From: Candidatus Thioglobus sp.
Lineage (GTDB): Bacteria; Pseudomonadota; Gammaproteobacteria; PS1; Pseudothioglobaceae
Reading direction: 5' to 3'
NCBI GenBank assembly: GCA_028352435.1
Contig: JAOMMB010000003.1
Span: 1 to 64,000 of the forward strand
Length of the DNA stretch: 64,000 bases
This document shows, piece after piece, positions 1 through 64,000 of the stretch; position 1 is the first letter of the stretch; every line of letters starts with the position of its first letter. The position numbers were made by a program, and so were the translations under genes. The notes under the pieces were generated by a model, which was not told the origin of the DNA, made no database searches, and worked only from the letters and a program-made list of their open reading frames with translations.

Positions 1-219
1 AACGGTAAAGGTAACTTTGGTTACAATGCTGGTGATGAAGTTTATGGCGACATGCTTGAAATGGGTATCTTAGATCCAACTAAAGTAGTACGTGCAGCTT
101 TACAACATGCTGCAAGTATCTCTGGATTAATGATTACTACTGAAGCTATGATTACAGACATTCCTCAAGATGAAGCGCCTGCTGCACCTGATATGGGTGG
201 TATGGGTGGAATGATGTAA
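1..219 (+). CDS. groEL: Chaperonin GroEL, C-terminal part (truncated by window start)
   Basis: Frame 1 reads [53 protein letters not shown]...GGMGGMM*, the typical GroEL C-terminus with GGM tail. Confidence 0.97.
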
Positions 220-240
220 AACACCTTTGCTTTGGTAAGC

Positions 241-273
241 AAAAAAAAGCCCCGTTTTACGGGGCTTTTTTTT
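241..273 (+). terminator. Rho-independent terminator after groEL
   Basis: AAGCCCCGTTTTACGGGGCTTTTTTTT hairpin plus U-tract. Confidence 0.9.
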
Positions 274-313
274 GGTATGATACTGAGCAAATATAATATC
301 CAACCTATGAAAT

Positions 314-2197
314 ATGAGTAATTACGATTCATCATCCATTGAAGTTTTAACTGGCCTAGAGCCTGTTAGAAAGCGCCCAGGTATGTACACTGAAACTGAG
401 CGGCCGAATCACTTGGCTCAAGAAGTTATTGATAATAGTGTGGATGAAGCAGTTGCAGGTCATGCAAATAAAATTAACGTTGTTCTGTGCAAAGACGGCT
501 CTCTTTCTGTAGAAGATAATGGTCGAGGAATGCCAGTTGATACACATAAAGGCGAAGGCCAATCAGGTGTAGAAGTGATTTTGACTAAACTACATGCTGG
601 TGGTAAGTTTTCAAACGATTCTTACCAATTTTCTGGTGGCTTACATGGCGTGGGTATTTCAGTGGTTAATGCCCTATCTACTTTGGTTGAGATTTGGATT
701 AAGCGTGACGCTAAAGAGCATCATATTAGCTTTGCAAGCGGATCTAAGAAAACTGAGTTAGAGGTTATTGCAACAGTTGGAAAGCGAAATACAGGTACTA
801 AGGTTAAATTTACACCAGATGCTCAGTTTTTTGATACGGTTAAATTTTCAGCTTCTAAACTGCGTCATAATTTACGCTCAAAAGCTGTTTTATGTCCAGG
901 ATTAGAGGTTAATTTTTATAATGAAATTGACGATACAACTGATAAATGGATGTATCAAGAAGGTTTAAAAGATTATCTTGCAATGGCTTTAGATGGACTT
1001 GATAATCTACCAGAAAAACCTTTTGTGGTAGATTTTAGTTCAGACGAACAGCAGCTTAACTGCTCACTTGCCTGGACGCAATACAATACCAATGTTGTTG
1101 CAGAAAGCTATGTTAACCTCATCCCTACTATCAATGGTGGTACTCATGTTAATGGACTGCGCTCAGGTTTAACAGATGCACTTAAGGAGTTTTGTGAGTT
1201 TAGAGATCTAATCCCAAAAAATATTAAACTGACTCCGGATGATGTTTGGCAAAGAATTGCTTATGTACTTTCAATCAAGATTTTAGATCCTCAATTTTCA
1301 GGTCAAACTAAAGAAAGACTTTCTTCTAGAGAGTGTGCAGCTTTTGTCGCTAACGTTGTTAAAGATGCCTTTAGTTTGTGGCTTAACAAGCATACCGATG
1401 TTGCTGAACAAATCGCCCAATTAGCAATCTTAAATGCACAAACGCGCCTTAAAACTAATAAGAAAATTATTCGTAAAAAGATTGTTAGTGGCCCTGCCTT
1501 ACCTGGAAAGCTTTCTGACTGCACCAGCACCGACCTAACCCAAACTGAAGTGTTCTTAGTGGAAGGTGATTCAGCTGGTGGCTCTGCTAAACAAGCTCGA
1601 GATAAGGAGTATCAAGCTATCTTGCCGCTCAGAGGTAAAATATTAAATACTTGGGAGGTTGATTCTGATCAAGTCTTATTTAGCAATGAAATTCACGATA
1701 TTAGTGTTGCTATTGGTCTAGAGCCTAATTGCCAAGATTTGTCTAATCTTAGATATGGAAAAATCTGCATCTTAGCTGACGCCGACTCTGATGGTGCTCA
1801 TATTGCCACTCTCATTTGTACCTTGTTTGTTAAGCATTTTCCAAAATTAGTTAAAGAAGGGCATATTTATGTTGCTATGCCACCTTTATATCGTGTCGAT
1901 GCAGGTAAGCAAGTTCATTATGCTCTAGATGATGGTGAGCGCGATGCAATCATTCGTAAGATTGAACAAGAGAATAAGCGTGTCAAAATTCAAGTACAGC
2001 GTTTCAAGGGACTGGGTGAAATGAACCCATCACAACTAAGAGAGACAACCATGCTGCCTGATACCCGACGCCTTATCCAGCTAACATTAGACAATCCATT
2101 GCAAGTTGAGCAAACCATGGATATGTTACTTAGTAAAAAACGCGCCAGTGATCGTAAGAAGTGGCTAGAAGAAAAAGGCAATCTTGCTAATGTCTAA
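314..2197 (+). CDS. parE: DNA topoisomerase IV subunit B
   Basis: GHKL ATPase N-terminus ([37 protein letters not shown]) and TOPRIM motif ([14 protein letters not shown]); length fits ParE. Confidence 0.95.
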
Positions 2198-2876
2198 TAC
2201 CAAAAAAAAAGCTGTCATACTTTTATCTGGTGGGCTTGACTCTACCACGACACTTGCTATTGCAAAATCCCAAGACTATAACTGCTTCGCACTAAGCTTT
2301 GATTATGGTCAAAAACAAAAATCAGAATTAGATGCTGCTGCTAAAGTAGCTAAAGAATTTAACGCATCAGAACATCGAGTTATGAAGATATCTTTATCGG
2401 ATATTGGCGGTTCCGCTTTAACAGATGAAAATATTGATGTACCTGATTTTGTAGAAAGCGATGAAATACCGATTACTTATGTACCAGCAAGAAATACTAT
2501 TTTTTTATCGTATGCACTAGCTTGGGCTGAAGTAATTGATTGTCAAAATATCTTCATTGGTGTTAATGCGTTAGACTATTCTGGCTATCCAGATTGTAGA
2601 CAAGAATACATTGATGCTTTTGAAACCATGGCAAACCTTGCTACCAAACAAGGTGTTGATGGACAAAAAATTACCATACAAACCCCTTTAATAAATCTTA
2701 ACAAAGCTCAAATTATCCAACAAGGAATAGCATTAGGCATCGATTATGCTAAAACCACAACTTGTTATCAAGCTAACGAAAAAGGGGAAGCTTGCGGGGT
2801 TTGCGACGCTTGTGAATATCGAAAACTAGGCTTTCAAGAAGCAAAAATAGCAGATCCAACTCGCTATCAAACCTAA
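2190..2876 (+). CDS. queC: 7-cyano-7-deazaguanine synthase
   Basis: [10 protein letters not shown]-loop motif, C-terminal Cys cluster [20 protein letters not shown]; overlaps parE 3' end. Confidence 0.95.
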
Positions 2877-2961
2877 TTCATTTTTTTTGCAATTTAGACT
2901 TGATTTAAGGTCAATAATCGATAAAATAATAACTTTATTAAACCAAAGCAGGGAATTACAA

Positions 2962-3189
2962 ATGAGCATCGAGGAAAGAGTTAAAAAAGTTGTATCTGAA
3001 CAATTAGACGTAAGTGGTGATATTGATAATAATGCTTCATTTATAGACGATTTAGGTGCAGACTCTCTAGATACTGTTGAATTAGTAATGTCTCTTGAAG
3101 AAGAGTTTGATTGTGAAATTCCTGACGATCAAGCAGAAAACATAACAACGGTTCAACAAGCAATTGACTACGTTAACAACAATTTGTAA
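2962..3189 (+). CDS. acpP: Acyl carrier protein
   Basis: [17 protein letters not shown]...[21 protein letters not shown] with the DSL motif; ATG at 2962 rather than the longer ORF start. Confidence 0.96.
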
Positions 3190-3268
3190 TTTCCGTTTAG
3201 CTTGCTAAACACCAAGGCGCTTTCTTCTTAGAATTAAGCGCCTTTTTTATTTTTAAAAAAGTCATATT

Positions 3269-4507
3269 ATGAACAAAAGAAGAGTTGTAATTACTGGTAT
3301 GGGTATTGTGTCTCCTGTTGGAAATACAGTTGAAGAATCTTGGAAAAATATTTTGGCAGGAAAATCTGGTATCACCTCTTTGACCACTATTGATACCGAA
3401 GGTCAGTCAGTTAAATTTGCTGGCTCTGTTAAGAATTTTGAAATCTCTGACTATCTAACGCCTAAAGAAGCCAAAAAAATGGATACTTTTATTCATTATG
3501 GCATGGCTGCTGGTATTCAGGCTTTTGAAGATTGCGGCATTGAAGTTACAGAAGAAAATTCTGAACGTATTGGTGTTGCTATTGGCGCTGGTATTGGTGG
3601 CTTAAGCACTATTGAAAAAACTGCTGACCTCTTCAGAGAAAAAGGTGCTAGACGTATTTCTCCTTTCTTTGTTCCCTCTTCTATCATCAATATGATCTCT
3701 GGTAACCTATCTATTAAATATGGCCTTAAAGGACCAAATTTTGCGATTGTTACCGCTTGCACAACAGGCACACATAATATCGGAGATGCATCGCGTTTAA
3801 TCGAATATGGTGACGCTGATGTAATGATCGCTGGTGGCGCTGAAATGTCAACTACCAATTGTGGTATAGGTGGTTTTGCAGCGGCACGTGCACTTTCAAC
3901 TCGCAATGACGATCCAGCAACCGCCTCTCGCCCTTGGGACAAAGATCGTGATGGATTTGTTCTGGGTGATGGCGCAGGTGTTGTGGTTCTTGAAGAGTAT
4001 GAACATGCTAAAGCACGTGGTGCCAAAATTTATGCTGAGGTTACAGGTTACGGCATGAGTGGTGATGCTTATCATATGACTCTACCTTCAAAAGGTGGCG
4101 AAGGCGCGGCGCGCTGCATGAAAAATGCCATGAGAAATGCAGGTGTTAATGTTGATGAAATTGATTACATCAATGCTCACGGTACCTCAACGCCTGCTGG
4201 AGATCAAGCAGAAACAGATGCAGCTAAGTTAGCTTTGGGTGATCATGCTTATAATTTAGTCATGAGCTCTACCAAATCCATGACTGGACACTTACTCGGA
4301 GCAGCGGGTGGTATTGAAGCCATTTTTACAGCTCTGGCCATTCAAGATCAAGTTGTCCCACCAACCATTAACATCTTTAACCAAGATGAAAATTGTGACC
4401 TAGATTATTGTGCCAATGAGGCAAGACAAATGCCAATTAAGCATGCTATTTCCAACTCCTTTGGATTTGGTGGCACTAACGGCAGCATCTTACTTTCAAA
4501 AATATAA
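3269..4507 (+). CDS. fabF: Beta-ketoacyl-ACP synthase II
   Basis: [16 protein letters not shown] start, [13 protein letters not shown] active site, HGTSTPAGD and GHLLGAAGG motifs; follows acpP. Confidence 0.96.
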
Positions 4508-4541
4508 AAAAATGCCCAACATCTAGTTGGGCATTTTTATT
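4508..4541 (+). terminator. Rho-independent terminator after fabF
   Basis: AAATGCCCAAC-ATCTA-GTTGGGCATTTTTATT. Confidence 0.9.
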
Positions 4542-4556
4542 AACAGACTTTAAAGA

Positions 4557-4772
4557 TTACTTTTCAACTGAAAGATCAACACCTTTAATTTGATCTGCAT
4601 CAGCAATCAATTCTTTAATAAACTCATAAATAGCCGTTATTCCGTTTTGAACACTGCTCAATGCTGTTTCTTTATTAACAACAAGCGCCCAACTTTCTGA
4701 GGTAGCGACAAACTGAACTGCACCACCAATTAATGCCAAAATAATAATAACGCTTATAATAAACTTAATCAT
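4557..4772 (-). CDS. Hypothetical small protein with N-terminal hydrophobic segment
   Basis: 71-aa ORF, MIKFIISVIIILALIGGAVQF hydrophobic N-terminus; in an intergenic slot not explained otherwise. Confidence 0.6.
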   Translation of the reverse strand: MIKFIISVIIILALIGGAVQFVATSESWALVVNKETALSSVQNGITAIYEFIKELIADADQIKGVDLSVEK

Positions 4773-4807
4773 TGCCTACTCCTAAAATTAAATAAAAAAC
4801 ATTGTAC

Positions 4808-6727
4808 CTAAGTCGCAATGCCATTTGACTGTAACAGAGCATTAATCTCTGGTTTTTTACCTCTAAAAGCTTTATAACTAACCATAAAGTCCTGACTTCC
4901 ACCCTTCTCTAAGATATTATGCAAGAAATCAAGCGATGCTCGAGAGCCGATACCGCCATTCTCCTGCACATAATAATAGGCATCTGCTGCTAAAACCTCA
5001 GCCCATTTATAGCTAAAGTAACCCGCTGCATAGCCTCCAGAAAAAATATGCCCAAAGGTGTTTAAAAATCTATTTGCATCAATGGCTGGAATAATCGCTG
5101 TTTGCTCACGCACCTCTGTCAATACTTCATAAGTATCCTTTACGCCAAGATGTGCTTTTAAATCCCATAGTGAGAACTCACATTGGCGCAACATACCCAT
5201 AGCAGATTGGAAATTTTTAGAATCAATCAACTTGCTGTATAGCTCATCAGGTAAAGGTTTTTTCGTGTCAATATGCTCAGACATTTGCTTGATTACATCT
5301 CTTTCATAGCAAAAGAATTCCATATACTGGCTAGGTAATTCAACCCCATCCCAAGGAACGCCAGAAATACCTGCTGCACAAGGGTATTCAACCTTGGTTA
5401 ATACATGATGAAGTGCATGGCCAAACTCATGAAAGATGGTCACTATTTCATCAAATTCAAATAATGCTGGCTTGCCTTTACTTGGCGAATTAAGATTACA
5501 CACTACAAATGCAATCGGCTTATCGGCTTTTGTCAATGGTTGATAATCTGCCATCCATGCGCCACCGCGCTTATCTTCTCTGGCATATAAATCTAAATAG
5601 ATCTTACCAATTAATTGATCTTGTTTTTTTATTTCTAATACTTGCACATCTGAATGATAAGTCGGCTCATTGACTGGCGTAACGCTCACTTGATACAAAC
5701 GTTCAATCGTTAAAAACAAACCCTCTAGCACCTTTTTCTCTGGAAAATACGGCGTAAGATCTGACTTCTTAAAGCCAAACTTTTTTTCTTTTAATTGCTC
5801 ACTATAAAAACCTAAATCCCAAGGTTGTAGCTCAATTCCTGCAAATTTAGTGAGCTCATCAAGTTCACCTTGCGCTTGTGGCTTTGAGCATTTAACCAAA
5901 TTCATTAAAAAATCAATAATCTGTTCAACACTTTCCACCATTTTTGATTCAATAGAAAGTTGTGCATAATTCTCAAATCCTAAGATACTCGCCATTTCCT
6001 GTCTTAGCATCAGGATTTCATCCATAACGGACTTATTATCATAATCACATGATGTAATGCCCAATTCAGAAGCGCGAGACACGTAAGCCCTATAAACCTC
6101 TTCTCGCAACTCACGATTATCAAGATAAGTCATTACATCCATATACACAGGAACTTGTAAATTTAGCTCATAACCCTCATCAGTTTGAATTTTGGCCAGT
6201 TCAACCTCTGAATAACCTTTTAACATATCTAAAGTAACCGTCTTTTTCCATTCATTGGTAGACTTTAATACATGCTTTGAAAAAGTATTGCTAAGAATAC
6301 TTAAGCGTTCTTTAATGGCTTTAAATCGATCAGATGCCTCCCCTTCTAAACCCACACCAGATAGCTCAAACCCATCAATAGCTTCTTGCAAAATATACTG
6401 CTGTTGTTTATTTAGGTTTGTATTCTTAAGATTTTTGCAAGCCGCATACAGTGCTTTATTGCTAGAAATATCTGAATAAAAATTAGTAATAATTGGCAAA
6501 GTTTGCTCATACTGCTCATTAAACTCATCCGTAAACATAACAGCATTTAAATGAGAATTAACACTGGTTAGCCTGCCTAGTTCACACTCAAAATCATCTG
6601 TAGCAGTGATAACGCTATCCCAATCAACACCCTTCTCGGCTTGTGCAACAACCTTAAAACCTTTTTTAGAAAGACTTTCAATAGATTGCACAATATTTGT
6701 AGGTTTGAAATTTGGTATGAGATTCAT
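4808..6727 (-). CDS. prlC: Oligopeptidase A (M3 family metallopeptidase)
   Basis: HEFGHALHHVLT zinc motif, PrlC-like C-terminus (GYAAGYFSYKWAEVLAADAY); likely start MNLIPNFKP at 6727. Confidence 0.93.
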   Translation of the reverse strand: MNLIPNFKPTNIVQSIESLSKKGFKVVAQAEKGVDWDSVITATDDFECELGRLTSVNSHLNAVMFTDEFNEQYEQTLPIITNFYSDISSNKALYAACKNLKNTNLNKQQQYILQEAIDGFELSGVGLEGEASDRFKAIKERLSILSNTFSKHVLKSTNEWKKTVTLDMLKGYSEVELAKIQTDEGYELNLQVPVYMDVMTYLDNRELREEVYRAYVSRASELGITSCDYDNKSVMDEILMLRQEMASILGFENYAQLSIESKMVESVEQIIDFLMNLVKCSKPQAQGELDELTKFAGIELQPWDLGFYSEQLKEKKFGFKKSDLTPYFPEKKVLEGLFLTIERLYQVSVTPVNEPTYHSDVQVLEIKKQDQLIGKIYLDLYAREDKRGGAWMADYQPLTKADKPIAFVVCNLNSPSKGKPALFEFDEIVTIFHEFGHALHHVLTKVEYPCAAGISGVPWDGVELPSQYMEFFCYERDVIKQMSEHIDTKKPLPDELYSKLIDSKNFQSAMGMLRQCEFSLWDLKAHLGVKDTYEVLTEVREQTAIIPAIDANRFLNTFGHIFSGGYAAGYFSYKWAEVLAADAYYYVQENGGIGSRASLDFLHNILEKGGSQDFMVSYKAFRGKKPEINALLQSNGIAT

Positions 6728-6842
6728 AATGCTAATTGGTTGCTTTTTTTTTAAAAAAGTTTCGTTTGATAGAAAAATATAATTGAATTGACACAAGCTA
6801 TACGATAATATTTTGTATACAAAGCCTAGCAAGTAGTTAATT

Positions 6843-6930
6843 TGGTGGAGAGTGTGGAATTCGAATCCACGGTTCCGTGAGGAACACTACCTTTCCAAGG
6901 TAGCAAAATAAACCACTCTGACAACTCTCC
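6843..6930 (-). tRNA. tRNA-Ser (anticodon GGA), CCA encoded
   Basis: GGAGAGTTGTCAGAGTGG...CTTGGAAAG...variable arm GTGTTCCTCACGGAAC...GGATTCGAATTCC...ACTCTCCACCA; 88 nt class II tRNA. Confidence 0.95.
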
Positions 6931-7077
6931 GAAGAACATTATTTTACGTTAATATTATCGAAAAACTACCCGTTTAAACAATTTCCAAAAAAAAATTTAC
7001 ATCCAAACCCCCTTTCTGGTTACTTCACTAAATAAGAATTTATACCCTTTGGATAGAAAAGCAATAAAGGATAAAGA

Positions 7078-7195
7078 TTACAAGTATTTTTTTATTCTAT
7101 GAGGCAGGTTGAAAAAAATTTGATTGAGCATAGCAACTACTATGTGATTGAAAAAATTTTACAATCTAACAAAATAGAATCGCAAAAGACGGAGT
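7078..7195 (-). repeat. Copy A of dispersed ~118-bp 3'-end repeat (downstream of metG)
   Basis: Shares TTTTGTTAGATT and CTGCCT boxes, plus a hairpin core, with copies at 10886-11003 and 58097-58214. Confidence 0.85.
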
Positions 7196-7197
7196 AA

Positions 7198-9198
7198 TCA
7201 GCTGATTTTCATGCCTGGTGTGGCACCAGAATCTGGCGATAAAATGTGTAATGATTTGCCATCACCCGCTGCTAAAACCATGCCTTCAGACATGCCGAAT
7301 TTCATTTTTCTTGGTGTGAGATTTGCTACCATTACCGTGAAACGACCCTCTAAATCTTCAGGTGCGTAATGCGCCTTAATGCCTGCAAAGACATTGCGTG
7401 TTTTTTCTTCACCAATATCTAGTGTGAGTTGTAATAATTTATCAGCGCCTTCAACATGCTGAGCTTTAACAATTTTAGCAATGCGTAAATCTATTTTAGT
7501 AAAATCATCAATTTGAATCATATCATCACCCTCTTTTTCTTCATCTTTTTTTACGCTGGTTTGTTTTGAAGCTGCAATCACTTGCTCAATTTGCTCATCT
7601 TCGATGCGCGACATAAGAGGCTTAAACCTATTGATTTTGTGCTTAGTTAGTGGATGCTTAATATCTGCCCAATTAAACGCTTCAATATTTAAAAACTCTT
7701 CAGCTTGATTGGCCATATCAGGCAACACTGGCTTTAAATATGTCATTAGCACTCTGAATAAGTTTAGTGCAAGCGAAGTTACATCATGAACCTGCGCCTC
7801 TTTCCCCTCTTCTTTGATCAATTGCCAAGGCTTATGCTCGTCAATATATTGATTGGCCTTATCAGCCAGTTTCATAATTTCGCGCATGGCTTGATTGTAA
7901 TTGCGCGCTTCATATAACTTAGCAATAACGTCACCTTGGGCAACGAACTCATTGTAAAGCTCTGGCTCGATAGAATAAGCAGATAGTGTCTTGTCAAACT
8001 TTTTGACTAAAAATCCTGCTGAGCGCGAAGCGATATTGACTACTTTACCGACTAAATCAGAATTTACACGTTGCTTAAAGTCTTGAAGATTAAGATCAAT
8101 ATCATCAATTTTAGCTGAAAGCTTATAAGCATAATAATAACGCAAACACTCAGGATTAAGGCTTTCTAAATAAGTTCTTGCTTGAATAAATGTGCCACGA
8201 GACTTGCTCATCTTCTGGCCATTAACCGTTAAAAATCCATGTGCATAAATAGCAGTAGGCGTGCGGTAGTTAGCACCCATTAGCATTGCAGGCCAAAATA
8301 ACGCATGGAAATATACAATGTCTTTTCCAATAAAGTGATACAACTCAGTTTTAGAGTCTTTATCAAAGTATTCGTTAAAGTCTAAACCATGGATATCGCA
8401 CAATTTTTTAAAACTTGCCATGTAGCCGATTGGTGCATCAAGCCATACATAGAAGTACTTATTCTCTACACCAGGAATTTGAAAGCCAAAATACGGTGCA
8501 TCACGAGAAATATCCCATTGCTGCAGTCCTTGCTCGAACCACTCTGCAAGTTTATTACTTACTTCTGTTTGTAAGTGCCCTGCTTCCGTCCACTGCTTTA
8601 GCTGAGTTTCAAACTGAGGCAGGTCAAAGAAATAATGCTCTGAATCTTTAGTAATTGGTGTAGCGCCTGAAACAGCTGATCTTGCATTAATCAGCTCTGT
8701 TGGTGCATAGGTTGCACCACAAGACTCGCAATTATCGCCATACTGGTCTTTTACGCCACACTTAGGGCATTCGCCACGAATAAAACGATCCGGTAAGAAC
8801 ATTTTTTTCTCAGGATCAAATGCTTGAGAAATAGTGCGCATTTTAATAAATCCACTATCATTTAGTTTATTATAAATACCAGAAGAGATTTCTTTATTTT
8901 CTGGACTGTGCGTAGAGTGATATTGGCTAAATCCAATAGAAAATTCTTTAAAATCTGCCTGATGACGCTCACTCACACCCTTGATTAGCTCTTCAGGAGT
9001 AATGCCTAGCTCGTTTGCTTTAAGCATGATTGGCGTACCATGGGCATCATCTGCACAGACGTAATGACATTCATGGCCCATCATCTTTTGAAAGCGCACC
9101 CAAATATCAGTTTGAATATATTCAAGTAAATGACCAAGATGGATTTCACCATTGGCATAAGGCAGTGCAGAGGTAACTAAAATTTTTCTTGAATTCAT
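7198..9198 (-). CDS. metG: Methionyl-tRNA synthetase
   Basis: [24 protein letters not shown] motif, Zn-binding [20 protein letters not shown]-terminal tRNA-binding domain. Confidence 0.97.
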
Positions 9199-9281
9199 AA
9201 GATAAGCTTATTAATATTAAGGTTGTGTGATATCGTTAATACGATAAAATAGCATCATTTTACTTAATCAGGCGCACCAAT

Positions 9282-10364
9282 ATGGCAGATTTAACCATTG
9301 ATAACATTAATAGCATTTTAAGCAGTGTTGTTGACAAATATACCGAGCAAGACATTGTCTCTTCGAATGCAATTAACAACATCAATATTGATGGTAATAA
9401 AGTTGAAATCACGGTTGAACTAAACTACCCAGCTAAAGGCTATCATGATGAGCTAAGCAAGCAAATTATAGATGTTTTAGCTGAAAATGGTATTAACAAT
9501 GTTAGTGTTACTGTTGACACTAAAATCGTTAAGTACTCAACGCAAAAAGGCGTTGCAATTCTTTCAGAGGTCAAAAACATTATTGCTGTTGCTTCGGGCA
9601 AGGGTGGTGTTGGTAAATCTACAACTTCCATTAACCTGGCATTAGCATTACAAGCAGAAGGTGCAAAAGTTGCTATTTTAGATGCTGATATTTACGGCCC
9701 ATCACAACCAAGAATGTTAGGCGTTAGTAAGCTAAAGCCAGATACATCTGCTGAAGGTAAGTTATTGCCAATTCTAGGTCATGGCATGCAGAGTATGTCG
9801 ATTGGTTATTTAGTTGATGAAGACAATCCAATGATTTGGCGTGGCCCTATGGTTACTCAAGCGTTAGAGCAAATGCTACGTGATACATTATGGCGCGGTG
9901 TTGATTATATGATTATTGACTTACCACCAGGTACCGGTGACACGCAGTTAACCCTGTCGCAAAAAATCCCTGTTAGTGGCTCTGTCATTGTTACAACACC
10001 TCAAGATATTGCCTTGTTAGATGCTAGAAAAGGCTTAAAAATGTTTGAAAAAGTTAACATTCCAATTCTAGGTATTGTTGAGAACATGTCACTACACATT
10101 TGCTCTAAGTGTGGCCATGAAGAAGCTATATTTGGAACTGGTGGTGGTGAATTAATGGCCAAAGAAGCAGATGTAAACTTCTTAGGCGCACTACCATTAG
10201 AGATGGATATTAGAACCGATGTGGACGAAGGCACGCCAACAGTTGCTAAAGACCCAGATGGTAGGATTGCTGAAATCTACAAAGAGATTGCTAGAAAAGT
10301 AAGTGCTAAGCTAACTCAGCAAAATCGTGCCATGAGTTCATTCCCAAGTATCACTATTGAATAA
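9282..10364 (+). CDS. apbC: Iron-sulfur cluster carrier ATPase Mrp/ApbC
   Basis: GKGGVGKSTTSINLALAL Walker A, MSLHICSKCGHEE CxxC motif. Confidence 0.95.
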   Translation: MADLTIDNINSILSSVVDKYTEQDIVSSNAINNINIDGNKVEITVELNYPAKGYHDELSKQIIDVLAENGINNVSVTVDTKIVKYSTQKGVAILSEVKNIIAVASGKGGVGKSTTSINLALALQAEGAKVAILDADIYGPSQPRMLGVSKLKPDTSAEGKLLPILGHGMQSMSIGYLVDEDNPMIWRGPMVTQALEQMLRDTLWRGVDYMIIDLPPGTGDTQLTLSQKIPVSGSVIVTTPQDIALLDARKGLKMFEKVNIPILGIVENMSLHICSKCGHEEAIFGTGGGELMAKEADVNFLGALPLEMDIRTDVDEGTPTVAKDPDGRIAEIYKEIARKVSAKLTQQNRAMSSFPSITIE

Positions 10365-10370
10365 TACTTC

Positions 10371-10404
10371 TTTAAGCTGTTTATAGTCTTGTAAACAGCT
10401 TAAA
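10371..10404 (+). other. Perfect 13-bp inverted repeat without U-tract after apbC
   Basis: TTTAAGCTGTTTA-tagtcttg-TAAACAGCTTAAA. Confidence 0.8.
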
Positions 10405-10419
10405 AAGCCATTAAACTAT

Positions 10420-10443
10420 AAAGCCTTAATCAGGCTTTTTTTT
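10420..10443 (+). terminator. Rho-independent terminator-like hairpin ending 3 nt before the next ATG
   Basis: AAGCCT-TAATC-AGGCTTTTTTTTT. Confidence 0.8.
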
Positions 10444-10446
10444 CGT

Positions 10447-10869
10447 ATGGACTATTTTCAACAATTTAAAGGTCGTTTTATTGGCATTATGCAATTAGAT
10501 GACTGTGACACATTACTACAAACACTTGTTAATAATCCAGATGACTGGTTTTTTTACGACACACTAAAATCAATGCCAAGCACAGCTCTTGATGCTAGCG
10601 AGTTTGTTGATAGCATTAAACAAATAAAATCTATTGTAAATGATGAGCATGATGAGCGCTATTGCGGAATTGTGTATGCAGATGATTTAAAAAATCCAAC
10701 TTTTATTAAAATATTTCATCCCAAAAATTTAGGAAAAAGCTGTGGTAGTAGCGAGAATCCTCCAATACCACAGTGGCTTATTTCTAAAGAAAAGCCAATG
10801 GATGTTGTTGCTGAATTTGGCGTACAAGAAGTACCTGAAGGATTTGCCTCTAAATATCTAAAGTTTTAA
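10447..10869 (+). CDS. Hypothetical protein (140 aa)
   Basis: Long ORF in an otherwise unoccupied interval; no recognised domain. Confidence 0.65.
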   Translation: MDYFQQFKGRFIGIMQLDDCDTLLQTLVNNPDDWFFYDTLKSMPSTALDASEFVDSIKQIKSIVNDEHDERYCGIVYADDLKNPTFIKIFHPKNLGKSCGSSENPPIPQWLISKEKPMDVVAEFGVQEVPEGFASKYLKF

Positions 10870-10885
10870 AAAAACACAATTCTAA

Positions 10886-11003
10886 ATAAAGAGTTTTTTT
10901 TATTTTATAAGGCAGATTTGTTTTTAAGTGAAAGAGTGTAGTAATATCTACACGACTTAAAGAAAAAATAAATCTAACAAAATAAAATGAGAAAAGTCAA
11001 AGC
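10886..11003 (-). repeat. Copy B of dispersed ~118-bp 3'-end repeat (downstream of fdx)
   Basis: TTTTGTTAGATT and CTGCCT boxes identical to copies A and C; hairpin core GTGTAG/CTACAC. Confidence 0.8.
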
Positions 11004-11342
11004 TTAATGGTTTTCAGAGACTTGATTAATGGTGTACTTTGGAATCTCTACCACTAAGTCAGTGTCCCTCAACACTGACTGACAAGATAGGCGCGAATCT
11101 GGGTCTAAACCCCATGCTTTATCTAACATATCATCTTCTATTTCATCAGATTCAGCTAGTGAATCAAAACCTTCACGTACATAAATATGGCAAGTTGTAC
11201 AAGCATTTGACATTTCACAAGCATGTTCGATTTCAACATCGTTTGCAAGCATAGCATTACAAACTGTTTCCCCAGCTTTAGCTTCAATAACAATACCTTC
11301 TGGGCATAAATCATGGTGAGGTAAGATGATAATTTGTGGCAT
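11004..11342 (-). CDS. fdx: ISC system 2Fe-2S ferredoxin
   Basis: CEMSNACTTCHIYV 2Fe-2S motif, RLSCQ; end of isc cluster. Confidence 0.95.
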   Translation of the reverse strand: MPQIIILPHHDLCPEGIVIEAKAGETVCNAMLANDVEIEHACEMSNACTTCHIYVREGFDSLAESDEIEDDMLDKAWGLDPDSRLSCQSVLRDTDLVVEIPKYTINQVSENH

Positions 11343-11367
11343 GTTAATTTCCTAATTTTTCAGTGGG

Positions 11368-13212
11368 TTAAAATTCATCGACATTATGGCCTTGCATGGC
11401 TTTCATAACTGCAGTATTCATTCGCATTTCTACAAACTTTCCACAGACCTTTTCAAGGTTGTCTATTTTACTTTTAATAATTTTTTCGTCATTATCAAGA
11501 GCGACAGCTTCTAATTCGACTTTAGCTTCCAATATACTCTTAAGCATCTTTTTATCAAGCATATCCTGGTCTTTATCAAGGGCAGATTCAATAGCTTTAA
11601 GCGTTCTACTTGCATTTACTTGAACCTCATGAAGTTGTCTTGCATAAATATCAGATTTAGCAAAAAGAATAGAATCTTTAAGCATTTTCTCCATCTCGCC
11701 ATCGGTTAGACCATATGAAGGCTTAATAATTACTTCGGCCTTAACACCTGATATTTTCTCTGAAGCATTAACCGATAATAAGCCATCAGCATCTACTTGA
11801 AATTCTACGTGTATACGAGCATTACCAGCAACCATTGGTGGAATGCCTTTTAAATCAAACCGACCAAGAGATCGACAGTCTTTTACAAGCTCACGCTCAC
11901 CTTGTAAAACATGGATACTCATGGCAGTTTGCCCATCTTTAAAGGTGGTAAATTCTTGAGCGCGAGTAATAGGAATAGTGGTATTTCGATGAACTACCTT
12001 CTCTACCAATCCACCCATCGTTTCTAAGCCTAGCGATAATGGTAATACATCAAGTAATAACATTTCATCGGTTGACTTATTACCCGCTAGTAAATTTGCC
12101 TGAATAGCGGCACCTTTGGCAACAACCTCATCTGGATTAATAGAGCACAGTACCGGCTTAGCAAATAACTCACTCACCATTGATCGTACCAATGGCATGC
12201 GAGTAGAGCCACCAACCATAATAATATCTTTAACATCACTCATGTCTACTTGCGCATCACGAAGTGCGCGCTTAACCAGTAATAAGGTACGCTTAATAAG
12301 TTTTGTAGATAATTCGTCGAATTTTTCTCGTGTAATTTTATAAGGGGTTTTAATGCAATCAAATTCTGCAAGATCCTTAGTACTTAATGTTTCTTTAGCC
12401 ACACGAGAAAATTGCTTAATTTTTTGTATTTGAGCGGGTGTAAGCTCAGTAATGCCCATTTTTTCAATACAGTCATCAATAATTAGCTGATCAAAATCAT
12501 CACCGCCTAGGGTTGAATCACCGCCAGTAGCTAATACTTTAAAAACACCCTTACTAAAGCTCAAGATAGAGATGTCAAAAGTGCCACCACCTAAATCATA
12601 AATGGCATGAATACCCTCTTCACCGGACTCTAAACCATAAGCCACTGCAGCTGCTGTTGGCTCATTAAGTAAACGCAGCGTATTTAGCCCAGCCAAAGTG
12701 GCTGCATCTTTTGTTGCTTGACGCTGTGCGTCGTTAAAGTAAGCAGGAACAGTAATAACTGCTCCTACTAATTCTCCACCTAATGACTCTTCAGCACGCT
12801 GCTTTAAGGCGGATAAAATACTACTTGAAATTTCAACGGCAGATAAGTTACCCATAGCCGTATGAAATAAAACGTTATTGCCATTTTCAACCAGTTGATA
12901 AGGGCAATTTTTAAATTCTTTTACCTCTTTATATCCCAGCCCCATAAAACGCTTAACAGAGATAATGGTATTGGTTGGATCAGTTTTCGCATAAGGACAT
13001 GCGTCACAACCAACGGTTAGCTTATTATCTTTGCCACAATGTACAACTGATGGAAGAATTGATTCATTGTTTTCGTCAGTAAGAACAACACTTTGGCCAC
13101 TCTTCACAGAAGCTACCAATGAATTTGTAGTACCTAGATCAATACCAATCGCTAATTTATGCTGGTGAGGAGCGCTAGATTGTCCAGGCTCAGATATTTG
13201 TAATAATGCCAT
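11368..13212 (-). CDS. hscA: Fe-S protein assembly chaperone HscA (Hsp70 family)
   Basis: [14 protein letters not shown], Hsp70 ATPase motifs; between hscB and fdx. Confidence 0.96.
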
Positions 13213-13215
13213 TAC

Positions 13216-13731
13216 TTATATCCACTCATCCAATAGCTGCTTTGCTTGGAGATTTAGCTGCTCATAAAATTTTAGTTCTCTGACCATATTCTTAATTTGA
13301 TTTTTGTTTTGAGTGGAATTAAATGCTTCACTAATATTATCAATATTTTTCTTGATCTTGCTGGATATTTTTTCAATAAATTCATCTAACTCTAATTCAT
13401 CTTTATCAGCTTCAATTGCCTCTAACGCTTCTCTTAGTTCTATTTGTGACATTAAGAAGCTTACATCCATTTGCGTGTCTTTTTCATCGAAAGCATTAAT
13501 ACCTTCTAACTCAAGAAGATAAGTTGAACGCAATAATGCCGACTTTAATGTGTCATAAGCCGTATTAATTAAAGAAGTATTTTGTAGTGCCAGATTTTTC
13601 TCTTTATCACCACTGATAGCAAAGTTATCAGGATGAAACTTTGCCACTTGCTGCTGATAAGCAGATTCAAGCTTTGCTAGGTCGGTATTAAAATTTGGCG
13701 TTAATGAAAATAACTCGAAATAGTTTTTCAT
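13216..13731 (-). CDS. hscB: Co-chaperone HscB
   Basis: J-domain-like N-terminus with HPD (AKFHPDNF); isc context. Confidence 0.93.
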   Translation of the reverse strand: MKNYFELFSLTPNFNTDLAKLESAYQQQVAKFHPDNFAISGDKEKNLALQNTSLINTAYDTLKSALLRSTYLLELEGINAFDEKDTQMDVSFLMSQIELREALEAIEADKDELELDEFIEKISSKIKKNIDNISEAFNSTQNKNQIKNMVRELKFYEQLNLQAKQLLDEWI

Positions 13732-13756
13732 AGATCTTGAAGAATTATACGATTAG

Positions 13757-14080
13757 CTATACAGTGAACGATTCGCCACAGCCACATTCAGCTTTAGCAT
13801 TAGGATTGTTAAATTCAAAACCTTCATTTAACCCCTCTTTAACGTAATCAACTTCAGTACCATCAAGATAGATCAAACTTTTAGCGTCAATAATAACTTG
13901 AACACCATTATTTTCAAACACTGTGTCGTCATTATTGGTGCTATCAACAAATTCGATGTTATAGCCTAATCCTGAACAACCAGTCGTTTGCACACTAAGG
14001 CGTATACCAATACCAGAACCACGATTAGTTAAAAAATTGACAACACGCTTGGCAGCAGTGTCTGTTAAGCTTATTGCCAT
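13757..14080 (-). CDS. iscA: Iron-sulfur assembly protein IscA
   Basis: TTGCSGLGY and CGCGESFTV conserved Cys motifs. Confidence 0.95.
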
Positions 14081-14086
14081 AGCGAG

Positions 14087-14464
14087 TTATGCTTTACTTT
14101 TAATATCGTTAATGGCAGCCTTAATTGCATCTTCTGCAAGAACTGAACAATGTATCTTAACAGGCGGTAATGCTAGCTCTTCAGCGATATCAGTATTTTT
14201 GATTTCTGATGCCTCATCAAGTGTTTTACCTTTAACCCATTCTGTTAACAACGAGCTAGATGCAATTGCTGAACCACAACCATATGTTTTAAACTTAGCG
14301 TCTTCAATGACGCCCTCATCGTTAATCTGAATTTGAAGACGCATTACATCACCACAAGCTGGTGCACCGACCATGCCAGTACCTACATTTTTTGCATCTT
14401 TATCTAGTACACCAACGTTGCGAGGATTCTCATAATGATCTAGTACCTTTTCACCGTATGCCAT
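14087..14464 (-). CDS. iscU: Fe-S scaffold protein IscU
   Basis: VGAPACGDVMRLQI, KTYGCGSAIASSS, LPPVKIHCSVLAEDA. Confidence 0.97.
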   Translation of the reverse strand: MAYGEKVLDHYENPRNVGVLDKDAKNVGTGMVGAPACGDVMRLQIQINDEGVIEDAKFKTYGCGSAIASSSLLTEWVKGKTLDEASEIKNTDIAEELALPPVKIHCSVLAEDAIKAAINDIKSKA

Positions 14465-14540
14465 GTTATTTCTCCTTTGTGTTTTATTGGGTTAGTGTAA
14501 TCTTTTTAGTGACTACTAACCCTTGTATATTTTAAGTAAT

Positions 14541-15755
14541 TTAGTGAGCAGCCCATTCAACTTTACTAATATCAATGCCGTCTTTGAACATATCCCAAAG
14601 TGGTGATAAATCACGTAATTTTTGAACTTTTTCACGCACCAAGTCGATTGCCTTGTCTATATCTTGCTCTGTAGTGTAACGGCCAATACTAAATCTAATT
14701 GATGAATGAGCTAGTTCGTCTGATAAACCTAACGCACGTAATACGTATGAAGGCTCAAGACTTGCTGATGTACAAGCAGACCCTGAAGATACAGCAATAT
14801 CGTTAATTGCCATCATTAAAGACTCGCCTTCAACATAGTTAAAACTAATATTTAGGTTGCCCGGAATACGAGAATCCATATCACCATTAATAACTACCTC
14901 TTCCATGCCATCAAAACCGGCAAGTAAGCGATCACGTAATATACCAAATCTTATGTACTCATCAGCCATTTCAGCATTAGCAATGGCAAAAGCTTCGCCC
15001 ATACCAACAATTTGGTGTGTAGCTAATGTACCAGAACGCATACCGCGCTCATGGCCGCCACCATGCATTTGTGCCTCTAGGCGGATTCTTGGTTTACGCT
15101 GCACATACAATGCACCCACACCCTTTGGACCATAAATTTTATGAGCTGAAAAACTCATTAAATCAACAGGAAGTTCTTTTAAATTAATTGGAACTTTTCC
15201 TGCAGATTGTGCTGCATCAACGTGAAAGAAAGTTTTATTTTCACGGCACAAGTTACCAATTGTTTCAATATCCTGAATCACACCAATTTCATTATTCACA
15301 TGCATGATTGACACTAAAATTGTATCTTCACGCATAGCAGCTTTCAAGACATTAATATCCAACAAGCCATTAGGCAATGGATCAAGATAATCTACCTCAT
15401 AGCCTTCACGCTCAAGCTGACGACAAGTATCTAAAACAGCTTTATGTTCTGTTTTTAGGGTAATGATATGTTTGCCATTTTTATGATAAAAATGCGCAAT
15501 ACCTTTAATAGCTAAATTATTTGATTCAGTTGCACCAGAAGTCCAAACAATCTCTTTCGTATCAGCACCAATTAAATCTGCAACTTGCTGACGAGCCTTT
15601 TTAACTGCTGTATCCGCTTGCCATCCATAAAAATGAGAATTTGAAGCGGGGTTGCCAAAATCACCTTCCATTGTCAAGTGTTTCATCATTTCTTCTGCGA
15701 CACGTTTATCAACTGGAGTTGTTGATGAGTAGTCCATGTAGATAGGGTTTGCCAT
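14541..15755 (-). CDS. iscS: Cysteine desulfurase IscS
   Basis: [34 protein letters not shown] Lys, [10 protein letters not shown] catalytic Cys loop. Confidence 0.97.
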
Positions 15756-15759
15756 AATT

Positions 15760-16179
15760 TTATAATCCTTTAGTTAAGTTGTGATCGTCCATCACCATTT
15801 GCAAGGTTTTGCCGGACAAGAAAGTTCTAATTTGCTCACTTACTTCACACCATAATTGGTGAGAAATACACTGGCGTCCATTATTACAAGCAGACATACC
15901 TTTACAACGACGTAAATCAATATTTTCGTCAACTGCTTCAATAATCTGAGTTAAATTAATATCTTTAGCCGCTAATTCTAGCAAGTACCCGCCACCAGGG
16001 CCACGAACACTTTTGACTAATTCTGCACGACGCAATTTAGCAAAAAGTTGTTCTAAATAAGACAAAGAAATATTTTGTCGTTGGGAGATAATATCTAGGG
16101 TAATAGGCTTGCCCGTATCATTAGATGCTAAATCTAACATGGCAGTTACTGCGTAACGTCCTTTTGTTGTTAATTGCAT
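15760..16179 (-). CDS. iscR: Rrf2-family Fe-S regulator IscR
   Basis: [31 protein letters not shown] cluster ligands. Confidence 0.96.
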
Positions 16180-16212
16180 ATTGGTCTCGTATATAGAAGT
16201 AAACAGATTATT

Positions 16213-16271
16213 ATTATATACTTAACCAACTATTTTAGTCAAGTAAAAAATATACTATTTTAGTCAGGTAT
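16213..16271 (-). promoter_or_regulatory. Predicted isc promoter with two IscR type-1-like sites
   Basis: Minus strand: ATACCTGACTAAAATAGTATATT (16249-16271) and TACTTGACTAAAATAGTTGGTTAAGTAT (16218-16245); -35 TTGACT, 18-nt spacer, -10 TATAAT, upstream of iscR. Confidence 0.8.
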
Positions 16272-16291
16272 AGAATTCATTAAAATTAAGG

Positions 16292-16990
16292 CTATTTACT
16301 CTCTATTTCCAAGTCATTAACAGAGCTATCTTTTTGATCTTTAATGTGTAATTCTTTAGAAACTTTATGCAGTTGAGAATCAACATCATGTAAATGCGAC
16401 AAAATTGAATTAATTGCTTTAATAGTAGGGTCATCTTCACTACCGCCTACTGCATAAGAATCAAAGCGATCTGACTTAATAGTCTTATCTTTAAGAACGC
16501 GCCCTGGCACACCTGCAACTGTCTTTCCAGCCTCAATGGACTTAACCACAACAGAATTCGAGCCCACCTTAACATGATCACCTAAAGTAATAGGGCCTAA
16601 AATTTTAGCACCAGCACCAATGACAACATTGTTACCTAAAGTTGGATGACGCTTGCCCTTATTCCAAGTAGTTCCACCCAAAGTAACACCATGATAAAGG
16701 GTCACATCATCGCCAATTTCAGCCGTTTCACCAATCACTACACCCATACCATGATCGATAAAAAATCGACGGCCAATAATCGCACCAGGGTGAATCTCAA
16801 TACCAGTAATCCAGCGAGAAAGCATCGAGATAAAACGAGCAAGCCATTTAAGCTTTAAAAGCCATAATCGGTGTGTTAGACGATAGAATAGCATTGCCTG
16901 AACACCCGAGTAACAAGTGATTATCTCAAAGGTATTTCTAGCTGCTGGGTCGCGTTCAAAAACGCTTTGAATGTCTTCAATAAATCTCAT
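16292..16990 (-). CDS. cysE: Serine O-acetyltransferase
   Basis: Left-handed beta-helix hexapeptides, [27 protein letters not shown]. Confidence 0.94.
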
Positions 16991-17100
16991 GGCAAAATTA
17001 TATCATAAATTACTAATAAGCTAGGATCGGCAATTAAGACAATGAATAAGATTTAAGGATTGCAATATGCAATAGATGTAAAGACCCTATAGGAGTTATT

Positions 17101-17838
17101 TTAATCATTAACTTCATCTAGCATTGGTCTCATGGCACTAAGTAAATTTTTATATAGGTTTGGCGTGCGCTTTTCTTCGGTTAATAGCCACTGTTTAAAA
17201 TGGTCACGCTCAGTTGGCATAGTAAAACACGCCGGGCATGAATCAGCAATTACTGGCAAATTTGCAGTGGCTGCAAAATCTGCTAATTGCCTCTCCCGAA
17301 CATACGCCATAGGGCGAATAACTCGCAAATCTTTAGCGTCATTAATATAGTGCGCTTTCATAGTTTGAATCTTACCATTATGACACATGCTCATCATTAA
17401 ACTCTCAGCTAAGTCATCCAGATGCTGACCTAAAGCTAAGACATTGTAACCCTCGCGCCGCGCCACTTGATACATTAAGCCACGCTTAATGCGTGCACAA
17501 AACGAACAATAGGAGTCACCTTTCATGCTTTCCTTGGCTTGCTCCAAAATAGAGAACTCTTCAAAAAAATAAGGAGTGTCAAATTTCTTAAAGAAGGTTT
17601 CTAATGCCTGCGGCTCAAACCCTTCAACCTGAGGGTCAATGGTTACTATTCCTAAATCAAAATTAATCGGCGCATGACGTTGAAAATGTCTTAGCAAGTG
17701 AAACAAGCTCAAAGAATCTTTGCCGCCAGAAACAGCCAGCAATATCTTGTCACCCTCTTTGATCATGCTGAAGTCATTAATAGCGCGACCTACTGGCTTA
17801 ATCAATAACTTTGGTAGTACTACTCTTGGTATAACCAT
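17101..17838 (-). CDS. ttcA: tRNA 2-thiocytidine(32) synthetase TtcA
   Basis: SGGKDSLSLFHLL PP-loop, CSFCARIKRG CxxC, HLDDLAESLMM. Confidence 0.93.
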   Translation of the reverse strand: MVIPRVVLPKLLIKPVGRAINDFSMIKEGDKILLAVSGGKDSLSLFHLLRHFQRHAPINFDLGIVTIDPQVEGFEPQALETFFKKFDTPYFFEEFSILEQAKESMKGDSYCSFCARIKRGLMYQVARREGYNVLALGQHLDDLAESLMMSMCHNGKIQTMKAHYINDAKDLRVIRPMAYVRERQLADFAATANLPVIADSCPACFTMPTERDHFKQWLLTEEKRTPNLYKNLLSAMRPMLDEVND

Positions 17839-19565
17839 TTCTGCTGTTGTTTTAGAATGTTATCATCAAGCTCTGTGTTTAAGCTTAACTTGCAAAACGT
17901 TGGTGTTGTTTTACCAATCATGACTGGAATTTCTAATAATAATTCATCACGCAAAACGCCAATTTTGATCACCTCTCCTAAGCCAAACTTATTAATCTCA
18001 GCAATCAAGGCTTTATCCTTTAACTGCTGGTAGTTAACACTAACAATTTTATCACCCACATACAGTCCGGCACGTTGTGCAGTGGTATCTGCAAATACTT
18101 GAATAATGTGGCTATAGTCATCCTGGGTTTTAATTGTCAAACCAAAATCTGATAAATCTTCAGAATAGCTAACAAACTCGCAATTAACTCCAACATAGGC
18201 AAAACTTAGTTGTAATGGCAGCTCTTTTACACCATACAAATAATCATCAAAGAAAACTGTTAGATCATCATCAATCAATTCATTCACAATTAACTGAATA
18301 GTGTTATTTTCCAGGCCAGTGTCTTGATAGTGCACCCATGCATGGCGTAAAACATCATCTAGTGACTTTGCATCCTGGGTTTGTTTTCTGATTTCAATAT
18401 CCAGCACAAAAGCTAATAAAGCACCTTTAGTGTAATAACTAACAATGGCATTAGCCGCGTTTTCATCTTGCTGATAAAATTTAGTCCATGTCTCATAGCT
18501 AGACTCTGCTAATGACTGCGTAAAGCGCCCTGTTGATTTTTGCACGCGGGTAACGGTTTGCGCAAATAACGTCAGATACTGCTCTGGTTTTAATAGCTTT
18601 GATCTAAGCAAGGATAACTCGTCATAATAAGAGGTAAAGCCTTCAAAAATCCATAACTGCTCAGTATAGTTTTCACGGCTTAAATCTAGCTGATGAAAAT
18701 TAGCAGGCTTAATGGTTTTAACCCACCAAGAATGGAAATATTCATGTGAACAAAGCGCTAAAAAACGAGTGTACTGATTATTAATATCACCTATATTAAT
18801 TTCAGGCAACTCTTTTCTTGAGCAAATCAAACAACATGAGTTTTTATGCTCTAGGCCGCCATAACCTTGGGTTCTGACCAGAGTTAAAAATAAGTAATCA
18901 TCAAAAGGCATGTCATTGTTAAAAAAAGCGACATGATGCTGGCAAATAGTTTTCAAGTCTTGCTTTAAACGAGAAATATCGGCATTTTGCATGCCGGTCA
19001 AAGTCATTTGATGTTTAACATTGTTCACTTCAAAATCAAACAATGTGAAATCAGACATTTCAACGGGGTGATCAATTAAATCTTGATAATCATTTGCCTC
19101 AAAATTTAAAGTAGAAATTTTCTTAAGCCCTGTAGCAATCGACCAATTACCTTGTGTTTGGCTACTTTCTGCAGGTTTAATGCTTAGTTCACATTTTTCA
19201 TTTTCAAAGCCTAGTGGCAACAAAAACACACTGGTGCCATTAAAAAATGCCCTTTCATTAGTAAGATAAGCACTTCTTACTGATAAATCAAAGGCATACA
19301 CTTTATAATTTAAAGTAATTTCACCATTACATGGGCTAGTAATCCAGTGATTTTTATCTATTGACTTAATCTCTAGCACTTGTTCGCAACAATACGCCTG
19401 AATACTAACTATATTTTTAGCAAAATCTCGAATTAGATAGCTTCCAGGAATCCAACTTGGTAGAGAGAAAACTTGGCCTAATGGATTGGGATTTTGAAGT
19501 TTAAGTTCAACCTCAAACAAGTGAGCATGTAAATTTTTTGGGGTAATTGTATATTTAATTGCCAC
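17820..19565 (-). CDS. M61-family glycyl aminopeptidase-like peptidase with PDZ domain
   Basis: HEYFHSWWVKTIKPANF zinc motif, C-terminal PDZ-like region (TTAQRAGLYVGDKIVSVN). Confidence 0.88.
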   Translation of the reverse strand: MAIKYTITPKNLHAHLFEVELKLQNPNPLGQVFSLPSWIPGSYLIRDFAKNIVSIQAYCCEQVLEIKSIDKNHWITSPCNGEITLNYKVYAFDLSVRSAYLTNERAFFNGTSVFLLPLGFENEKCELSIKPAESSQTQGNWSIATGLKKISTLNFEANDYQDLIDHPVEMSDFTLFDFEVNNVKHQMTLTGMQNADISRLKQDLKTICQHHVAFFNNDMPFDDYLFLTLVRTQGYGGLEHKNSCCLICSRKELPEINIGDINNQYTRFLALCSHEYFHSWWVKTIKPANFHQLDLSRENYTEQLWIFEGFTSYYDELSLLRSKLLKPEQYLTLFAQTVTRVQKSTGRFTQSLAESSYETWTKFYQQDENAANAIVSYYTKGALLAFVLDIEIRKQTQDAKSLDDVLRHAWVHYQDTGLENNTIQLIVNELIDDDLTVFFDDYLYGVKELPLQLSFAYVGVNCEFVSYSEDLSDFGLTIKTQDDYSHIIQVFADTTAQRAGLYVGDKIVSVNYQQLKDKALIAEINKFGLGEVIKIGVLRDELLLEIPVMIGKTTPTFCKLSLNTELDDNILKQQQKWLYQE

Positions 19566-20875
19566 TACAACAGCTGATCAACAGCCGCTTGAAACTCTAA
19601 TACAGATTTTTGATACTTAAGCGCAGCTTGTGCATAGCTTGAGCGAACCTCTTGAACGTTGTTTTGCGCTGAAATTACAAAACTAACTGGAGAATTTCCT
19701 AATTCATAGCGGCGTTTTTCTTCTTGCGCTCTAGACTTTGCAATTTCAATTCGAGCTTGATATGAATTTAAAAGCTTGGCTAAATGGTCGACTTTCTTGT
19801 CAAGTACACTTGCCTGAATGGTTAGCTTTAACAACAACTCAGCTGTATTTTCTTTGGCCTTAGTAATTTCTATTTGGGTTTTTCCTAGTGCAGATTTTGC
19901 TTTCGTATTACCCAATGGATAACTTAGGCCTAATCCTACATTCCAAATATCATCTATATCTCGCCCAGCGCCTAAATTTAAATCTAGCTTTAACTCGGTG
20001 TTATTTTTATCACTTTTTAATTGTCTTGTAAGCAGCTCTTGCTCAAGCTTTGCCACTTTCATTTCAGTAGTGTTTACTTGTAAATGTTTGCGCAAATTTC
20101 CCAAATTTGATTGATATAATTGATATAAATCAAACTCGCTACTCATAGATTGAGCAGGCATATCAAGAGTGATCGCAAGCTCTTGCTTTAATAAATCTAA
20201 ATCTTGCTCAGCTTGCAGATGCTTCTGATAGGCGCGCTGATAGGCATCTTCTTGTAACAATACATCCACCTTATCAACCACTGATTGAGAAAACTTATCT
20301 TTTACAAGCTTCAACTCTTTCTCAGCCAGTTCAAGTCGGCTACTCGTTAAAGAAAACTGTTGCTGAGCATGGCTTAAATCTACCAGCTTAAATAATTGAG
20401 TCAATACAAATGCCTCTTCACTTTGCTCTAATTTAAGCGAGGTGATATCAGTTTTAATACTTGATAAGTCAGTTAACAATCGATCGTTAACACCATTTAC
20501 ATTTTTTAGCAAAGGTAATGTGTAATTAACCAAAAATTTATCACTGGTTAATGCAGTTGTTTTACTCGAGATATCACTCCAAGACTTACTAATGGAAACA
20601 TCTGCACCCGTTTTTACCAACTTGTGCGTTGCAGTGATGCTGCCACTAGAGATTTGTTTATTTAGCTTATTTTCAGAGTCTATTGAGCTTCCAAGTACCC
20701 AATCCTGATTGGCAGTGCTAGCAACATAATCAAGCTGTGAAGATTGCTTCTCAAGACCTTGCTGAGTGAAAAATGGATGTGTGTTTTTTAAACGATCAAC
20801 AAATTCAATTTGGGTCATTGCCGTAGCATTTGTGCTTAATAATAAAGCAATACTTAAATTTAGAGTTTTGTTCAT
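19565..20875 (-). CDS. TolC-family outer membrane efflux-like protein
   Basis: Signal peptide, coiled-coil-rich sequence, RRYELGNSPVSFVISAQNNVQEVRSSYAQAALKYQ. Confidence 0.78.
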   Translation of the reverse strand: MNKTLNLSIALLLSTNATAMTQIEFVDRLKNTHPFFTQQGLEKQSSQLDYVASTANQDWVLGSSIDSENKLNKQISSGSITATHKLVKTGADVSISKSWSDISSKTTALTSDKFLVNYTLPLLKNVNGVNDRLLTDLSSIKTDITSLKLEQSEEAFVLTQLFKLVDLSHAQQQFSLTSSRLELAEKELKLVKDKFSQSVVDKVDVLLQEDAYQRAYQKHLQAEQDLDLLKQELAITLDMPAQSMSSEFDLYQLYQSNLGNLRKHLQVNTTEMKVAKLEQELLTRQLKSDKNNTELKLDLNLGAGRDIDDIWNVGLGLSYPLGNTKAKSALGKTQIEITKAKENTAELLLKLTIQASVLDKKVDHLAKLLNSYQARIEIAKSRAQEEKRRYELGNSPVSFVISAQNNVQEVRSSYAQAALKYQKSVLEFQAAVDQLL

Positions 20876-21393
20876 TTTGCAATAGATTTTGTAATTTCGT
20901 TAATAATAGCGTATAGCTTCTTGCCCGTGGTGTCAATCACTATATCGGCTACTTCTTGGTAAAAAGATTCACGAGCCTTAAGTATATCTTTAATGGTTTG
21001 CTCTCGATTAGTAGAACGCTCCAACAAAGGTCTAGATTTTGATCTGGCAGTACGATTGACCAACTGCTCAACACTTGATGACAAATACACCACAAAGCTA
21101 TTATGTTTTAATAATTCTCGATTCTCAGGCTTGATAACAATACCGCCACCCGTTGCGATAACAATATTAGAAATCTCACATAAATCAGCCAACATGCTAG
21201 TTTCGCGATTGCGAAAACCCTCTTCGCCTTCCACATCAAAAATATGATCAATAGCAACGCCGGTACGAGCAACAATTTCAAAATCTGAATCAAAAAAATC
21301 ACGCTTAAGCACACAGGCTAGGCGTCGACCAACCGAAGTTTTGCCAGAACCCATTGGTCCGACTAAAACAATATTGGTCACTTTATCAGGCAT
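20872..21393 (-). CDS. aroK: Shikimate kinase
   Basis: VLVGPMGSGKTSVGRRLA Walker A, RETSMLADL, ATGGGIVIKPEN, RPLLE. Confidence 0.95.
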   Translation of the reverse strand: MPDKVTNIVLVGPMGSGKTSVGRRLACVLKRDFFDSDFEIVARTGVAIDHIFDVEGEEGFRNRETSMLADLCEISNIVIATGGGIVIKPENRELLKHNSFVVYLSSSVEQLVNRTARSKSRPLLERSTNREQTIKDILKARESFYQEVADIVIDTTGKKLYAIINEITKSIAK

Positions 21394-21399
21394 TATTAA

Positions 21400-21591
21400 T
21401 TAAATCAGTTCGTAACTTGCGCCGCAATAAGGACAAGTACCTTTGCCTTTATCATCAAACTGGATAAATACTTTCGGGTGCATATTCCATTGTTGTACAT
21501 CTTCTGGCGGACAGTGAAATGGCAAGTCTTTAGCCTCCACATTAGAGTGACTTACATATTGCTGTTGAGAATCGCCTACTATTTCATTCAT
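21400..21591 (-). CDS. Small zinc-finger domain protein (zf-CHCC / NDUFS6-like)
   Basis: FHCPPEDVQQWNMHPKVFIQFDDKGKGTCPYCGASYEL; internal ATG at 21591 preferred over the ORF-track start. Confidence 0.82.
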   Translation of the reverse strand: MNEIVGDSQQQYVSHSNVEAKDLPFHCPPEDVQQWNMHPKVFIQFDDKGKGTCPYCGASYELI

Positions 21592-22520
21592 TGACACTGT
21601 CCTTTTGCAATCCAAGATTGATACTGCTTATTACGTCCATAAACACAATCAAAATAAAGGCTTTGCAATACTTCAGTCACAGGCCCACGAGAACCGTTGC
21701 CAATAGTGCGATTATCTAATTCACGAATTGGTGTAACTTCCGCTGCAGTGCCTGTAAAGAAAGCCTCATCGGCGCAATAAACCTCATCACGAGTAATACG
21801 TTTTTCTACAACCTTGTAGCCCAAATCAGTGGCCAATGTGAATATTGCATCACGCGTAATACCTGCTAAAGCAGAAGTTAAATCTGGCGTGTAAATAACA
21901 CCATCACGCACGATAAAGAAGTTCTCACCACTACCTTCTGCTACAAAACCATCCACATCTAACAATAATGCTTCATCGTAACCATCTGTTAGCGCTTCTT
22001 GAAGTGCCAACATTGAATTAATGTAGTTACCGTTAGCTTTGGCTTTAGTCATAGAAATATTAACATGATGGCGCGTATAGCTTGAAGTCTTAATACGAAT
22101 ACCATTTTTCATATTATCTTCGCCCAAGTATGAACCCCATTCCCACGCAGCAATAATCGTATGAACTTTCAAGCCATCAGCACGAAGCCCCATGCCTTCT
22201 GAGCCATAAAAACACATTGGACGAATATAGGCACTATCCAAGTTATTCTTAGCAACCGCATCTTTTTGCGCTTGGTTAATTTCTTCTTTAGAAAAACCAA
22301 TATCCATATTCATAATTTTGGCTGAATTAAATAAGCGATCTGTATGCTCTTCAAGTCTAAAAATCGCTGGACCAGTAGCAGTTTCATAGGCACGAACACC
22401 TTCAAAAACGCCCATGCCGTAATGAAGCGTATGCGTTAATACATGAACCTTAGCCTCACGCCAATCTACCCACTCACCATCAAACCAAATTAAACCATCT
22501 CTGTCGTCAAATCCTGGCAT
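21588..22520 (-). CDS. ilvE: Branched-chain amino acid aminotransferase
   Basis: Class IV aminotransferase sequence: WFDGEWVDWREAKVHVLTHTLHYGMGVFEGVRAY, EGSGENFFIVRDG. Confidence 0.95.
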   Translation of the reverse strand: MPGFDDRDGLIWFDGEWVDWREAKVHVLTHTLHYGMGVFEGVRAYETATGPAIFRLEEHTDRLFNSAKIMNMDIGFSKEEINQAQKDAVAKNNLDSAYIRPMCFYGSEGMGLRADGLKVHTIIAAWEWGSYLGEDNMKNGIRIKTSSYTRHHVNISMTKAKANGNYINSMLALQEALTDGYDEALLLDVDGFVAEGSGENFFIVRDGVIYTPDLTSALAGITRDAIFTLATDLGYKVVEKRITRDEVYCADEAFFTGTAAEVTPIRELDNRTIGNGSRGPVTEVLQSLYFDCVYGRNKQYQSWIAKGQCQ

Positions 22521-22522
22521 TT

Positions 22523-23746
22523 TTACTCCTTATCCATTTCAAACGCACTGTGCAATGAGCGCACAGCTAGTTCTAAATATTTTTCATCAATCACCACTGA
22601 AATCTTAATCTCACTAGTAGAAATCATTTGGATGTTAATTCCTTCATGATGCAGCACTTCAAACATCTGTGAAGCAATACCTGCATGTGAGCGCATACCA
22701 AGCCCTACTAACGACACTTTAACAACCTTGTCATCACTTTGCACGCCAATAGCGCCAAGCTCTTCACAAACTATTTCTAAAATACTTAGCGCTTTGGCAA
22801 AATCATTACGATGAACAGTAAAAGCAAAGTTAGTCAGCCCTTCTCGAGCAGATACACTTTGTACAATCATATCAACTTCAATGTTCGCACTACTAATCGC
22901 TTTGAGAATTTTAAAGGCAATACCTGGCTTATCTGGTACACCAATTAAGCTTAATTTTGCCTCATCTTGATTATGCGCAATGCCTGAAATAACTGCTTGT
23001 TCCACAATGTTTTCCTCACTAGTAATTAATGTACCAACTGGGTTATCAATCAATGATGACAACACCCTTAAAGGTACTTTGTATTTTGATGCAAACTCAA
23101 CAGAGCGAATTTGCAAAACTTTAGAGCCGAGTGATGCCATCTCCAGCATCTCCTCATAGCTCACTGATTTCATTTTACGAGCATTTGGCTCAATACGAGG
23201 ATCAGTGGTGTACACACCATCCACATCCGTGTAAATCTGGCACTCGTCTGCTTTAAGTGCTGCAGCTAATGCCACAGCAGTTGTGTCTGAGCCGCCCCGA
23301 CCAAGTGTTGTAATATGGCCATGCTCATCAATACCTTGAAAGCCAGCAACGACAACAACCTTACCTGCATTTAAACTGGCATGAATACGATGATCATCGA
23401 TTGATTTAATACGTGCCTTGCCGTGTTCAGAGTCGGTAACAATTCGCACCTGAGAGCCTAAATAACTAATCGCATCACAACCCAATTGCTGAAGCGCCAT
23501 AGATAACAATGAAATAGTGACTTGCTCGCCTGTAGTTAGCAGCATGTCCATCTCACGCAGTGAAGGTACATCTTGAATTTCCTGCGCTAAAGCAGTCATT
23601 CGATTAGTCTCCCCACTCATGGCAGAAACGCTTACCACCAGCTGGTCGCCACCATCTGCAAATGCTTTAATTTTTTGCGCAACAGCTTGTATTCGCTCAA
23701 CCGAGCCTACTGATGTTCCGCCATATTTTTGTACAATTAACGCCAT
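22523..23746 (-). CDS. lysC: Aspartate kinase with ACT domains
   Basis: IVQKYGGTSVGSVERI, GRGGSDTTAVALAAAL, YTDVDGVYTTDPR. Confidence 0.95.
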   Translation of the reverse strand: MALIVQKYGGTSVGSVERIQAVAQKIKAFADGGDQLVVSVSAMSGETNRMTALAQEIQDVPSLREMDMLLTTGEQVTISLLSMALQQLGCDAISYLGSQVRIVTDSEHGKARIKSIDDHRIHASLNAGKVVVVAGFQGIDEHGHITTLGRGGSDTTAVALAAALKADECQIYTDVDGVYTTDPRIEPNARKMKSVSYEEMLEMASLGSKVLQIRSVEFASKYKVPLRVLSSLIDNPVGTLITSEENIVEQAVISGIAHNQDEAKLSLIGVPDKPGIAFKILKAISSANIEVDMIVQSVSAREGLTNFAFTVHRNDFAKALSILEIVCEELGAIGVQSDDKVVKVSLVGLGMRSHAGIASQMFEVLHHEGINIQMISTSEIKISVVIDEKYLELAVRSLHSAFEMDKE

Positions 23747-23793
23747 TAACAATAAATCTTATAAATAATTAATGAATTATACTTTAGAGATTA

Positions 23794-25959
23794 TTATTTA
23801 GAGCTAGTTTCGTACTTAGTAATAATATCTTTTATTTTTTTAGAAACATCAATATCCGGATCCATCTCAATTGCTTTTTTATACATCTTAATGCCCTCTG
23901 CTTTATTTTTCAAAAGATCAAATTCAATCATGCCTAAATTTATGTAGTTTTCAGCCGTAGGAAATCTCTTAATTGCATCTTGATAAATATATCGAGCATA
24001 TTGATAATCTCTAACGCTAATTGCTACAAACCCTACATCTTTATGATAAGGGCCAAAATTGTGCCGATCTTTAAAATATTCAAAATTATCTTTCATTCTC
24101 TGGTAAACAACTTTAGCGTCTTTTGACCTACCATCTTCAGCTAATGAGCGCACCAAATAAGACAAAGCTTTAACGTTTTTAGAGTCAAAAGATAAAATAA
24201 ACTCCAATATTTTTTTTTCCATTATTAAATCCTCTTTCAGTCCACCAGATCGATATATTAGAGCAAGATTTAATAAAGCTTTTGTATTAAATGGTGAAAT
24301 GTCAATCGCTTTTTTTAAATACAGAATTGCAGTCTCAAAACTTTCTAGATTAATCAAGCCTTCTGCAGTAAGAATATAATAATTAGGTGCAAAATTATTA
24401 TATTCTAAAGCCTTCAAGGTTATTAACACTTGCGATTCAGCCTTAAGCCTTACCAGTCCTTTAGAGTCGCTTATTGAGCTTGTAAATTTACTTAAGTCCG
24501 CCTTACTAAATGATCTTGCAAAAGAATAATAATGCTCTGCCAATATCCATCGATATGAAAAAAATGAAGTTAAAATTGAAAAAATAACAGTAACAATTAA
24601 TACTGATAAGAGCTTCTTTTTATTACTAAAATAAGTATAGGTATTAAACTCATCAATTGGTTTTTCAGATAGTACAATTATAGCAAAATATACTAAAACT
24701 AAAAATGCAGGCAAATACACTCGTACTGGAAACGAAACTAGTGAAACTACAGAGAAACCAACTAGACCTAAACTCAAGCCTAAAACTAATAATCTATTTT
24801 TATGACTAGTATTTATTAATACTCTCCATGCTCTTATAACAACCAAATAAACTAACCAAAGTAGTAATACATAACCAACCAAGCCAAAGTTAGCAAAGAT
24901 CTCTAAATAGTCATTATGTAGTCTTTCTAAACGAACCTTCTCATTAAAAAAATTATCTTTCATTATTCGATCGTAATACAAAGGATATGATTCAGGCCAC
25001 TGACCAACGCCAACACCGATTATTGGGTGCTCTTTAATCATCTCAATAGTATTCACCCAAGCAGGAATTCTTGATGACACCCCTTCTATGTCAATTTTTT
25101 TAGCAAACTCGAGCTTATTACTACCACGATGAAAAGATCCTTCTGTATTAAAGTTAGCTACAAAAATCAAGGAAAGTGCTATTCCAACTACTGCAATAAA
25201 CTTCTTTTTTATTTGATCATCAAATTTGACAAACGATTGATCTTTGTTTTTAAACCTATCTAACAATATAAATACTAACAATATAGCCAACTCCACTGCC
25301 ATAGCAACCCAAGCTTGACGCGCTGCAGCATTCATCAAATACCAAAACCCGAGAATAATTGCCACTGAGTATCGGGCAATCGAAAAGCTATTTCTTGCTG
25401 AAAGAAAAAACACCATGCTGAGTGGTAATACCATGACCACAAAGTGAGACGCCATATTTTTATTGCCAAATGTAGCAGAAGGTTTTGCCACCTGGGCAAA
25501 TACATTTTGAATTAAATAGTTATCAGGAAAATAATATTGCACCAGCCCGATAATTGTCACTATACTCATCGAAATAACCAATCCTTTCGGTATTTTTTTG
25601 AGTAAATTGTCGCCCTTAAAAGAATTAATAATTAAGGTAAAAATAAGAGCACTAGAGGTAAATTGAGCTAACATTATTGTGGCGAGGTAGCCATCCTCCA
25701 CCCATAGTAAAGTAATAAAAGACCAGGCTAAAAAACCCCATATTGGCAAATATAAAGGGGTTTTTACAAACGATATCTGTTTTTCCTTGTATTGAATGTA
25801 AATCCACCAAGTTAAAGCGATCATAACAGTAAATACACCCCATGCCGTTTTAAATAGTTCTGGCGTTGCATTGATCCAACCTATATCTGGGCGAATTGGT
25901 GTCAATAAAGGCATAATTGCTATTAGTAATATGATAAATCTTGGTAAATAATATTGCAT
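23794..25959 (-). CDS. O-antigen ligase-like (Wzy_C) polytopic membrane protein with C-terminal TPR region
   Basis: Many TM segments, GVGVGQWPESYPLYY...LHNDYLEIFANFGLVGYVLLL ligase-type motif, C-terminal TPR-like repeats. Confidence 0.82.
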   Translation of the reverse strand: MQYYLPRFIILLIAIMPLLTPIRPDIGWINATPELFKTAWGVFTVMIALTWWIYIQYKEKQISFVKTPLYLPIWGFLAWSFITLLWVEDGYLATIMLAQFTSSALIFTLIINSFKGDNLLKKIPKGLVISMSIVTIIGLVQYYFPDNYLIQNVFAQVAKPSATFGNKNMASHFVVMVLPLSMVFFLSARNSFSIARYSVAIILGFWYLMNAAARQAWVAMAVELAILLVFILLDRFKNKDQSFVKFDDQIKKKFIAVVGIALSLIFVANFNTEGSFHRGSNKLEFAKKIDIEGVSSRIPAWVNTIEMIKEHPIIGVGVGQWPESYPLYYDRIMKDNFFNEKVRLERLHNDYLEIFANFGLVGYVLLLWLVYLVVIRAWRVLINTSHKNRLLVLGLSLGLVGFSVVSLVSFPVRVYLPAFLVLVYFAIIVLSEKPIDEFNTYTYFSNKKKLLSVLIVTVIFSILTSFFSYRWILAEHYYSFARSFSKADLSKFTSSISDSKGLVRLKAESQVLITLKALEYNNFAPNYYILTAEGLINLESFETAILYLKKAIDISPFNTKALLNLALIYRSGGLKEDLIMEKKILEFILSFDSKNVKALSYLVRSLAEDGRSKDAKVVYQRMKDNFEYFKDRHNFGPYHKDVGFVAISVRDYQYARYIYQDAIKRFPTAENYINLGMIEFDLLKNKAEGIKMYKKAIEMDPDIDVSKKIKDIITKYETSSK

Positions 25960-26005
25960 ATATATTGAATTAATTAATTAATTTTCATTCAGGGCATTCT
26001 AAAGT

Positions 26006-26034
26006 AAAAAAGTCCGCAATTAAGCGGACTTTTA
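26006..26034 (-). terminator. Terminator downstream of the MMPL gene
   Basis: AAAGTCCGC-aattaa-GCGGACTTT with flanking A/T tracts. Confidence 0.85.
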
Positions 26035-26053
26035 AGTAGCTTTATTTAAAAAT

Positions 26054-28933
26054 CTATTTTTTACCAAACACGTATTTTGGTTTAAAGATATAAACCATTA
26101 ACGGGATGATAGTTAGTGCTAAAACCACATCAATGATTAGCGCTTCGGAGATGAACACACCCAGTGCCCAAGTGTTAGCTAGTTGAGTCATTAATAGTGG
26201 AATAAAGCTGGCTAGTAACACCACAATTGATGCAAATACCGCAGCACCTGTTGTTTCAAGTGTATTTTGCAATGATTTAGCCCACTGCCCACCGGTTAGT
26301 TGCATCTCTTCACGTAGGCGAGAGATCATGTAAATTCCGTAGTCAACACCCAGTCCCATCGCAATTGATAATGACACCAGCGTGGCGAAATGCAAATTAC
26401 CCGACCAATTTTCGACACTGGTAAAGTAAGCGCCTAAACCATATTGCCCGAACAGCGTAACCAGTAACGTAGAAGTTAGAATAGCTGCAATCAGTGGCGA
26501 GCCAAAAATAAGTGCTGCAATAACGAAAATTGCTAGCGCTGTAATTAATGGTGATTTAATGTATTCAACTTCAGCTACATCATGTGTTGCTTCTGTTGCA
26601 CCCAAGAATCCACCAACAGCCACGGTATCTGTACCACTATCTTCAATTGTTACCGTCTTGCCACTTTCTGGCATTAAGATCGTATCTCCTGATTTATAGC
26701 CCCATTCAACCAAATTAAAGCCTTTTTCATTCTCATTATCTTTAAAAAATTGCTGAATATCTTTAACTGTTTGATGCGTTTTAACCGGATCCATGGTGTT
26801 TACAAAGCCCATAATTACACCTTCATTCCATCCTTTAGCCACAAACGAATCCAAATCACCTGCATTGGTATTTGCCTCTAACAAGCCATTAAAACCTGTC
26901 ACAATTTCATTTGCATCTGGCACCCACTGTGGATCTTCAGGATCCCCATATACGTCCATATTTTGGCTAATAAATGCTTCGTTTGGCACATGGAAGTATT
27001 TAAGATTTGGCTCCTGACCTTCTGGTGTCATCATTAGCATGTTTACAATTTTCAAAAACTGAATGTACGAACCGGTAAAGCCAATATTTGGATGGGATCT
27101 CATCCAGTCTTCAGTTTTCTCAATCGCTGCCATTACCTCAGCATTGTTAAACGCACCTTGTGGCGCATCTTCATCTTCATCCCAACACGGTGTTCCTGGC
27201 GCTTGCGAACCATCATACGAACACGCTGGCAGCATTGGAAAATTTGCCACCTTGCCTTTAATTGGAATATTTACTGATATTACACCTGGCATTACCTCGC
27301 CCAAACGGCGCAAGTCAATATTCGCATCTGAATCGTATTTAAACGCAGCACGTGAATAGTTAATACCCACTTCAACACCCGGCATTGGGCTATCAACTGT
27401 TGGCTCAAATACTTTAGTTTGCACCGCACTCCACGCTACTAGAGCCACAACCATGCCAATTGGGATAATTTTCATCTTGCCCATAATGACGCTGGTTAAG
27501 GTTTTAGCCATGCCTTTTTCAAACTTAGAGGCCTCAACCATTGACGCATCAACTTGTGTGTTTTTACCTGGGAACATTGCCATTAAGATCGGCGCAATGG
27601 TAGTGGTGGTAATCAGAATTGTCATCATCCCGAACATACCAAAATAAGCATAAGCTTTGTAGAATGAAATATCTACAAATGACAAGGTAAAGAAACCCAC
27701 CATGTCAGTTACAATCGCCAAGGTTGCTGGCACAATCGTAGTAGCAATCGCGCGCTCTGCAGCACTCATTGGTAATATACCGTTAGTATGTAATTCACTC
27801 TGATAACGCCTAACTACCTGCACAGCGTGTCCCGTACCAATCGCCAACAGTAACATTGGCGTAAGTACCATCATTGTGGTTAGTTTATAAGCGGTAAAGC
27901 CCATTAAGCCCAAAGTGATAATAATCGTAGCAACGACACCAATCAGTGGGAACACCGAACCTCTCCAGCCTTTATTCAAGTACCAAAGCATCGCCACAAC
28001 AATCAAGAATGAAATCGCAAACAACCACCATTTTTGTACTAAGTCATACAACATAAAGGCCAAGAAATACGGTTCACCTGCAATGCGTACCTCTACTCTG
28101 TCGCCATGCTCAGCTTTAATTTCATCAACCAAAGCAATGGTTGAGGTTACCCATGGCAGGTAATCAGATTTTACTGTGTCTGCGTAGTCACCTACAATAA
28201 AGAAACCCTTAGCTTTACAAGTTTCATCATCATACCAGCCCTCTTGTGCAAACTCACAGCGCCTGCCGTCTTTAGCTTGTTTTAGCATTAGCATTGGTGC
28301 CAATACTGGGTTGGTTTCAATGCCTTTTTTAAGATGCGCCAGCTGCGTACCTGCCACTTGCTTATCTGTGGTGTTTATACCTGCAACTGGGATTAGTCTT
28401 TCAAACTTCAGCCCGCCATCTTCAGACGTGCCCATGTACTTAATCTTTTGCGCAGCAATATCCATAAAGTTGTTGCCACGTGAGTGCTTAAGCGCTACCA
28501 TATCGTTATGGGCTTTTTGCACCATGTTAACAAACCATGGCTGGTATACATCATCAAGGGTTTCCCATGCGCCACCAGCTGCTTCACAAATGTTCTGTGT
28601 CATCTTCACAGGGGCTGATTCGTTAATTCTTAAGCCTGTTTCAGGATCAAAATTAATAATCTGATCAGCATCAGAATACGGATCATCACCACCAACACAA
28701 TCTTTTAAAACAAAACCCACCACCATAATATTACCAAAGCCAAACTTCTGCTCACCATAGGCATTGGTAGCTACGTAGCGATTGGTTTCAGGCAATAGCG
28801 TATCTGGGTCATTACGAATATCCAAATCTTGGATAAAATAACCCATGAACAAAGTAAAAAATGCCATTAAGGCCAATATTAGCTTACGATTGGCAATTGC
28901 GAATGCGGCGTATCTTTTTGCAAAATTATTCAT
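26054..28933 (-). CDS. MMPL/RND-family transporter (959 aa)
   Basis: N-terminal DLDIRNDPDTLLPETN, two TM blocks, LGVDYGIYMISRLREEM SSD/MMPL motif. Confidence 0.88.
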   Translation of the reverse strand: MNNFAKRYAAFAIANRKLILALMAFFTLFMGYFIQDLDIRNDPDTLLPETNRYVATNAYGEQKFGFGNIMVVGFVLKDCVGGDDPYSDADQIINFDPETGLRINESAPVKMTQNICEAAGGAWETLDDVYQPWFVNMVQKAHNDMVALKHSRGNNFMDIAAQKIKYMGTSEDGGLKFERLIPVAGINTTDKQVAGTQLAHLKKGIETNPVLAPMLMLKQAKDGRRCEFAQEGWYDDETCKAKGFFIVGDYADTVKSDYLPWVTSTIALVDEIKAEHGDRVEVRIAGEPYFLAFMLYDLVQKWWLFAISFLIVVAMLWYLNKGWRGSVFPLIGVVATIIITLGLMGFTAYKLTTMMVLTPMLLLAIGTGHAVQVVRRYQSELHTNGILPMSAAERAIATTIVPATLAIVTDMVGFFTLSFVDISFYKAYAYFGMFGMMTILITTTTIAPILMAMFPGKNTQVDASMVEASKFEKGMAKTLTSVIMGKMKIIPIGMVVALVAWSAVQTKVFEPTVDSPMPGVEVGINYSRAAFKYDSDANIDLRRLGEVMPGVISVNIPIKGKVANFPMLPACSYDGSQAPGTPCWDEDEDAPQGAFNNAEVMAAIEKTEDWMRSHPNIGFTGSYIQFLKIVNMLMMTPEGQEPNLKYFHVPNEAFISQNMDVYGDPEDPQWVPDANEIVTGFNGLLEANTNAGDLDSFVAKGWNEGVIMGFVNTMDPVKTHQTVKDIQQFFKDNENEKGFNLVEWGYKSGDTILMPESGKTVTIEDSGTDTVAVGGFLGATEATHDVAEVEYIKSPLITALAIFVIAALIFGSPLIAAILTSTLLVTLFGQYGLGAYFTSVENWSGNLHFATLVSLSIAMGLGVDYGIYMISRLREEMQLTGGQWAKSLQNTLETTGAAVFASIVVLLASFIPLLMTQLANTWALGVFISEALIIDVVLALTIIPLMVYIFKPKYVFGKK

Positions 28934-29033
28934 GTTTATTCTTCCCTAGAATGCTAAATGGTTAATTGATAATATTGTATGTTATGAAGCTTTTTTACCG
29001 ATAAATCTGAACTAAGCTCAAAGTCTATGGGTA

Positions 29034-29062
29034 AAAAAGCCCGCATAAAGCAGGCTTTTTTT
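29034..29062 (-). terminator. Terminator between DUF1302-like gene and MMPL gene
   Basis: Minus strand GCCTGC-TTTAT-GCGGGCTTTTTT. Confidence 0.8.
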
Positions 29063-29077
29063 AGGTTTTAAATAATC

Positions 29078-31384
29078 TTAGAAAGAGTACTTAACCCCTA
29101 CTTGGATATTAGATGACTTATCTAATTGACCAAATTGCGAGTTTGCATCGCCCCAATATTTATTCCACTCTACTGTTGCTTGAGTATCATCATCAATTGA
29201 GAATTCAGCATCTAAGCGATTCCACTTACCATCGCCATTAGCACTTTCTTCAAGCATAACGATATTATTCCATCTATGTTCGCCTGATGCGCCAAACGGC
29301 TTAGACAAGAACAATGAATAGAAGTTTTTAGCTTCAATCGCTTTATTAAAGCCATTAGCCATTGACATCGTAGCATAATCAGCTGTGTAACGATTAGCGC
29401 CATCTATAAAGTCAAGATTTCTGTCTTCAATATACTGAACTGATACCATCATATTGGTGAGTGCAGTAATATCAACACCTAGCACATATTTAAGACGGTC
29501 ACCTTTAACCATCTCTAGAGCGCCAACTAAATCACCATAAGATAATTTCGTCTTATCAATAACTGGAGAGTAAGTATCTTGAGTATACAAAGCTTCACCA
29601 CGAATTACCACTGGGCCTAAGCTTTCAGTTTCTACCGCCATATCAAATGATCCACCAAGATTTTTAACTCTCTTAACTTCTTGGGTAAATCTTAATGTCG
29701 CACCATCATTCCCACTTTGGCTTGTCGCATAACCACCATAATCACCACTAGTTACTGTTACACCATCCGTTAACAAGTTGTCAGAAAGTATCAACGAGTA
29801 ACTTGCAGTGGATGCGTTAGCCACCGTTAATGCACCGGACTGGTTTATTACTTTGTTTACAAATAACTTGCTACCTGCAGTATTTCTCCATGACAAATCA
29901 ATAATAGGATTTTTATCATAATTATATGAAGCGTTTAATGTATAGTTCACACCGCCTTTAGTAGTATTTTTAAATCTAGCAGCTAAATCCACATCACCAT
30001 CAGTTGGCATATTGTAAACATATTGAGAGCCTGCATTTACAAACGCATCAAAGGTAAGAAAGCTTGTATTCTGCATATAATCAAACGCAGTGTCCATAAC
30101 CTCTGTAGCACTTTCAGCGTCAGCCAAATTAGTATCGAATTGACTTGCAAAACCGTGCTGTAGCATCTGCGCACCTGTTATAGCGTTAGCATTATCTATC
30201 ATGGTCTGACTTGCTGCGACTGCTGACAGGGTAGTTGTAGTGTTTAACCCTAAAGCGTAAGCTGTATTAGCAATACTTTGCTGGAAGTTGTCGGGAAGCA
30301 TTCTAAAGTCAGTAGCTGAAGCAAGGCCAGCAGCGTAGTCTGAGTTAGTAACCTGGCCACTAACTGAACAAGCCTCATCACTGGCACATAACAAACCAGA
30401 CCCATACATTGCTTGAGTCATAATAAAGTTGCCATTAGTATATGTAGCGTTAGAAACACCACCCATCTTCATGTTTTCAAAAGCATTTACCGTGAAGTTA
30501 GTCATTGAGCTAGCAGATAACTCATTTATATAACCAAATCCGCCGGCAAACATTGTCGCAACAGCGCCTAAGTCAGGCACAATATTTAAGAAACCATTTT
30601 TAACACCGGTAATCGTATCCGGACCCTGCATCATAAATGCATGACCAGTATCGGTACCATCATTAAGTGTAACCTCTGTACCTAAATTTGGTGTATTCCT
30701 TCTAACTTTAGTATCAACATTCCTATTTAAACCTGCAAATACATTTTCTTTTGGCTGTGAAACAATCACTTGATACTCTGAACCGTCAGCATTTGTCGTT
30801 TCAGCATTTACCATCCAAACTGGAATGCGTGAATCTTCCATTTGATTTTGAGCCATCTCGCCATAATCAGTTGGGTTAATCATATCTAACAGCTTCATAC
30901 CATCAGCTGTACCCCAAACCACTTGTTGCTTACCAGTACGCAATGCCCAGTCACCAACTTGAGAGTCAACATAAGCTTCTCTAAGAGGATCACGTTGTGT
31001 ATAGGCTTCGTTAGAGTCATAGTTTGAAGTGCCCTTACCATCTGTCATTAAATTAAGTTCGACATGGTAAGTAGCTCCATCGGCTAATTTATCGATTTCA
31101 CCATCAACATAAATTCGTGCTGAAGTTTCACGCTTCATCGCGTCATTCTTACCATGTGTATTTATACCGCCATCGCTAGCACTAGAACCTGAAAATCCAG
31201 TCACTGCATTAGGAGTACCTGCATTATAAGTTCCGACACCGTAGTCACCAATGTTTGAGCCTGCATTACTATAAAAGCCACTCTCATGGACAATCTTACC
31301 CGTTACCTCAGCTTCGGCAAATGCCGTTGAAGCTGAGAATACCACTGCTAAAGCAGCTGATAATATTAAGTTTTGTTTTTTCAT
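29078..31384 (-). CDS. DUF1302-like outer-membrane protein (768 aa)
   Basis: Signal peptide, LREAYVDSQVGDWALRTGKQQVVWGTADGMKLLDMINPTDYGE motif, C-terminal ...VGVKYSF. Confidence 0.75.
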   Translation of the reverse strand: MKKQNLILSAALAVVFSASTAFAEAEVTGKIVHESGFYSNAGSNIGDYGVGTYNAGTPNAVTGFSGSSASDGGINTHGKNDAMKRETSARIYVDGEIDKLADGATYHVELNLMTDGKGTSNYDSNEAYTQRDPLREAYVDSQVGDWALRTGKQQVVWGTADGMKLLDMINPTDYGEMAQNQMEDSRIPVWMVNAETTNADGSEYQVIVSQPKENVFAGLNRNVDTKVRRNTPNLGTEVTLNDGTDTGHAFMMQGPDTITGVKNGFLNIVPDLGAVATMFAGGFGYINELSASSMTNFTVNAFENMKMGGVSNATYTNGNFIMTQAMYGSGLLCASDEACSVSGQVTNSDYAAGLASATDFRMLPDNFQQSIANTAYALGLNTTTTLSAVAASQTMIDNANAITGAQMLQHGFASQFDTNLADAESATEVMDTAFDYMQNTSFLTFDAFVNAGSQYVYNMPTDGDVDLAARFKNTTKGGVNYTLNASYNYDKNPIIDLSWRNTAGSKLFVNKVINQSGALTVANASTASYSLILSDNLLTDGVTVTSGDYGGYATSQSGNDGATLRFTQEVKRVKNLGGSFDMAVETESLGPVVIRGEALYTQDTYSPVIDKTKLSYGDLVGALEMVKGDRLKYVLGVDITALTNMMVSVQYIEDRNLDFIDGANRYTADYATMSMANGFNKAIEAKNFYSLFLSKPFGASGEHRWNNIVMLEESANGDGKWNRLDAEFSIDDDTQATVEWNKYWGDANSQFGQLDKSSNIQVGVKYSF

Positions 31385-31424
31385 TTTTTTCCTCTTATTT
31401 TTAAAAAGTTACTTACTGTATTAC

Positions 31425-31461
31425 AAAAAAAACGTCATAAGCAAAGCCTATGACGTTTTTT
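31425..31461 (-). terminator. Terminator between lipoprotein-sorting-like gene and DUF1302-like gene
   Basis: AAAACGTCATA-ggctttgct-TATGACGTTTTTTTT on minus strand. Confidence 0.85.
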
Positions 31462-31465
31462 AAAT

Positions 31466-32416
31466 TTATTTGATATTTCTAGGCATCTTCTTTAACGTAC
31501 GGGTTGACCATAAATTTTTTGCTTTATATTTATGATTCACCTTAGTCACGCTTCTTGGAATGAATGCCATGGTTTCATGACCCGTTGCTAGTGTTGTACC
31601 GTACCAGTAGCCCCAGTAGCTTGCGCGTGGATCATCTAAGCCTGCAGACACCCAAGATCTATCAATGGTTTTAACTTGCTTGCCACCTTTGAAGTATTCA
31701 GTGCGGTAGTCAGCAAATGTTTTGGTGTCGATGTAGCTTACGCGGTTGTCGTACCACCAGTTTTCATTATTAGCGGTTGATTTAAGTTTGTAAACCTCTT
31801 TACCGTCAGTAGAGCAATCTGCTTCAATCTTAGCGTTTTGTGTGTATTTATTACGCTTAACATCTTTCATAATGCCTAAACAGCCAGAAAATGTTGCTTT
31901 GCCTAATAGCTCGTGAGATTCATGCTTTGGTTTACGTAGTGTTACATCGCCAAAGGTAAAGTCTGAACCACCCCAAGCATCATCACGCGCAGGCTCGGCG
32001 AAACGACGAACTTTGCGAATTGATGGAATGAAGATTTCATATGATTGTGATTTTGCTTGATCAGAAAAATCCGTAATTAACATTCCTGTGCCTTTTAGCT
32101 TACCTGAACGGAAAATTGCTAGATCTTGTGCATTAACTCCGTCGGCCGTCGGGCTGTTGTTGAGCATACGCTCTAGTGTTAATGTTAGAGGGTTTGAGTC
32201 TTTAGCTCGAAGAATAAGTGCAGTGATCTCTTCACCTTTTTTGCCAATACCGTAATTGTCAAATGAATAAAAATGATTAACAAAGTAGTTTTGCTCAGCA
32301 ACATCGTTAGCAGACAAGCTGCCTGATGGATAAGCTAGATCTTTAGATACTACGGCTGATGCAACACCTGTTGCAAGACTGGCTGCAACTGCAACCGATA
32401 AAGCGATTCGCTTCAT
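31466..32416 (-). CDS. Outer-membrane lipoprotein-sorting-like protein (LolA-like PF17131 type)
   Basis: Signal peptide, FIPSIRKVRRFAEPARDDAWGGSDFTFGD motif; next to MMPL and DUF1302-like genes. Confidence 0.75.
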   Translation of the reverse strand: MKRIALSVAVAASLATGVASAVVSKDLAYPSGSLSANDVAEQNYFVNHFYSFDNYGIGKKGEEITALILRAKDSNPLTLTLERMLNNSPTADGVNAQDLAIFRSGKLKGTGMLITDFSDQAKSQSYEIFIPSIRKVRRFAEPARDDAWGGSDFTFGDVTLRKPKHESHELLGKATFSGCLGIMKDVKRNKYTQNAKIEADCSTDGKEVYKLKSTANNENWWYDNRVSYIDTKTFADYRTEYFKGGKQVKTIDRSWVSAGLDDPRASYWGYWYGTTLATGHETMAFIPRSVTKVNHKYKAKNLWSTRTLKKMPRNIK

Positions 32417-32623
32417 ATTTATTCCCCCAAGAAATTTATATTAACTGCACAATATACAGTACAAATTAAACCGTGGCAATACTAGGTTAATAGCATTGGT
32501 ATTTTCCTTATAAATATAGTGCATTTAGATCAGATGCTTACTCTTATACTAAATATCTAATCACTGTAAAATAATAAATATAATGCTTAGCATTAATCTC
32601 TTTTATCATTAATCATTCTAATT

Positions 32624-33874
32624 ATGGCATTTAACCTCTTTACTCTAATCTTTCTGATCGCTACACTTAGTTATGTAGTTACTCTGTTATGGCTTAATCT
32701 TAGACAAGACAAGGCAGTTTCAAAATCCTTTAACGCTGTGCCAGCTGAGTTTAGCGAAAAAATTACTTTGGAGCAACATCAAAAAGCAGCACAATACACA
32801 CAAGCCAAACTGCTGGTTAATCACTTTGAAATTATTTTTTCAACCCTAGTGTTACTTATATGGACATTAGGTGGCGGACTTAATTGGTTGGATACTATTT
32901 GGCAAACACAAGGCTTTGATACGATTAACACTGGCGTGTTGTTTATTATTAGCTTAATGGTAATTGGAAGTGTCATTGATTTACCCTTTAGCGTTTATCG
33001 CACCTTTGTGCTTGAGCAAAAATTTGGCTTTAATAAAATGACGATGGGTACTTTTATTGGCGACCTGTTTAAAGGATTGCTACTAATGCTCATTATCGGC
33101 TTGCCTTTAATTTACGCTATTTTGTGGCTTATGAACGAGATGGGCGGGCTTTGGTGGGCTTATGTTTGGTTGGTATTAACGGGTTTTTCGCTGTTGATGT
33201 TTTGGCTTTACCCAAGCTATATCGCGCCAATTTTTAACAAATTTAAGCCGCTGGATAATCTTGAGCTAAAAGTCAAGATTGACAGTTTACTTATTCGCAC
33301 TGGTTTTAAGAGTGATGGTGTTTTTGTAATGGACGGCTCTAAGCGCTCGGCTCATGGTAATGCGTACTTTACTGGTATTGGCAAAAACAAGCGCATTGTG
33401 TTTTTTGACACGCTACTTGAAGGCATGGAAGATAAGGAAGTCGAGGCGATTTTGGCACATGAGCTTGGGCATTTTCACCATAAGCATATTCGTAAGCACA
33501 TGATTTCTTCTTTTACTATTTCACTTTTAGGCTTAGCGCTGCTTGGCTACTTGATTAATCAGCCTTGGTTTTTTAACGGCCTTGGGGTGCAAACTATGAG
33601 TAATCATACCGCGCTGATTTTGTTCACTTTAACCTTACCAGTCTTTAGCTTTTTTATTGCACCTATTAGCAATGCCTTATCTCGCAAGCACGAGTTTGAA
33701 GCGGATAGTTTTGCCGCTAAACATACCAATGCGGATGATTTAATTTCTAGTTTGGTGAAGCTTTATCGTGACAATGCATCGACTTTAACGCCAGATAGGC
33801 TGTATTCTGCTTTTCATGATTCGCATCCAAGTGCTACTATTCGTATTAATCACTTAAAAGCGAGTGAAAACTAG
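32624..33874 (+). CDS. M48-family (Ste24-like) metallopeptidase
   Basis: AHELGHFHHKH zinc motif, N-terminal TM region, HEFEADSFAAKH. Confidence 0.92.
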   Translation: MAFNLFTLIFLIATLSYVVTLLWLNLRQDKAVSKSFNAVPAEFSEKITLEQHQKAAQYTQAKLLVNHFEIIFSTLVLLIWTLGGGLNWLDTIWQTQGFDTINTGVLFIISLMVIGSVIDLPFSVYRTFVLEQKFGFNKMTMGTFIGDLFKGLLLMLIIGLPLIYAILWLMNEMGGLWWAYVWLVLTGFSLLMFWLYPSYIAPIFNKFKPLDNLELKVKIDSLLIRTGFKSDGVFVMDGSKRSAHGNAYFTGIGKNKRIVFFDTLLEGMEDKEVEAILAHELGHFHHKHIRKHMISSFTISLLGLALLGYLINQPWFFNGLGVQTMSNHTALILFTLTLPVFSFFIAPISNALSRKHEFEADSFAAKHTNADDLISSLVKLYRDNASTLTPDRLYSAFHDSHPSATIRINHLKASEN

Positions 33875-34136
33875 CCTTTTAAGTTTATGTTTGTTGCCTA
33901 GTCTTAGCTGGGCAGTATCCAATATTGCTGATGGCAAACTTTTGTATGATGAGAGCTGTGCCAAATGCCACCACACACCATATCAATCACTAGGTTGGAA
34001 CGAGATGACTAGTAAAGCAGAACTCGGCTATATGATCGAATCTTGTAGTGATTATTTTCAACTGGATTGGAATGTGCAAGATATCGAAGATACAAGTGAG
34101 TATTTAAACGCTGAGTTTTTCTTTTTAGAAAAATAA
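33864..34136 (+). CDS. Small secreted c-type cytochrome
   Basis: Signal peptide, single CAKCH heme motif; overlaps end of M48 gene. Confidence 0.8.
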   Translation: MKTSLLSLCLLPSLSWAVSNIADGKLLYDESCAKCHHTPYQSLGWNEMTSKAELGYMIESCSDYFQLDWNVQDIEDTSEYLNAEFFFLEK

Positions 34137-34173
34137 GCGGTATACTTAACTGCAAAGATTAACGGAGAATATA

Positions 34174-34449
34174 ATGAAAATACCTTTACTAGCTGTGACA
34201 TTACTTGTTAGCAACTTTGCAATTGCCAATGAAGAAGGCCAGGAATTGCACGAAGAATCTTGTGTTGCTTGCCATATGGTAACCCATGATGATGCCTTCT
34301 ACACACGTGATAGCTCCAAGATGGCTACATTGTCTGATTTAAGTCGCCAAGTAAGTATGTGTACTTCAAACTTTAATCTTGGCTGGTTCCCGGATGAGGA
34401 AAAAGCAGTATTAGATTACTTAAATACTAAGTATTATAAATTCAAATAA
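34174..34449 (+). CDS. Small secreted c-type cytochrome (paralogous to previous)
   Basis: Signal peptide, CVACH motif, QVSMCTSNFNLGWFPDEEKAVLDYLNTKYYKF C-terminus. Confidence 0.85.
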   Translation: MKIPLLAVTLLVSNFAIANEEGQELHEESCVACHMVTHDDAFYTRDSSKMATLSDLSRQVSMCTSNFNLGWFPDEEKAVLDYLNTKYYKFK

Positions 34450-34452
34450 TAA

Positions 34453-35415
34453 TTGGACTTAACACGGCGTCAAAAATGGCGCATTGAAAAAATCCAAGCT
34501 GAGCGCATTGCTCGAGCTAATCGAGTTGCTGATGATAATGAGCTAACGCTAGAATCTGACAACGCACAAACTGGATTGGTCATTACCCGCTATGGTCAGC
34601 GCCTACTGGTTGAAGCGCAATCGGGCGAGCTTTATCAATGTACTGGCAGGCGCAATATTGAGCTGTCTGTTGCTGGCGATCAGGTGATTTTTCAAACCAC
34701 TGATAATAACGAAGGCGTGGTGACAGCGCTATTGCCACGAGATAATTTCCTCACGCGTTCTCAAAAACTTATCGCCGCTAATATTGATGAGCTGTGGTTG
34801 GTAGTGGCAATTGAGCCACATTACCAATTTGAGCTAATTGATCGGTATTTGGTGGTGGCTGAAAATGCTGGATTGCCAATTAATATCGTGGTCAATAAAA
34901 TTGAATTGAGTGATGATTTTGATCAAGTTAAGCACGATTTTTCACTGTACGAATCTGCAGGATATTCGGTGCACTATTTGAGTGTTAAAGCCCAAACTAA
35001 TGTGGCCGAATTTAAGGCGCAACTTAATCATAAAGCACATATCTTTTTAGGACAATCTGGTGTTGGTAAATCTTCATTGATTAATGAGCTAATCCCAGAT
35101 CTAAACTTGCGAGTTAACGAGATATCCACCAAGAGCAAACTTGGCAAGCACACCACCACAAACACCACGCTTTATCACATTCCTTCAGGCGGTGATTTGA
35201 TTGACTCACCAGGTATTCGTGAGTTTCAATTAGACGATTTAACGGATAAAGAAATTTTAAGTGGTTTTAAAGAATTTAAGCCGTTTATTGGTGAGTGCAA
35301 ATTTAGAAATTGTGCACATATCAATGAGCCAAAATGTGCGATTAAAACTGCAGTAGAAGATGGCGCGATTAATCCCAAGCGCTACCACAGCTATTTGCAA
35401 CTGATTGGCGCTTAA
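34453..35415 (+). CDS. rsgA: Ribosome small subunit GTPase RsgA (TTG start)
   Basis: GQSGVGKSSLINEL, TTNTTLYHIPSGGDLIDSPGIREF circularly permuted GTPase, C-terminal Zn motif CKFRNCAHINEPKC. Confidence 0.95.
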   Translation: MDLTRRQKWRIEKIQAERIARANRVADDNELTLESDNAQTGLVITRYGQRLLVEAQSGELYQCTGRRNIELSVAGDQVIFQTTDNNEGVVTALLPRDNFLTRSQKLIAANIDELWLVVAIEPHYQFELIDRYLVVAENAGLPINIVVNKIELSDDFDQVKHDFSLYESAGYSVHYLSVKAQTNVAEFKAQLNHKAHIFLGQSGVGKSSLINELIPDLNLRVNEISTKSKLGKHTTTNTTLYHIPSGGDLIDSPGIREFQLDDLTDKEILSGFKEFKPFIGECKFRNCAHINEPKCAIKTAVEDGAINPKRYHSYLQLIGA

Positions 35416-36543
35416 ATGAACATTGAAATTATTGATCAAATTAGTAGTATTGATCGCGCGCAGTGGAACGCGCTCATTACTGATAATAACCCTTTTTGCA
35501 AGCATGAATTTCTAGAAGCACTAGAGACGCATAATTGCGTTGGTAGCAAATTTGGCTGGATTCCTAGGCATGTGATTATCACTGAGAATAAACAATTAAT
35601 CGGCGCAGCAATTTTGTACGAAAAATACAATAACTATGGCGAGTTTGTGTTTGACCATGTATGGCACAATGCGTATGAAAAATACGGCCTTAATTATTAT
35701 CCAAAGCTTACTTCAGCCATTCCTTATACGCCAGCAAGTGGCGTCAGGTTTTTAGCTAATAAAAGTGACGAAAAGCGTGTTTTTCCATTGCTTTTGGACG
35801 CCATTCTTAAAATTTGCGAAAAAATTAACGCCAGTAGTTTTCACTGTCTTTTTCCTAAAGGTGAGATTGAATTTTTTAAGGAAAAAGAGCTTTTTATCCG
35901 AAATGACTGTCAATTTCATTGGAAAAATGATGATTATGCCAATTTTGATGATTTTTTGGCGAATTTAAAGCCAAAAAAGCGCAAAAACATACGCCAAGAG
36001 CGCTCCAAGGTGCAAAATCAAGGTGTTGTTATTCGCAAGCTTGATGGAAATAGCGCTTCAGAAGCTGATTGGCAAAATTTCGCAAATTTTTATAATCAAA
36101 CTTTCTTAGAAAAAAGCGGTACGCCAACACTTAATCTTGGCTTTTTTAAATCTATTGCCAAATCTTTGCCTGAGCAAATATTGTTATTTTTGGCAGATTT
36201 TAAGGGTGAATGTGTTGCTGGATCGTTAATGTTTAAAAGCGATACTCATCTCTATGGTCGCCATTGGGGTTGTTCTGAGCAAGTCGATCACTTGCATTTT
36301 GAGGCGTGTTATTACCAAGGTATTGAATACGCGATTAAACACAAGCTGCAAGTCTTTGAGCCCGGTGCCCAGGGTGAACACAAAGTCGCTCGTGGGTTTT
36401 TGCCCACGCTCACTCAATCAGCGCATTGGATCAAAGATGAGACATTTAAAGAGCCAATTAAACACTTTTGTGCTCAAGAATCTGAGCATGTTGCTCATTA
36501 TATTAAGCAAGTAAATACTCACAATCCTTATAAAAAAGACTAG
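35416..36543 (+). CDS. GNAT/FemAB-like acyltransferase (PF04339 type)
   Basis: FLEALETHNCVGSKFGWIPRHV, FEPGAQGEHKVARGFLPTLTQSAHWI characteristic of this family. Confidence 0.88.
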   Translation: MNIEIIDQISSIDRAQWNALITDNNPFCKHEFLEALETHNCVGSKFGWIPRHVIITENKQLIGAAILYEKYNNYGEFVFDHVWHNAYEKYGLNYYPKLTSAIPYTPASGVRFLANKSDEKRVFPLLLDAILKICEKINASSFHCLFPKGEIEFFKEKELFIRNDCQFHWKNDDYANFDDFLANLKPKKRKNIRQERSKVQNQGVVIRKLDGNSASEADWQNFANFYNQTFLEKSGTPTLNLGFFKSIAKSLPEQILLFLADFKGECVAGSLMFKSDTHLYGRHWGCSEQVDHLHFEACYYQGIEYAIKHKLQVFEPGAQGEHKVARGFLPTLTQSAHWIKDETFKEPIKHFCAQESEHVAHYIKQVNTHNPYKKD

Positions 36544-36545
36544 CC

Positions 36546-37133
36546 ATGAAACAATATTCAGCTGCGTGTGATCAAAACAAAGACCCTATTTTAAAGGTAA
36601 TCAAGCCTCTGCTATTAAATGCAAAATCGGTACTAGAAGTTGGCAGTGGAACTGGACAGCACTGCGTATATTTTGCCAAAGAATTACCACACCTTACTTG
36701 GCAAGCTAGCGATCAGTCTATGTATCTACCCAGTATTAGCGCCTGGATAGATGATGCAAAACTAGCCAACACACCAAAAGCACTAAAGCTCAACGTAGAT
36801 TTAGATTGGCCAGAAGATAAATATCAGGCTATTTACTCTGCCAATACTGTGCATATCATGAGCTGGGAGATGGTGCTTAATTTTTTCAAAGGTGTTGGAC
36901 AGGCGCTAGATAAAGGCGGCGTGTTTATTCTTTATGGGCCTTTTAACTATCAAGGGCAATACACTTCGCAAAGTAATGCTAATTTTGACTTATTGCTTAA
37001 AGATAACAACCCGCTTAGTGCTATTCGTGATTTTGAAGCGCTTAATCAGCTTGCTCAGAAAGTAGGATTGAGCCTAGTAAATGATTTTGCAATGCCTGCT
37101 AACAATCGCATCCTTTGCTGGGAAAAACAATAA
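36546..37133 (+). CDS. DUF938-family SAM-dependent methyltransferase
   Basis: VLEVGSGTGQHCVYFAKELPHLTWQASD, YSANTVHIMSWEMV, LYGPFNYQGQYTSQSN. Confidence 0.88.
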   Translation: MKQYSAACDQNKDPILKVIKPLLLNAKSVLEVGSGTGQHCVYFAKELPHLTWQASDQSMYLPSISAWIDDAKLANTPKALKLNVDLDWPEDKYQAIYSANTVHIMSWEMVLNFFKGVGQALDKGGVFILYGPFNYQGQYTSQSNANFDLLLKDNNPLSAIRDFEALNQLAQKVGLSLVNDFAMPANNRILCWEKQ

Positions 37134-37134
37134 G

Positions 37135-38151
37135 TTATTTAGATAAATCGATATCTTGACCTGAATCTAATATTTTTTGTCTATAAACGCGTAGATAGTC
37201 AAAAATACTATCGGGGTATTGTTTATAGTGACGCTCACCAATATAGCGCAAGTGTCCTGCAAAATGGTAACTATAAAGCAGCGCATCAATACGCATTACC
37301 TCAACACCTTGATCAAACATGACAATCCCTGGTCGGTAATTTAAACGTAGTTCTCTGGCGTATGCGCTTGGTGTAGTTTTGTTGCCATTAACATCAATGA
37401 TGGCTTGGTTAGATTCTGCATCGAAGCGCACCACATCAAACAAATCTAATTCTTTTAAAATCTCAGGATTTTTTAAGTGCCCATCGTGTAGTTTATTACA
37501 CAAAACACAGTACTGATCTTCAAACATTACCAATAATGGTTTGTCTCTTTTTATGCTTAAATCTGTGATTTCTTGAAAAGCACTATGATCTTTAAGTTGA
37601 TACTGTTTGATGCGGTTTTGCTGCGAAGTAAACTCGGCCAATGTAGTGTGTTGGTAAGCGCGATTTTTTACAAAATTAAGTATGTTCTTAAAACTCTCAA
37701 CTGAACGATAGCCATTAACTTTATAAACTAACTTATTGTTTTGATCTAAGAAAACAATGGTTGGGGTAAAGTTAACTTTGTAATAGTTTCTAACCTCTTC
37801 CTCGGACATGGTTAGATCTTCATTTAGTATCACTTCTTTATTGCCACGAATGTTAATCGCTACTACATCAAAGTTATCTTTAATGATTTGAGTGTTGGCG
37901 TTATTCTTAAAGCCTTCTTCTACCATTTTGTAACAATACGGGCAACCAGTTAAATGCATGTAAAGCATTAGGTGCTTATTTTTATCTTTCGCCTCTTCTA
38001 CATCTTCAGCGATATCTAAAAAACTATCCTTAAACCACTCAGGTAGCTCAGACACCTTTCCACCTACAATTTTCCCAGGTTCAACTGCATTTACATGAGT
38101 AAACATACCACTTAACATAAAAACAGCCAATATCAGTTTCAAATATTTCAT
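37135..38151 (-). CDS. Secreted double-thioredoxin-fold protein, SoxW-like
   Basis: Signal peptide; two CxxC-containing domains: HLTGCPYCYK and EDQYCVLCNK. Confidence 0.75.
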   Translation of the reverse strand: MKYLKLILAVFMLSGMFTHVNAVEPGKIVGGKVSELPEWFKDSFLDIAEDVEEAKDKNKHLMLYMHLTGCPYCYKMVEEGFKNNANTQIIKDNFDVVAINIRGNKEVILNEDLTMSEEEVRNYYKVNFTPTIVFLDQNNKLVYKVNGYRSVESFKNILNFVKNRAYQHTTLAEFTSQQNRIKQYQLKDHSAFQEITDLSIKRDKPLLVMFEDQYCVLCNKLHDGHLKNPEILKELDLFDVVRFDAESNQAIIDVNGNKTTPSAYARELRLNYRPGIVMFDQGVEVMRIDALLYSYHFAGHLRYIGERHYKQYPDSIFDYLRVYRQKILDSGQDIDLSK

Positions 38152-38169
38152 ATATTCTCCTTACAAAGT

Positions 38170-39480
38170 TTATTCAAATTCCATTTGTTTAAAGATACGC
38201 TCAGCGTTTTGCTTGTGCAGTTCTCTATAAGTTCCGCGGTCTCTAAACATAGACTGGTCAATATTGTAAGCTTCATATAAGTCGCCATCTTCATCCAGCA
38301 CTTTTTGAACTTGCGTATGCATATAAACTAAATAATCTTTGGTGAACTTAGTAACAGTCGCTAAGTCTGTTGGTGCGCCATGGCCAGGAATAATAATCGT
38401 TGGCTCTAGTGCTTCAATCTTGTCCCAAGTTTCAATCCAAGCAGAGACATTGGTGCGTGGGAATATTGGAAGCATGCGCTCATTAAAGGCTGTGTCGCCA
38501 CTAATCAATAGCTTTTGATCTGGCAGCCACAACTGAATATCATCTGGAGAGTGCGAAGCACCAATGTGCATTAACTCAATCTTGGTGTTGCCCATTGGTA
38601 GGTTAAGCTTTTCTTCAAAAGTAAGATCTGGACGTACAATTTTGGTGCCAATTGATTTGTCTTTTTGCACTCTTAAGGCGCGAGCATAAATATCCTCACC
38701 TTTGTGTTTAATCTCTTTGTCGGCTTCTACATGCGCGACAATAATTGCGCCCTGCTCTTTCCAGTAGTTCGAGCCCAAGATTGCATGACCTTGTGAATTT
38801 TCTAAAACAACGTATTTAACCTTCTGATCCGTCACTTTTTTGATTTCTTCATGCATGGCTTTAGCCACTAAATAGCTACCGCCAGCATTAAATACTAAAA
38901 CACCGTCAGTGGTTACGATGAACGAAAGATTGTTGTTATGGTATGCATTCTCATAAGTGTATGGCTGAGGGGCGCCAATAGCAGAATAGACATTTTCTGC
39001 CACTTCTTCTGGCAATCTATACAAAATATTACTTGGCTCATGATCACTCATACTGACAGGATTTAGCTCATCTTGCCAGGCAAAAAATCCATCAGAGTAA
39101 TTCTTAACATTGGTATAGCCCATGTTTTCTAAAGTTTTAGCGGCGAGTGGTGAACGAAGGTTTCTTCCACAATAAACAATGATCGGTGTGTCTTTAGAAG
39201 TGACGTGATCAGCAATTTGAAACTCTATCCAGCCGCGCGCAATATTAATATTTTGACCGCGATTAATGGTACCTGTAACTTTTAGCTCAAAAGGCGTGCG
39301 CACATCAATCAAGACAACATTTGGATCTTCATTCAAAATTTTGTCTAGCTCTGCAGTATTGATATTAACAATTTGCTGGTTAACGGATTCTAGCATTTTG
39401 TTGCCATCAATGATATCAATATCAGCTTGGGAATTTAGCGCTGCGAATAAAGCGGTTATACTTAAAAGTTTTTTTAACAT
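38170..39480 (-). CDS. Secreted rhodanese-metallo-beta-lactamase fold fusion (SoxH-like)
   Basis: Signal peptide, rhodanese domain (VVLIDVRTPFEL...VYCGRNLRS), MBL domain (HIGASHSPDD, LLISGDTAF, IIIPGHGAPTD). Confidence 0.82.
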   Translation of the reverse strand: MLKKLLSITALFAALNSQADIDIIDGNKMLESVNQQIVNINTAELDKILNEDPNVVLIDVRTPFELKVTGTINRGQNINIARGWIEFQIADHVTSKDTPIIVYCGRNLRSPLAAKTLENMGYTNVKNYSDGFFAWQDELNPVSMSDHEPSNILYRLPEEVAENVYSAIGAPQPYTYENAYHNNNLSFIVTTDGVLVFNAGGSYLVAKAMHEEIKKVTDQKVKYVVLENSQGHAILGSNYWKEQGAIIVAHVEADKEIKHKGEDIYARALRVQKDKSIGTKIVRPDLTFEEKLNLPMGNTKIELMHIGASHSPDDIQLWLPDQKLLISGDTAFNERMLPIFPRTNVSAWIETWDKIEALEPTIIIPGHGAPTDLATVTKFTKDYLVYMHTQVQKVLDEDGDLYEAYNIDQSMFRDRGTYRELHKQNAERIFKQMEFE

Positions 39481-39580
39481 TAGGATTTATTATTAAAATA
39501 GTTATGTTCCATTATCACATATAGGATTAGCTAATGCTATAATTTAGGTTTATCATATTATAATCAAAAAGGAGAAAACT

Positions 39581-40372
39581 ATGAAAAAATTACTAACAGT
39601 TCTAGCGCTATCGAGCACCCTTAGTATAGGGATTACTCATGCACAAAACTGGAGCCCTTGGAATAATACCAATGGTAATTATTACAATCCATTTTCCAAT
39701 AATAATGGCTCAAATACGCCATGGAATAACAATAATAACTTTAGCCCTTTTAATAATTCACGCCCTTTTAGTTTTAATACCGGCTCTCAGCCGTTTGGTT
39801 TTAATACTGGTTCAAACTCTTTTGGCCCATTTAATAACAATCGTAATTGGCAGAATCAAAATTTTAATCCCATGGGCGTCGCCAAATCCGCAGGTGTCAC
39901 TATACAGGACACTGTTGATACGCTAGCTAATGATGAGCCGGCAAAAATTACACCAGATATGTTCTTGCAAATGGTACAAGTAACTGAAGTTGATGAAGGC
40001 ATTACAGGCCCTGAAGTCGATGAATCGATCAAATCGATGGCGACTAATGAATCAATTTTGCATGTGGCCATGTTTCCATTGAGCGAACAAATCGCTAATG
40101 TAACGGGTAAGCCTTATCGGCATTTAACCATTCATAATATTTGTGATGCAGCAACGGCCGGCAAGATTGCTGATATTGATGACAGATATGCTGTGATTTT
40201 GCCTTGTCGAATTGCTGTCGTTGAAGGCAAAGATGGCAAGATTAGAATGATCAGTATGAATGTTGACGTTATGAAGGCTATGAATTTGCCAGATTCTGCG
40301 CTAGGTCCTGCAACAGATGTCGCTGAAAAAATGAATGCTATTATTGAAGGTGCCAAGGAAGGCTCTTTCTAG
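39581..40372 (+). CDS. Secreted Asn/Phe/Pro-rich protein with DUF302-like C-terminal domain
   Basis: Signal peptide, NNxNxFSPFNN...PFGFNTGSN low-complexity region, C-terminal DUF302-like sequence (ILHVAMFPLSEQIANVTGKPYRHLTIHNICDA). Confidence 0.78.
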   Translation: MKKLLTVLALSSTLSIGITHAQNWSPWNNTNGNYYNPFSNNNGSNTPWNNNNNFSPFNNSRPFSFNTGSQPFGFNTGSNSFGPFNNNRNWQNQNFNPMGVAKSAGVTIQDTVDTLANDEPAKITPDMFLQMVQVTEVDEGITGPEVDESIKSMATNESILHVAMFPLSEQIANVTGKPYRHLTIHNICDAATAGKIADIDDRYAVILPCRIAVVEGKDGKIRMISMNVDVMKAMNLPDSALGPATDVAEKMNAIIEGAKEGSF

Positions 40373-40388
40373 ATCCATTCTAGCATCC

Positions 40389-40422
40389 AATAAAAAAGCC
40401 TGCAGTTGCAGGCTTTTTTATT
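40389..40422. terminator. Bidirectional terminator between convergent genes
   Basis: AAAAAAGCCTGCA-GT-TGCAGGCTTTTTT. Confidence 0.9.
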
Positions 40423-40438
40423 GGATTTTTTTAGCTAC

Positions 40439-40813
40439 TCAAAATCTTAAATTAACAAACCCCATTCTAATTAGGTTTAACCAGCCAACAATTAACAATA
40501 TTCCACCTATCGGTGTTAAAAATACTAAAGGATGATAGTGAGTAAACGAATATAAATACAAACTGCCGGAAAATAAGATAATGCCTAATACAAATATCCA
40601 TACACTTTGTTGAATGATTTTAAGCGGTTTGAATTGGTAAAGCCCAGCCAGTATGGCTATCATTAATGTGTGATACATTTGGTAAGTGGCTGCGGTTTGA
40701 ATTCTAGCAATATCTTTAACTTCCAAAATGTCTTTTAACATGTGCGCTACCATAGCACCCATAACAACTGCTAATGCACCACTTAGGGCGATAAAAATCC
40801 AGATTTTTTTCAT
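40439..40813 (-). CDS. DUF423-family membrane protein
   Basis: MKKIWIFIALSGALAVVMGAMVAHML...TAATYQMYHTLMI. Confidence 0.88.
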   Translation of the reverse strand: MKKIWIFIALSGALAVVMGAMVAHMLKDILEVKDIARIQTAATYQMYHTLMIAILAGLYQFKPLKIIQQSVWIFVLGIILFSGSLYLYSFTHYHPLVFLTPIGGILLIVGWLNLIRMGFVNLRF

Positions 40814-40974
40814 TGAAATTTTAATAAAAAATAATTAACTTTTATAACTATACGCCTAATTGTTTAATAATAGTTGTGCTTATAGTATTTTTAAGGCCAC
40901 CCAATAAGGCGTATATTAAGAAACACTCAATGATTAATACATTGAAGAATTTTAAACAAAAGAGGAGAAATAAA

Positions 40975-41397
40975 ATGCTAGCTCATACCAAAAAAAACTT
41001 TGAGACTTATCCGACTAATCGTGTAGTTGCGATCATAGATAGCAAAATGGAAGCTGATGAAGTCTGCTGTGAATTATTACAAGCTGGATTTGACAGTGCT
41101 GATATTGACCAATCATTTGGCAAAGAAGGCTTAAAGTTTCTTGATCCAGATGGACGTAGCCATGGATTAATGACCAAGCTGATTCGAAAGTGGCAGTTTA
41201 TTGCACAAGGTGAAGAATTAAGATATTTAAATCGAATTAAAAAAGGCTTAAAAGCGGGTCATGCAATTGTCAGCGTTCCAGCTCTAACAGAATCTGCACG
41301 CACTAAAGTGGCAGATATTTTAAGATCACATCATGCTGAAGGGATTCGCTTCTATGGACATTTTTATGTTGAAAACTTAGATAAGGCTGCTATTTAA
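40975..41397 (+). CDS. Hypothetical soluble protein (140 aa)
   Basis: ATG at 40975 preceded by AGAGGAGAAATAAA Shine-Dalgarno; NRVVAIIDSKMEADEVCCELLQAGF resembles general-stress-protein-type domains. Confidence 0.65.
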   Translation: MLAHTKKNFETYPTNRVVAIIDSKMEADEVCCELLQAGFDSADIDQSFGKEGLKFLDPDGRSHGLMTKLIRKWQFIAQGEELRYLNRIKKGLKAGHAIVSVPALTESARTKVADILRSHHAEGIRFYGHFYVENLDKAAI

Positions 41398-41414
41398 ATA
41401 CTTAGCTAGGTTGT

Positions 41415-42056
41415 CTATTTGAAAAATAAGACAACATCTTTGTCATAAAATTTAATTTGTGCATTCCATTTTTTGGCAAGATGGTTCATTGTTTTTTTGC
41501 TAAAAAAACATATGTGTGTTGTGTCATCTTTGTAATGCCAAGATGAAAAATCAATCTCTTGGCTTAACATGCTGGTCATAACTGCTAGCACGCCACCTGG
41601 GTTTAAAAGCCTAAACAACCGACTTAGCTCTTTTCCAGGCTCGTCTAAGTGCTCGGCCACTTCTGTGGCTGTAATAAAATCGTATTGATTATTAAAGATA
41701 TCAGAATTATTGGCGTAGTACTTATCAAATAAATCGACAGCATAGCCTTTTTCTTCAAACATCAGTGATAAGGTCGGCCCTGGGCCGCAGCCAAAATCTA
41801 AGCCTTTAGCGCCTGGTTTAATGCAATCCAAAACGGGGTTAAACACCCGAGACAAGAACGCACGATAATGTTCGTCTTCTGGATTATTTTGATGTAAATC
41901 GTAACGAGATTTTTCGTCAGTATTATTTAAATGAAAACGCTTTGGTGAAAATACTAATTCACACGTTGAGCAACGCAAGTAGCTAGAATTTTCATTTGAA
42001 TAATAAAGATGAGTATCTGTAGAGTCGCACAACACACAAGAATGATCTTGATTCAT
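41415..42056 (-). CDS. Class I SAM-dependent methyltransferase with N-terminal zinc-ribbon
   Basis: CVLCDS...LRCSTCELVF; GLDFGCGPGPTLSLMFEEKG; ATEVAEHLDEPGKEL. Confidence 0.85.
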   Translation of the reverse strand: MNQDHSCVLCDSTDTHLYYSNENSSYLRCSTCELVFSPKRFHLNNTDEKSRYDLHQNNPEDEHYRAFLSRVFNPVLDCIKPGAKGLDFGCGPGPTLSLMFEEKGYAVDLFDKYYANNSDIFNNQYDFITATEVAEHLDEPGKELSRLFRLLNPGGVLAVMTSMLSQEIDFSSWHYKDDTTHICFFSKKTMNHLAKKWNAQIKFYDKDVVLFFK

Positions 42057-42075
42057 TGTACGACGCTTAAACTAA

Positions 42076-42558
42076 CTAGTGTGAACAAGACTCAGAATGA
42101 ACATGACCGTGCTCTAACTCATCTTTTGTAGCCTCTCTAACGTTTTCAATGCTTACGTTAAAGTGTAGTGTTTCACCAGCTAATGGATGATTGGCATTAA
42201 TCGTAACCGTTTCTTCGTTGATCTTTTCAACATGAACAATAAATGGATTACCCTGCTCATCTTGAGATTGAAGCTCCATGCCTATTTCTATCTTATCAAT
42301 ACCTTGTAAAGCTTCTTTTGGAATCTCTTGGATAGCCTCTTCATGATGAACGCCGTATGCATCTTCAGGCTCAATAGATACATCACAAGTCTCGCCTATT
42401 TTTAATCCTTCAAGCGCTTTTTCTAAACCTGGAATAATATGTCCATGTCCTTGAATAAATGGCATAGGCTCTTTGCCTTTCGATGTATCAATTATTTCAC
42501 CAGCATCATTTTTTAGGGTGTAGTGCATTTCAACTACCGCATCTTTTTTAATTGTCAT
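42076..42558 (-). CDS. slyD: FKBP-type peptidyl-prolyl isomerase SlyD
   Basis: MHYTLKNDAGEIIDTS, PMPFIQGHGHIIPGLEKAL, His-containing C-terminus. Confidence 0.92.
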   Translation of the reverse strand: MTIKKDAVVEMHYTLKNDAGEIIDTSKGKEPMPFIQGHGHIIPGLEKALEGLKIGETCDVSIEPEDAYGVHHEEAIQEIPKEALQGIDKIEIGMELQSQDEQGNPFIVHVEKINEETVTINANHPLAGETLHFNVSIENVREATKDELEHGHVHSESCSH

Positions 42559-42599
42559 TTTTTCTCCTTAAATTGGCCTAAGAGCCTGTGTTAATTATT

Positions 42600-42624
42600 A
42601 AAAAACCTGCATATTTACAGGTTT
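42600..42624 (-). terminator. Terminator-like hairpin downstream of the 42670 gene
   Basis: AAACCTG-catattta-CAGGTTT with adjacent A/T residues. Confidence 0.65.
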
Positions 42625-42669
42625 CTGAATTTGTCTTGATTACTAATTAGATTATATAGGGGCGCACCG

Positions 42670-43098
42670 TTACTTATTCAACCATCTACCCTGTGAAACC
42701 CACAATAACCATGAAGCTATAAAGGCAGCGAACAAGCCATTTTGAATCCACGGGTCAATTGGATATTGCTTAACCGCCAAGGCCGACAAGAACAACACCA
42801 AAACAACAAATCCAGTTTTGCACTTAATTCTATCTTTTTTTTGCTCGTGTCTCATGCAGTGCAAAATCACATCAACCAGATTTTTAAAAGGGTAGATAAG
42901 TAAAAAGATGATTAGAGGGGTTAAAATTACCGATATAGCGATTGAAATTACACCGTCAACATCTGCCTCAACAAAGCCTAAATAAGCGCCTATGTCCATA
43001 CCTGCAAGCGTTGAGATAATCCAATCTCCTGGAAAAGATGCCCACTCGATGGCAGTTTGGAATAATGACTCAGTAGTGTTGGCAGGATAATCTTTCAT
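42670..43098 (-). CDS. Hypothetical membrane protein
   Basis: 142 aa with 3-4 predicted hydrophobic segments. Confidence 0.6.
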   Translation of the reverse strand: MKDYPANTTESLFQTAIEWASFPGDWIISTLAGMDIGAYLGFVEADVDGVISIAISVILTPLIIFLLIYPFKNLVDVILHCMRHEQKKDRIKCKTGFVVLVLFLSALAVKQYPIDPWIQNGLFAAFIASWLLWVSQGRWLNK

Positions 43099-43180
43099 AG
43101 TAGTTATTTAGATAAAATAATTAGAATGTATTTTATTAGAGACTTAATAAAAATGTTGTCAATATTTAAAGTTTAGATAG

Positions 43181-43363
43181 TTAAATGCCATCGCTCTTTA
43201 ACTCATACAAGATATCACTAATCTGATACTGCGGCTTAAAATCTGGCACAATTTGAATTAAAAGTTTATGTAGATTCTCATGATCACAACTCTCGATTGC
43301 GCCATTTAACTCTTCTAATACTGGCTTTAGCTCATCCCAAGCTAGCATCTCTTCTTGTACACG
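43181..43363 (-). pseudogene. Remnant of the C-terminus of a CapD/FlaA1-type nucleoside-diphosphate-sugar dehydratase/epimerase
   Basis: RVQEEMLAWDELKPVLEELNGAIESCDHENLHKLLIQIVPDFKPQYQISDILYELKS resembles the tail of this family; no catalytic domain upstream. Confidence 0.55.
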
Positions 43364-43394
43364 AAAATTGTACGAAATACAAAGTAAGATAGGC

Positions 43395-43426
43395 GAAAAA
43401 AAACCCCGCATTACTGCAGGGTTTTA
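43395..43426 (-). terminator. Terminator downstream of tRNA-Lys
   Basis: Minus strand AAAACCCTGCAGTAATGCGGGGTTTTTTTT. Confidence 0.75.
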
Positions 43427-43447
43427 ATAACCCAAAAGGGAATAGTA

Positions 43448-43523
43448 TGGTGGGGCGTGAGCGATTTGAACGCTCGACCAGCGGATTAAAAGTCCGATGC
43501 TCTACCAACTGAGCTAACGCCCC
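43448..43523 (-). tRNA. tRNA-Lys (anticodon UUU), CCA encoded
   Basis: GGGGCGTTAGCTCAGTTGGTAGAGCATCGGACTTTTAATCCGCTGGTCGAGCGTTCAAATCGCTCACGCCCCACCA. Confidence 0.97.
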
Positions 43524-43594
43524 ATATTAGTTTTTTCAACACTTGGTGCGAAAAGTGAAATTATACATTATCTCTATTTAAAAACAATCAAAAA

Positions 43595-43873
43595 TCAGCC
43601 TTTATTTACTATTTCTTTCAAGGATTTCCCTGGCTTAAAAAAAGGTACGTATTTTTCTTCAACCTGTGTTCTTTCGCTAGTTTTTGGATTGATACCTTGG
43701 CGTGCCTTTCGATGTTTTTTTAAAAAACCACCAAATCCTCTAATCTCAACACCCTCGCCCGATACAATCGATTGGGTAATACTTTCTATAATTAAATCAA
43801 CTGCTAATTTAACGTCAGACTTGGGTAAGCTGGTATTTTCGGTTAAGTTTTGAACTAGATCGGTTTTTTTCAT
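43595..43873 (-). CDS. ihfB: Integration host factor subunit beta
   Basis: HU/IHF fold: EGVEIRGFGGFLKKHRKARQGINPKT; downstream of rpsA. Confidence 0.9.
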   Translation of the reverse strand: MKKTDLVQNLTENTSLPKSDVKLAVDLIIESITQSIVSGEGVEIRGFGGFLKKHRKARQGINPKTSERTQVEEKYVPFFKPGKSLKEIVNKG

Positions 43874-43884
43874 AATTTCACCAT

Positions 43885-43925
43885 AAAAAAAGGCCGCTTT
43901 GTATTCCTACTCAGCGGCCTTTTTA
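43885..43925 (-). terminator. Terminator between rpsA and ihfB
   Basis: AAAAGGCCGCT ... AGCGGCCTTTTT. Confidence 0.85.
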
Positions 43926-43936
43926 ATCGTCAAGAT

Positions 43937-45613
43937 TTACTTATCTTTTGCTTGCTTAAGTAAGTCACCTAATGTTGAACCTGCTACTTCATCAGAAGAC
44001 TGCTTATTGTAGTCTGCCATAGCTGCTTGCTCTTCAACTGAGTTCTTAGCTTTAACACTAACAGAAACGTTGCGAGATCTTCTATCAACATTCATAATAA
44101 CAACTTCAATTTCTTGACCTGTTTTTAGGACTGTTGTTGCGTCTTCAACACGCTCTTGTGAAATCTCACCCGCTTTTAAGTAACCAGTAATATCTTCAGC
44201 TAAGCTGATAACTGCACCACGTGGATCAACTTCCATGATGGTACCTTTAACAATAGTACCCTTCTTGTTAGCAGACGCATATTGCATAAAGTCGTCTTCA
44301 GCTAATTGCTTAATACCTAATGAAATGCGTTCTTTCTCAGCATCGATATTTAGAATAACAACTTCTAATTCTTGACCTTTAGAGTAGCTTGATACTAATT
44401 CTTCAGCAGATTGTTTATCCCAAGAGATATCAGCTAAGTGAATTAGACCATCAATACCACCTTGTAAACCAACAAATAAACCGAAGTCAGTGATTGACTT
44501 AACATTAACGATAATCTTATCGCCTTTGTTTTGAGTTGCTTCAAATGCTTCCCAAGGGTTCTCTAATGCTTGCTTCATTGATAATGAAATACGGTGCTTA
44601 GATTCTTGTACATCTAAGATCACTACGTCAACTTCTTGACCTAGCTTAACAATCTTAGAAGGACGAGCGTTTGCGTTTGTCCAATCCATTTCTGAAACGT
44701 GAACCAAACCTTCAACACCGTCTTCAATTCGTACAAATGCTCCGTAGTCAGTAAGATTAGAAACAGTACCTGTAACTTTCTTACCAATTGGTAAGCGATC
44801 TGAAATACTATCCCAAGGACTAGCAGAAAGCTGCTTAAGGCCTAGTGATACACGCATCTTCTCTTTATCGTAGTTAAGAACTTTAACTTTGATCTTATCG
44901 CCAATTGTTAGCTTCTCAGATGGGTGGTTAACACGCGTCCAAGAGATATCTGTAATATGAAGTAAACCATCAACGCCACCAAGATCAACAAATGCACCAT
45001 AATCAGCCAAGTTTTTGACGATACCGTCGATTTCCTTACCTTCTTCAAGTGTCTCAAGTAATGCTTCACGATCTGCTGAGTTAGCTTCTTGCATAACTGC
45101 TTTTCTAGAAATAACGATGTTGTTTCTAACTTCGTCCATTTTGATAACGATGGCTTCAATTTCTTGACCTGTTAGGTAAGAGAAGTCTTTAACTGGGCGA
45201 ACGTCAACTAATGAGCCCGGTAAGAATGCCTTAACAAGGCCAATATCAACAGTCAAACCACCTTTAACAGCACCAGTTACAATACCAGTGACTGTCTCTT
45301 TAGAGTTCATTGCTGTTTCTAAAGACTTCCAAAGCTTAATACGTTTAGCATCAGCGTATGACAACAGTGTATTACCTAGGCCATCGTCGATTGATTTAAG
45401 AGCGACTTCTACAATATCACCTTCTGCAACCTCTATTTCACCTTTTGGATTTTTAAATTCGTCTAGAGAGATAAATCCCTCTGATTTTAGTCCAACGTTT
45501 ACAATCGCTTTTTCGCGATTAAGACTAATTACGGTACCCATTAATAAGGCGCCTACTTTTACGTTTTGTTGTTCTACGCTGTTTTCAAACAGCTCAGCAA
45601 ATGATTCTGACAT
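43937..45613 (-). CDS. rpsA: 30S ribosomal protein S1
   Basis: Multiple S1 repeats (DYGAFVDLGGVDGLLHITDISW etc.); 558 aa. Confidence 0.97.
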   Translation of the reverse strand: MSESFAELFENSVEQQNVKVGALLMGTVISLNREKAIVNVGLKSEGFISLDEFKNPKGEIEVAEGDIVEVALKSIDDGLGNTLLSYADAKRIKLWKSLETAMNSKETVTGIVTGAVKGGLTVDIGLVKAFLPGSLVDVRPVKDFSYLTGQEIEAIVIKMDEVRNNIVISRKAVMQEANSADREALLETLEEGKEIDGIVKNLADYGAFVDLGGVDGLLHITDISWTRVNHPSEKLTIGDKIKVKVLNYDKEKMRVSLGLKQLSASPWDSISDRLPIGKKVTGTVSNLTDYGAFVRIEDGVEGLVHVSEMDWTNANARPSKIVKLGQEVDVVILDVQESKHRISLSMKQALENPWEAFEATQNKGDKIIVNVKSITDFGLFVGLQGGIDGLIHLADISWDKQSAEELVSSYSKGQELEVVILNIDAEKERISLGIKQLAEDDFMQYASANKKGTIVKGTIMEVDPRGAVISLAEDITGYLKAGEISQERVEDATTVLKTGQEIEVVIMNVDRRSRNVSVSVKAKNSVEEQAAMADYNKQSSDEVAGSTLGDLLKQAKDK

Positions 45614-45708
45614 ATTTTCTTCTTTTGATATTGACCGGTAATTCTTTAGGCTATTTACGGTTTACGCCTAATGCATATCGGGTTAGTTTATTTATAAAGC
45701 TTAACCGC

Positions 45709-46377
45709 TTAAGCTTTAACCAGTTCGCTCACTTGAGCGATTACCTCATCTAATGATAACTCAGTGGTATCAATGATGAGAGCATCTTTCGCAGGTTTTA
45801 AAGGAGAATGCTTACGCGAACTATCTCGTGCATCTCGTGCTTCAACCTCTGCTAAGATTTGCGACATTATACCCTTATGACCCTGTGCTTGCAATTGTTT
45901 TAGGCGCCTATTAGCACGCTCTTCACTGTTTGCAGTTAGGTAAACTTTAAATTTAGCCTCTTTAAAAACTACCGTGCCCATATCACGACCATCAGCCACT
46001 AAGCCGGGTGGCATGGCAAAGTCTTGTTGACGTTTTAATAAGGCACTGCGTACAACACCAATTGAGGCAATTTTTGAAGCCATCTCGCCAGTTGTCTCTA
46101 ATCGCAATGCTTTAGAAACATCATGCCCATCAAGATAAACGCTCACTAATTCACTATCTGATTGAGTTTTAAACGCTAAATCTAGATGGGTAGCTATTTT
46201 TACCAAGGCCGGTTCATCAATAATATCAACACTCCTACTCTCTACAGCTAAAGCAAAAGCGCGATAAATAGCACCTGAATCAAGCAGATTCCAACCTAAT
46301 TTTTGAGCAATAACGCGAGCAACCGTACCTTTGCCAACACCACTTGGGCCGTCGATGGTTAGAACAGGTGTACTCAT
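45709..46377 (-). CDS. cmk: Cytidylate kinase
   Basis: LTIDGPSGVGKGTVARVIA, LVADGRDMGTVVF, DARDSSR. Confidence 0.96.
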   Translation of the reverse strand: MSTPVLTIDGPSGVGKGTVARVIAQKLGWNLLDSGAIYRAFALAVESRSVDIIDEPALVKIATHLDLAFKTQSDSELVSVYLDGHDVSKALRLETTGEMASKIASIGVVRSALLKRQQDFAMPPGLVADGRDMGTVVFKEAKFKVYLTANSEERANRRLKQLQAQGHKGIMSQILAEVEARDARDSSRKHSPLKPAKDALIIDTTELSLDEVIAQVSELVKA

Positions 46378-46423
46378 TTAGTTTCAGGGCGCAGCCCAAG
46401 ACTACTTCCTCGATAAAAATATA

Positions 46424-47917
46424 TCATATTTTTACCTCAGGTCGCATATGCGGGAACAATAAAACATCTCGAATCGATGGTGAATCTGTAAATAGCATCA
46501 CCAATCGATCAATACCGATACCTTCGCCTGCTGTTGGCGGCATGCCGTATTCTAGTGCGCGAATATAATCTGAATCATAGTGCATGGCTTCGTCATCACC
46601 GGCATCTTTTTCAGCCACTTGTGCCTTAAAGCGCTCAGCTTGATCTTGTGCATCGTTAAGCTCAGAAAAACCATTAGCAATTTCACGTCCACCAATAAAC
46701 AACTCGAAGCGATCAGTGATAAATGGATTATCGTCATTGCGCCTTGCAAGTGGTGAAACTTCAGTAGGATATTGGGTAATAAATGTCGGCTGCATGAGTC
46801 TTTCTTCAACCGTTTTTTCAAATATTTCGATTTGAATTTTGCCCAAACCCCAGCCACTTTTAACTTGGATACCTAATTTTTCAGCAGTAGCTTTAGCATT
46901 GTCTTCATTTAAATCCTCAGGCTTAAAGGTTGGATTGTGTGCAAGAATTGAATCAAACACGCTAATACGATTAAACGACTTCGAGAAATCAAAATCATCA
47001 CCTTGATAATGAATTGTGTCACTGCCACAAACATCCACAGCAATTCCGCGAAAGAGTTTTTCAGTCAAATCCATCAGATCATGATAGGTAGCATAAGCTT
47101 GATAAAACTCAATCATGGTAAATTCTGGATTATGGCGTGTTGATAAGCCTTCATTTCTAAAATTACGATTAATTTCAAACACTCGATCCATACCGCCAAC
47201 CACCAAACGCTTTAAATAAAGCTCAGGGGCGATACGCAAAAACATCGGCATATCTAGTGCATTGTGATGTGTTTCAAACGGCTTAGCAGTAGCGCCACCA
47301 GGAATAGTTTGCAACATAGGGGTTTCCACTTCCATGAAATCCGCTTCATTGAAGAAATTACGAATGTAAGTCACAATTGCACTTCGGCGCTTAAAAGTAT
47401 CTCTTGCTTGTTCATTAGTAATTAAATCTACATAACGCTGGCGATATCTAGTTTCTTGATCAGACAGGCCGTGGAATTTTTCAGGCAATGGTCTTAATGA
47501 TTTAGTCAGTAGCTTAATACTATCAACACGTACTGAAAGCTCACCTACATTAGTTTTAAACAAGGTGCCCGTTGCTGCCAAGATGTCGCCAATATCCCAT
47601 TTTTTAAACTGCTCGTTGTAAAAGCCTTCGGGCAATTCATCGCGGGTGGCAAATATTTGGATGCTCCCGCTAGAGTCTTGTATAGAGGCGAAACTTGCTT
47701 TACCCATGACACGCTTGAGCATCATGCGGCCTGCAATCGAAACTTTGATAGATTTCTCTTCTAGATCTTCTTTAGAAAATTGATTGTACTCATCAGCCAG
47801 GTTTTGCGCCAAATGTTCAGGTTTAAAATCATTGACAAATGGATTGCCTGATTTTCTTAATAGATCCAGTTTTGATTTTCTTTCAGAAATTAACTTGTTA
47901 TCGTCTTGATTGCTCAT
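46424..47917 (-). CDS. lysS: Lysyl-tRNA synthetase (class II)
   Basis: [39 protein letters not shown] motif 3. Confidence 0.96.
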
Positions 47918-47922
47918 AAGGT

Positions 47923-48588
47923 TTATTGGGATGTTTTTTGCTCTAATTCTTGTTGTGCAAGTGATTTGGCTTTGGTTAAGTCTTGCTCTGCTTGGATCGT
48001 CTTGCCCATGCGCTTTAGTAAAGTGCCACGATTATAATAGGCTTGATAAAAATTTGCATCCAATTCAATGGCTTTATTTAAGTCGTGCAATGCTAAATCA
48101 TCTTTAGCAGTTTTAATATAGGCATTTCCACGATTATAAATAGCTGCTATATAATCTGCATCTAAACTAATTGCTTGTGAATAAGCGTTAATGGCTTTAT
48201 CACTTTGCTCTAGACGATCATAGCAATTACCTAGATTATTAAATGCACCGCTGTCGGTTTTTTTGAGTGCAATGGCTTGTTCAAAATATTCAACTGCAGA
48301 GCTAAAATTTTCTTTTTCTTGCTCTAAATAGGCCAAGCAAAAATAAGCCTCAGCACTATTTGGATTAGCTTTAATAGCATTTGACATGCTTTCAACTGCT
48401 AAATCATTATTACCCTGTAATTGATGAAGATTTCCCAAACTAAGGTGTGCGTTAGCTTTAAGGGCTTCATCTGCATCTACATGATTAACCAGTCCATTCC
48501 ATGCTTGAATAGCCAATGAAAGATCACCATTTTTCTGATGTGTATAGGCACTAACCATTAAGTCACTTAATTGTGTTTCTGTATTCAT
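47923..48588 (-). CDS. TPR-repeat protein
   Basis: Repeated TPR signatures ([28 protein letters not shown]). Confidence 0.88.
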
Positions 48589-48986
48589 ATTAAGCTAATA
48601 ATTAGTTTTCTAATGTTGTTTCCAGTTCGATGCTCATACAAATACAAGCCTTGAAATTTGCCCAAGGCAAGCGATCCTTGAACAATAGGAATGGTTTTTT
48701 GCTCACCTGTAAATATAGAGCGAATATGGCCAGACATATCAAAATCGCCTTCATTACAATGGCGGTAATCTGGATTAGCATCAGGAATATATTGTTGAAA
48801 ATAATCTTCAATATCTAGTAACAAATTAGCATCTTCATTGCCCGTGATCATTAACGATGCTGATGTATGGGCAACAAATACATGGCACAATTGGGCTTTA
48901 GTGGCATTAATTATCTCATTTATCTGAGTGGTAATATCAACAGCGCCACGACCATTGGTCGTCACAATTAACTCATGTTGGCTCAC
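48585..48986 (-). CDS. YjbQ/UPF0047-family protein
   Basis: FVAHTSASLMITGNEDA, HIRSIFTGEQKTIPIVQGSLALGKFQGLYLYEHR. Confidence 0.9.
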   Translation of the reverse strand: MSQHELIVTTNGRGAVDITTQINEIINATKAQLCHVFVAHTSASLMITGNEDANLLLDIEDYFQQYIPDANPDYRHCNEGDFDMSGHIRSIFTGEQKTIPIVQGSLALGKFQGLYLYEHRTGNNIRKLIISLI

Positions 48987-49450
48987 TTTAATAAATCCTT
49001 AGCTTTTTGCGTATCAACTACTTCAAGATCCTTAGAAGGTTTTTTACCCAGAGTTTTGATAAAGAAAAACATTCCAAGTATTAAAAACACAAATGGTGCA
49101 TACCATAAAAGATACGTATTTTTATTCATCGGCGGTTTAAAAACCACAAAATCACCATAGCGATCTGTCATATATTTGCGAATATCGTCATCTGTTTGAT
49201 TATTAACAATTAGTTCGCGTACTTTTTTACGCAAGTCTTTGGCAAGGCCAGCATTTGAGCCACCAATACTTTGCCCCTGGCAAACTGGACAGCGGATCTC
49301 GTCAACTAAACTACTATACCTTTGTTGATGCTTCTCATTTGTAAAGCTATTTGCCTCGATACTTTCAGCGTAAACAGGCTGAAATGCCAACAACATAATA
49401 CATAGGCTAACTCTTTTAAATAGAGCCGTTGTTTGGGTAAAATTTCGCAT
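48983..49450 (-). CDS. ccmH: Cytochrome c-type biogenesis protein CcmH
   Basis: RCPVCQGQSIGGSNAGLAKDLRKKVRELI; YMTDRYGDFVVFKPPMN. Confidence 0.93.
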   Translation of the reverse strand: MRNFTQTTALFKRVSLCIMLLAFQPVYAESIEANSFTNEKHQQRYSSLVDEIRCPVCQGQSIGGSNAGLAKDLRKKVRELIVNNQTDDDIRKYMTDRYGDFVVFKPPMNKNTYLLWYAPFVFLILGMFFFIKTLGKKPSKDLEVVDTQKAKDLLK

Positions 49451-49512
49451 ACGCTATTCATGAACGATAAAACCTCGATTTTACACTTTCCAAGGAAAAT
49501 AAAAGAAGCACC

Positions 49513-51372
49513 ATGCCATTAATTACACTTGACAATATTTCTTTAAGTTTTTCAGATAAACCTATTCTTAACGAGGTAAGTTCCACGATTCTTAAAGGTG
49601 ACAAAATCGCGCTAATTGGTCGAAATGGTGAAGGAAAATCTACCTTTATGCGTATCTTGGCTAGTACTATTGAGCCAGACGATGGCAAGCTTAAAATTAA
49701 AAATGGCATAAAAATAAGCTATTTAGAACAAACACCGCCTGAAGATAACGATAAAACTCTTTTCAATATTGTATCTGAAGGCTTAGGGGAAGTTGGCGAT
49801 ACGATTGCCAAATATCAACATTTAATTAATTTGGGTGAGTTGGATAAAGCAAGTGAATTTCAGGAAAAAATAGACCAGCTTGATGGCTGGCAGTATCTTC
49901 ACAAAATTGAAACCATTCTAAATCGATTCTCTTTAAATGCACAAACTTCATTGTCAACTTTATCAGGTGGCTGGAGGCGTCGAGTGATGTTGGCGCGCGC
50001 CTTGATTCAAGAGCCAGATGTATTGTTATTAGATGAACCAACCAACCATATGGACATTACTGCTATCTTGGATTTAGAGCGCATGCTTAAGGAATACCAT
50101 GGAACGCTGGTAATTATTAGCCATGATCGTTCGTTTATTGCCGGCATTGTTAATAAAGTGTTTGATCTAGATCGTGGCCATCTAAGTGTCTTTGAGTGTG
50201 GCTATAAAGCTTATGTGAAGCGTAAAAATGAACAACTTCATGCAGAGGAAATTGCAAATGCTCGTTTTGACAAAAAAATGGCTCAGGAAGAGGTTTGGAT
50301 CAGACAAGGCATTAAAGCACGTCGCACCAGAAATGAAGGTCGAGTAAGATCTTTAGAGTCTATGCGAAAATCTTTTACTGATCGTCGCGCCAAAAAAGGT
50401 AATGTCAAAATTCATGCTTTAGAAGATGAAAATAGAGCCTCTAAGGTTGTATTTGAGGTGAAAAAAATCTCATATGAGATAGCTGGTTTAGAGCTGGTTA
50501 AAGACTTTTCAATGCTGGTTCTCAAAGGTGAAAAAATTGGCATTATTGGTGGCAATGGTAGTGGTAAATCAACATTTATCAAATTACTACTTGATGAACT
50601 TCAGCCAACCAAAGGCTCAATACGCCGCTCTAAAACTATTCAACTTGCCTATTTTGATCAAATGCGCGATAACCTTGATCCAAATATGAAAGCCATGGAC
50701 TTTGTCTCTGGTGGTCGTGAGCATATTGATGTTGCCGGAAAGAGTAAGCATATTATTGGCTATTTACGTCAATTTTTGTTCACTGGAAAACAGGCGATGG
50801 CACCTATTAGAATGTTTTCTGGTGGTGAAAAAAATCGACTCATGCTTGCCAAAATTTTGTCTCAGCCCGCTAATCTACTTGTACTCGATGAGCCTACAAA
50901 CGATTTAGATGTGGAAACTTTAGAGCTTTTAGAAGAGATGCTGGTTGATTACAACGGCACTTTAATTTTAATCTCTCATGATAGAACTTTTTTAAACAAT
51001 GTAGTTGGTTCAACGGTTGTTCTAGATGGTGATGGTGTCATTAACCAATATGCAGGTGGCTATGATGATTATCTTAGTCAAAAACAAGATAAGGTAGAAG
51101 CGCAAAAAACAAAGTCCAGTCCTAAGTCAAAACCAACTTCTGAAAAAACAGTTGACACGAATGCCAAAAAACTGACTTATAAGCAACAGCAAGAGCTTAA
51201 AAAATTACCTGGAAAAATTGAAAAAGCTGAAATAGAAATTGGCGAGATCCAAATGCAGCTTTCAGATCCAGAATTTTTCCAAACAGATGAATCTCAAGAT
51301 GCTCTGATTCGTTTAGCCAGATTAGAAACTGATTTAGCCCGTTATTTTGAAAAATGGGGGGAGCTTGAATGA
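49513..51372 (+). CDS. ABC-F family ATPase (Uup-like)
   Basis: Two ABC domains (GRNGEGKST, GGNGSGKST), C-terminal coiled coil typical of Uup. Confidence 0.9.
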   Translation: MPLITLDNISLSFSDKPILNEVSSTILKGDKIALIGRNGEGKSTFMRILASTIEPDDGKLKIKNGIKISYLEQTPPEDNDKTLFNIVSEGLGEVGDTIAKYQHLINLGELDKASEFQEKIDQLDGWQYLHKIETILNRFSLNAQTSLSTLSGGWRRRVMLARALIQEPDVLLLDEPTNHMDITAILDLERMLKEYHGTLVIISHDRSFIAGIVNKVFDLDRGHLSVFECGYKAYVKRKNEQLHAEEIANARFDKKMAQEEVWIRQGIKARRTRNEGRVRSLESMRKSFTDRRAKKGNVKIHALEDENRASKVVFEVKKISYEIAGLELVKDFSMLVLKGEKIGIIGGNGSGKSTFIKLLLDELQPTKGSIRRSKTIQLAYFDQMRDNLDPNMKAMDFVSGGREHIDVAGKSKHIIGYLRQFLFTGKQAMAPIRMFSGGEKNRLMLAKILSQPANLLVLDEPTNDLDVETLELLEEMLVDYNGTLILISHDRTFLNNVVGSTVVLDGDGVINQYAGGYDDYLSQKQDKVEAQKTKSSPKSKPTSEKTVDTNAKKLTYKQQQELKKLPGKIEKAEIEIGEIQMQLSDPEFFQTDESQDALIRLARLETDLARYFEKWGELE

Positions 51373-51914
51373 GTAAAGATATACCGCTTATTGTTGATTT
51401 AGATCACACGCTAATCAACACTGACTTACTTTTTGAATCCTCCAAAGGTGTTCTTAAACAGCAACCTTGGCTAATTTTATTGTATCCATTTTGGTTTTTT
51501 CAAGGTAAGGGTTATTTAAAAGACCAGCTGGTAAGACGCTTTACAATAGACGTCTCTGCCTTGCCTTATATTCAAGACACGATTGATTATATTAATGAGC
51601 GCAAAAAACAAGGCTCAACCATCATTCTTGCAACCGCCTCTCACAAAGATTATGCATTTGCTGTTGCTAATTATATTGACTTATTTGACGATGTTATGGC
51701 AAGTAATGCTGATTTCAACCTATCTTCGCACAATAAAGCAGACAAACTGGTAGAGAGATTTGGCTATAAAGGATTTGATTATATGGGTGATCATATGCGT
51801 GATATGCCTGTTTGGGAATCATCAAATTTGTCAATTTTAGTGAATGTTACCGATAAGATTATTAATCGTACTGCCCACTTAAATACGCTACTTATTTCCA
51901 AGAAAGATTCATGA
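51369..51914 (+). CDS. HAD-family hydrolase
   Basis: LIVDLDHTLINTDLL, ATASHKDYA, YMGDHMRDMPVW. Confidence 0.85.
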   Translation: MSKDIPLIVDLDHTLINTDLLFESSKGVLKQQPWLILLYPFWFFQGKGYLKDQLVRRFTIDVSALPYIQDTIDYINERKKQGSTIILATASHKDYAFAVANYIDLFDDVMASNADFNLSSHNKADKLVERFGYKGFDYMGDHMRDMPVWESSNLSILVNVTDKIINRTAHLNTLLISKKDS

Positions 51915-52240
51915 TACAGGCCTGGATATTTTTAATATTAGCCATCGCCTTAGAGGTTGGCGGCACGACTGCTATGAAATTCTCAGATGGCTTTAGTAAG
52001 CTACTACCCTCAGTGTTGATCTTTGTTTGCTACACTTTATCTTTTGTCTCCCTAACTTTTGCCTTGAAAAAATTTGAGATGGGGATTGCTTATGCAATTT
52101 GGGCGGGGCTTGGAACGGTACTAATTACTGTTATTGGTATTATGTATTTCGAAGAATCTTCTAATTTACTAAAATTTTTCAGTATTCTTTTGATTATGAT
52201 CGGTGTTATTGGCCTGCACTTAAGTAGCAATAACCCTTAG
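51911..52240 (+). CDS. SMR-family small multidrug/guanidinium transporter
   Basis: LILAIALEVGGTTAMKFSDGF, MGIAYAIWAGLGTVLITVIG. Confidence 0.92.
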   Translation: MIQAWIFLILAIALEVGGTTAMKFSDGFSKLLPSVLIFVCYTLSFVSLTFALKKFEMGIAYAIWAGLGTVLITVIGIMYFEESSNLLKFFSILLIMIGVIGLHLSSNNP

Positions 52241-52246
52241 CAAGAA

Positions 52247-52423
52247 CTAGCTTTCTAGTACGTAAGACAAGCTACCTAATAATAAATAAATCACAGTGGT
52301 TACCACAAGAGTTGCAGCGATCACACGCGCCATCTTTAGGTTTTTTCCCAAGACTTTATTACTAACAAACCACACACAGTAACCAATAACAAAAGCAATA
52401 ATTAAAAGACGAATTAGAAACAT
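52247..52423 (-). CDS. 58-aa membrane miniprotein (not in ORF track)
   Basis: Minus strand MFLIRLLIIAFVIGYCVWFVSNKVLGKNLKMARVIAATLVVTTVIYLLLGSLSYVLES*; ATG 5 nt past the uvrC stop, AGG Shine-Dalgarno overlapping the uvrC end. Confidence 0.65.
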   Translation of the reverse strand: MFLIRLLIIAFVIGYCVWFVSNKVLGKNLKMARVIAATLVVTTVIYLLLGSLSYVLES

Positions 52424-52428
52424 GAGAT

Positions 52429-54219
52429 CTACCTAGATGAATTAAGTGTTTCAACTATTTTAGTCGCTAATGCTAAGTTAATACCATTGACTTTCTGAAT
52501 TTCACCAATCGAGGCTTGTTTTAACTCTTCAAGCCCGCCAAAATAATTAAGCAATGCAGAGCGCCTAAGCTTACCAACTCCCTTAATTGACTCTAGAGGA
52601 GAGGTGGTTCGATTTTTAGAGCGCTTGAGTCGATGATTTTTAATTGCAAAACGATGCGATTCATCTCGAATATGATTAACCAGCATGAGAGCTGGATCTT
52701 GAGGCGCTAAGTTAATCTTGTTTACCTGGCCATTATCAACCGTGATTAGAGTTTCCAATCCTGCTTTACGGTTTTCACCCTTAGCAACACCTACTAGCTG
52801 GATCTCATCAATACCGATAGAATCCATCACCATAATTGCTTGATTAAGCTGACCTAGGCCGCCATCAATAAACACCAAATCAGGCAGCGGTTGATTATCT
52901 TTTAACAATTTTGAATAACGCCTATAAACCACTTGATTCATTGCAGCATAATCATCGCCTGGGGTAATATTTTTAATATCAAACTGGCGATACTTACTTA
53001 CCTTTGGCACGCCCTTTTCAAACACAACGCATGATGCTGTGGTTGCCTCGCCCATCATATGGCTAATATCAAAACACTCCATATATTCGGGTAATTTTTT
53101 TAAATTTAAAACACTTTGTAAATGAACCAAAGTTGATTTTTTTCTAAATCTGGCCAATAAGTTCTGATTAAGATTTTCTTTAACCGTTAAATTAGCAATT
53201 GACAAATAGTGCTTTTTATCTTTACTTGGTGTGTCAATAATATGTGTATGAAGTGCGCTTGAAATTATCTTCTTGTCTAATAATTTATGGCTAACGAGTA
53301 ATTGTTTTGGCGTATCTTTACCCACATAATACAAAGGTAAAAAAGCACATAAAACTACTTCAACTGATTGATGATTTGAATTTTTAGGCAGAATAAACTC
53401 TTGTCCTACTTGCTTACCTGAACGAATAAATAGCACCTCAATAGCGTTAACGCCATCTTGCTGAAAAGCAGAAATTACATCCATATCAGCCGTAGAACTT
53501 GAAGAATGCTGCTCTTGAATTTTTCTTAAATCAATGAGTTGATCACGCAGGCGAGCAGCTAGCTCAAATTCTTGATTAATCGATGCCGTTTGCATTTTTT
53601 TCGAAATTTTTTCTAAGGTTTGCTTGCCCTTTCCCCCTAGAAATAAAGACATCATCTTGACATCTTGCTGATAATCATCATCATCAATATGCCCGACACA
53701 AGGCGCACTACACAAGCCGATTTGATACTCCAAACAGGCTCTTGATCTAGATCGATAAGTGGCGTTAGTGCACTGTCTAACTTTGAATATTTTCTTTAAT
53801 AGATTTAAAGAGTCTCGCACCACATGAGCCGATGGATACGGTCCAAAATACTGGTGTTTTTCTTGTTTTGTGCCTCTAAAAAAATTTACTCTTGGATGTT
53901 TGTCATTGCTAATGGCGATATAAGGGTAGCTCTTTGAATCTTTTAGCAAGATGTTGTATCTTGGCATGTGCTGTTTAATAAGCTCTGCTTCGAGTAACAA
54001 CGCCTGGGTTTCGGTTTGGGTTACTATCACCTCAAAAGTATCAATATTAGCCACAAGAGCCCTAGTTTTGCCACTTTCATACTGCTTAACAAAATAGCTG
54101 GAAACCCGATTTTTAAGGTTTTTTGCCTTACCGATATAGAGCACTAAACCTTGTTTATCTAGCATTTGATAAACACCAGAATTTTGCGTTAGATTGTCAA
54201 GTTTTTCTTTAATAGACAT
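52429..54219 (-). CDS. uvrC: Excinuclease ABC subunit C
   Basis: GIY-YIG N-terminus (GVYQMLDKQGLVLYIGKAKNLKNRVSSYF), FIDGGLGQLNQA, HhH C-terminus; start at 54219 preferred over the 54495 ORF extension. Confidence 0.94.
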   Translation of the reverse strand: MSIKEKLDNLTQNSGVYQMLDKQGLVLYIGKAKNLKNRVSSYFVKQYESGKTRALVANIDTFEVIVTQTETQALLLEAELIKQHMPRYNILLKDSKSYPYIAISNDKHPRVNFFRGTKQEKHQYFGPYPSAHVVRDSLNLLKKIFKVRQCTNATYRSRSRACLEYQIGLCSAPCVGHIDDDDYQQDVKMMSLFLGGKGKQTLEKISKKMQTASINQEFELAARLRDQLIDLRKIQEQHSSSSTADMDVISAFQQDGVNAIEVLFIRSGKQVGQEFILPKNSNHQSVEVVLCAFLPLYYVGKDTPKQLLVSHKLLDKKIISSALHTHIIDTPSKDKKHYLSIANLTVKENLNQNLLARFRKKSTLVHLQSVLNLKKLPEYMECFDISHMMGEATTASCVVFEKGVPKVSKYRQFDIKNITPGDDYAAMNQVVYRRYSKLLKDNQPLPDLVFIDGGLGQLNQAIMVMDSIGIDEIQLVGVAKGENRKAGLETLITVDNGQVNKINLAPQDPALMLVNHIRDESHRFAIKNHRLKRSKNRTTSPLESIKGVGKLRRSALLNYFGGLEELKQASIGEIQKVNGINLALATKIVETLNSSR

Positions 54220-54268
54220 GAGTGAAAAAGGTAAAATAAAAACGAAATTTATTCTCTTTAAAAATACA

Positions 54269-54919
54269 ATGTTAAAAATAGCCCTTATTATATTATCTAT
54301 CCTGCAAATGAACTTTGCTTTTGCACAATCAGAAGCACCTTTAGTTCCAATTGACAAAAAGGATGTTATAGAAATGCTTGATCCACCAGGAACAGCGGCG
54401 CTTAACATTATGCTTGGTGCACTTTCTTCTTTTAAAGTATTAAAAAAATCTGACCAAGCCTCAATAGCAAACACCACAAGCCTAGTCAAGATCAAGGTTT
54501 TGCCGTTTATTGCTTTAGAAGAAAGTGCGCAGATTGCACTTAAAGATCATTGGAATCAGTTAAATCCTTTGCAAAGACAACTGTTTGTTGACTATATTGA
54601 GCACTCATTGATCAAAGACTATGTTGGCATGCTGTATTCTTACAAAGAGATGGATTCTGTTGAAATTTCACTACAGAAAAACGTATTAAGAAAAGACAAT
54701 AAAGCTTTAGTAAAGCTAGAAATTAAGTTAAATGCAGGTGCTAAACCTTCTGTAGTTACCTTGAAAATGATTCGAAATGATCGTTGGAAGATATATGATG
54801 TTGTATTTTCTGGCGTTAGTGTTGTGAAAAATTACAGTGCACAATTTAACTCACACATTAAACGCAAAGGCTTGGATAGTTTGATTGAAAGAACTATTAA
54901 AAGACTGAATAAAAAATAA
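54269..54919 (+). CDS. mlaC: MlaC-like phospholipid-binding periplasmic protein
   Basis: Signal peptide MLKIALIILSILQMNFAFAQS; Ttg2D/MlaC C-terminus (WKIYDVVFSGVSVVKNYSAQFNSHIKRKGLDSLIERTIK). Confidence 0.85.
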   Translation: MLKIALIILSILQMNFAFAQSEAPLVPIDKKDVIEMLDPPGTAALNIMLGALSSFKVLKKSDQASIANTTSLVKIKVLPFIALEESAQIALKDHWNQLNPLQRQLFVDYIEHSLIKDYVGMLYSYKEMDSVEISLQKNVLRKDNKALVKLEIKLNAGAKPSVVTLKMIRNDRWKIYDVVFSGVSVVKNYSAQFNSHIKRKGLDSLIERTIKRLNKK

Positions 54920-56178
54920 TGTACAAACTGGTTATTAAAGGTGGCACAACTCTTAACGGTATCGTTAAGATTGCCGGTTCTAAAAATGCTGCTTTGCCAA
55001 TCTTGTTTGCTTCAATTTTAGCAGATGCCCCAATAAATCTTAATAATACTCCACACTTAAGCGACGTTTCAACCACGCTTAGATTGTTAATGGACATGGG
55101 TGCAGAGTTTATTCTCGAATCTGATAATTCTCTATCTATAGATTCTTCAAAACTGACCAAGCTTACTGGTGAATATGATCTAGTTAAAACTATGCGTGCA
55201 TCAATCTTAGCACTTGGGCCTATGTTGGCAAAATACAAAGAAGCTAAAATCTCTTTACCAGGTGGTTGTGCTATCGGCACCCGACCGGTCAACCTGCATT
55301 TAAAAGCTCTAGAAGATCTAGGTGCTAAAATTGATGTCAAGAATGGTTATATCTATGCAACCACGGATCAGCTTATTGGCACTGATATACATTTTGAACA
55401 AGTCAGTGTCACTGCCACTGAAAACATTCTAATGGCGGCGACCTTAGCAAAAGGTTTAACCACCATTCATAACGCTGCTCAAGAGCCAGAAATTATTGAC
55501 CTAGTCAATTGTTTAATTAAGATGGGCGCCAAAATTACTGGTGCAGGTACCTCTATTATTTCCATTGAAGGCGTTTCTAGCTTATCTGGAGCTAGACATA
55601 GTGTTTGCCCTGATCGTATCGAAGCAGGAACATACCTTATTGCAGCGGCTATTACTGGTGGTAAAGTGACGCTCAAAAATGTTCGCTACCAATCCATGCA
55701 GTCTGTACTTGATAAACTGAAAGAAACAGGTGCTGAAATTGATTATAACGACAACACAATTACCCTGGATATGAAGGGTAAACGCCCTAAAGCCGTTAAC
55801 ATTAAAACCAGTGTTTATCCAAATTTTCCAACTGATATGCAGGCACAGTTTTGTGCGCTTAATTGTATTGCAGACGGCCAGTCAGCTATCACTGAAACCA
55901 TATTTGAGAATCGTTTTATGCATATTCCAGAGCTATCTCGTATGGGCGCGGACCTCACTTTAGAAGGTAACACGGTTATTTGTAAAGGTGTAAAATCGCT
56001 CACGGGTGCAAATTTGATGGCAACCGACCTGCGAGCTTCAGCTTCTTTAGTACTCGCAGGATTGGCAGCAACAGGCACAACCACAATCGAACGTGTTTAT
56101 CATCTAGATCGCGGCTATGAAACCATTGAAGAAAAATTAAAATTATTAGGCGCTCAAATTGAGCGCATACAAGATTAG
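54919..56178 (+). CDS. murA: UDP-N-acetylglucosamine 1-carboxyvinyltransferase
   Basis: GGTTLNGIVKIAGSKNAALPIL, LPGGCAIGTRPVNLHLKALEDLGA. Confidence 0.97.
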   Translation: MYKLVIKGGTTLNGIVKIAGSKNAALPILFASILADAPINLNNTPHLSDVSTTLRLLMDMGAEFILESDNSLSIDSSKLTKLTGEYDLVKTMRASILALGPMLAKYKEAKISLPGGCAIGTRPVNLHLKALEDLGAKIDVKNGYIYATTDQLIGTDIHFEQVSVTATENILMAATLAKGLTTIHNAAQEPEIIDLVNCLIKMGAKITGAGTSIISIEGVSSLSGARHSVCPDRIEAGTYLIAAAITGGKVTLKNVRYQSMQSVLDKLKETGAEIDYNDNTITLDMKGKRPKAVNIKTSVYPNFPTDMQAQFCALNCIADGQSAITETIFENRFMHIPELSRMGADLTLEGNTVICKGVKSLTGANLMATDLRASASLVLAGLAATGTTTIERVYHLDRGYETIEEKLKLLGAQIERIQD

Positions 56179-56189
56179 AGAAAAATACC

Positions 56190-56807
56190 ATGTTAACCAT
56201 TGCACTATCTAAAGGCAGAATTTTAGAACAAACCTTACCTTTATTAAAAAAAGCCGGATTAGAAATCGCTGCCGAAGAGTTAAACTCTCGTAAGCTAATT
56301 CTAGACACCAATCTTGATGATGTTAAAGTTGTTATTATCCGCGGCACCGATGTACCTGTATTTGTGCAACATGGTGCTGCTGATATAGGTATTACCGGCA
56401 AAGATGTTCTGCTTGAACATGGTGCTAATGGATTATTTGAAATGCTAGATTTAGGTATTGCTAAATGTAGACTTATGGTGGCTGCCAAATCTGAAAACTA
56501 CCAACAAGGTAATATTTTAAAAGTAGCAACCAAGTATGTTAAATCTGCAAAAAAATATTTTGAACAAAAAGGTCAGCCTTGTGAAATCATTAAACTTTAT
56601 GGTGCGATGGAATTAGCACCTGTGGTTGGTTTGTCACACTGTATTGTGGATATCGTCGATACAGGCAACACGCTTAAAGCTAATGGCCTTATTCCACTGG
56701 ATCATATTGAAGATATCAGTTCACGACTGGTGGTTAATAGCGCTTCATTTAAAACTAAAAATACAGCGATTAAATCTTGGGTTAATGCTATTGAGAAAAA
56801 CCTATGA
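56190..56807 (+). CDS. hisG: ATP phosphoribosyltransferase (short form)
   Basis: [39 protein letters not shown]. Confidence 0.96.
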
Positions 56808-58096
56808 TCACTAAGCTTTCATCAGCTCAATCAGATTTTCAAGACAACTTAAGTAAGCTTCTTTCTTGGGAAAGTGTATCTAACAATAACGTTGCCAAAA
56901 CTGTGGATGACATTATTGCTAATATTCGTACTCATGGCGACAAGGCCTTAGTTGACTACACCAATCAGTTTGACAGAATGAGTGCTAGCAACATGGGTGA
57001 GCTGACCATCAAAGTATCGACGCTAAAAAAGGCGTTTGACACACTTGATGACAAGCAAAAAACCGCACTAAAAACAGCTGCTGATCGCGTTAATAGTTAT
57101 CATCAAAAGCAAAAACAAGCCACTTGGACTTACACCGAAGATGATGGCACTATGTTGGGCCAAAAAATAACGCCACTTGATCGTGTTGGTCTTTATGTTC
57201 CTGGTGGAAAAGCTGCTTATCCTTCTTCAGTACTTATGAATGCTATTCCTGCCAAAGTAGCGGGCGTTGAAGAACTTATTATGGTGGTTCCAACTCCAGA
57301 TAGCGTTGTTAACCAATTAGTACTCGCTGCTGCTTATATTTCAGGTGTGGATACTGTCTTTACCGTTGGCGGTGCACAAGCTGTTGCAGCCCTTGCCTAT
57401 GGGACGCAAACCATTCCTAAAGTTGATAAGATTGTTGGTCCGGGCAATATTTATGTCGCCACCGCGAAGCGTGTAGTATTTGGCCAAGTTGGTATCGATA
57501 TGATCGCTGGACCGAGTGAAATTTTGATTATTTGCGATGGAAAAACTAATCCTGATTGGATCGCCATGGATTTGTTTTCTCAAGCTGAGCATGATGAAGA
57601 TGCACAATCTATCTTGTTATGCCCAGATGCAGATTTTATCGACCAAGTTCAAGCGAGTATCGCTAAACTATTACCAACTATGGAGCGTAAGGCTATTATT
57701 GCAACTGCCTTAAAAGACCGTGGCGCCCTTATTCTAACCAAAGACATGAATGAGGCAATTGAGATTTCTAATCAAATCGCTCCTGAGCATTTAGAGTTGT
57801 CGGTTGAGGATCCACAAAGCATGCTTGATGGTATTAAGCATGCAGGTGCGATATTCATGGGTCGCCATACGTGTGAATCCTTAGGTGACTATTGCGCTGG
57901 TCCAAACCATGTTTTACCCACATCTGGTACAGCGCGTTTTTCATCACCCCTAGGTGTTTATGATTTCCAAAAGAAATCAAGCTTAATTATGGTGTCTGAT
58001 GAAGGTGCTAATGTTTTAGGTGAAATTGCTGCAACGCTCGCTGATGGTGAAGGCCTACAGGCTCACGCCCAATCAGCACGCTACCGAATAAAATAA
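56804..58096 (+). CDS. hisD: Histidinol dehydrogenase
   Basis: [48 protein letters not shown] overlapping hisG. Confidence 0.97.
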
Positions 58097-58214
58097 CTGC
58101 GTCTTTTTCTCTTCTGTTTTGTTAGATTTTTAAAATTTTCAATCACATAGATTGACTATGCTTAATCAAATTTAATAAAATCTGCCTTACATAAGAAAAA
58201 AACACTTGTTATTC
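58097..58214 (+). repeat. Copy C of dispersed ~118-bp 3'-end repeat (downstream of hisD)
   Basis: Highly similar to reverse complement of 7078-7195; shares invariant TTTTGTTAGATT and CTGCCT boxes. Confidence 0.85.
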
Positions 58215-58425
58215 GAATAAAACTGAATAAATTTACTCATTTCGATTATTTCTGAAATTTTAGTCATTGCGCTATAAGTCTTTACTATAACAGCAATATT
58301 TCAGATAAAAACCACTAAAAAGTGCCTTTTTTGACTTTAAATTAGTCTTTTTAAGGGTTATTAGGTGCTTTTGAATCTAGAAATATCGCGATTCGCATTA
58401 TTTGAGAAATTTTTAACAGTGATCT

Positions 58426-59846
58426 CTAAAAAGGAAATTTGTTTCCACCACCCATACCAGGTAATTTCATCTTGGATAGATCTGGCATACCCGTTGGCAT
58501 TTTGCTACCTTGAGCACCCGCCATTTTTTCCATCATTTTTTGCATTTTTCCGCCGCCCATTTTCTTCATTTGTTTTTGCATTTTATCAAATTGCTTTAAC
58601 AACTTATTAACGTCTTGTGGTCCGGTACCAGAACCTTTGGCAATACGGTTTTTGCGAGAGCCTTTAATGAGTTTGGTATGTGAGCGCTCTTTAGGTGTCA
58701 TGGAGTTAATAATGGCCACCATTCGTTTGGTGTCTACCCCACCCATCATTTGGTTTTTAACACTTTGAGGAATTTGCCCCATGCCAGGCATTTTATCCAT
58801 CAAGGCTTCCATACCGCCCATTTGCTCCATTTGTAAAAGCTGATCGCGCATATCGGATAAATCAAATTGACCTTTAGCCATTTTTTGAACTGATTTTTCT
58901 GCTTTTTTATGATCGACCTTGCGAGAAATTTCTTCAACCAAAGATAATACATCGCCCATGCCCAATAGTCGTGAAACAATACGCTCTGGATGAAATGGCT
59001 CTAGTGCATCAATCTTTTCACCAACACCTAAAAACTTAATTGGCTTGCCGGTAATATGGCGCACAGACAGTGCAGCACCACCTCGCGCATCACCATCAGT
59101 TTTAGTTAGAATCACACCCGTTAATGGCAATGCATCTGCAAAAGCTTTAGCTGTATGCGCTGCATCCTGGCCAGTCATTGAGTCAACTACAAATAAGGTT
59201 TCAATAGGATTGACTTGCTTTTGCAAGGCTTGGATTTCATCCATCATCTCACTATCTACATGCAAACGGCCAGCGGTATCAACTAACAATACATCATGAA
59301 ATTGTTTTTGCGCGTGTCTTTTCGCATCAGCGACTATTTTTTCTGGCTTTTGATCAATATTGGATGGAAAGAAATCTATTCCAACCTGTTTGGCTAAAAC
59401 CTCTAACTGCTCAATAGCAGCTGGACGATAAACATCCGCACTAACGACCAATACTTTTTTGTTTTCACGTTCTTTTAGATAGTGCGCTAACTTAGCGATA
59501 GAGGTTGTTTTACCTGCACCTTGAAGACCTGCCACCATAACCACTGCTGGCGGTTGAGTTTTAAGATCTAGGGTTTTGTTTTCACCACCGATAATATCGG
59601 TTAATTCAGTCTCAACTAGCTTGATAAAAGCTTGAGAAGGGCTAAGCCCTTCGCCAACTTTTAAGCCTAATGCTTTTTCTTGTACACGATCCAAAAAGGT
59701 CTTGATAACCTCAAGCGCAACATCGGCCTCTAATAAAGCTCGACGAACTTCGCGAATGGCCTCTTTAATATTAGACTGGGAAAGTTTACTTTTACCCTGA
59801 AGGGTTTTAAAACTATTGGATAGACGCTCGGTTAAATTATCAAACA
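58426..59846 (-). CDS. ffh: Signal recognition particle protein Ffh
   Basis: GLQGAGKTTSIAKLA, DTAGRLHVD, Met-rich M domain; start MFDNLTERLS at 59846. Confidence 0.97.
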
Positions 59847-59910
59847 TTATTACAATCATTGAATCAAAGTATCGTATTATAGTAGCTTGTATTAATCCAA
59901 CAAGTTAAAT

Positions 59911-60696
59911 ATGTTTTTATCTTATTTCGCAATATCGGCCTATCTTGCTGCAGCCCTTTTGCTGATGCGTTTTTTTAGCCAGAATGAACTTAAGCATCCT
60001 CGCCAACAAACTACCTCATTACTTATTAGTTTTGCTATTATTGCTCAAACACTTACCTTTACTAATTTTTGGACGGCCGATGGTGTTGTATTTGGACTAG
60101 CAAATAGCACGTCTTTCGTTGGTTGGTTGGTGGCTATTTTGCTATTCCTTTCTTCTATTTCTAAACCTGTACATGCGCTGGGAATTTTGGTTTATCCATT
60201 AGCAGCTTTGTCATTGATGTTTGGTATTTTATTTCCAGATACTGGCAATAATCTCATTCCTTTAAGTATCGCTTCACATGTTTTTTTATCAATAACAGCC
60301 TACGCCCTATTAGCATTAGCTGTATGTCAATCAATCTTATTAAAAATTCAAGAGCGCCATCTTCATGATCGCAGTATTAATGCTTTTATTAATAAGTTGC
60401 CACCTCTGCAAACCATGGAAAGATTACTGTTCCAAAATTTAAGAATTGGTTTTTATCTGCTGACTTTATCTTTAATTAGTGGCTTTATTTTTATTGATAA
60501 TTTCTTTGCACAGCAGCTGATGCATAAGACTATTTTATCGATCATTGCTTGGGGTATTTTTGCAACACTGGTGATTGGACGAAGTTCTTTTGGCTGGCGT
60601 GGTAAACAAGCGATTACCGCTACTCAAATTGGATTTGGATTGTTAGTTGTTGCTTATTTTGGCTCTAAATTTGTCATAGAGCGCTTATTGTCTTAA
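59911..60696 (+). CDS. ypjD: CcsA/YpjD-family cytochrome c assembly-like inner membrane protein
   Basis: Polytopic membrane protein, SIASHVFLSITAYALLALAVCQSILL, IAWGIFATLVIGRSSFGWRGKQA; divergent from ffh. Confidence 0.88.
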   Translation: MFLSYFAISAYLAAALLLMRFFSQNELKHPRQQTTSLLISFAIIAQTLTFTNFWTADGVVFGLANSTSFVGWLVAILLFLSSISKPVHALGILVYPLAALSLMFGILFPDTGNNLIPLSIASHVFLSITAYALLALAVCQSILLKIQERHLHDRSINAFINKLPPLQTMERLLFQNLRIGFYLLTLSLISGFIFIDNFFAQQLMHKTILSIIAWGIFATLVIGRSSFGWRGKQAITATQIGFGLLVVAYFGSKFVIERLLS

Positions 60697-60709
60697 GCTG
60701 GTAAAGCTT

Positions 60710-62497
60710 TTAGTCGATATGAAGCACCGCTAAGAACGCTTCTTGAGGGATATCTACTCGACCAACACTACGCATACGTTTTTTACCTTTTTTCTGCTTA
60801 TCGAGCAATTTACGCTTACGTGAAACATCACCACCATAACACTTAGCTGTGACATTTTTCCTAAGCGCTTTAACATTTGCACGAGAAATAATTTTCACGC
60901 CAATACAAGCCTGGATAGCAACATCAAACATTTGACGTGGAATCAATTCTTTCATTTTCTCGGCCAACTCTCTACCTTTACGTATAGAATCATCACGATG
61001 AATAATAAGCGCTAAAGCATCTACAGGCTCTTGATTAATCATAATATCTAGGCGAATAAGATCCGATTCTTGATAACGTGTAAATTGATAATCCATAGAA
61101 GCAAAGCCACGTGACACAGACTTAAGCCGATCAAAGAAATCAAGCACAACTTCGTTAAGTGGTAGTTCATAGACCAACTGCACTTGTCTACCCATGTAAG
61201 TAATGGATTTTTGCATGCCGCGTTTTTCAATACACAAACTAATAACCGCACCTACATACTCGTCTGTTACTAAAATATTAGCAGTAATAATCGGCTCTCT
61301 AAACTCTGCAATCGCTTGATTATCAGGCATTTTAGAAGGGCTATCAACATGATGAATGTTGCCTTTAGTGTCTAGGATTTCGTAAATAACGGTTGGTGCC
61401 GTAGTAATAAGATCAAGATCGTACTCACGCTCAAGACGCTCCTGCACAATCTCCATGTGTAGCAAGCCCAAAAATCCTATTCTAAAGCCAAATCCTAAGG
61501 CATCAGAGCTTTCAGGTTCATATTGTAAAGCGGCGTCATTAAGACGTAATTTTGCTAATGCATCACGGAATTTTTCATAGTCTTCACCAGAGATAGGAAA
61601 TATTCCTGCGAATACTCTAGGTTGTACTGGCTTAAAACCTTCTAACGCTTCAGTTACCGAATTTTTAGCACTGGTAATGGTATCACCCACTGGTGCACCA
61701 TCAATGTTTTTAATGTTGGCAATTAAAAACCCAACTTCACCTGCTTTTAAACTATCAGTCTTAACACGTTTAGGCGTGAATACACCAACTTCATCGACTG
61801 AATGCTCGTCGCCATTTGAGAAAATCTTGATCTTCGTTTTGGCTTTAATTTCACCATCAATCACACGAATTAACGATACAACACCTAAATAGTTATCAAA
61901 CCATGAATCAATGATAAGGGCTTTAATAGGTGCTTCAATTTCACCTTCAGGTGCAGGTATTTTTTCAACAATTTGCTCTAGAATATCTTGGATTCCAATG
62001 CCAGATTTGGCACTAGCATGCACCGCATCAGTCGCTTCAATACCAATAACATCTTCAATTTCTTCAATGACACGTTCTGGCTCTGCCGCAGGAAGATCAA
62101 TCTTATTTAAAACAGCAACTACTTCCAAACCTTGCTCAAGAGCGGTATAACAATTAGCCACTGTTTGAGCTTCGACGCCTTGTGAGGCATCAACAATTAA
62201 TAAAGCACCTTCGCAAGCAGACAATGAGCGAGAAACTTCATAGGAGAAATCAACGTGACCCGGAGTGTCAATAAAGTTTAGCTGGTAAATTTCACCATTA
62301 TTTGCCTTATAGTCTAGTGTCACACTTTGAGATTTGATTGTGATACCACGCTCTTTCTCAATATCCATTGAATCAAGCACTTGCGCGGACATTTCACGAT
62401 CACTCAGGCCGCCACAAAATTGGATAAACCGATCAGCAATAGTAGATTTACCATGATCAATATGGGCAATAATTGAAAAATTACGGATGTTCTTCAT
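60710..62497 (-). CDS. lepA: Elongation factor 4 (LepA)
   Basis: [58 protein letters not shown]. Confidence 0.98.
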
Positions 62498-62541
62498 GAA
62501 GGTGATAAAATCAAGGTTTTAAACAGCTCATTATACAAGCA

Positions 62542-62991
62542 ATGAATAAAGTTCAATCCATTACCTGCTCTGCAACTAGTAATTTAGACGTTAACATTCC
62601 TGACCCACAAGGGCGCAATATTATTTTGTATTTCTACCCCAAAGATGCTACCCCAGGCTGTACCACTGAAGGTCAAGATTTTAGGGATAACCATCAAGCC
62701 TTTGTCGACGCAAATGCCGTCATTTATGGTGTATCAAAAGACACTTTGACGAAACATGAGAAATTTAAAGCCAAACAAGTATTTCCATTTGAGCTAATCT
62801 CTGATGAAGAAGGTGAGTTATGCGAAGCCTTCAAAGTATGGCAGTTGAAAAAATTCATGGGCAGAGAGTATATGGGGATCGTGCGCTCCACCTTTATTAT
62901 CAACCCTGAAGGCGATATCCTTAAATCTTGGGACAAGGTTAGAGTTAAAGGTCATGTTAATGAGGTCTTGGAAGCGCTTGAGTCTCTATGA
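62542..62991 (+). CDS. bcp: Peroxiredoxin (Bcp/PrxQ type)
   Basis: LYFYPKDATPGCTTEGQDFRDNHQAF peroxidatic Cys motif, full length. Confidence 0.93.
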   Translation: MNKVQSITCSATSNLDVNIPDPQGRNIILYFYPKDATPGCTTEGQDFRDNHQAFVDANAVIYGVSKDTLTKHEKFKAKQVFPFELISDEEGELCEAFKVWQLKKFMGREYMGIVRSTFIINPEGDILKSWDKVRVKGHVNEVLEALESL

Positions 62992-63027
62992 TAAAATAAG
63001 CCTTTATCAATTTAAGTATCAACCACT

Positions 63028-63478
63028 ATGAGCAAAGTTCAAACAATTAACTGCAAAGCAACCAGTAATTTAGATATTAGCATTCCCGATGCAAAAGGAC
63101 GCAACATTGTGTTGTATTTTTATCCTAAAGATGCCACTTCAGGCTGTACGCTTGAAGGCCAAGATTTTAGGGATAACCATCAAGCTTTTGTCGATGCAAA
63201 TTGCGTGATCTATGGCGTGTCAAAAGATAGTATGGCTAGCCATGAAAAATTCAAAAAAAATCAATCATTTCCATTTGAACTAATTGCTGATGAAGACGGC
63301 ACACTATGTGAGGCATTTGGTGCTTGGCAGTTAAAGTCTGGAAATGGCGAACAAAAAAATGGGTATTGTGCGCTCAACTTTTATCGTTCATACAAATGGT
63401 GACATCTTAAAATCTTGGGACAAGGTTGCAGTAGGCGGTCATGTCGAAGCAGTATTAGCAGAGGTTCAATCACTATGA
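63028..63478 (+). pseudogene. Second Bcp-type peroxiredoxin with a frameshift at A7 (63353-63359)
   Basis: First 114 codons match copy 1; after CAAAAAAATGGG homology continues in the +1 frame ([39 protein letters not shown]). Confidence 0.85.
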
Positions 63479-64000
63479 GTAATGTAGATTTTAACGAAGT
63501 TGATAAGTTTGCCGCGTTAGCCTCTCGCTGGTGGGACAAAAATTCAGAATTTAAACCACTTCATGACATTAACCCTTTGCGCCTTGATTATATTAAAGAG
63601 CGTTGCAACAACTCTCTAGAGAACTTAAATATTCTAGATGTGGGTTGTGGTGGCGGCATTCTTACTGAGGCTATGAGCGAGCAAGGTGCAAAAGTAACTG
63701 GCATTGATATGGCAGAAGCTGGACTGGAAGTAGCCAAGTTGCACTTATTAGAATCTGGATTAGAAGTTGATTATCAAAAGATTCCAGTAGAAGAGTTGGC
63801 CAAAACCCATGCTGGGCAGTTTGATGTAGTGACTTGTTTAGAAATGTTGGAACACGTTCCTGATCCAAGCTCTATTATTAAGGCTTGTGCTACTTTGGTT
63901 AAACCAGGTGGCCAAGTATTCTTATCAACCCTTAATCGTAACGCCAAGTCGTACTTGTTTGCGATCATTGGCGCTGAGTATGTTTTAAAACTTCTACCTC
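63475..64000 (+). CDS. ubiG: Ubiquinone biosynthesis O-methyltransferase, 5' part (truncated by window end)
   Basis: [58 protein letters not shown] overlap with the preceding bcp frame. Confidence 0.95.

Follow-up and report, generated by a model that had tools for sequence, protein, structure and literature searches.

What kind of sequence adjoins the 3' ends of genes that share no function? The stretch of DNA analyzed here (the window) comprises 64,000 nucleotides of a Candidatus Thioglobus contig and belongs to an incomplete metagenome-assembled genome (MAG), which totals 0.93 Mb over 44 contigs. On the minus strand, the metG stop codon (TGA, positions 7200 to 7198) is directly followed by 118 nt (positions 7078 to 7195) that the first-pass annotation had described as one copy of a dispersed element, repeated after hisD and fdx. 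BLASTN aligned the hisD copy with the metG copy at 79% identity over 116 nt (E = 1.6e-22; match at positions 58096 to 58209) and recovered the fdx copy as two short pieces only (positions 10971 to 10996 and 10895 to 10918). A covariance model (R1), built from 16 copies that included the three in the window, recovered all three at full length (Table 1), which bears out the description. The bounds of copy A lie a few bases beyond the 118 nt, as the paired outer arms extend into the stop codon and include its last two bases. Orthologous copies occur in relatives at both the hisD site and the fdx site (the latter in genomes G002, G006, G009, and G011). No element was found at the 3' end of tRNA-Ser(GGA), the next gene downstream of copy A, in the window's genome.

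Table 1. Copies of the element in the window, their parts, and neighboring genes.
Feature	Position	Strand	Evidence
Copy A, full hairpin element of 125 nt, after metG	7075..7199	-	Covariance model R1, 124.9 bits, E = 1.1e-20; the R1 training alignment includes copy A
Copy B, overlaps hisD stop codon TAA (58094-58096)	58092..58214	+	Covariance model, 120.2 bits; BLASTN, 79%
Copy C, diverged, overlaps stop codon of the 2Fe-2S ferredoxin gene	10883..11007	-	Covariance model, 86.8 bits, E = 1.4e-13
metG, methionyl-tRNA synthetase, host of copy A	7198..9198	-	PF09334, E = 2e-158
hisD, histidinol dehydrogenase, host of copy B	56804..58096	+	PF00815, E = 1e-173
fdx-like 2Fe-2S ferredoxin gene, host of copy C	11004..11342	-	PF00111 (Fer2), E = 4e-12
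tRNA-Ser(GGA), next gene downstream of copy A	6843..6930	-	ARAGORN
Copy A outer 5' arm GATTAC, overlaps metG stop codon	7194..7199	-	Read from sequence; pairs with 7076-7081
Copy A outer 3' arm GTAATC, complements the 5' arm	7076..7081	-	Read from sequence; helix 1, 6/6 pairs with two-sided changes
Copy A conserved apical core, bottom (folded) strand GATTGA-GCATAG-CAACTA-CTATGT-GATTGA	7122..7151	+	Sequence

To characterize the distribution of the element, we applied the covariance model to 36 genomes of the family Thioglobaceae, which comprises marine sulfur oxidizers. Two-thirds of them (24/36) carry it, while several genera have no copies. The relatives known by name to have the element are Candidatus Thioglobus, SUP05 cluster bacteria, and the thiotrophic symbionts of Bathymodiolus, which points to Thioglobaceae as the family of the window's organism. 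The search for further genomic copies thus yielded 7 in this incomplete genome and as many as 22 in one relative.

The copies are tied to the 3' ends and the orientation of genes, as had been proposed from the three in the window. Grouping by neighboring gene placed 108 forward copies from 100 fetched loci in 37 sites; two pairs of sites share a host RNA gene (rnpB and tRNA-Gln), which reduces the number to about 35. In 30 of them, no more than 12 nt separate the start of the element from the 3' end of a gene in the same orientation. The hosts are 21 protein genes, where the stop codon often falls within the outer arm, together with seven tRNAs, rnpB, and 5S rRNA, so that the placement after unrelated genes extends to RNA genes. 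The tRNA sites (Ser GGA, GCT, and TGA; Met, Gln, Leu, and Glu) mostly begin at the base following CCA. The rnpB and 5S cases amount to independent confirmation, since they were found by asking what adjoins copies that lack an adjacent open reading frame. In a 31st same-sense case, rsmI, the distance is 16 nt. The element runs antisense at three sites, namely, gcvT-gcvH and two singletons, and one further site has no assigned class.

In three genomes, the convergent genes xerD and greA, named by reading their protein sequences, are each followed by a separate copy in the orientation of that gene. In eight genomes, a conserved copy separates nuoD from nuoE, ending 13 to 28 nt ahead of the next start codon, and a conserved antisense copy lies between gcvT and gcvH in nine (gcvH, gcvT, and nuoD were identified by Pfam, and nuoE was named from its sequence).

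Every copy forms a single long imperfect hairpin of about 125 nt. An initial RNAalifold structure spanned only part of this hairpin and was replaced by a 43-pair structure, which was derived from Watson-Crick-only self-alignment, without energy rules, on 111 aligned copies. Under this structure, 85.2% of paired cells were complementary, compared with 67.6% after shuffling and 40 to 50% after sliding. Two-sided changes occurred at 40 of the 43 pairs (covariation score, 0.429 versus 0.153), and 129 two-sided changes were found within orthologous sites. The outer six pairs vary in sequence from gene to gene while keeping their complementarity. The apical stem is 98% paired, and the apical core consists of a 6-by-6 loop with G.A and A.G mismatches around a CATAG/CTATG stem. 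On the bottom strand, this loop sets GATTGA opposite GATTGA, which, judged from the sequence, can stack as G.A, A.G, T.T, T.T, G.A, and A.G.

Mismatches within the helices distinguish the two strands. If a fold of the sense RNA were under selection, intermediates between A-T and G-C pairs would be expected to appear as G.U on the sense strand. We observed the opposite. Counting aligned copies once per site and pair, A.C outnumbered G.T by 213 to 74 (P = 9e-17), and by 137 to 56 when the A-tract region was left out. Watson-Crick-only scoring of helices across 54 column pairs gave 169 to 34, with 27 sites against 2. One-sided intermediates within orthologous sites were distributed 73 to 25 in the same direction, where substitutions in unpaired columns predict a ratio of about 1:1. 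The direction also held in other lineages with enough copies, namely, the gammaproteobacterial MAG nPCRbin5 (23:9), Bacteroidales (94:30), and Candidatus Amulumruptor (12:3). A mismatch that reads A.C in the sense strand becomes G.T or G.U in its complement, and it is accordingly the bottom strand whose pairing is maintained. Predicted RNA folds agreed, with the bottom-strand (antisense) fold more stable at 36 of 37 sites. The strand that is kept foldable is therefore the bottom (antisense, template-side) strand, on evidence that is evolutionary rather than biochemical.

Comparison of orthologous sites indicated gain and loss. The hisD site holds the element in eight genomes and a decayed part in six, and is empty in others; in G010, an ordinary terminator-like hairpin stands at the same position in place of the element. 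Among genomes with a readable flank, the metG site is filled only in this genome (G000) and in G011. At rnpB, the element is present, a relic, or absent depending on the genome, and where present, it comes after a T-run that also ends rnpB in the empty genomes. The 3' half has frequently decayed or been lost at both hisD and rnpB. Most copies are closest to copies at the same site, and some copies at different sites of one genome are 93 to 94% identical; dispersed near-identical copies also occur in nPCRbin5. Taken together, these data show the pattern of an old mobile family in which many sites are fixed. At metG, divergence between filled and empty intergenic regions prevented the definition of a target-site duplication, and no replication-strand bias was apparent in G002 (replichores assigned from GC skew).

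Three further observations concern the copies and their surroundings. Tandem pairs, abutting or within about 15 nt of each other, were seen at five loci (L160, L167, L213, L221, and L239), among them a near-exact 124-bp tandem in G014. Several copies (L015, L018, L019, and L376), located at hisD, rnpB, and elsewhere, share an insert of about 27 bp, ACCCCTCAAGGGGGTACTGAACCGAGT, in the 5' arm; this insert is a second small repeat nested in the element. Finally, the match to the metG C terminus is broken by stops or shortened in several other Thioglobaceae genera (L310 to L313 and L315), with a tRNA-Ser nearby, and it is possible that metG in those genera has lost its C-terminal tRNA-binding domain.

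Beyond the observed dispersion, exact 3'-end placement, hairpin, covariation, and strand asymmetry, we give a probability of roughly 50% to the reading that these copies form a nonautonomous, palindromic family of mini-insertions of about 125 bp, located at gene 3' ends in gene orientation, with the bottom strand selected to fold. The bottom strand would form a long hairpin whose unpaired or noncanonical loops are conserved, and this folded single-stranded DNA may be what a recombinase or transposase reads in trans, in the way that integron attC sites or REP hairpins are read. Such recognition would drive the spread of the element and maintain its fold. Several results count against this reading: the examined Y1 transposase genes have no adjacent copy, several element-rich genomes have only two tyrosine recombinases, no target-site duplication could be delimited, and G002 shows no replication-strand bias. 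In addition, a purely selfish element has no need of the pairing that is kept at orthologous sites long after insertion; such long persistence of the fold where the element is fixed may mean that it is still active or that it serves the host.

The alternatives differ in which molecule folds and whether folding matters. A domesticated 3'-UTR hairpin, cotranscribed on the sense strand and protecting or processing the 3' ends of RNAs that include tRNA, rnpB, and 5S rRNA, would account for the sense orientation, for the abutment on mature 3' ends of several RNA classes, and for a fold kept within orthologous sites. However, the A.C mismatches break the sense RNA and spare the bottom strand, the antisense fold is the more stable one, and at many orthologous sites the element is missing or has decayed, with no substitute structure in its place. 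We consider this reading unlikely, and the RNA-stability element suggested in the first-pass annotation is disfavored along with it, given that the helix is kept on the bottom strand instead of the sense strand, which is the one transcribed. A structured RNA transcribed from the bottom strand, antisense or trans-acting and with its 3' end facing the gene end, agrees with folding of that strand, and the tandem G.A-type loop and the conserved bulges resemble structured RNA. It is nevertheless distinctly unlikely. No promoter-like signal was detected for the bottom strand (3.9 mismatches versus 3.7 in shuffled flanks), and the short nuoD-nuoE gap leaves no room for a promoter. In addition, the asymmetry was alike at sites with a convergent downstream gene (100:31) and at those with a codirectional one (99:36), which led us to reject antisense RNA arising from convergent genes. 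For these three reasons, we prefer single-stranded DNA over antisense RNA as the folded molecule. A known RNA family was also rejected, as the element gave no Rfam match exceeding the gathering threshold, whether in the window or in the searched loci of Thioglobaceae, other gammaproteobacteria, Bacteroidales, Amulumruptor, and Desulfobulbus.

It is also possible, but quite unlikely, that the palindromes are functionless: selfish insertions with arms kept complementary by template switching (quasipalindrome correction). Quasipalindrome mutation can generate two-sided changes, and the frequent decay at hisD and rnpB, where the 3' half has been lost, fits neutrality. Yet such correction should erase A.C and G.T equally, so that a strand-specific excess of A.C is left unexplained, as is the conservation of the 6-by-6 loop. 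Least probable by far is the atypical transcription terminator that had been put forward for the metG copy. Like an intrinsic terminator, the element is a hairpin at gene ends, and it sits between convergent genes; the canonical terminator-like hairpin at the hisD position of G010 points the same way. In contrast to an intrinsic terminator, it has no U-tract after the stem, spans about 125 nt with conserved internal loops, and is conserved inside operons: terminating copies in nuoD-nuoE and gcvT-gcvH would be predicted to silence essential downstream genes. The rnpB copy, moreover, follows a T-run that is already there in empty sites. Among the three natures first suggested for the element, the REP- or MITE-like one thus comes nearest.

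Within the preferred reading of a mobile hairpin, known systems provide points of comparison. Integron attC sites are imperfect palindromes of 57 to 141 bp. Their folded, active strand is the bottom one, and their structure is conserved over a variable sequence (PMC2727003). The element resembles them in being an imperfect palindrome placed directly 3' of genes in sense orientation, in conserving structure over sequence, and in its bottom-strand folding, here deduced from the A.C/G.T asymmetry and fold stability. It differs in that the R-box pattern RYYYAAC/GTTRRRY was found in 0 of 108 copies and in that there are no cassette arrays; its hosts are chromosomal housekeeping genes in conserved order. 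Furthermore, the element-rich genomes G006, G014, and G011 have two tyrosine recombinases only, the number expected for XerC and XerD; in G006 and G014, these are two proteins each, counted with the PF00589 model. An integron was rejected on the absence of R boxes from all copies and on these recombinase counts.

The REP superfamilies GTAG and CGTC with their RAYT transposases (PMC3733652) were the other main comparison. Like REPs, the copies are extragenic palindromes scattered through the genome, mostly located after coding regions, and CGTC occurs near one end in 57 of 108 copies, inside the lower stem. Y1 transposase genes are commoner in element-bearing genomes (16 of 24) than in element-free genomes (2 of 12), a correlation not corrected for phylogeny. 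In contrast to the 20- to 40-bp REP palindrome with its unpaired GTAG or CGTC tag, the element is a single hairpin of about 125 nt; it has no stem of 8 to 9 bp beside the tag, and head-to-head dimers are not the rule. Nor do the examined Y1 genes have an adjacent copy (61.7 kb around 20 Y1 hits, 19 in Thioglobaceae and 1 in Desulfobulbus). Other palindromes flank them, and for these genes a flanking RAYT was rejected as the autonomous partner. Small palindromes with a core like GGCAAGGCC lie on both sides of the Y1/RAYT-like genes of Thioglobaceae (MSIRKI...EYYHVFNRGVDKR; L354 to L370); their arms differ between loci and match at both ends of one element, which makes them a second palindrome family with variable yet complementary arms. 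The MITE-like sequences ERIC, NEMIS/Correia, and YPAL share the size of the element and are likewise near-palindromic, intergenic, and noncoding. Unlike them, the element is fixed within a few nucleotides of gene 3' ends in one orientation, and its center rather than its termini is conserved; the terminal arms vary by site yet remain complementary. No partner transposon was found. On the preferred reading, the element would work somewhat like attC or REP sequences, but it lacks defining features of both.

The apical core, TCAATCRCATAG...CTATGCTCAATC, recurs outside the family within different outer arms. Two Bacteroidales MAGs have about 35 exact cores per genome each, and the core also occurs in nPCRbin5 (11) and Candidatus Amulumruptor (4). 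One Desulfobulbus MAG and two further gammaproteobacterial MAGs carry the core as well. A scan of 369 evenly sampled gammaproteobacterial genomes turned up the exact core in no family other than that of the window. A core this rare and patchy across phyla suggests horizontal movement. The exact core pattern had no match in viral contigs, and an element of viral origin was rejected on that basis. Literature searches on the core sequence and on palindromes in SUP05 returned no paper from the collection covered. In Bacteroidales (e.g., L042 to L156), the core-bearing sequences are high-copy intergenic hairpins, often at contig ends, with no tie to gene orientation. We tentatively suggest that the element may represent an undescribed class of single-stranded DNA hairpins found in several phyla, with the folded bottom strand as the mobile form and no integron integrase involved; in Thioglobaceae, such hairpins would be targeted precisely to gene 3' ends, irrespective of the type of RNA encoded.

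The usual explanations for dispersed palindromes in bacteria are chance tolerance in spacers, transcription termination, and mRNA stability. Here, placement is exact across mRNA, tRNA, rRNA, and ribozyme genes, and evolution reveals which strand folds. Hairpins of this kind should accordingly not be read as 3'-UTR RNA without a strand test. The finding poses a directly testable question, namely, which enzyme reads the folded template strand at gene ends. Should a recombinase acting apart from integrons prove responsible, the known range of recombination systems that use folded DNA would grow.
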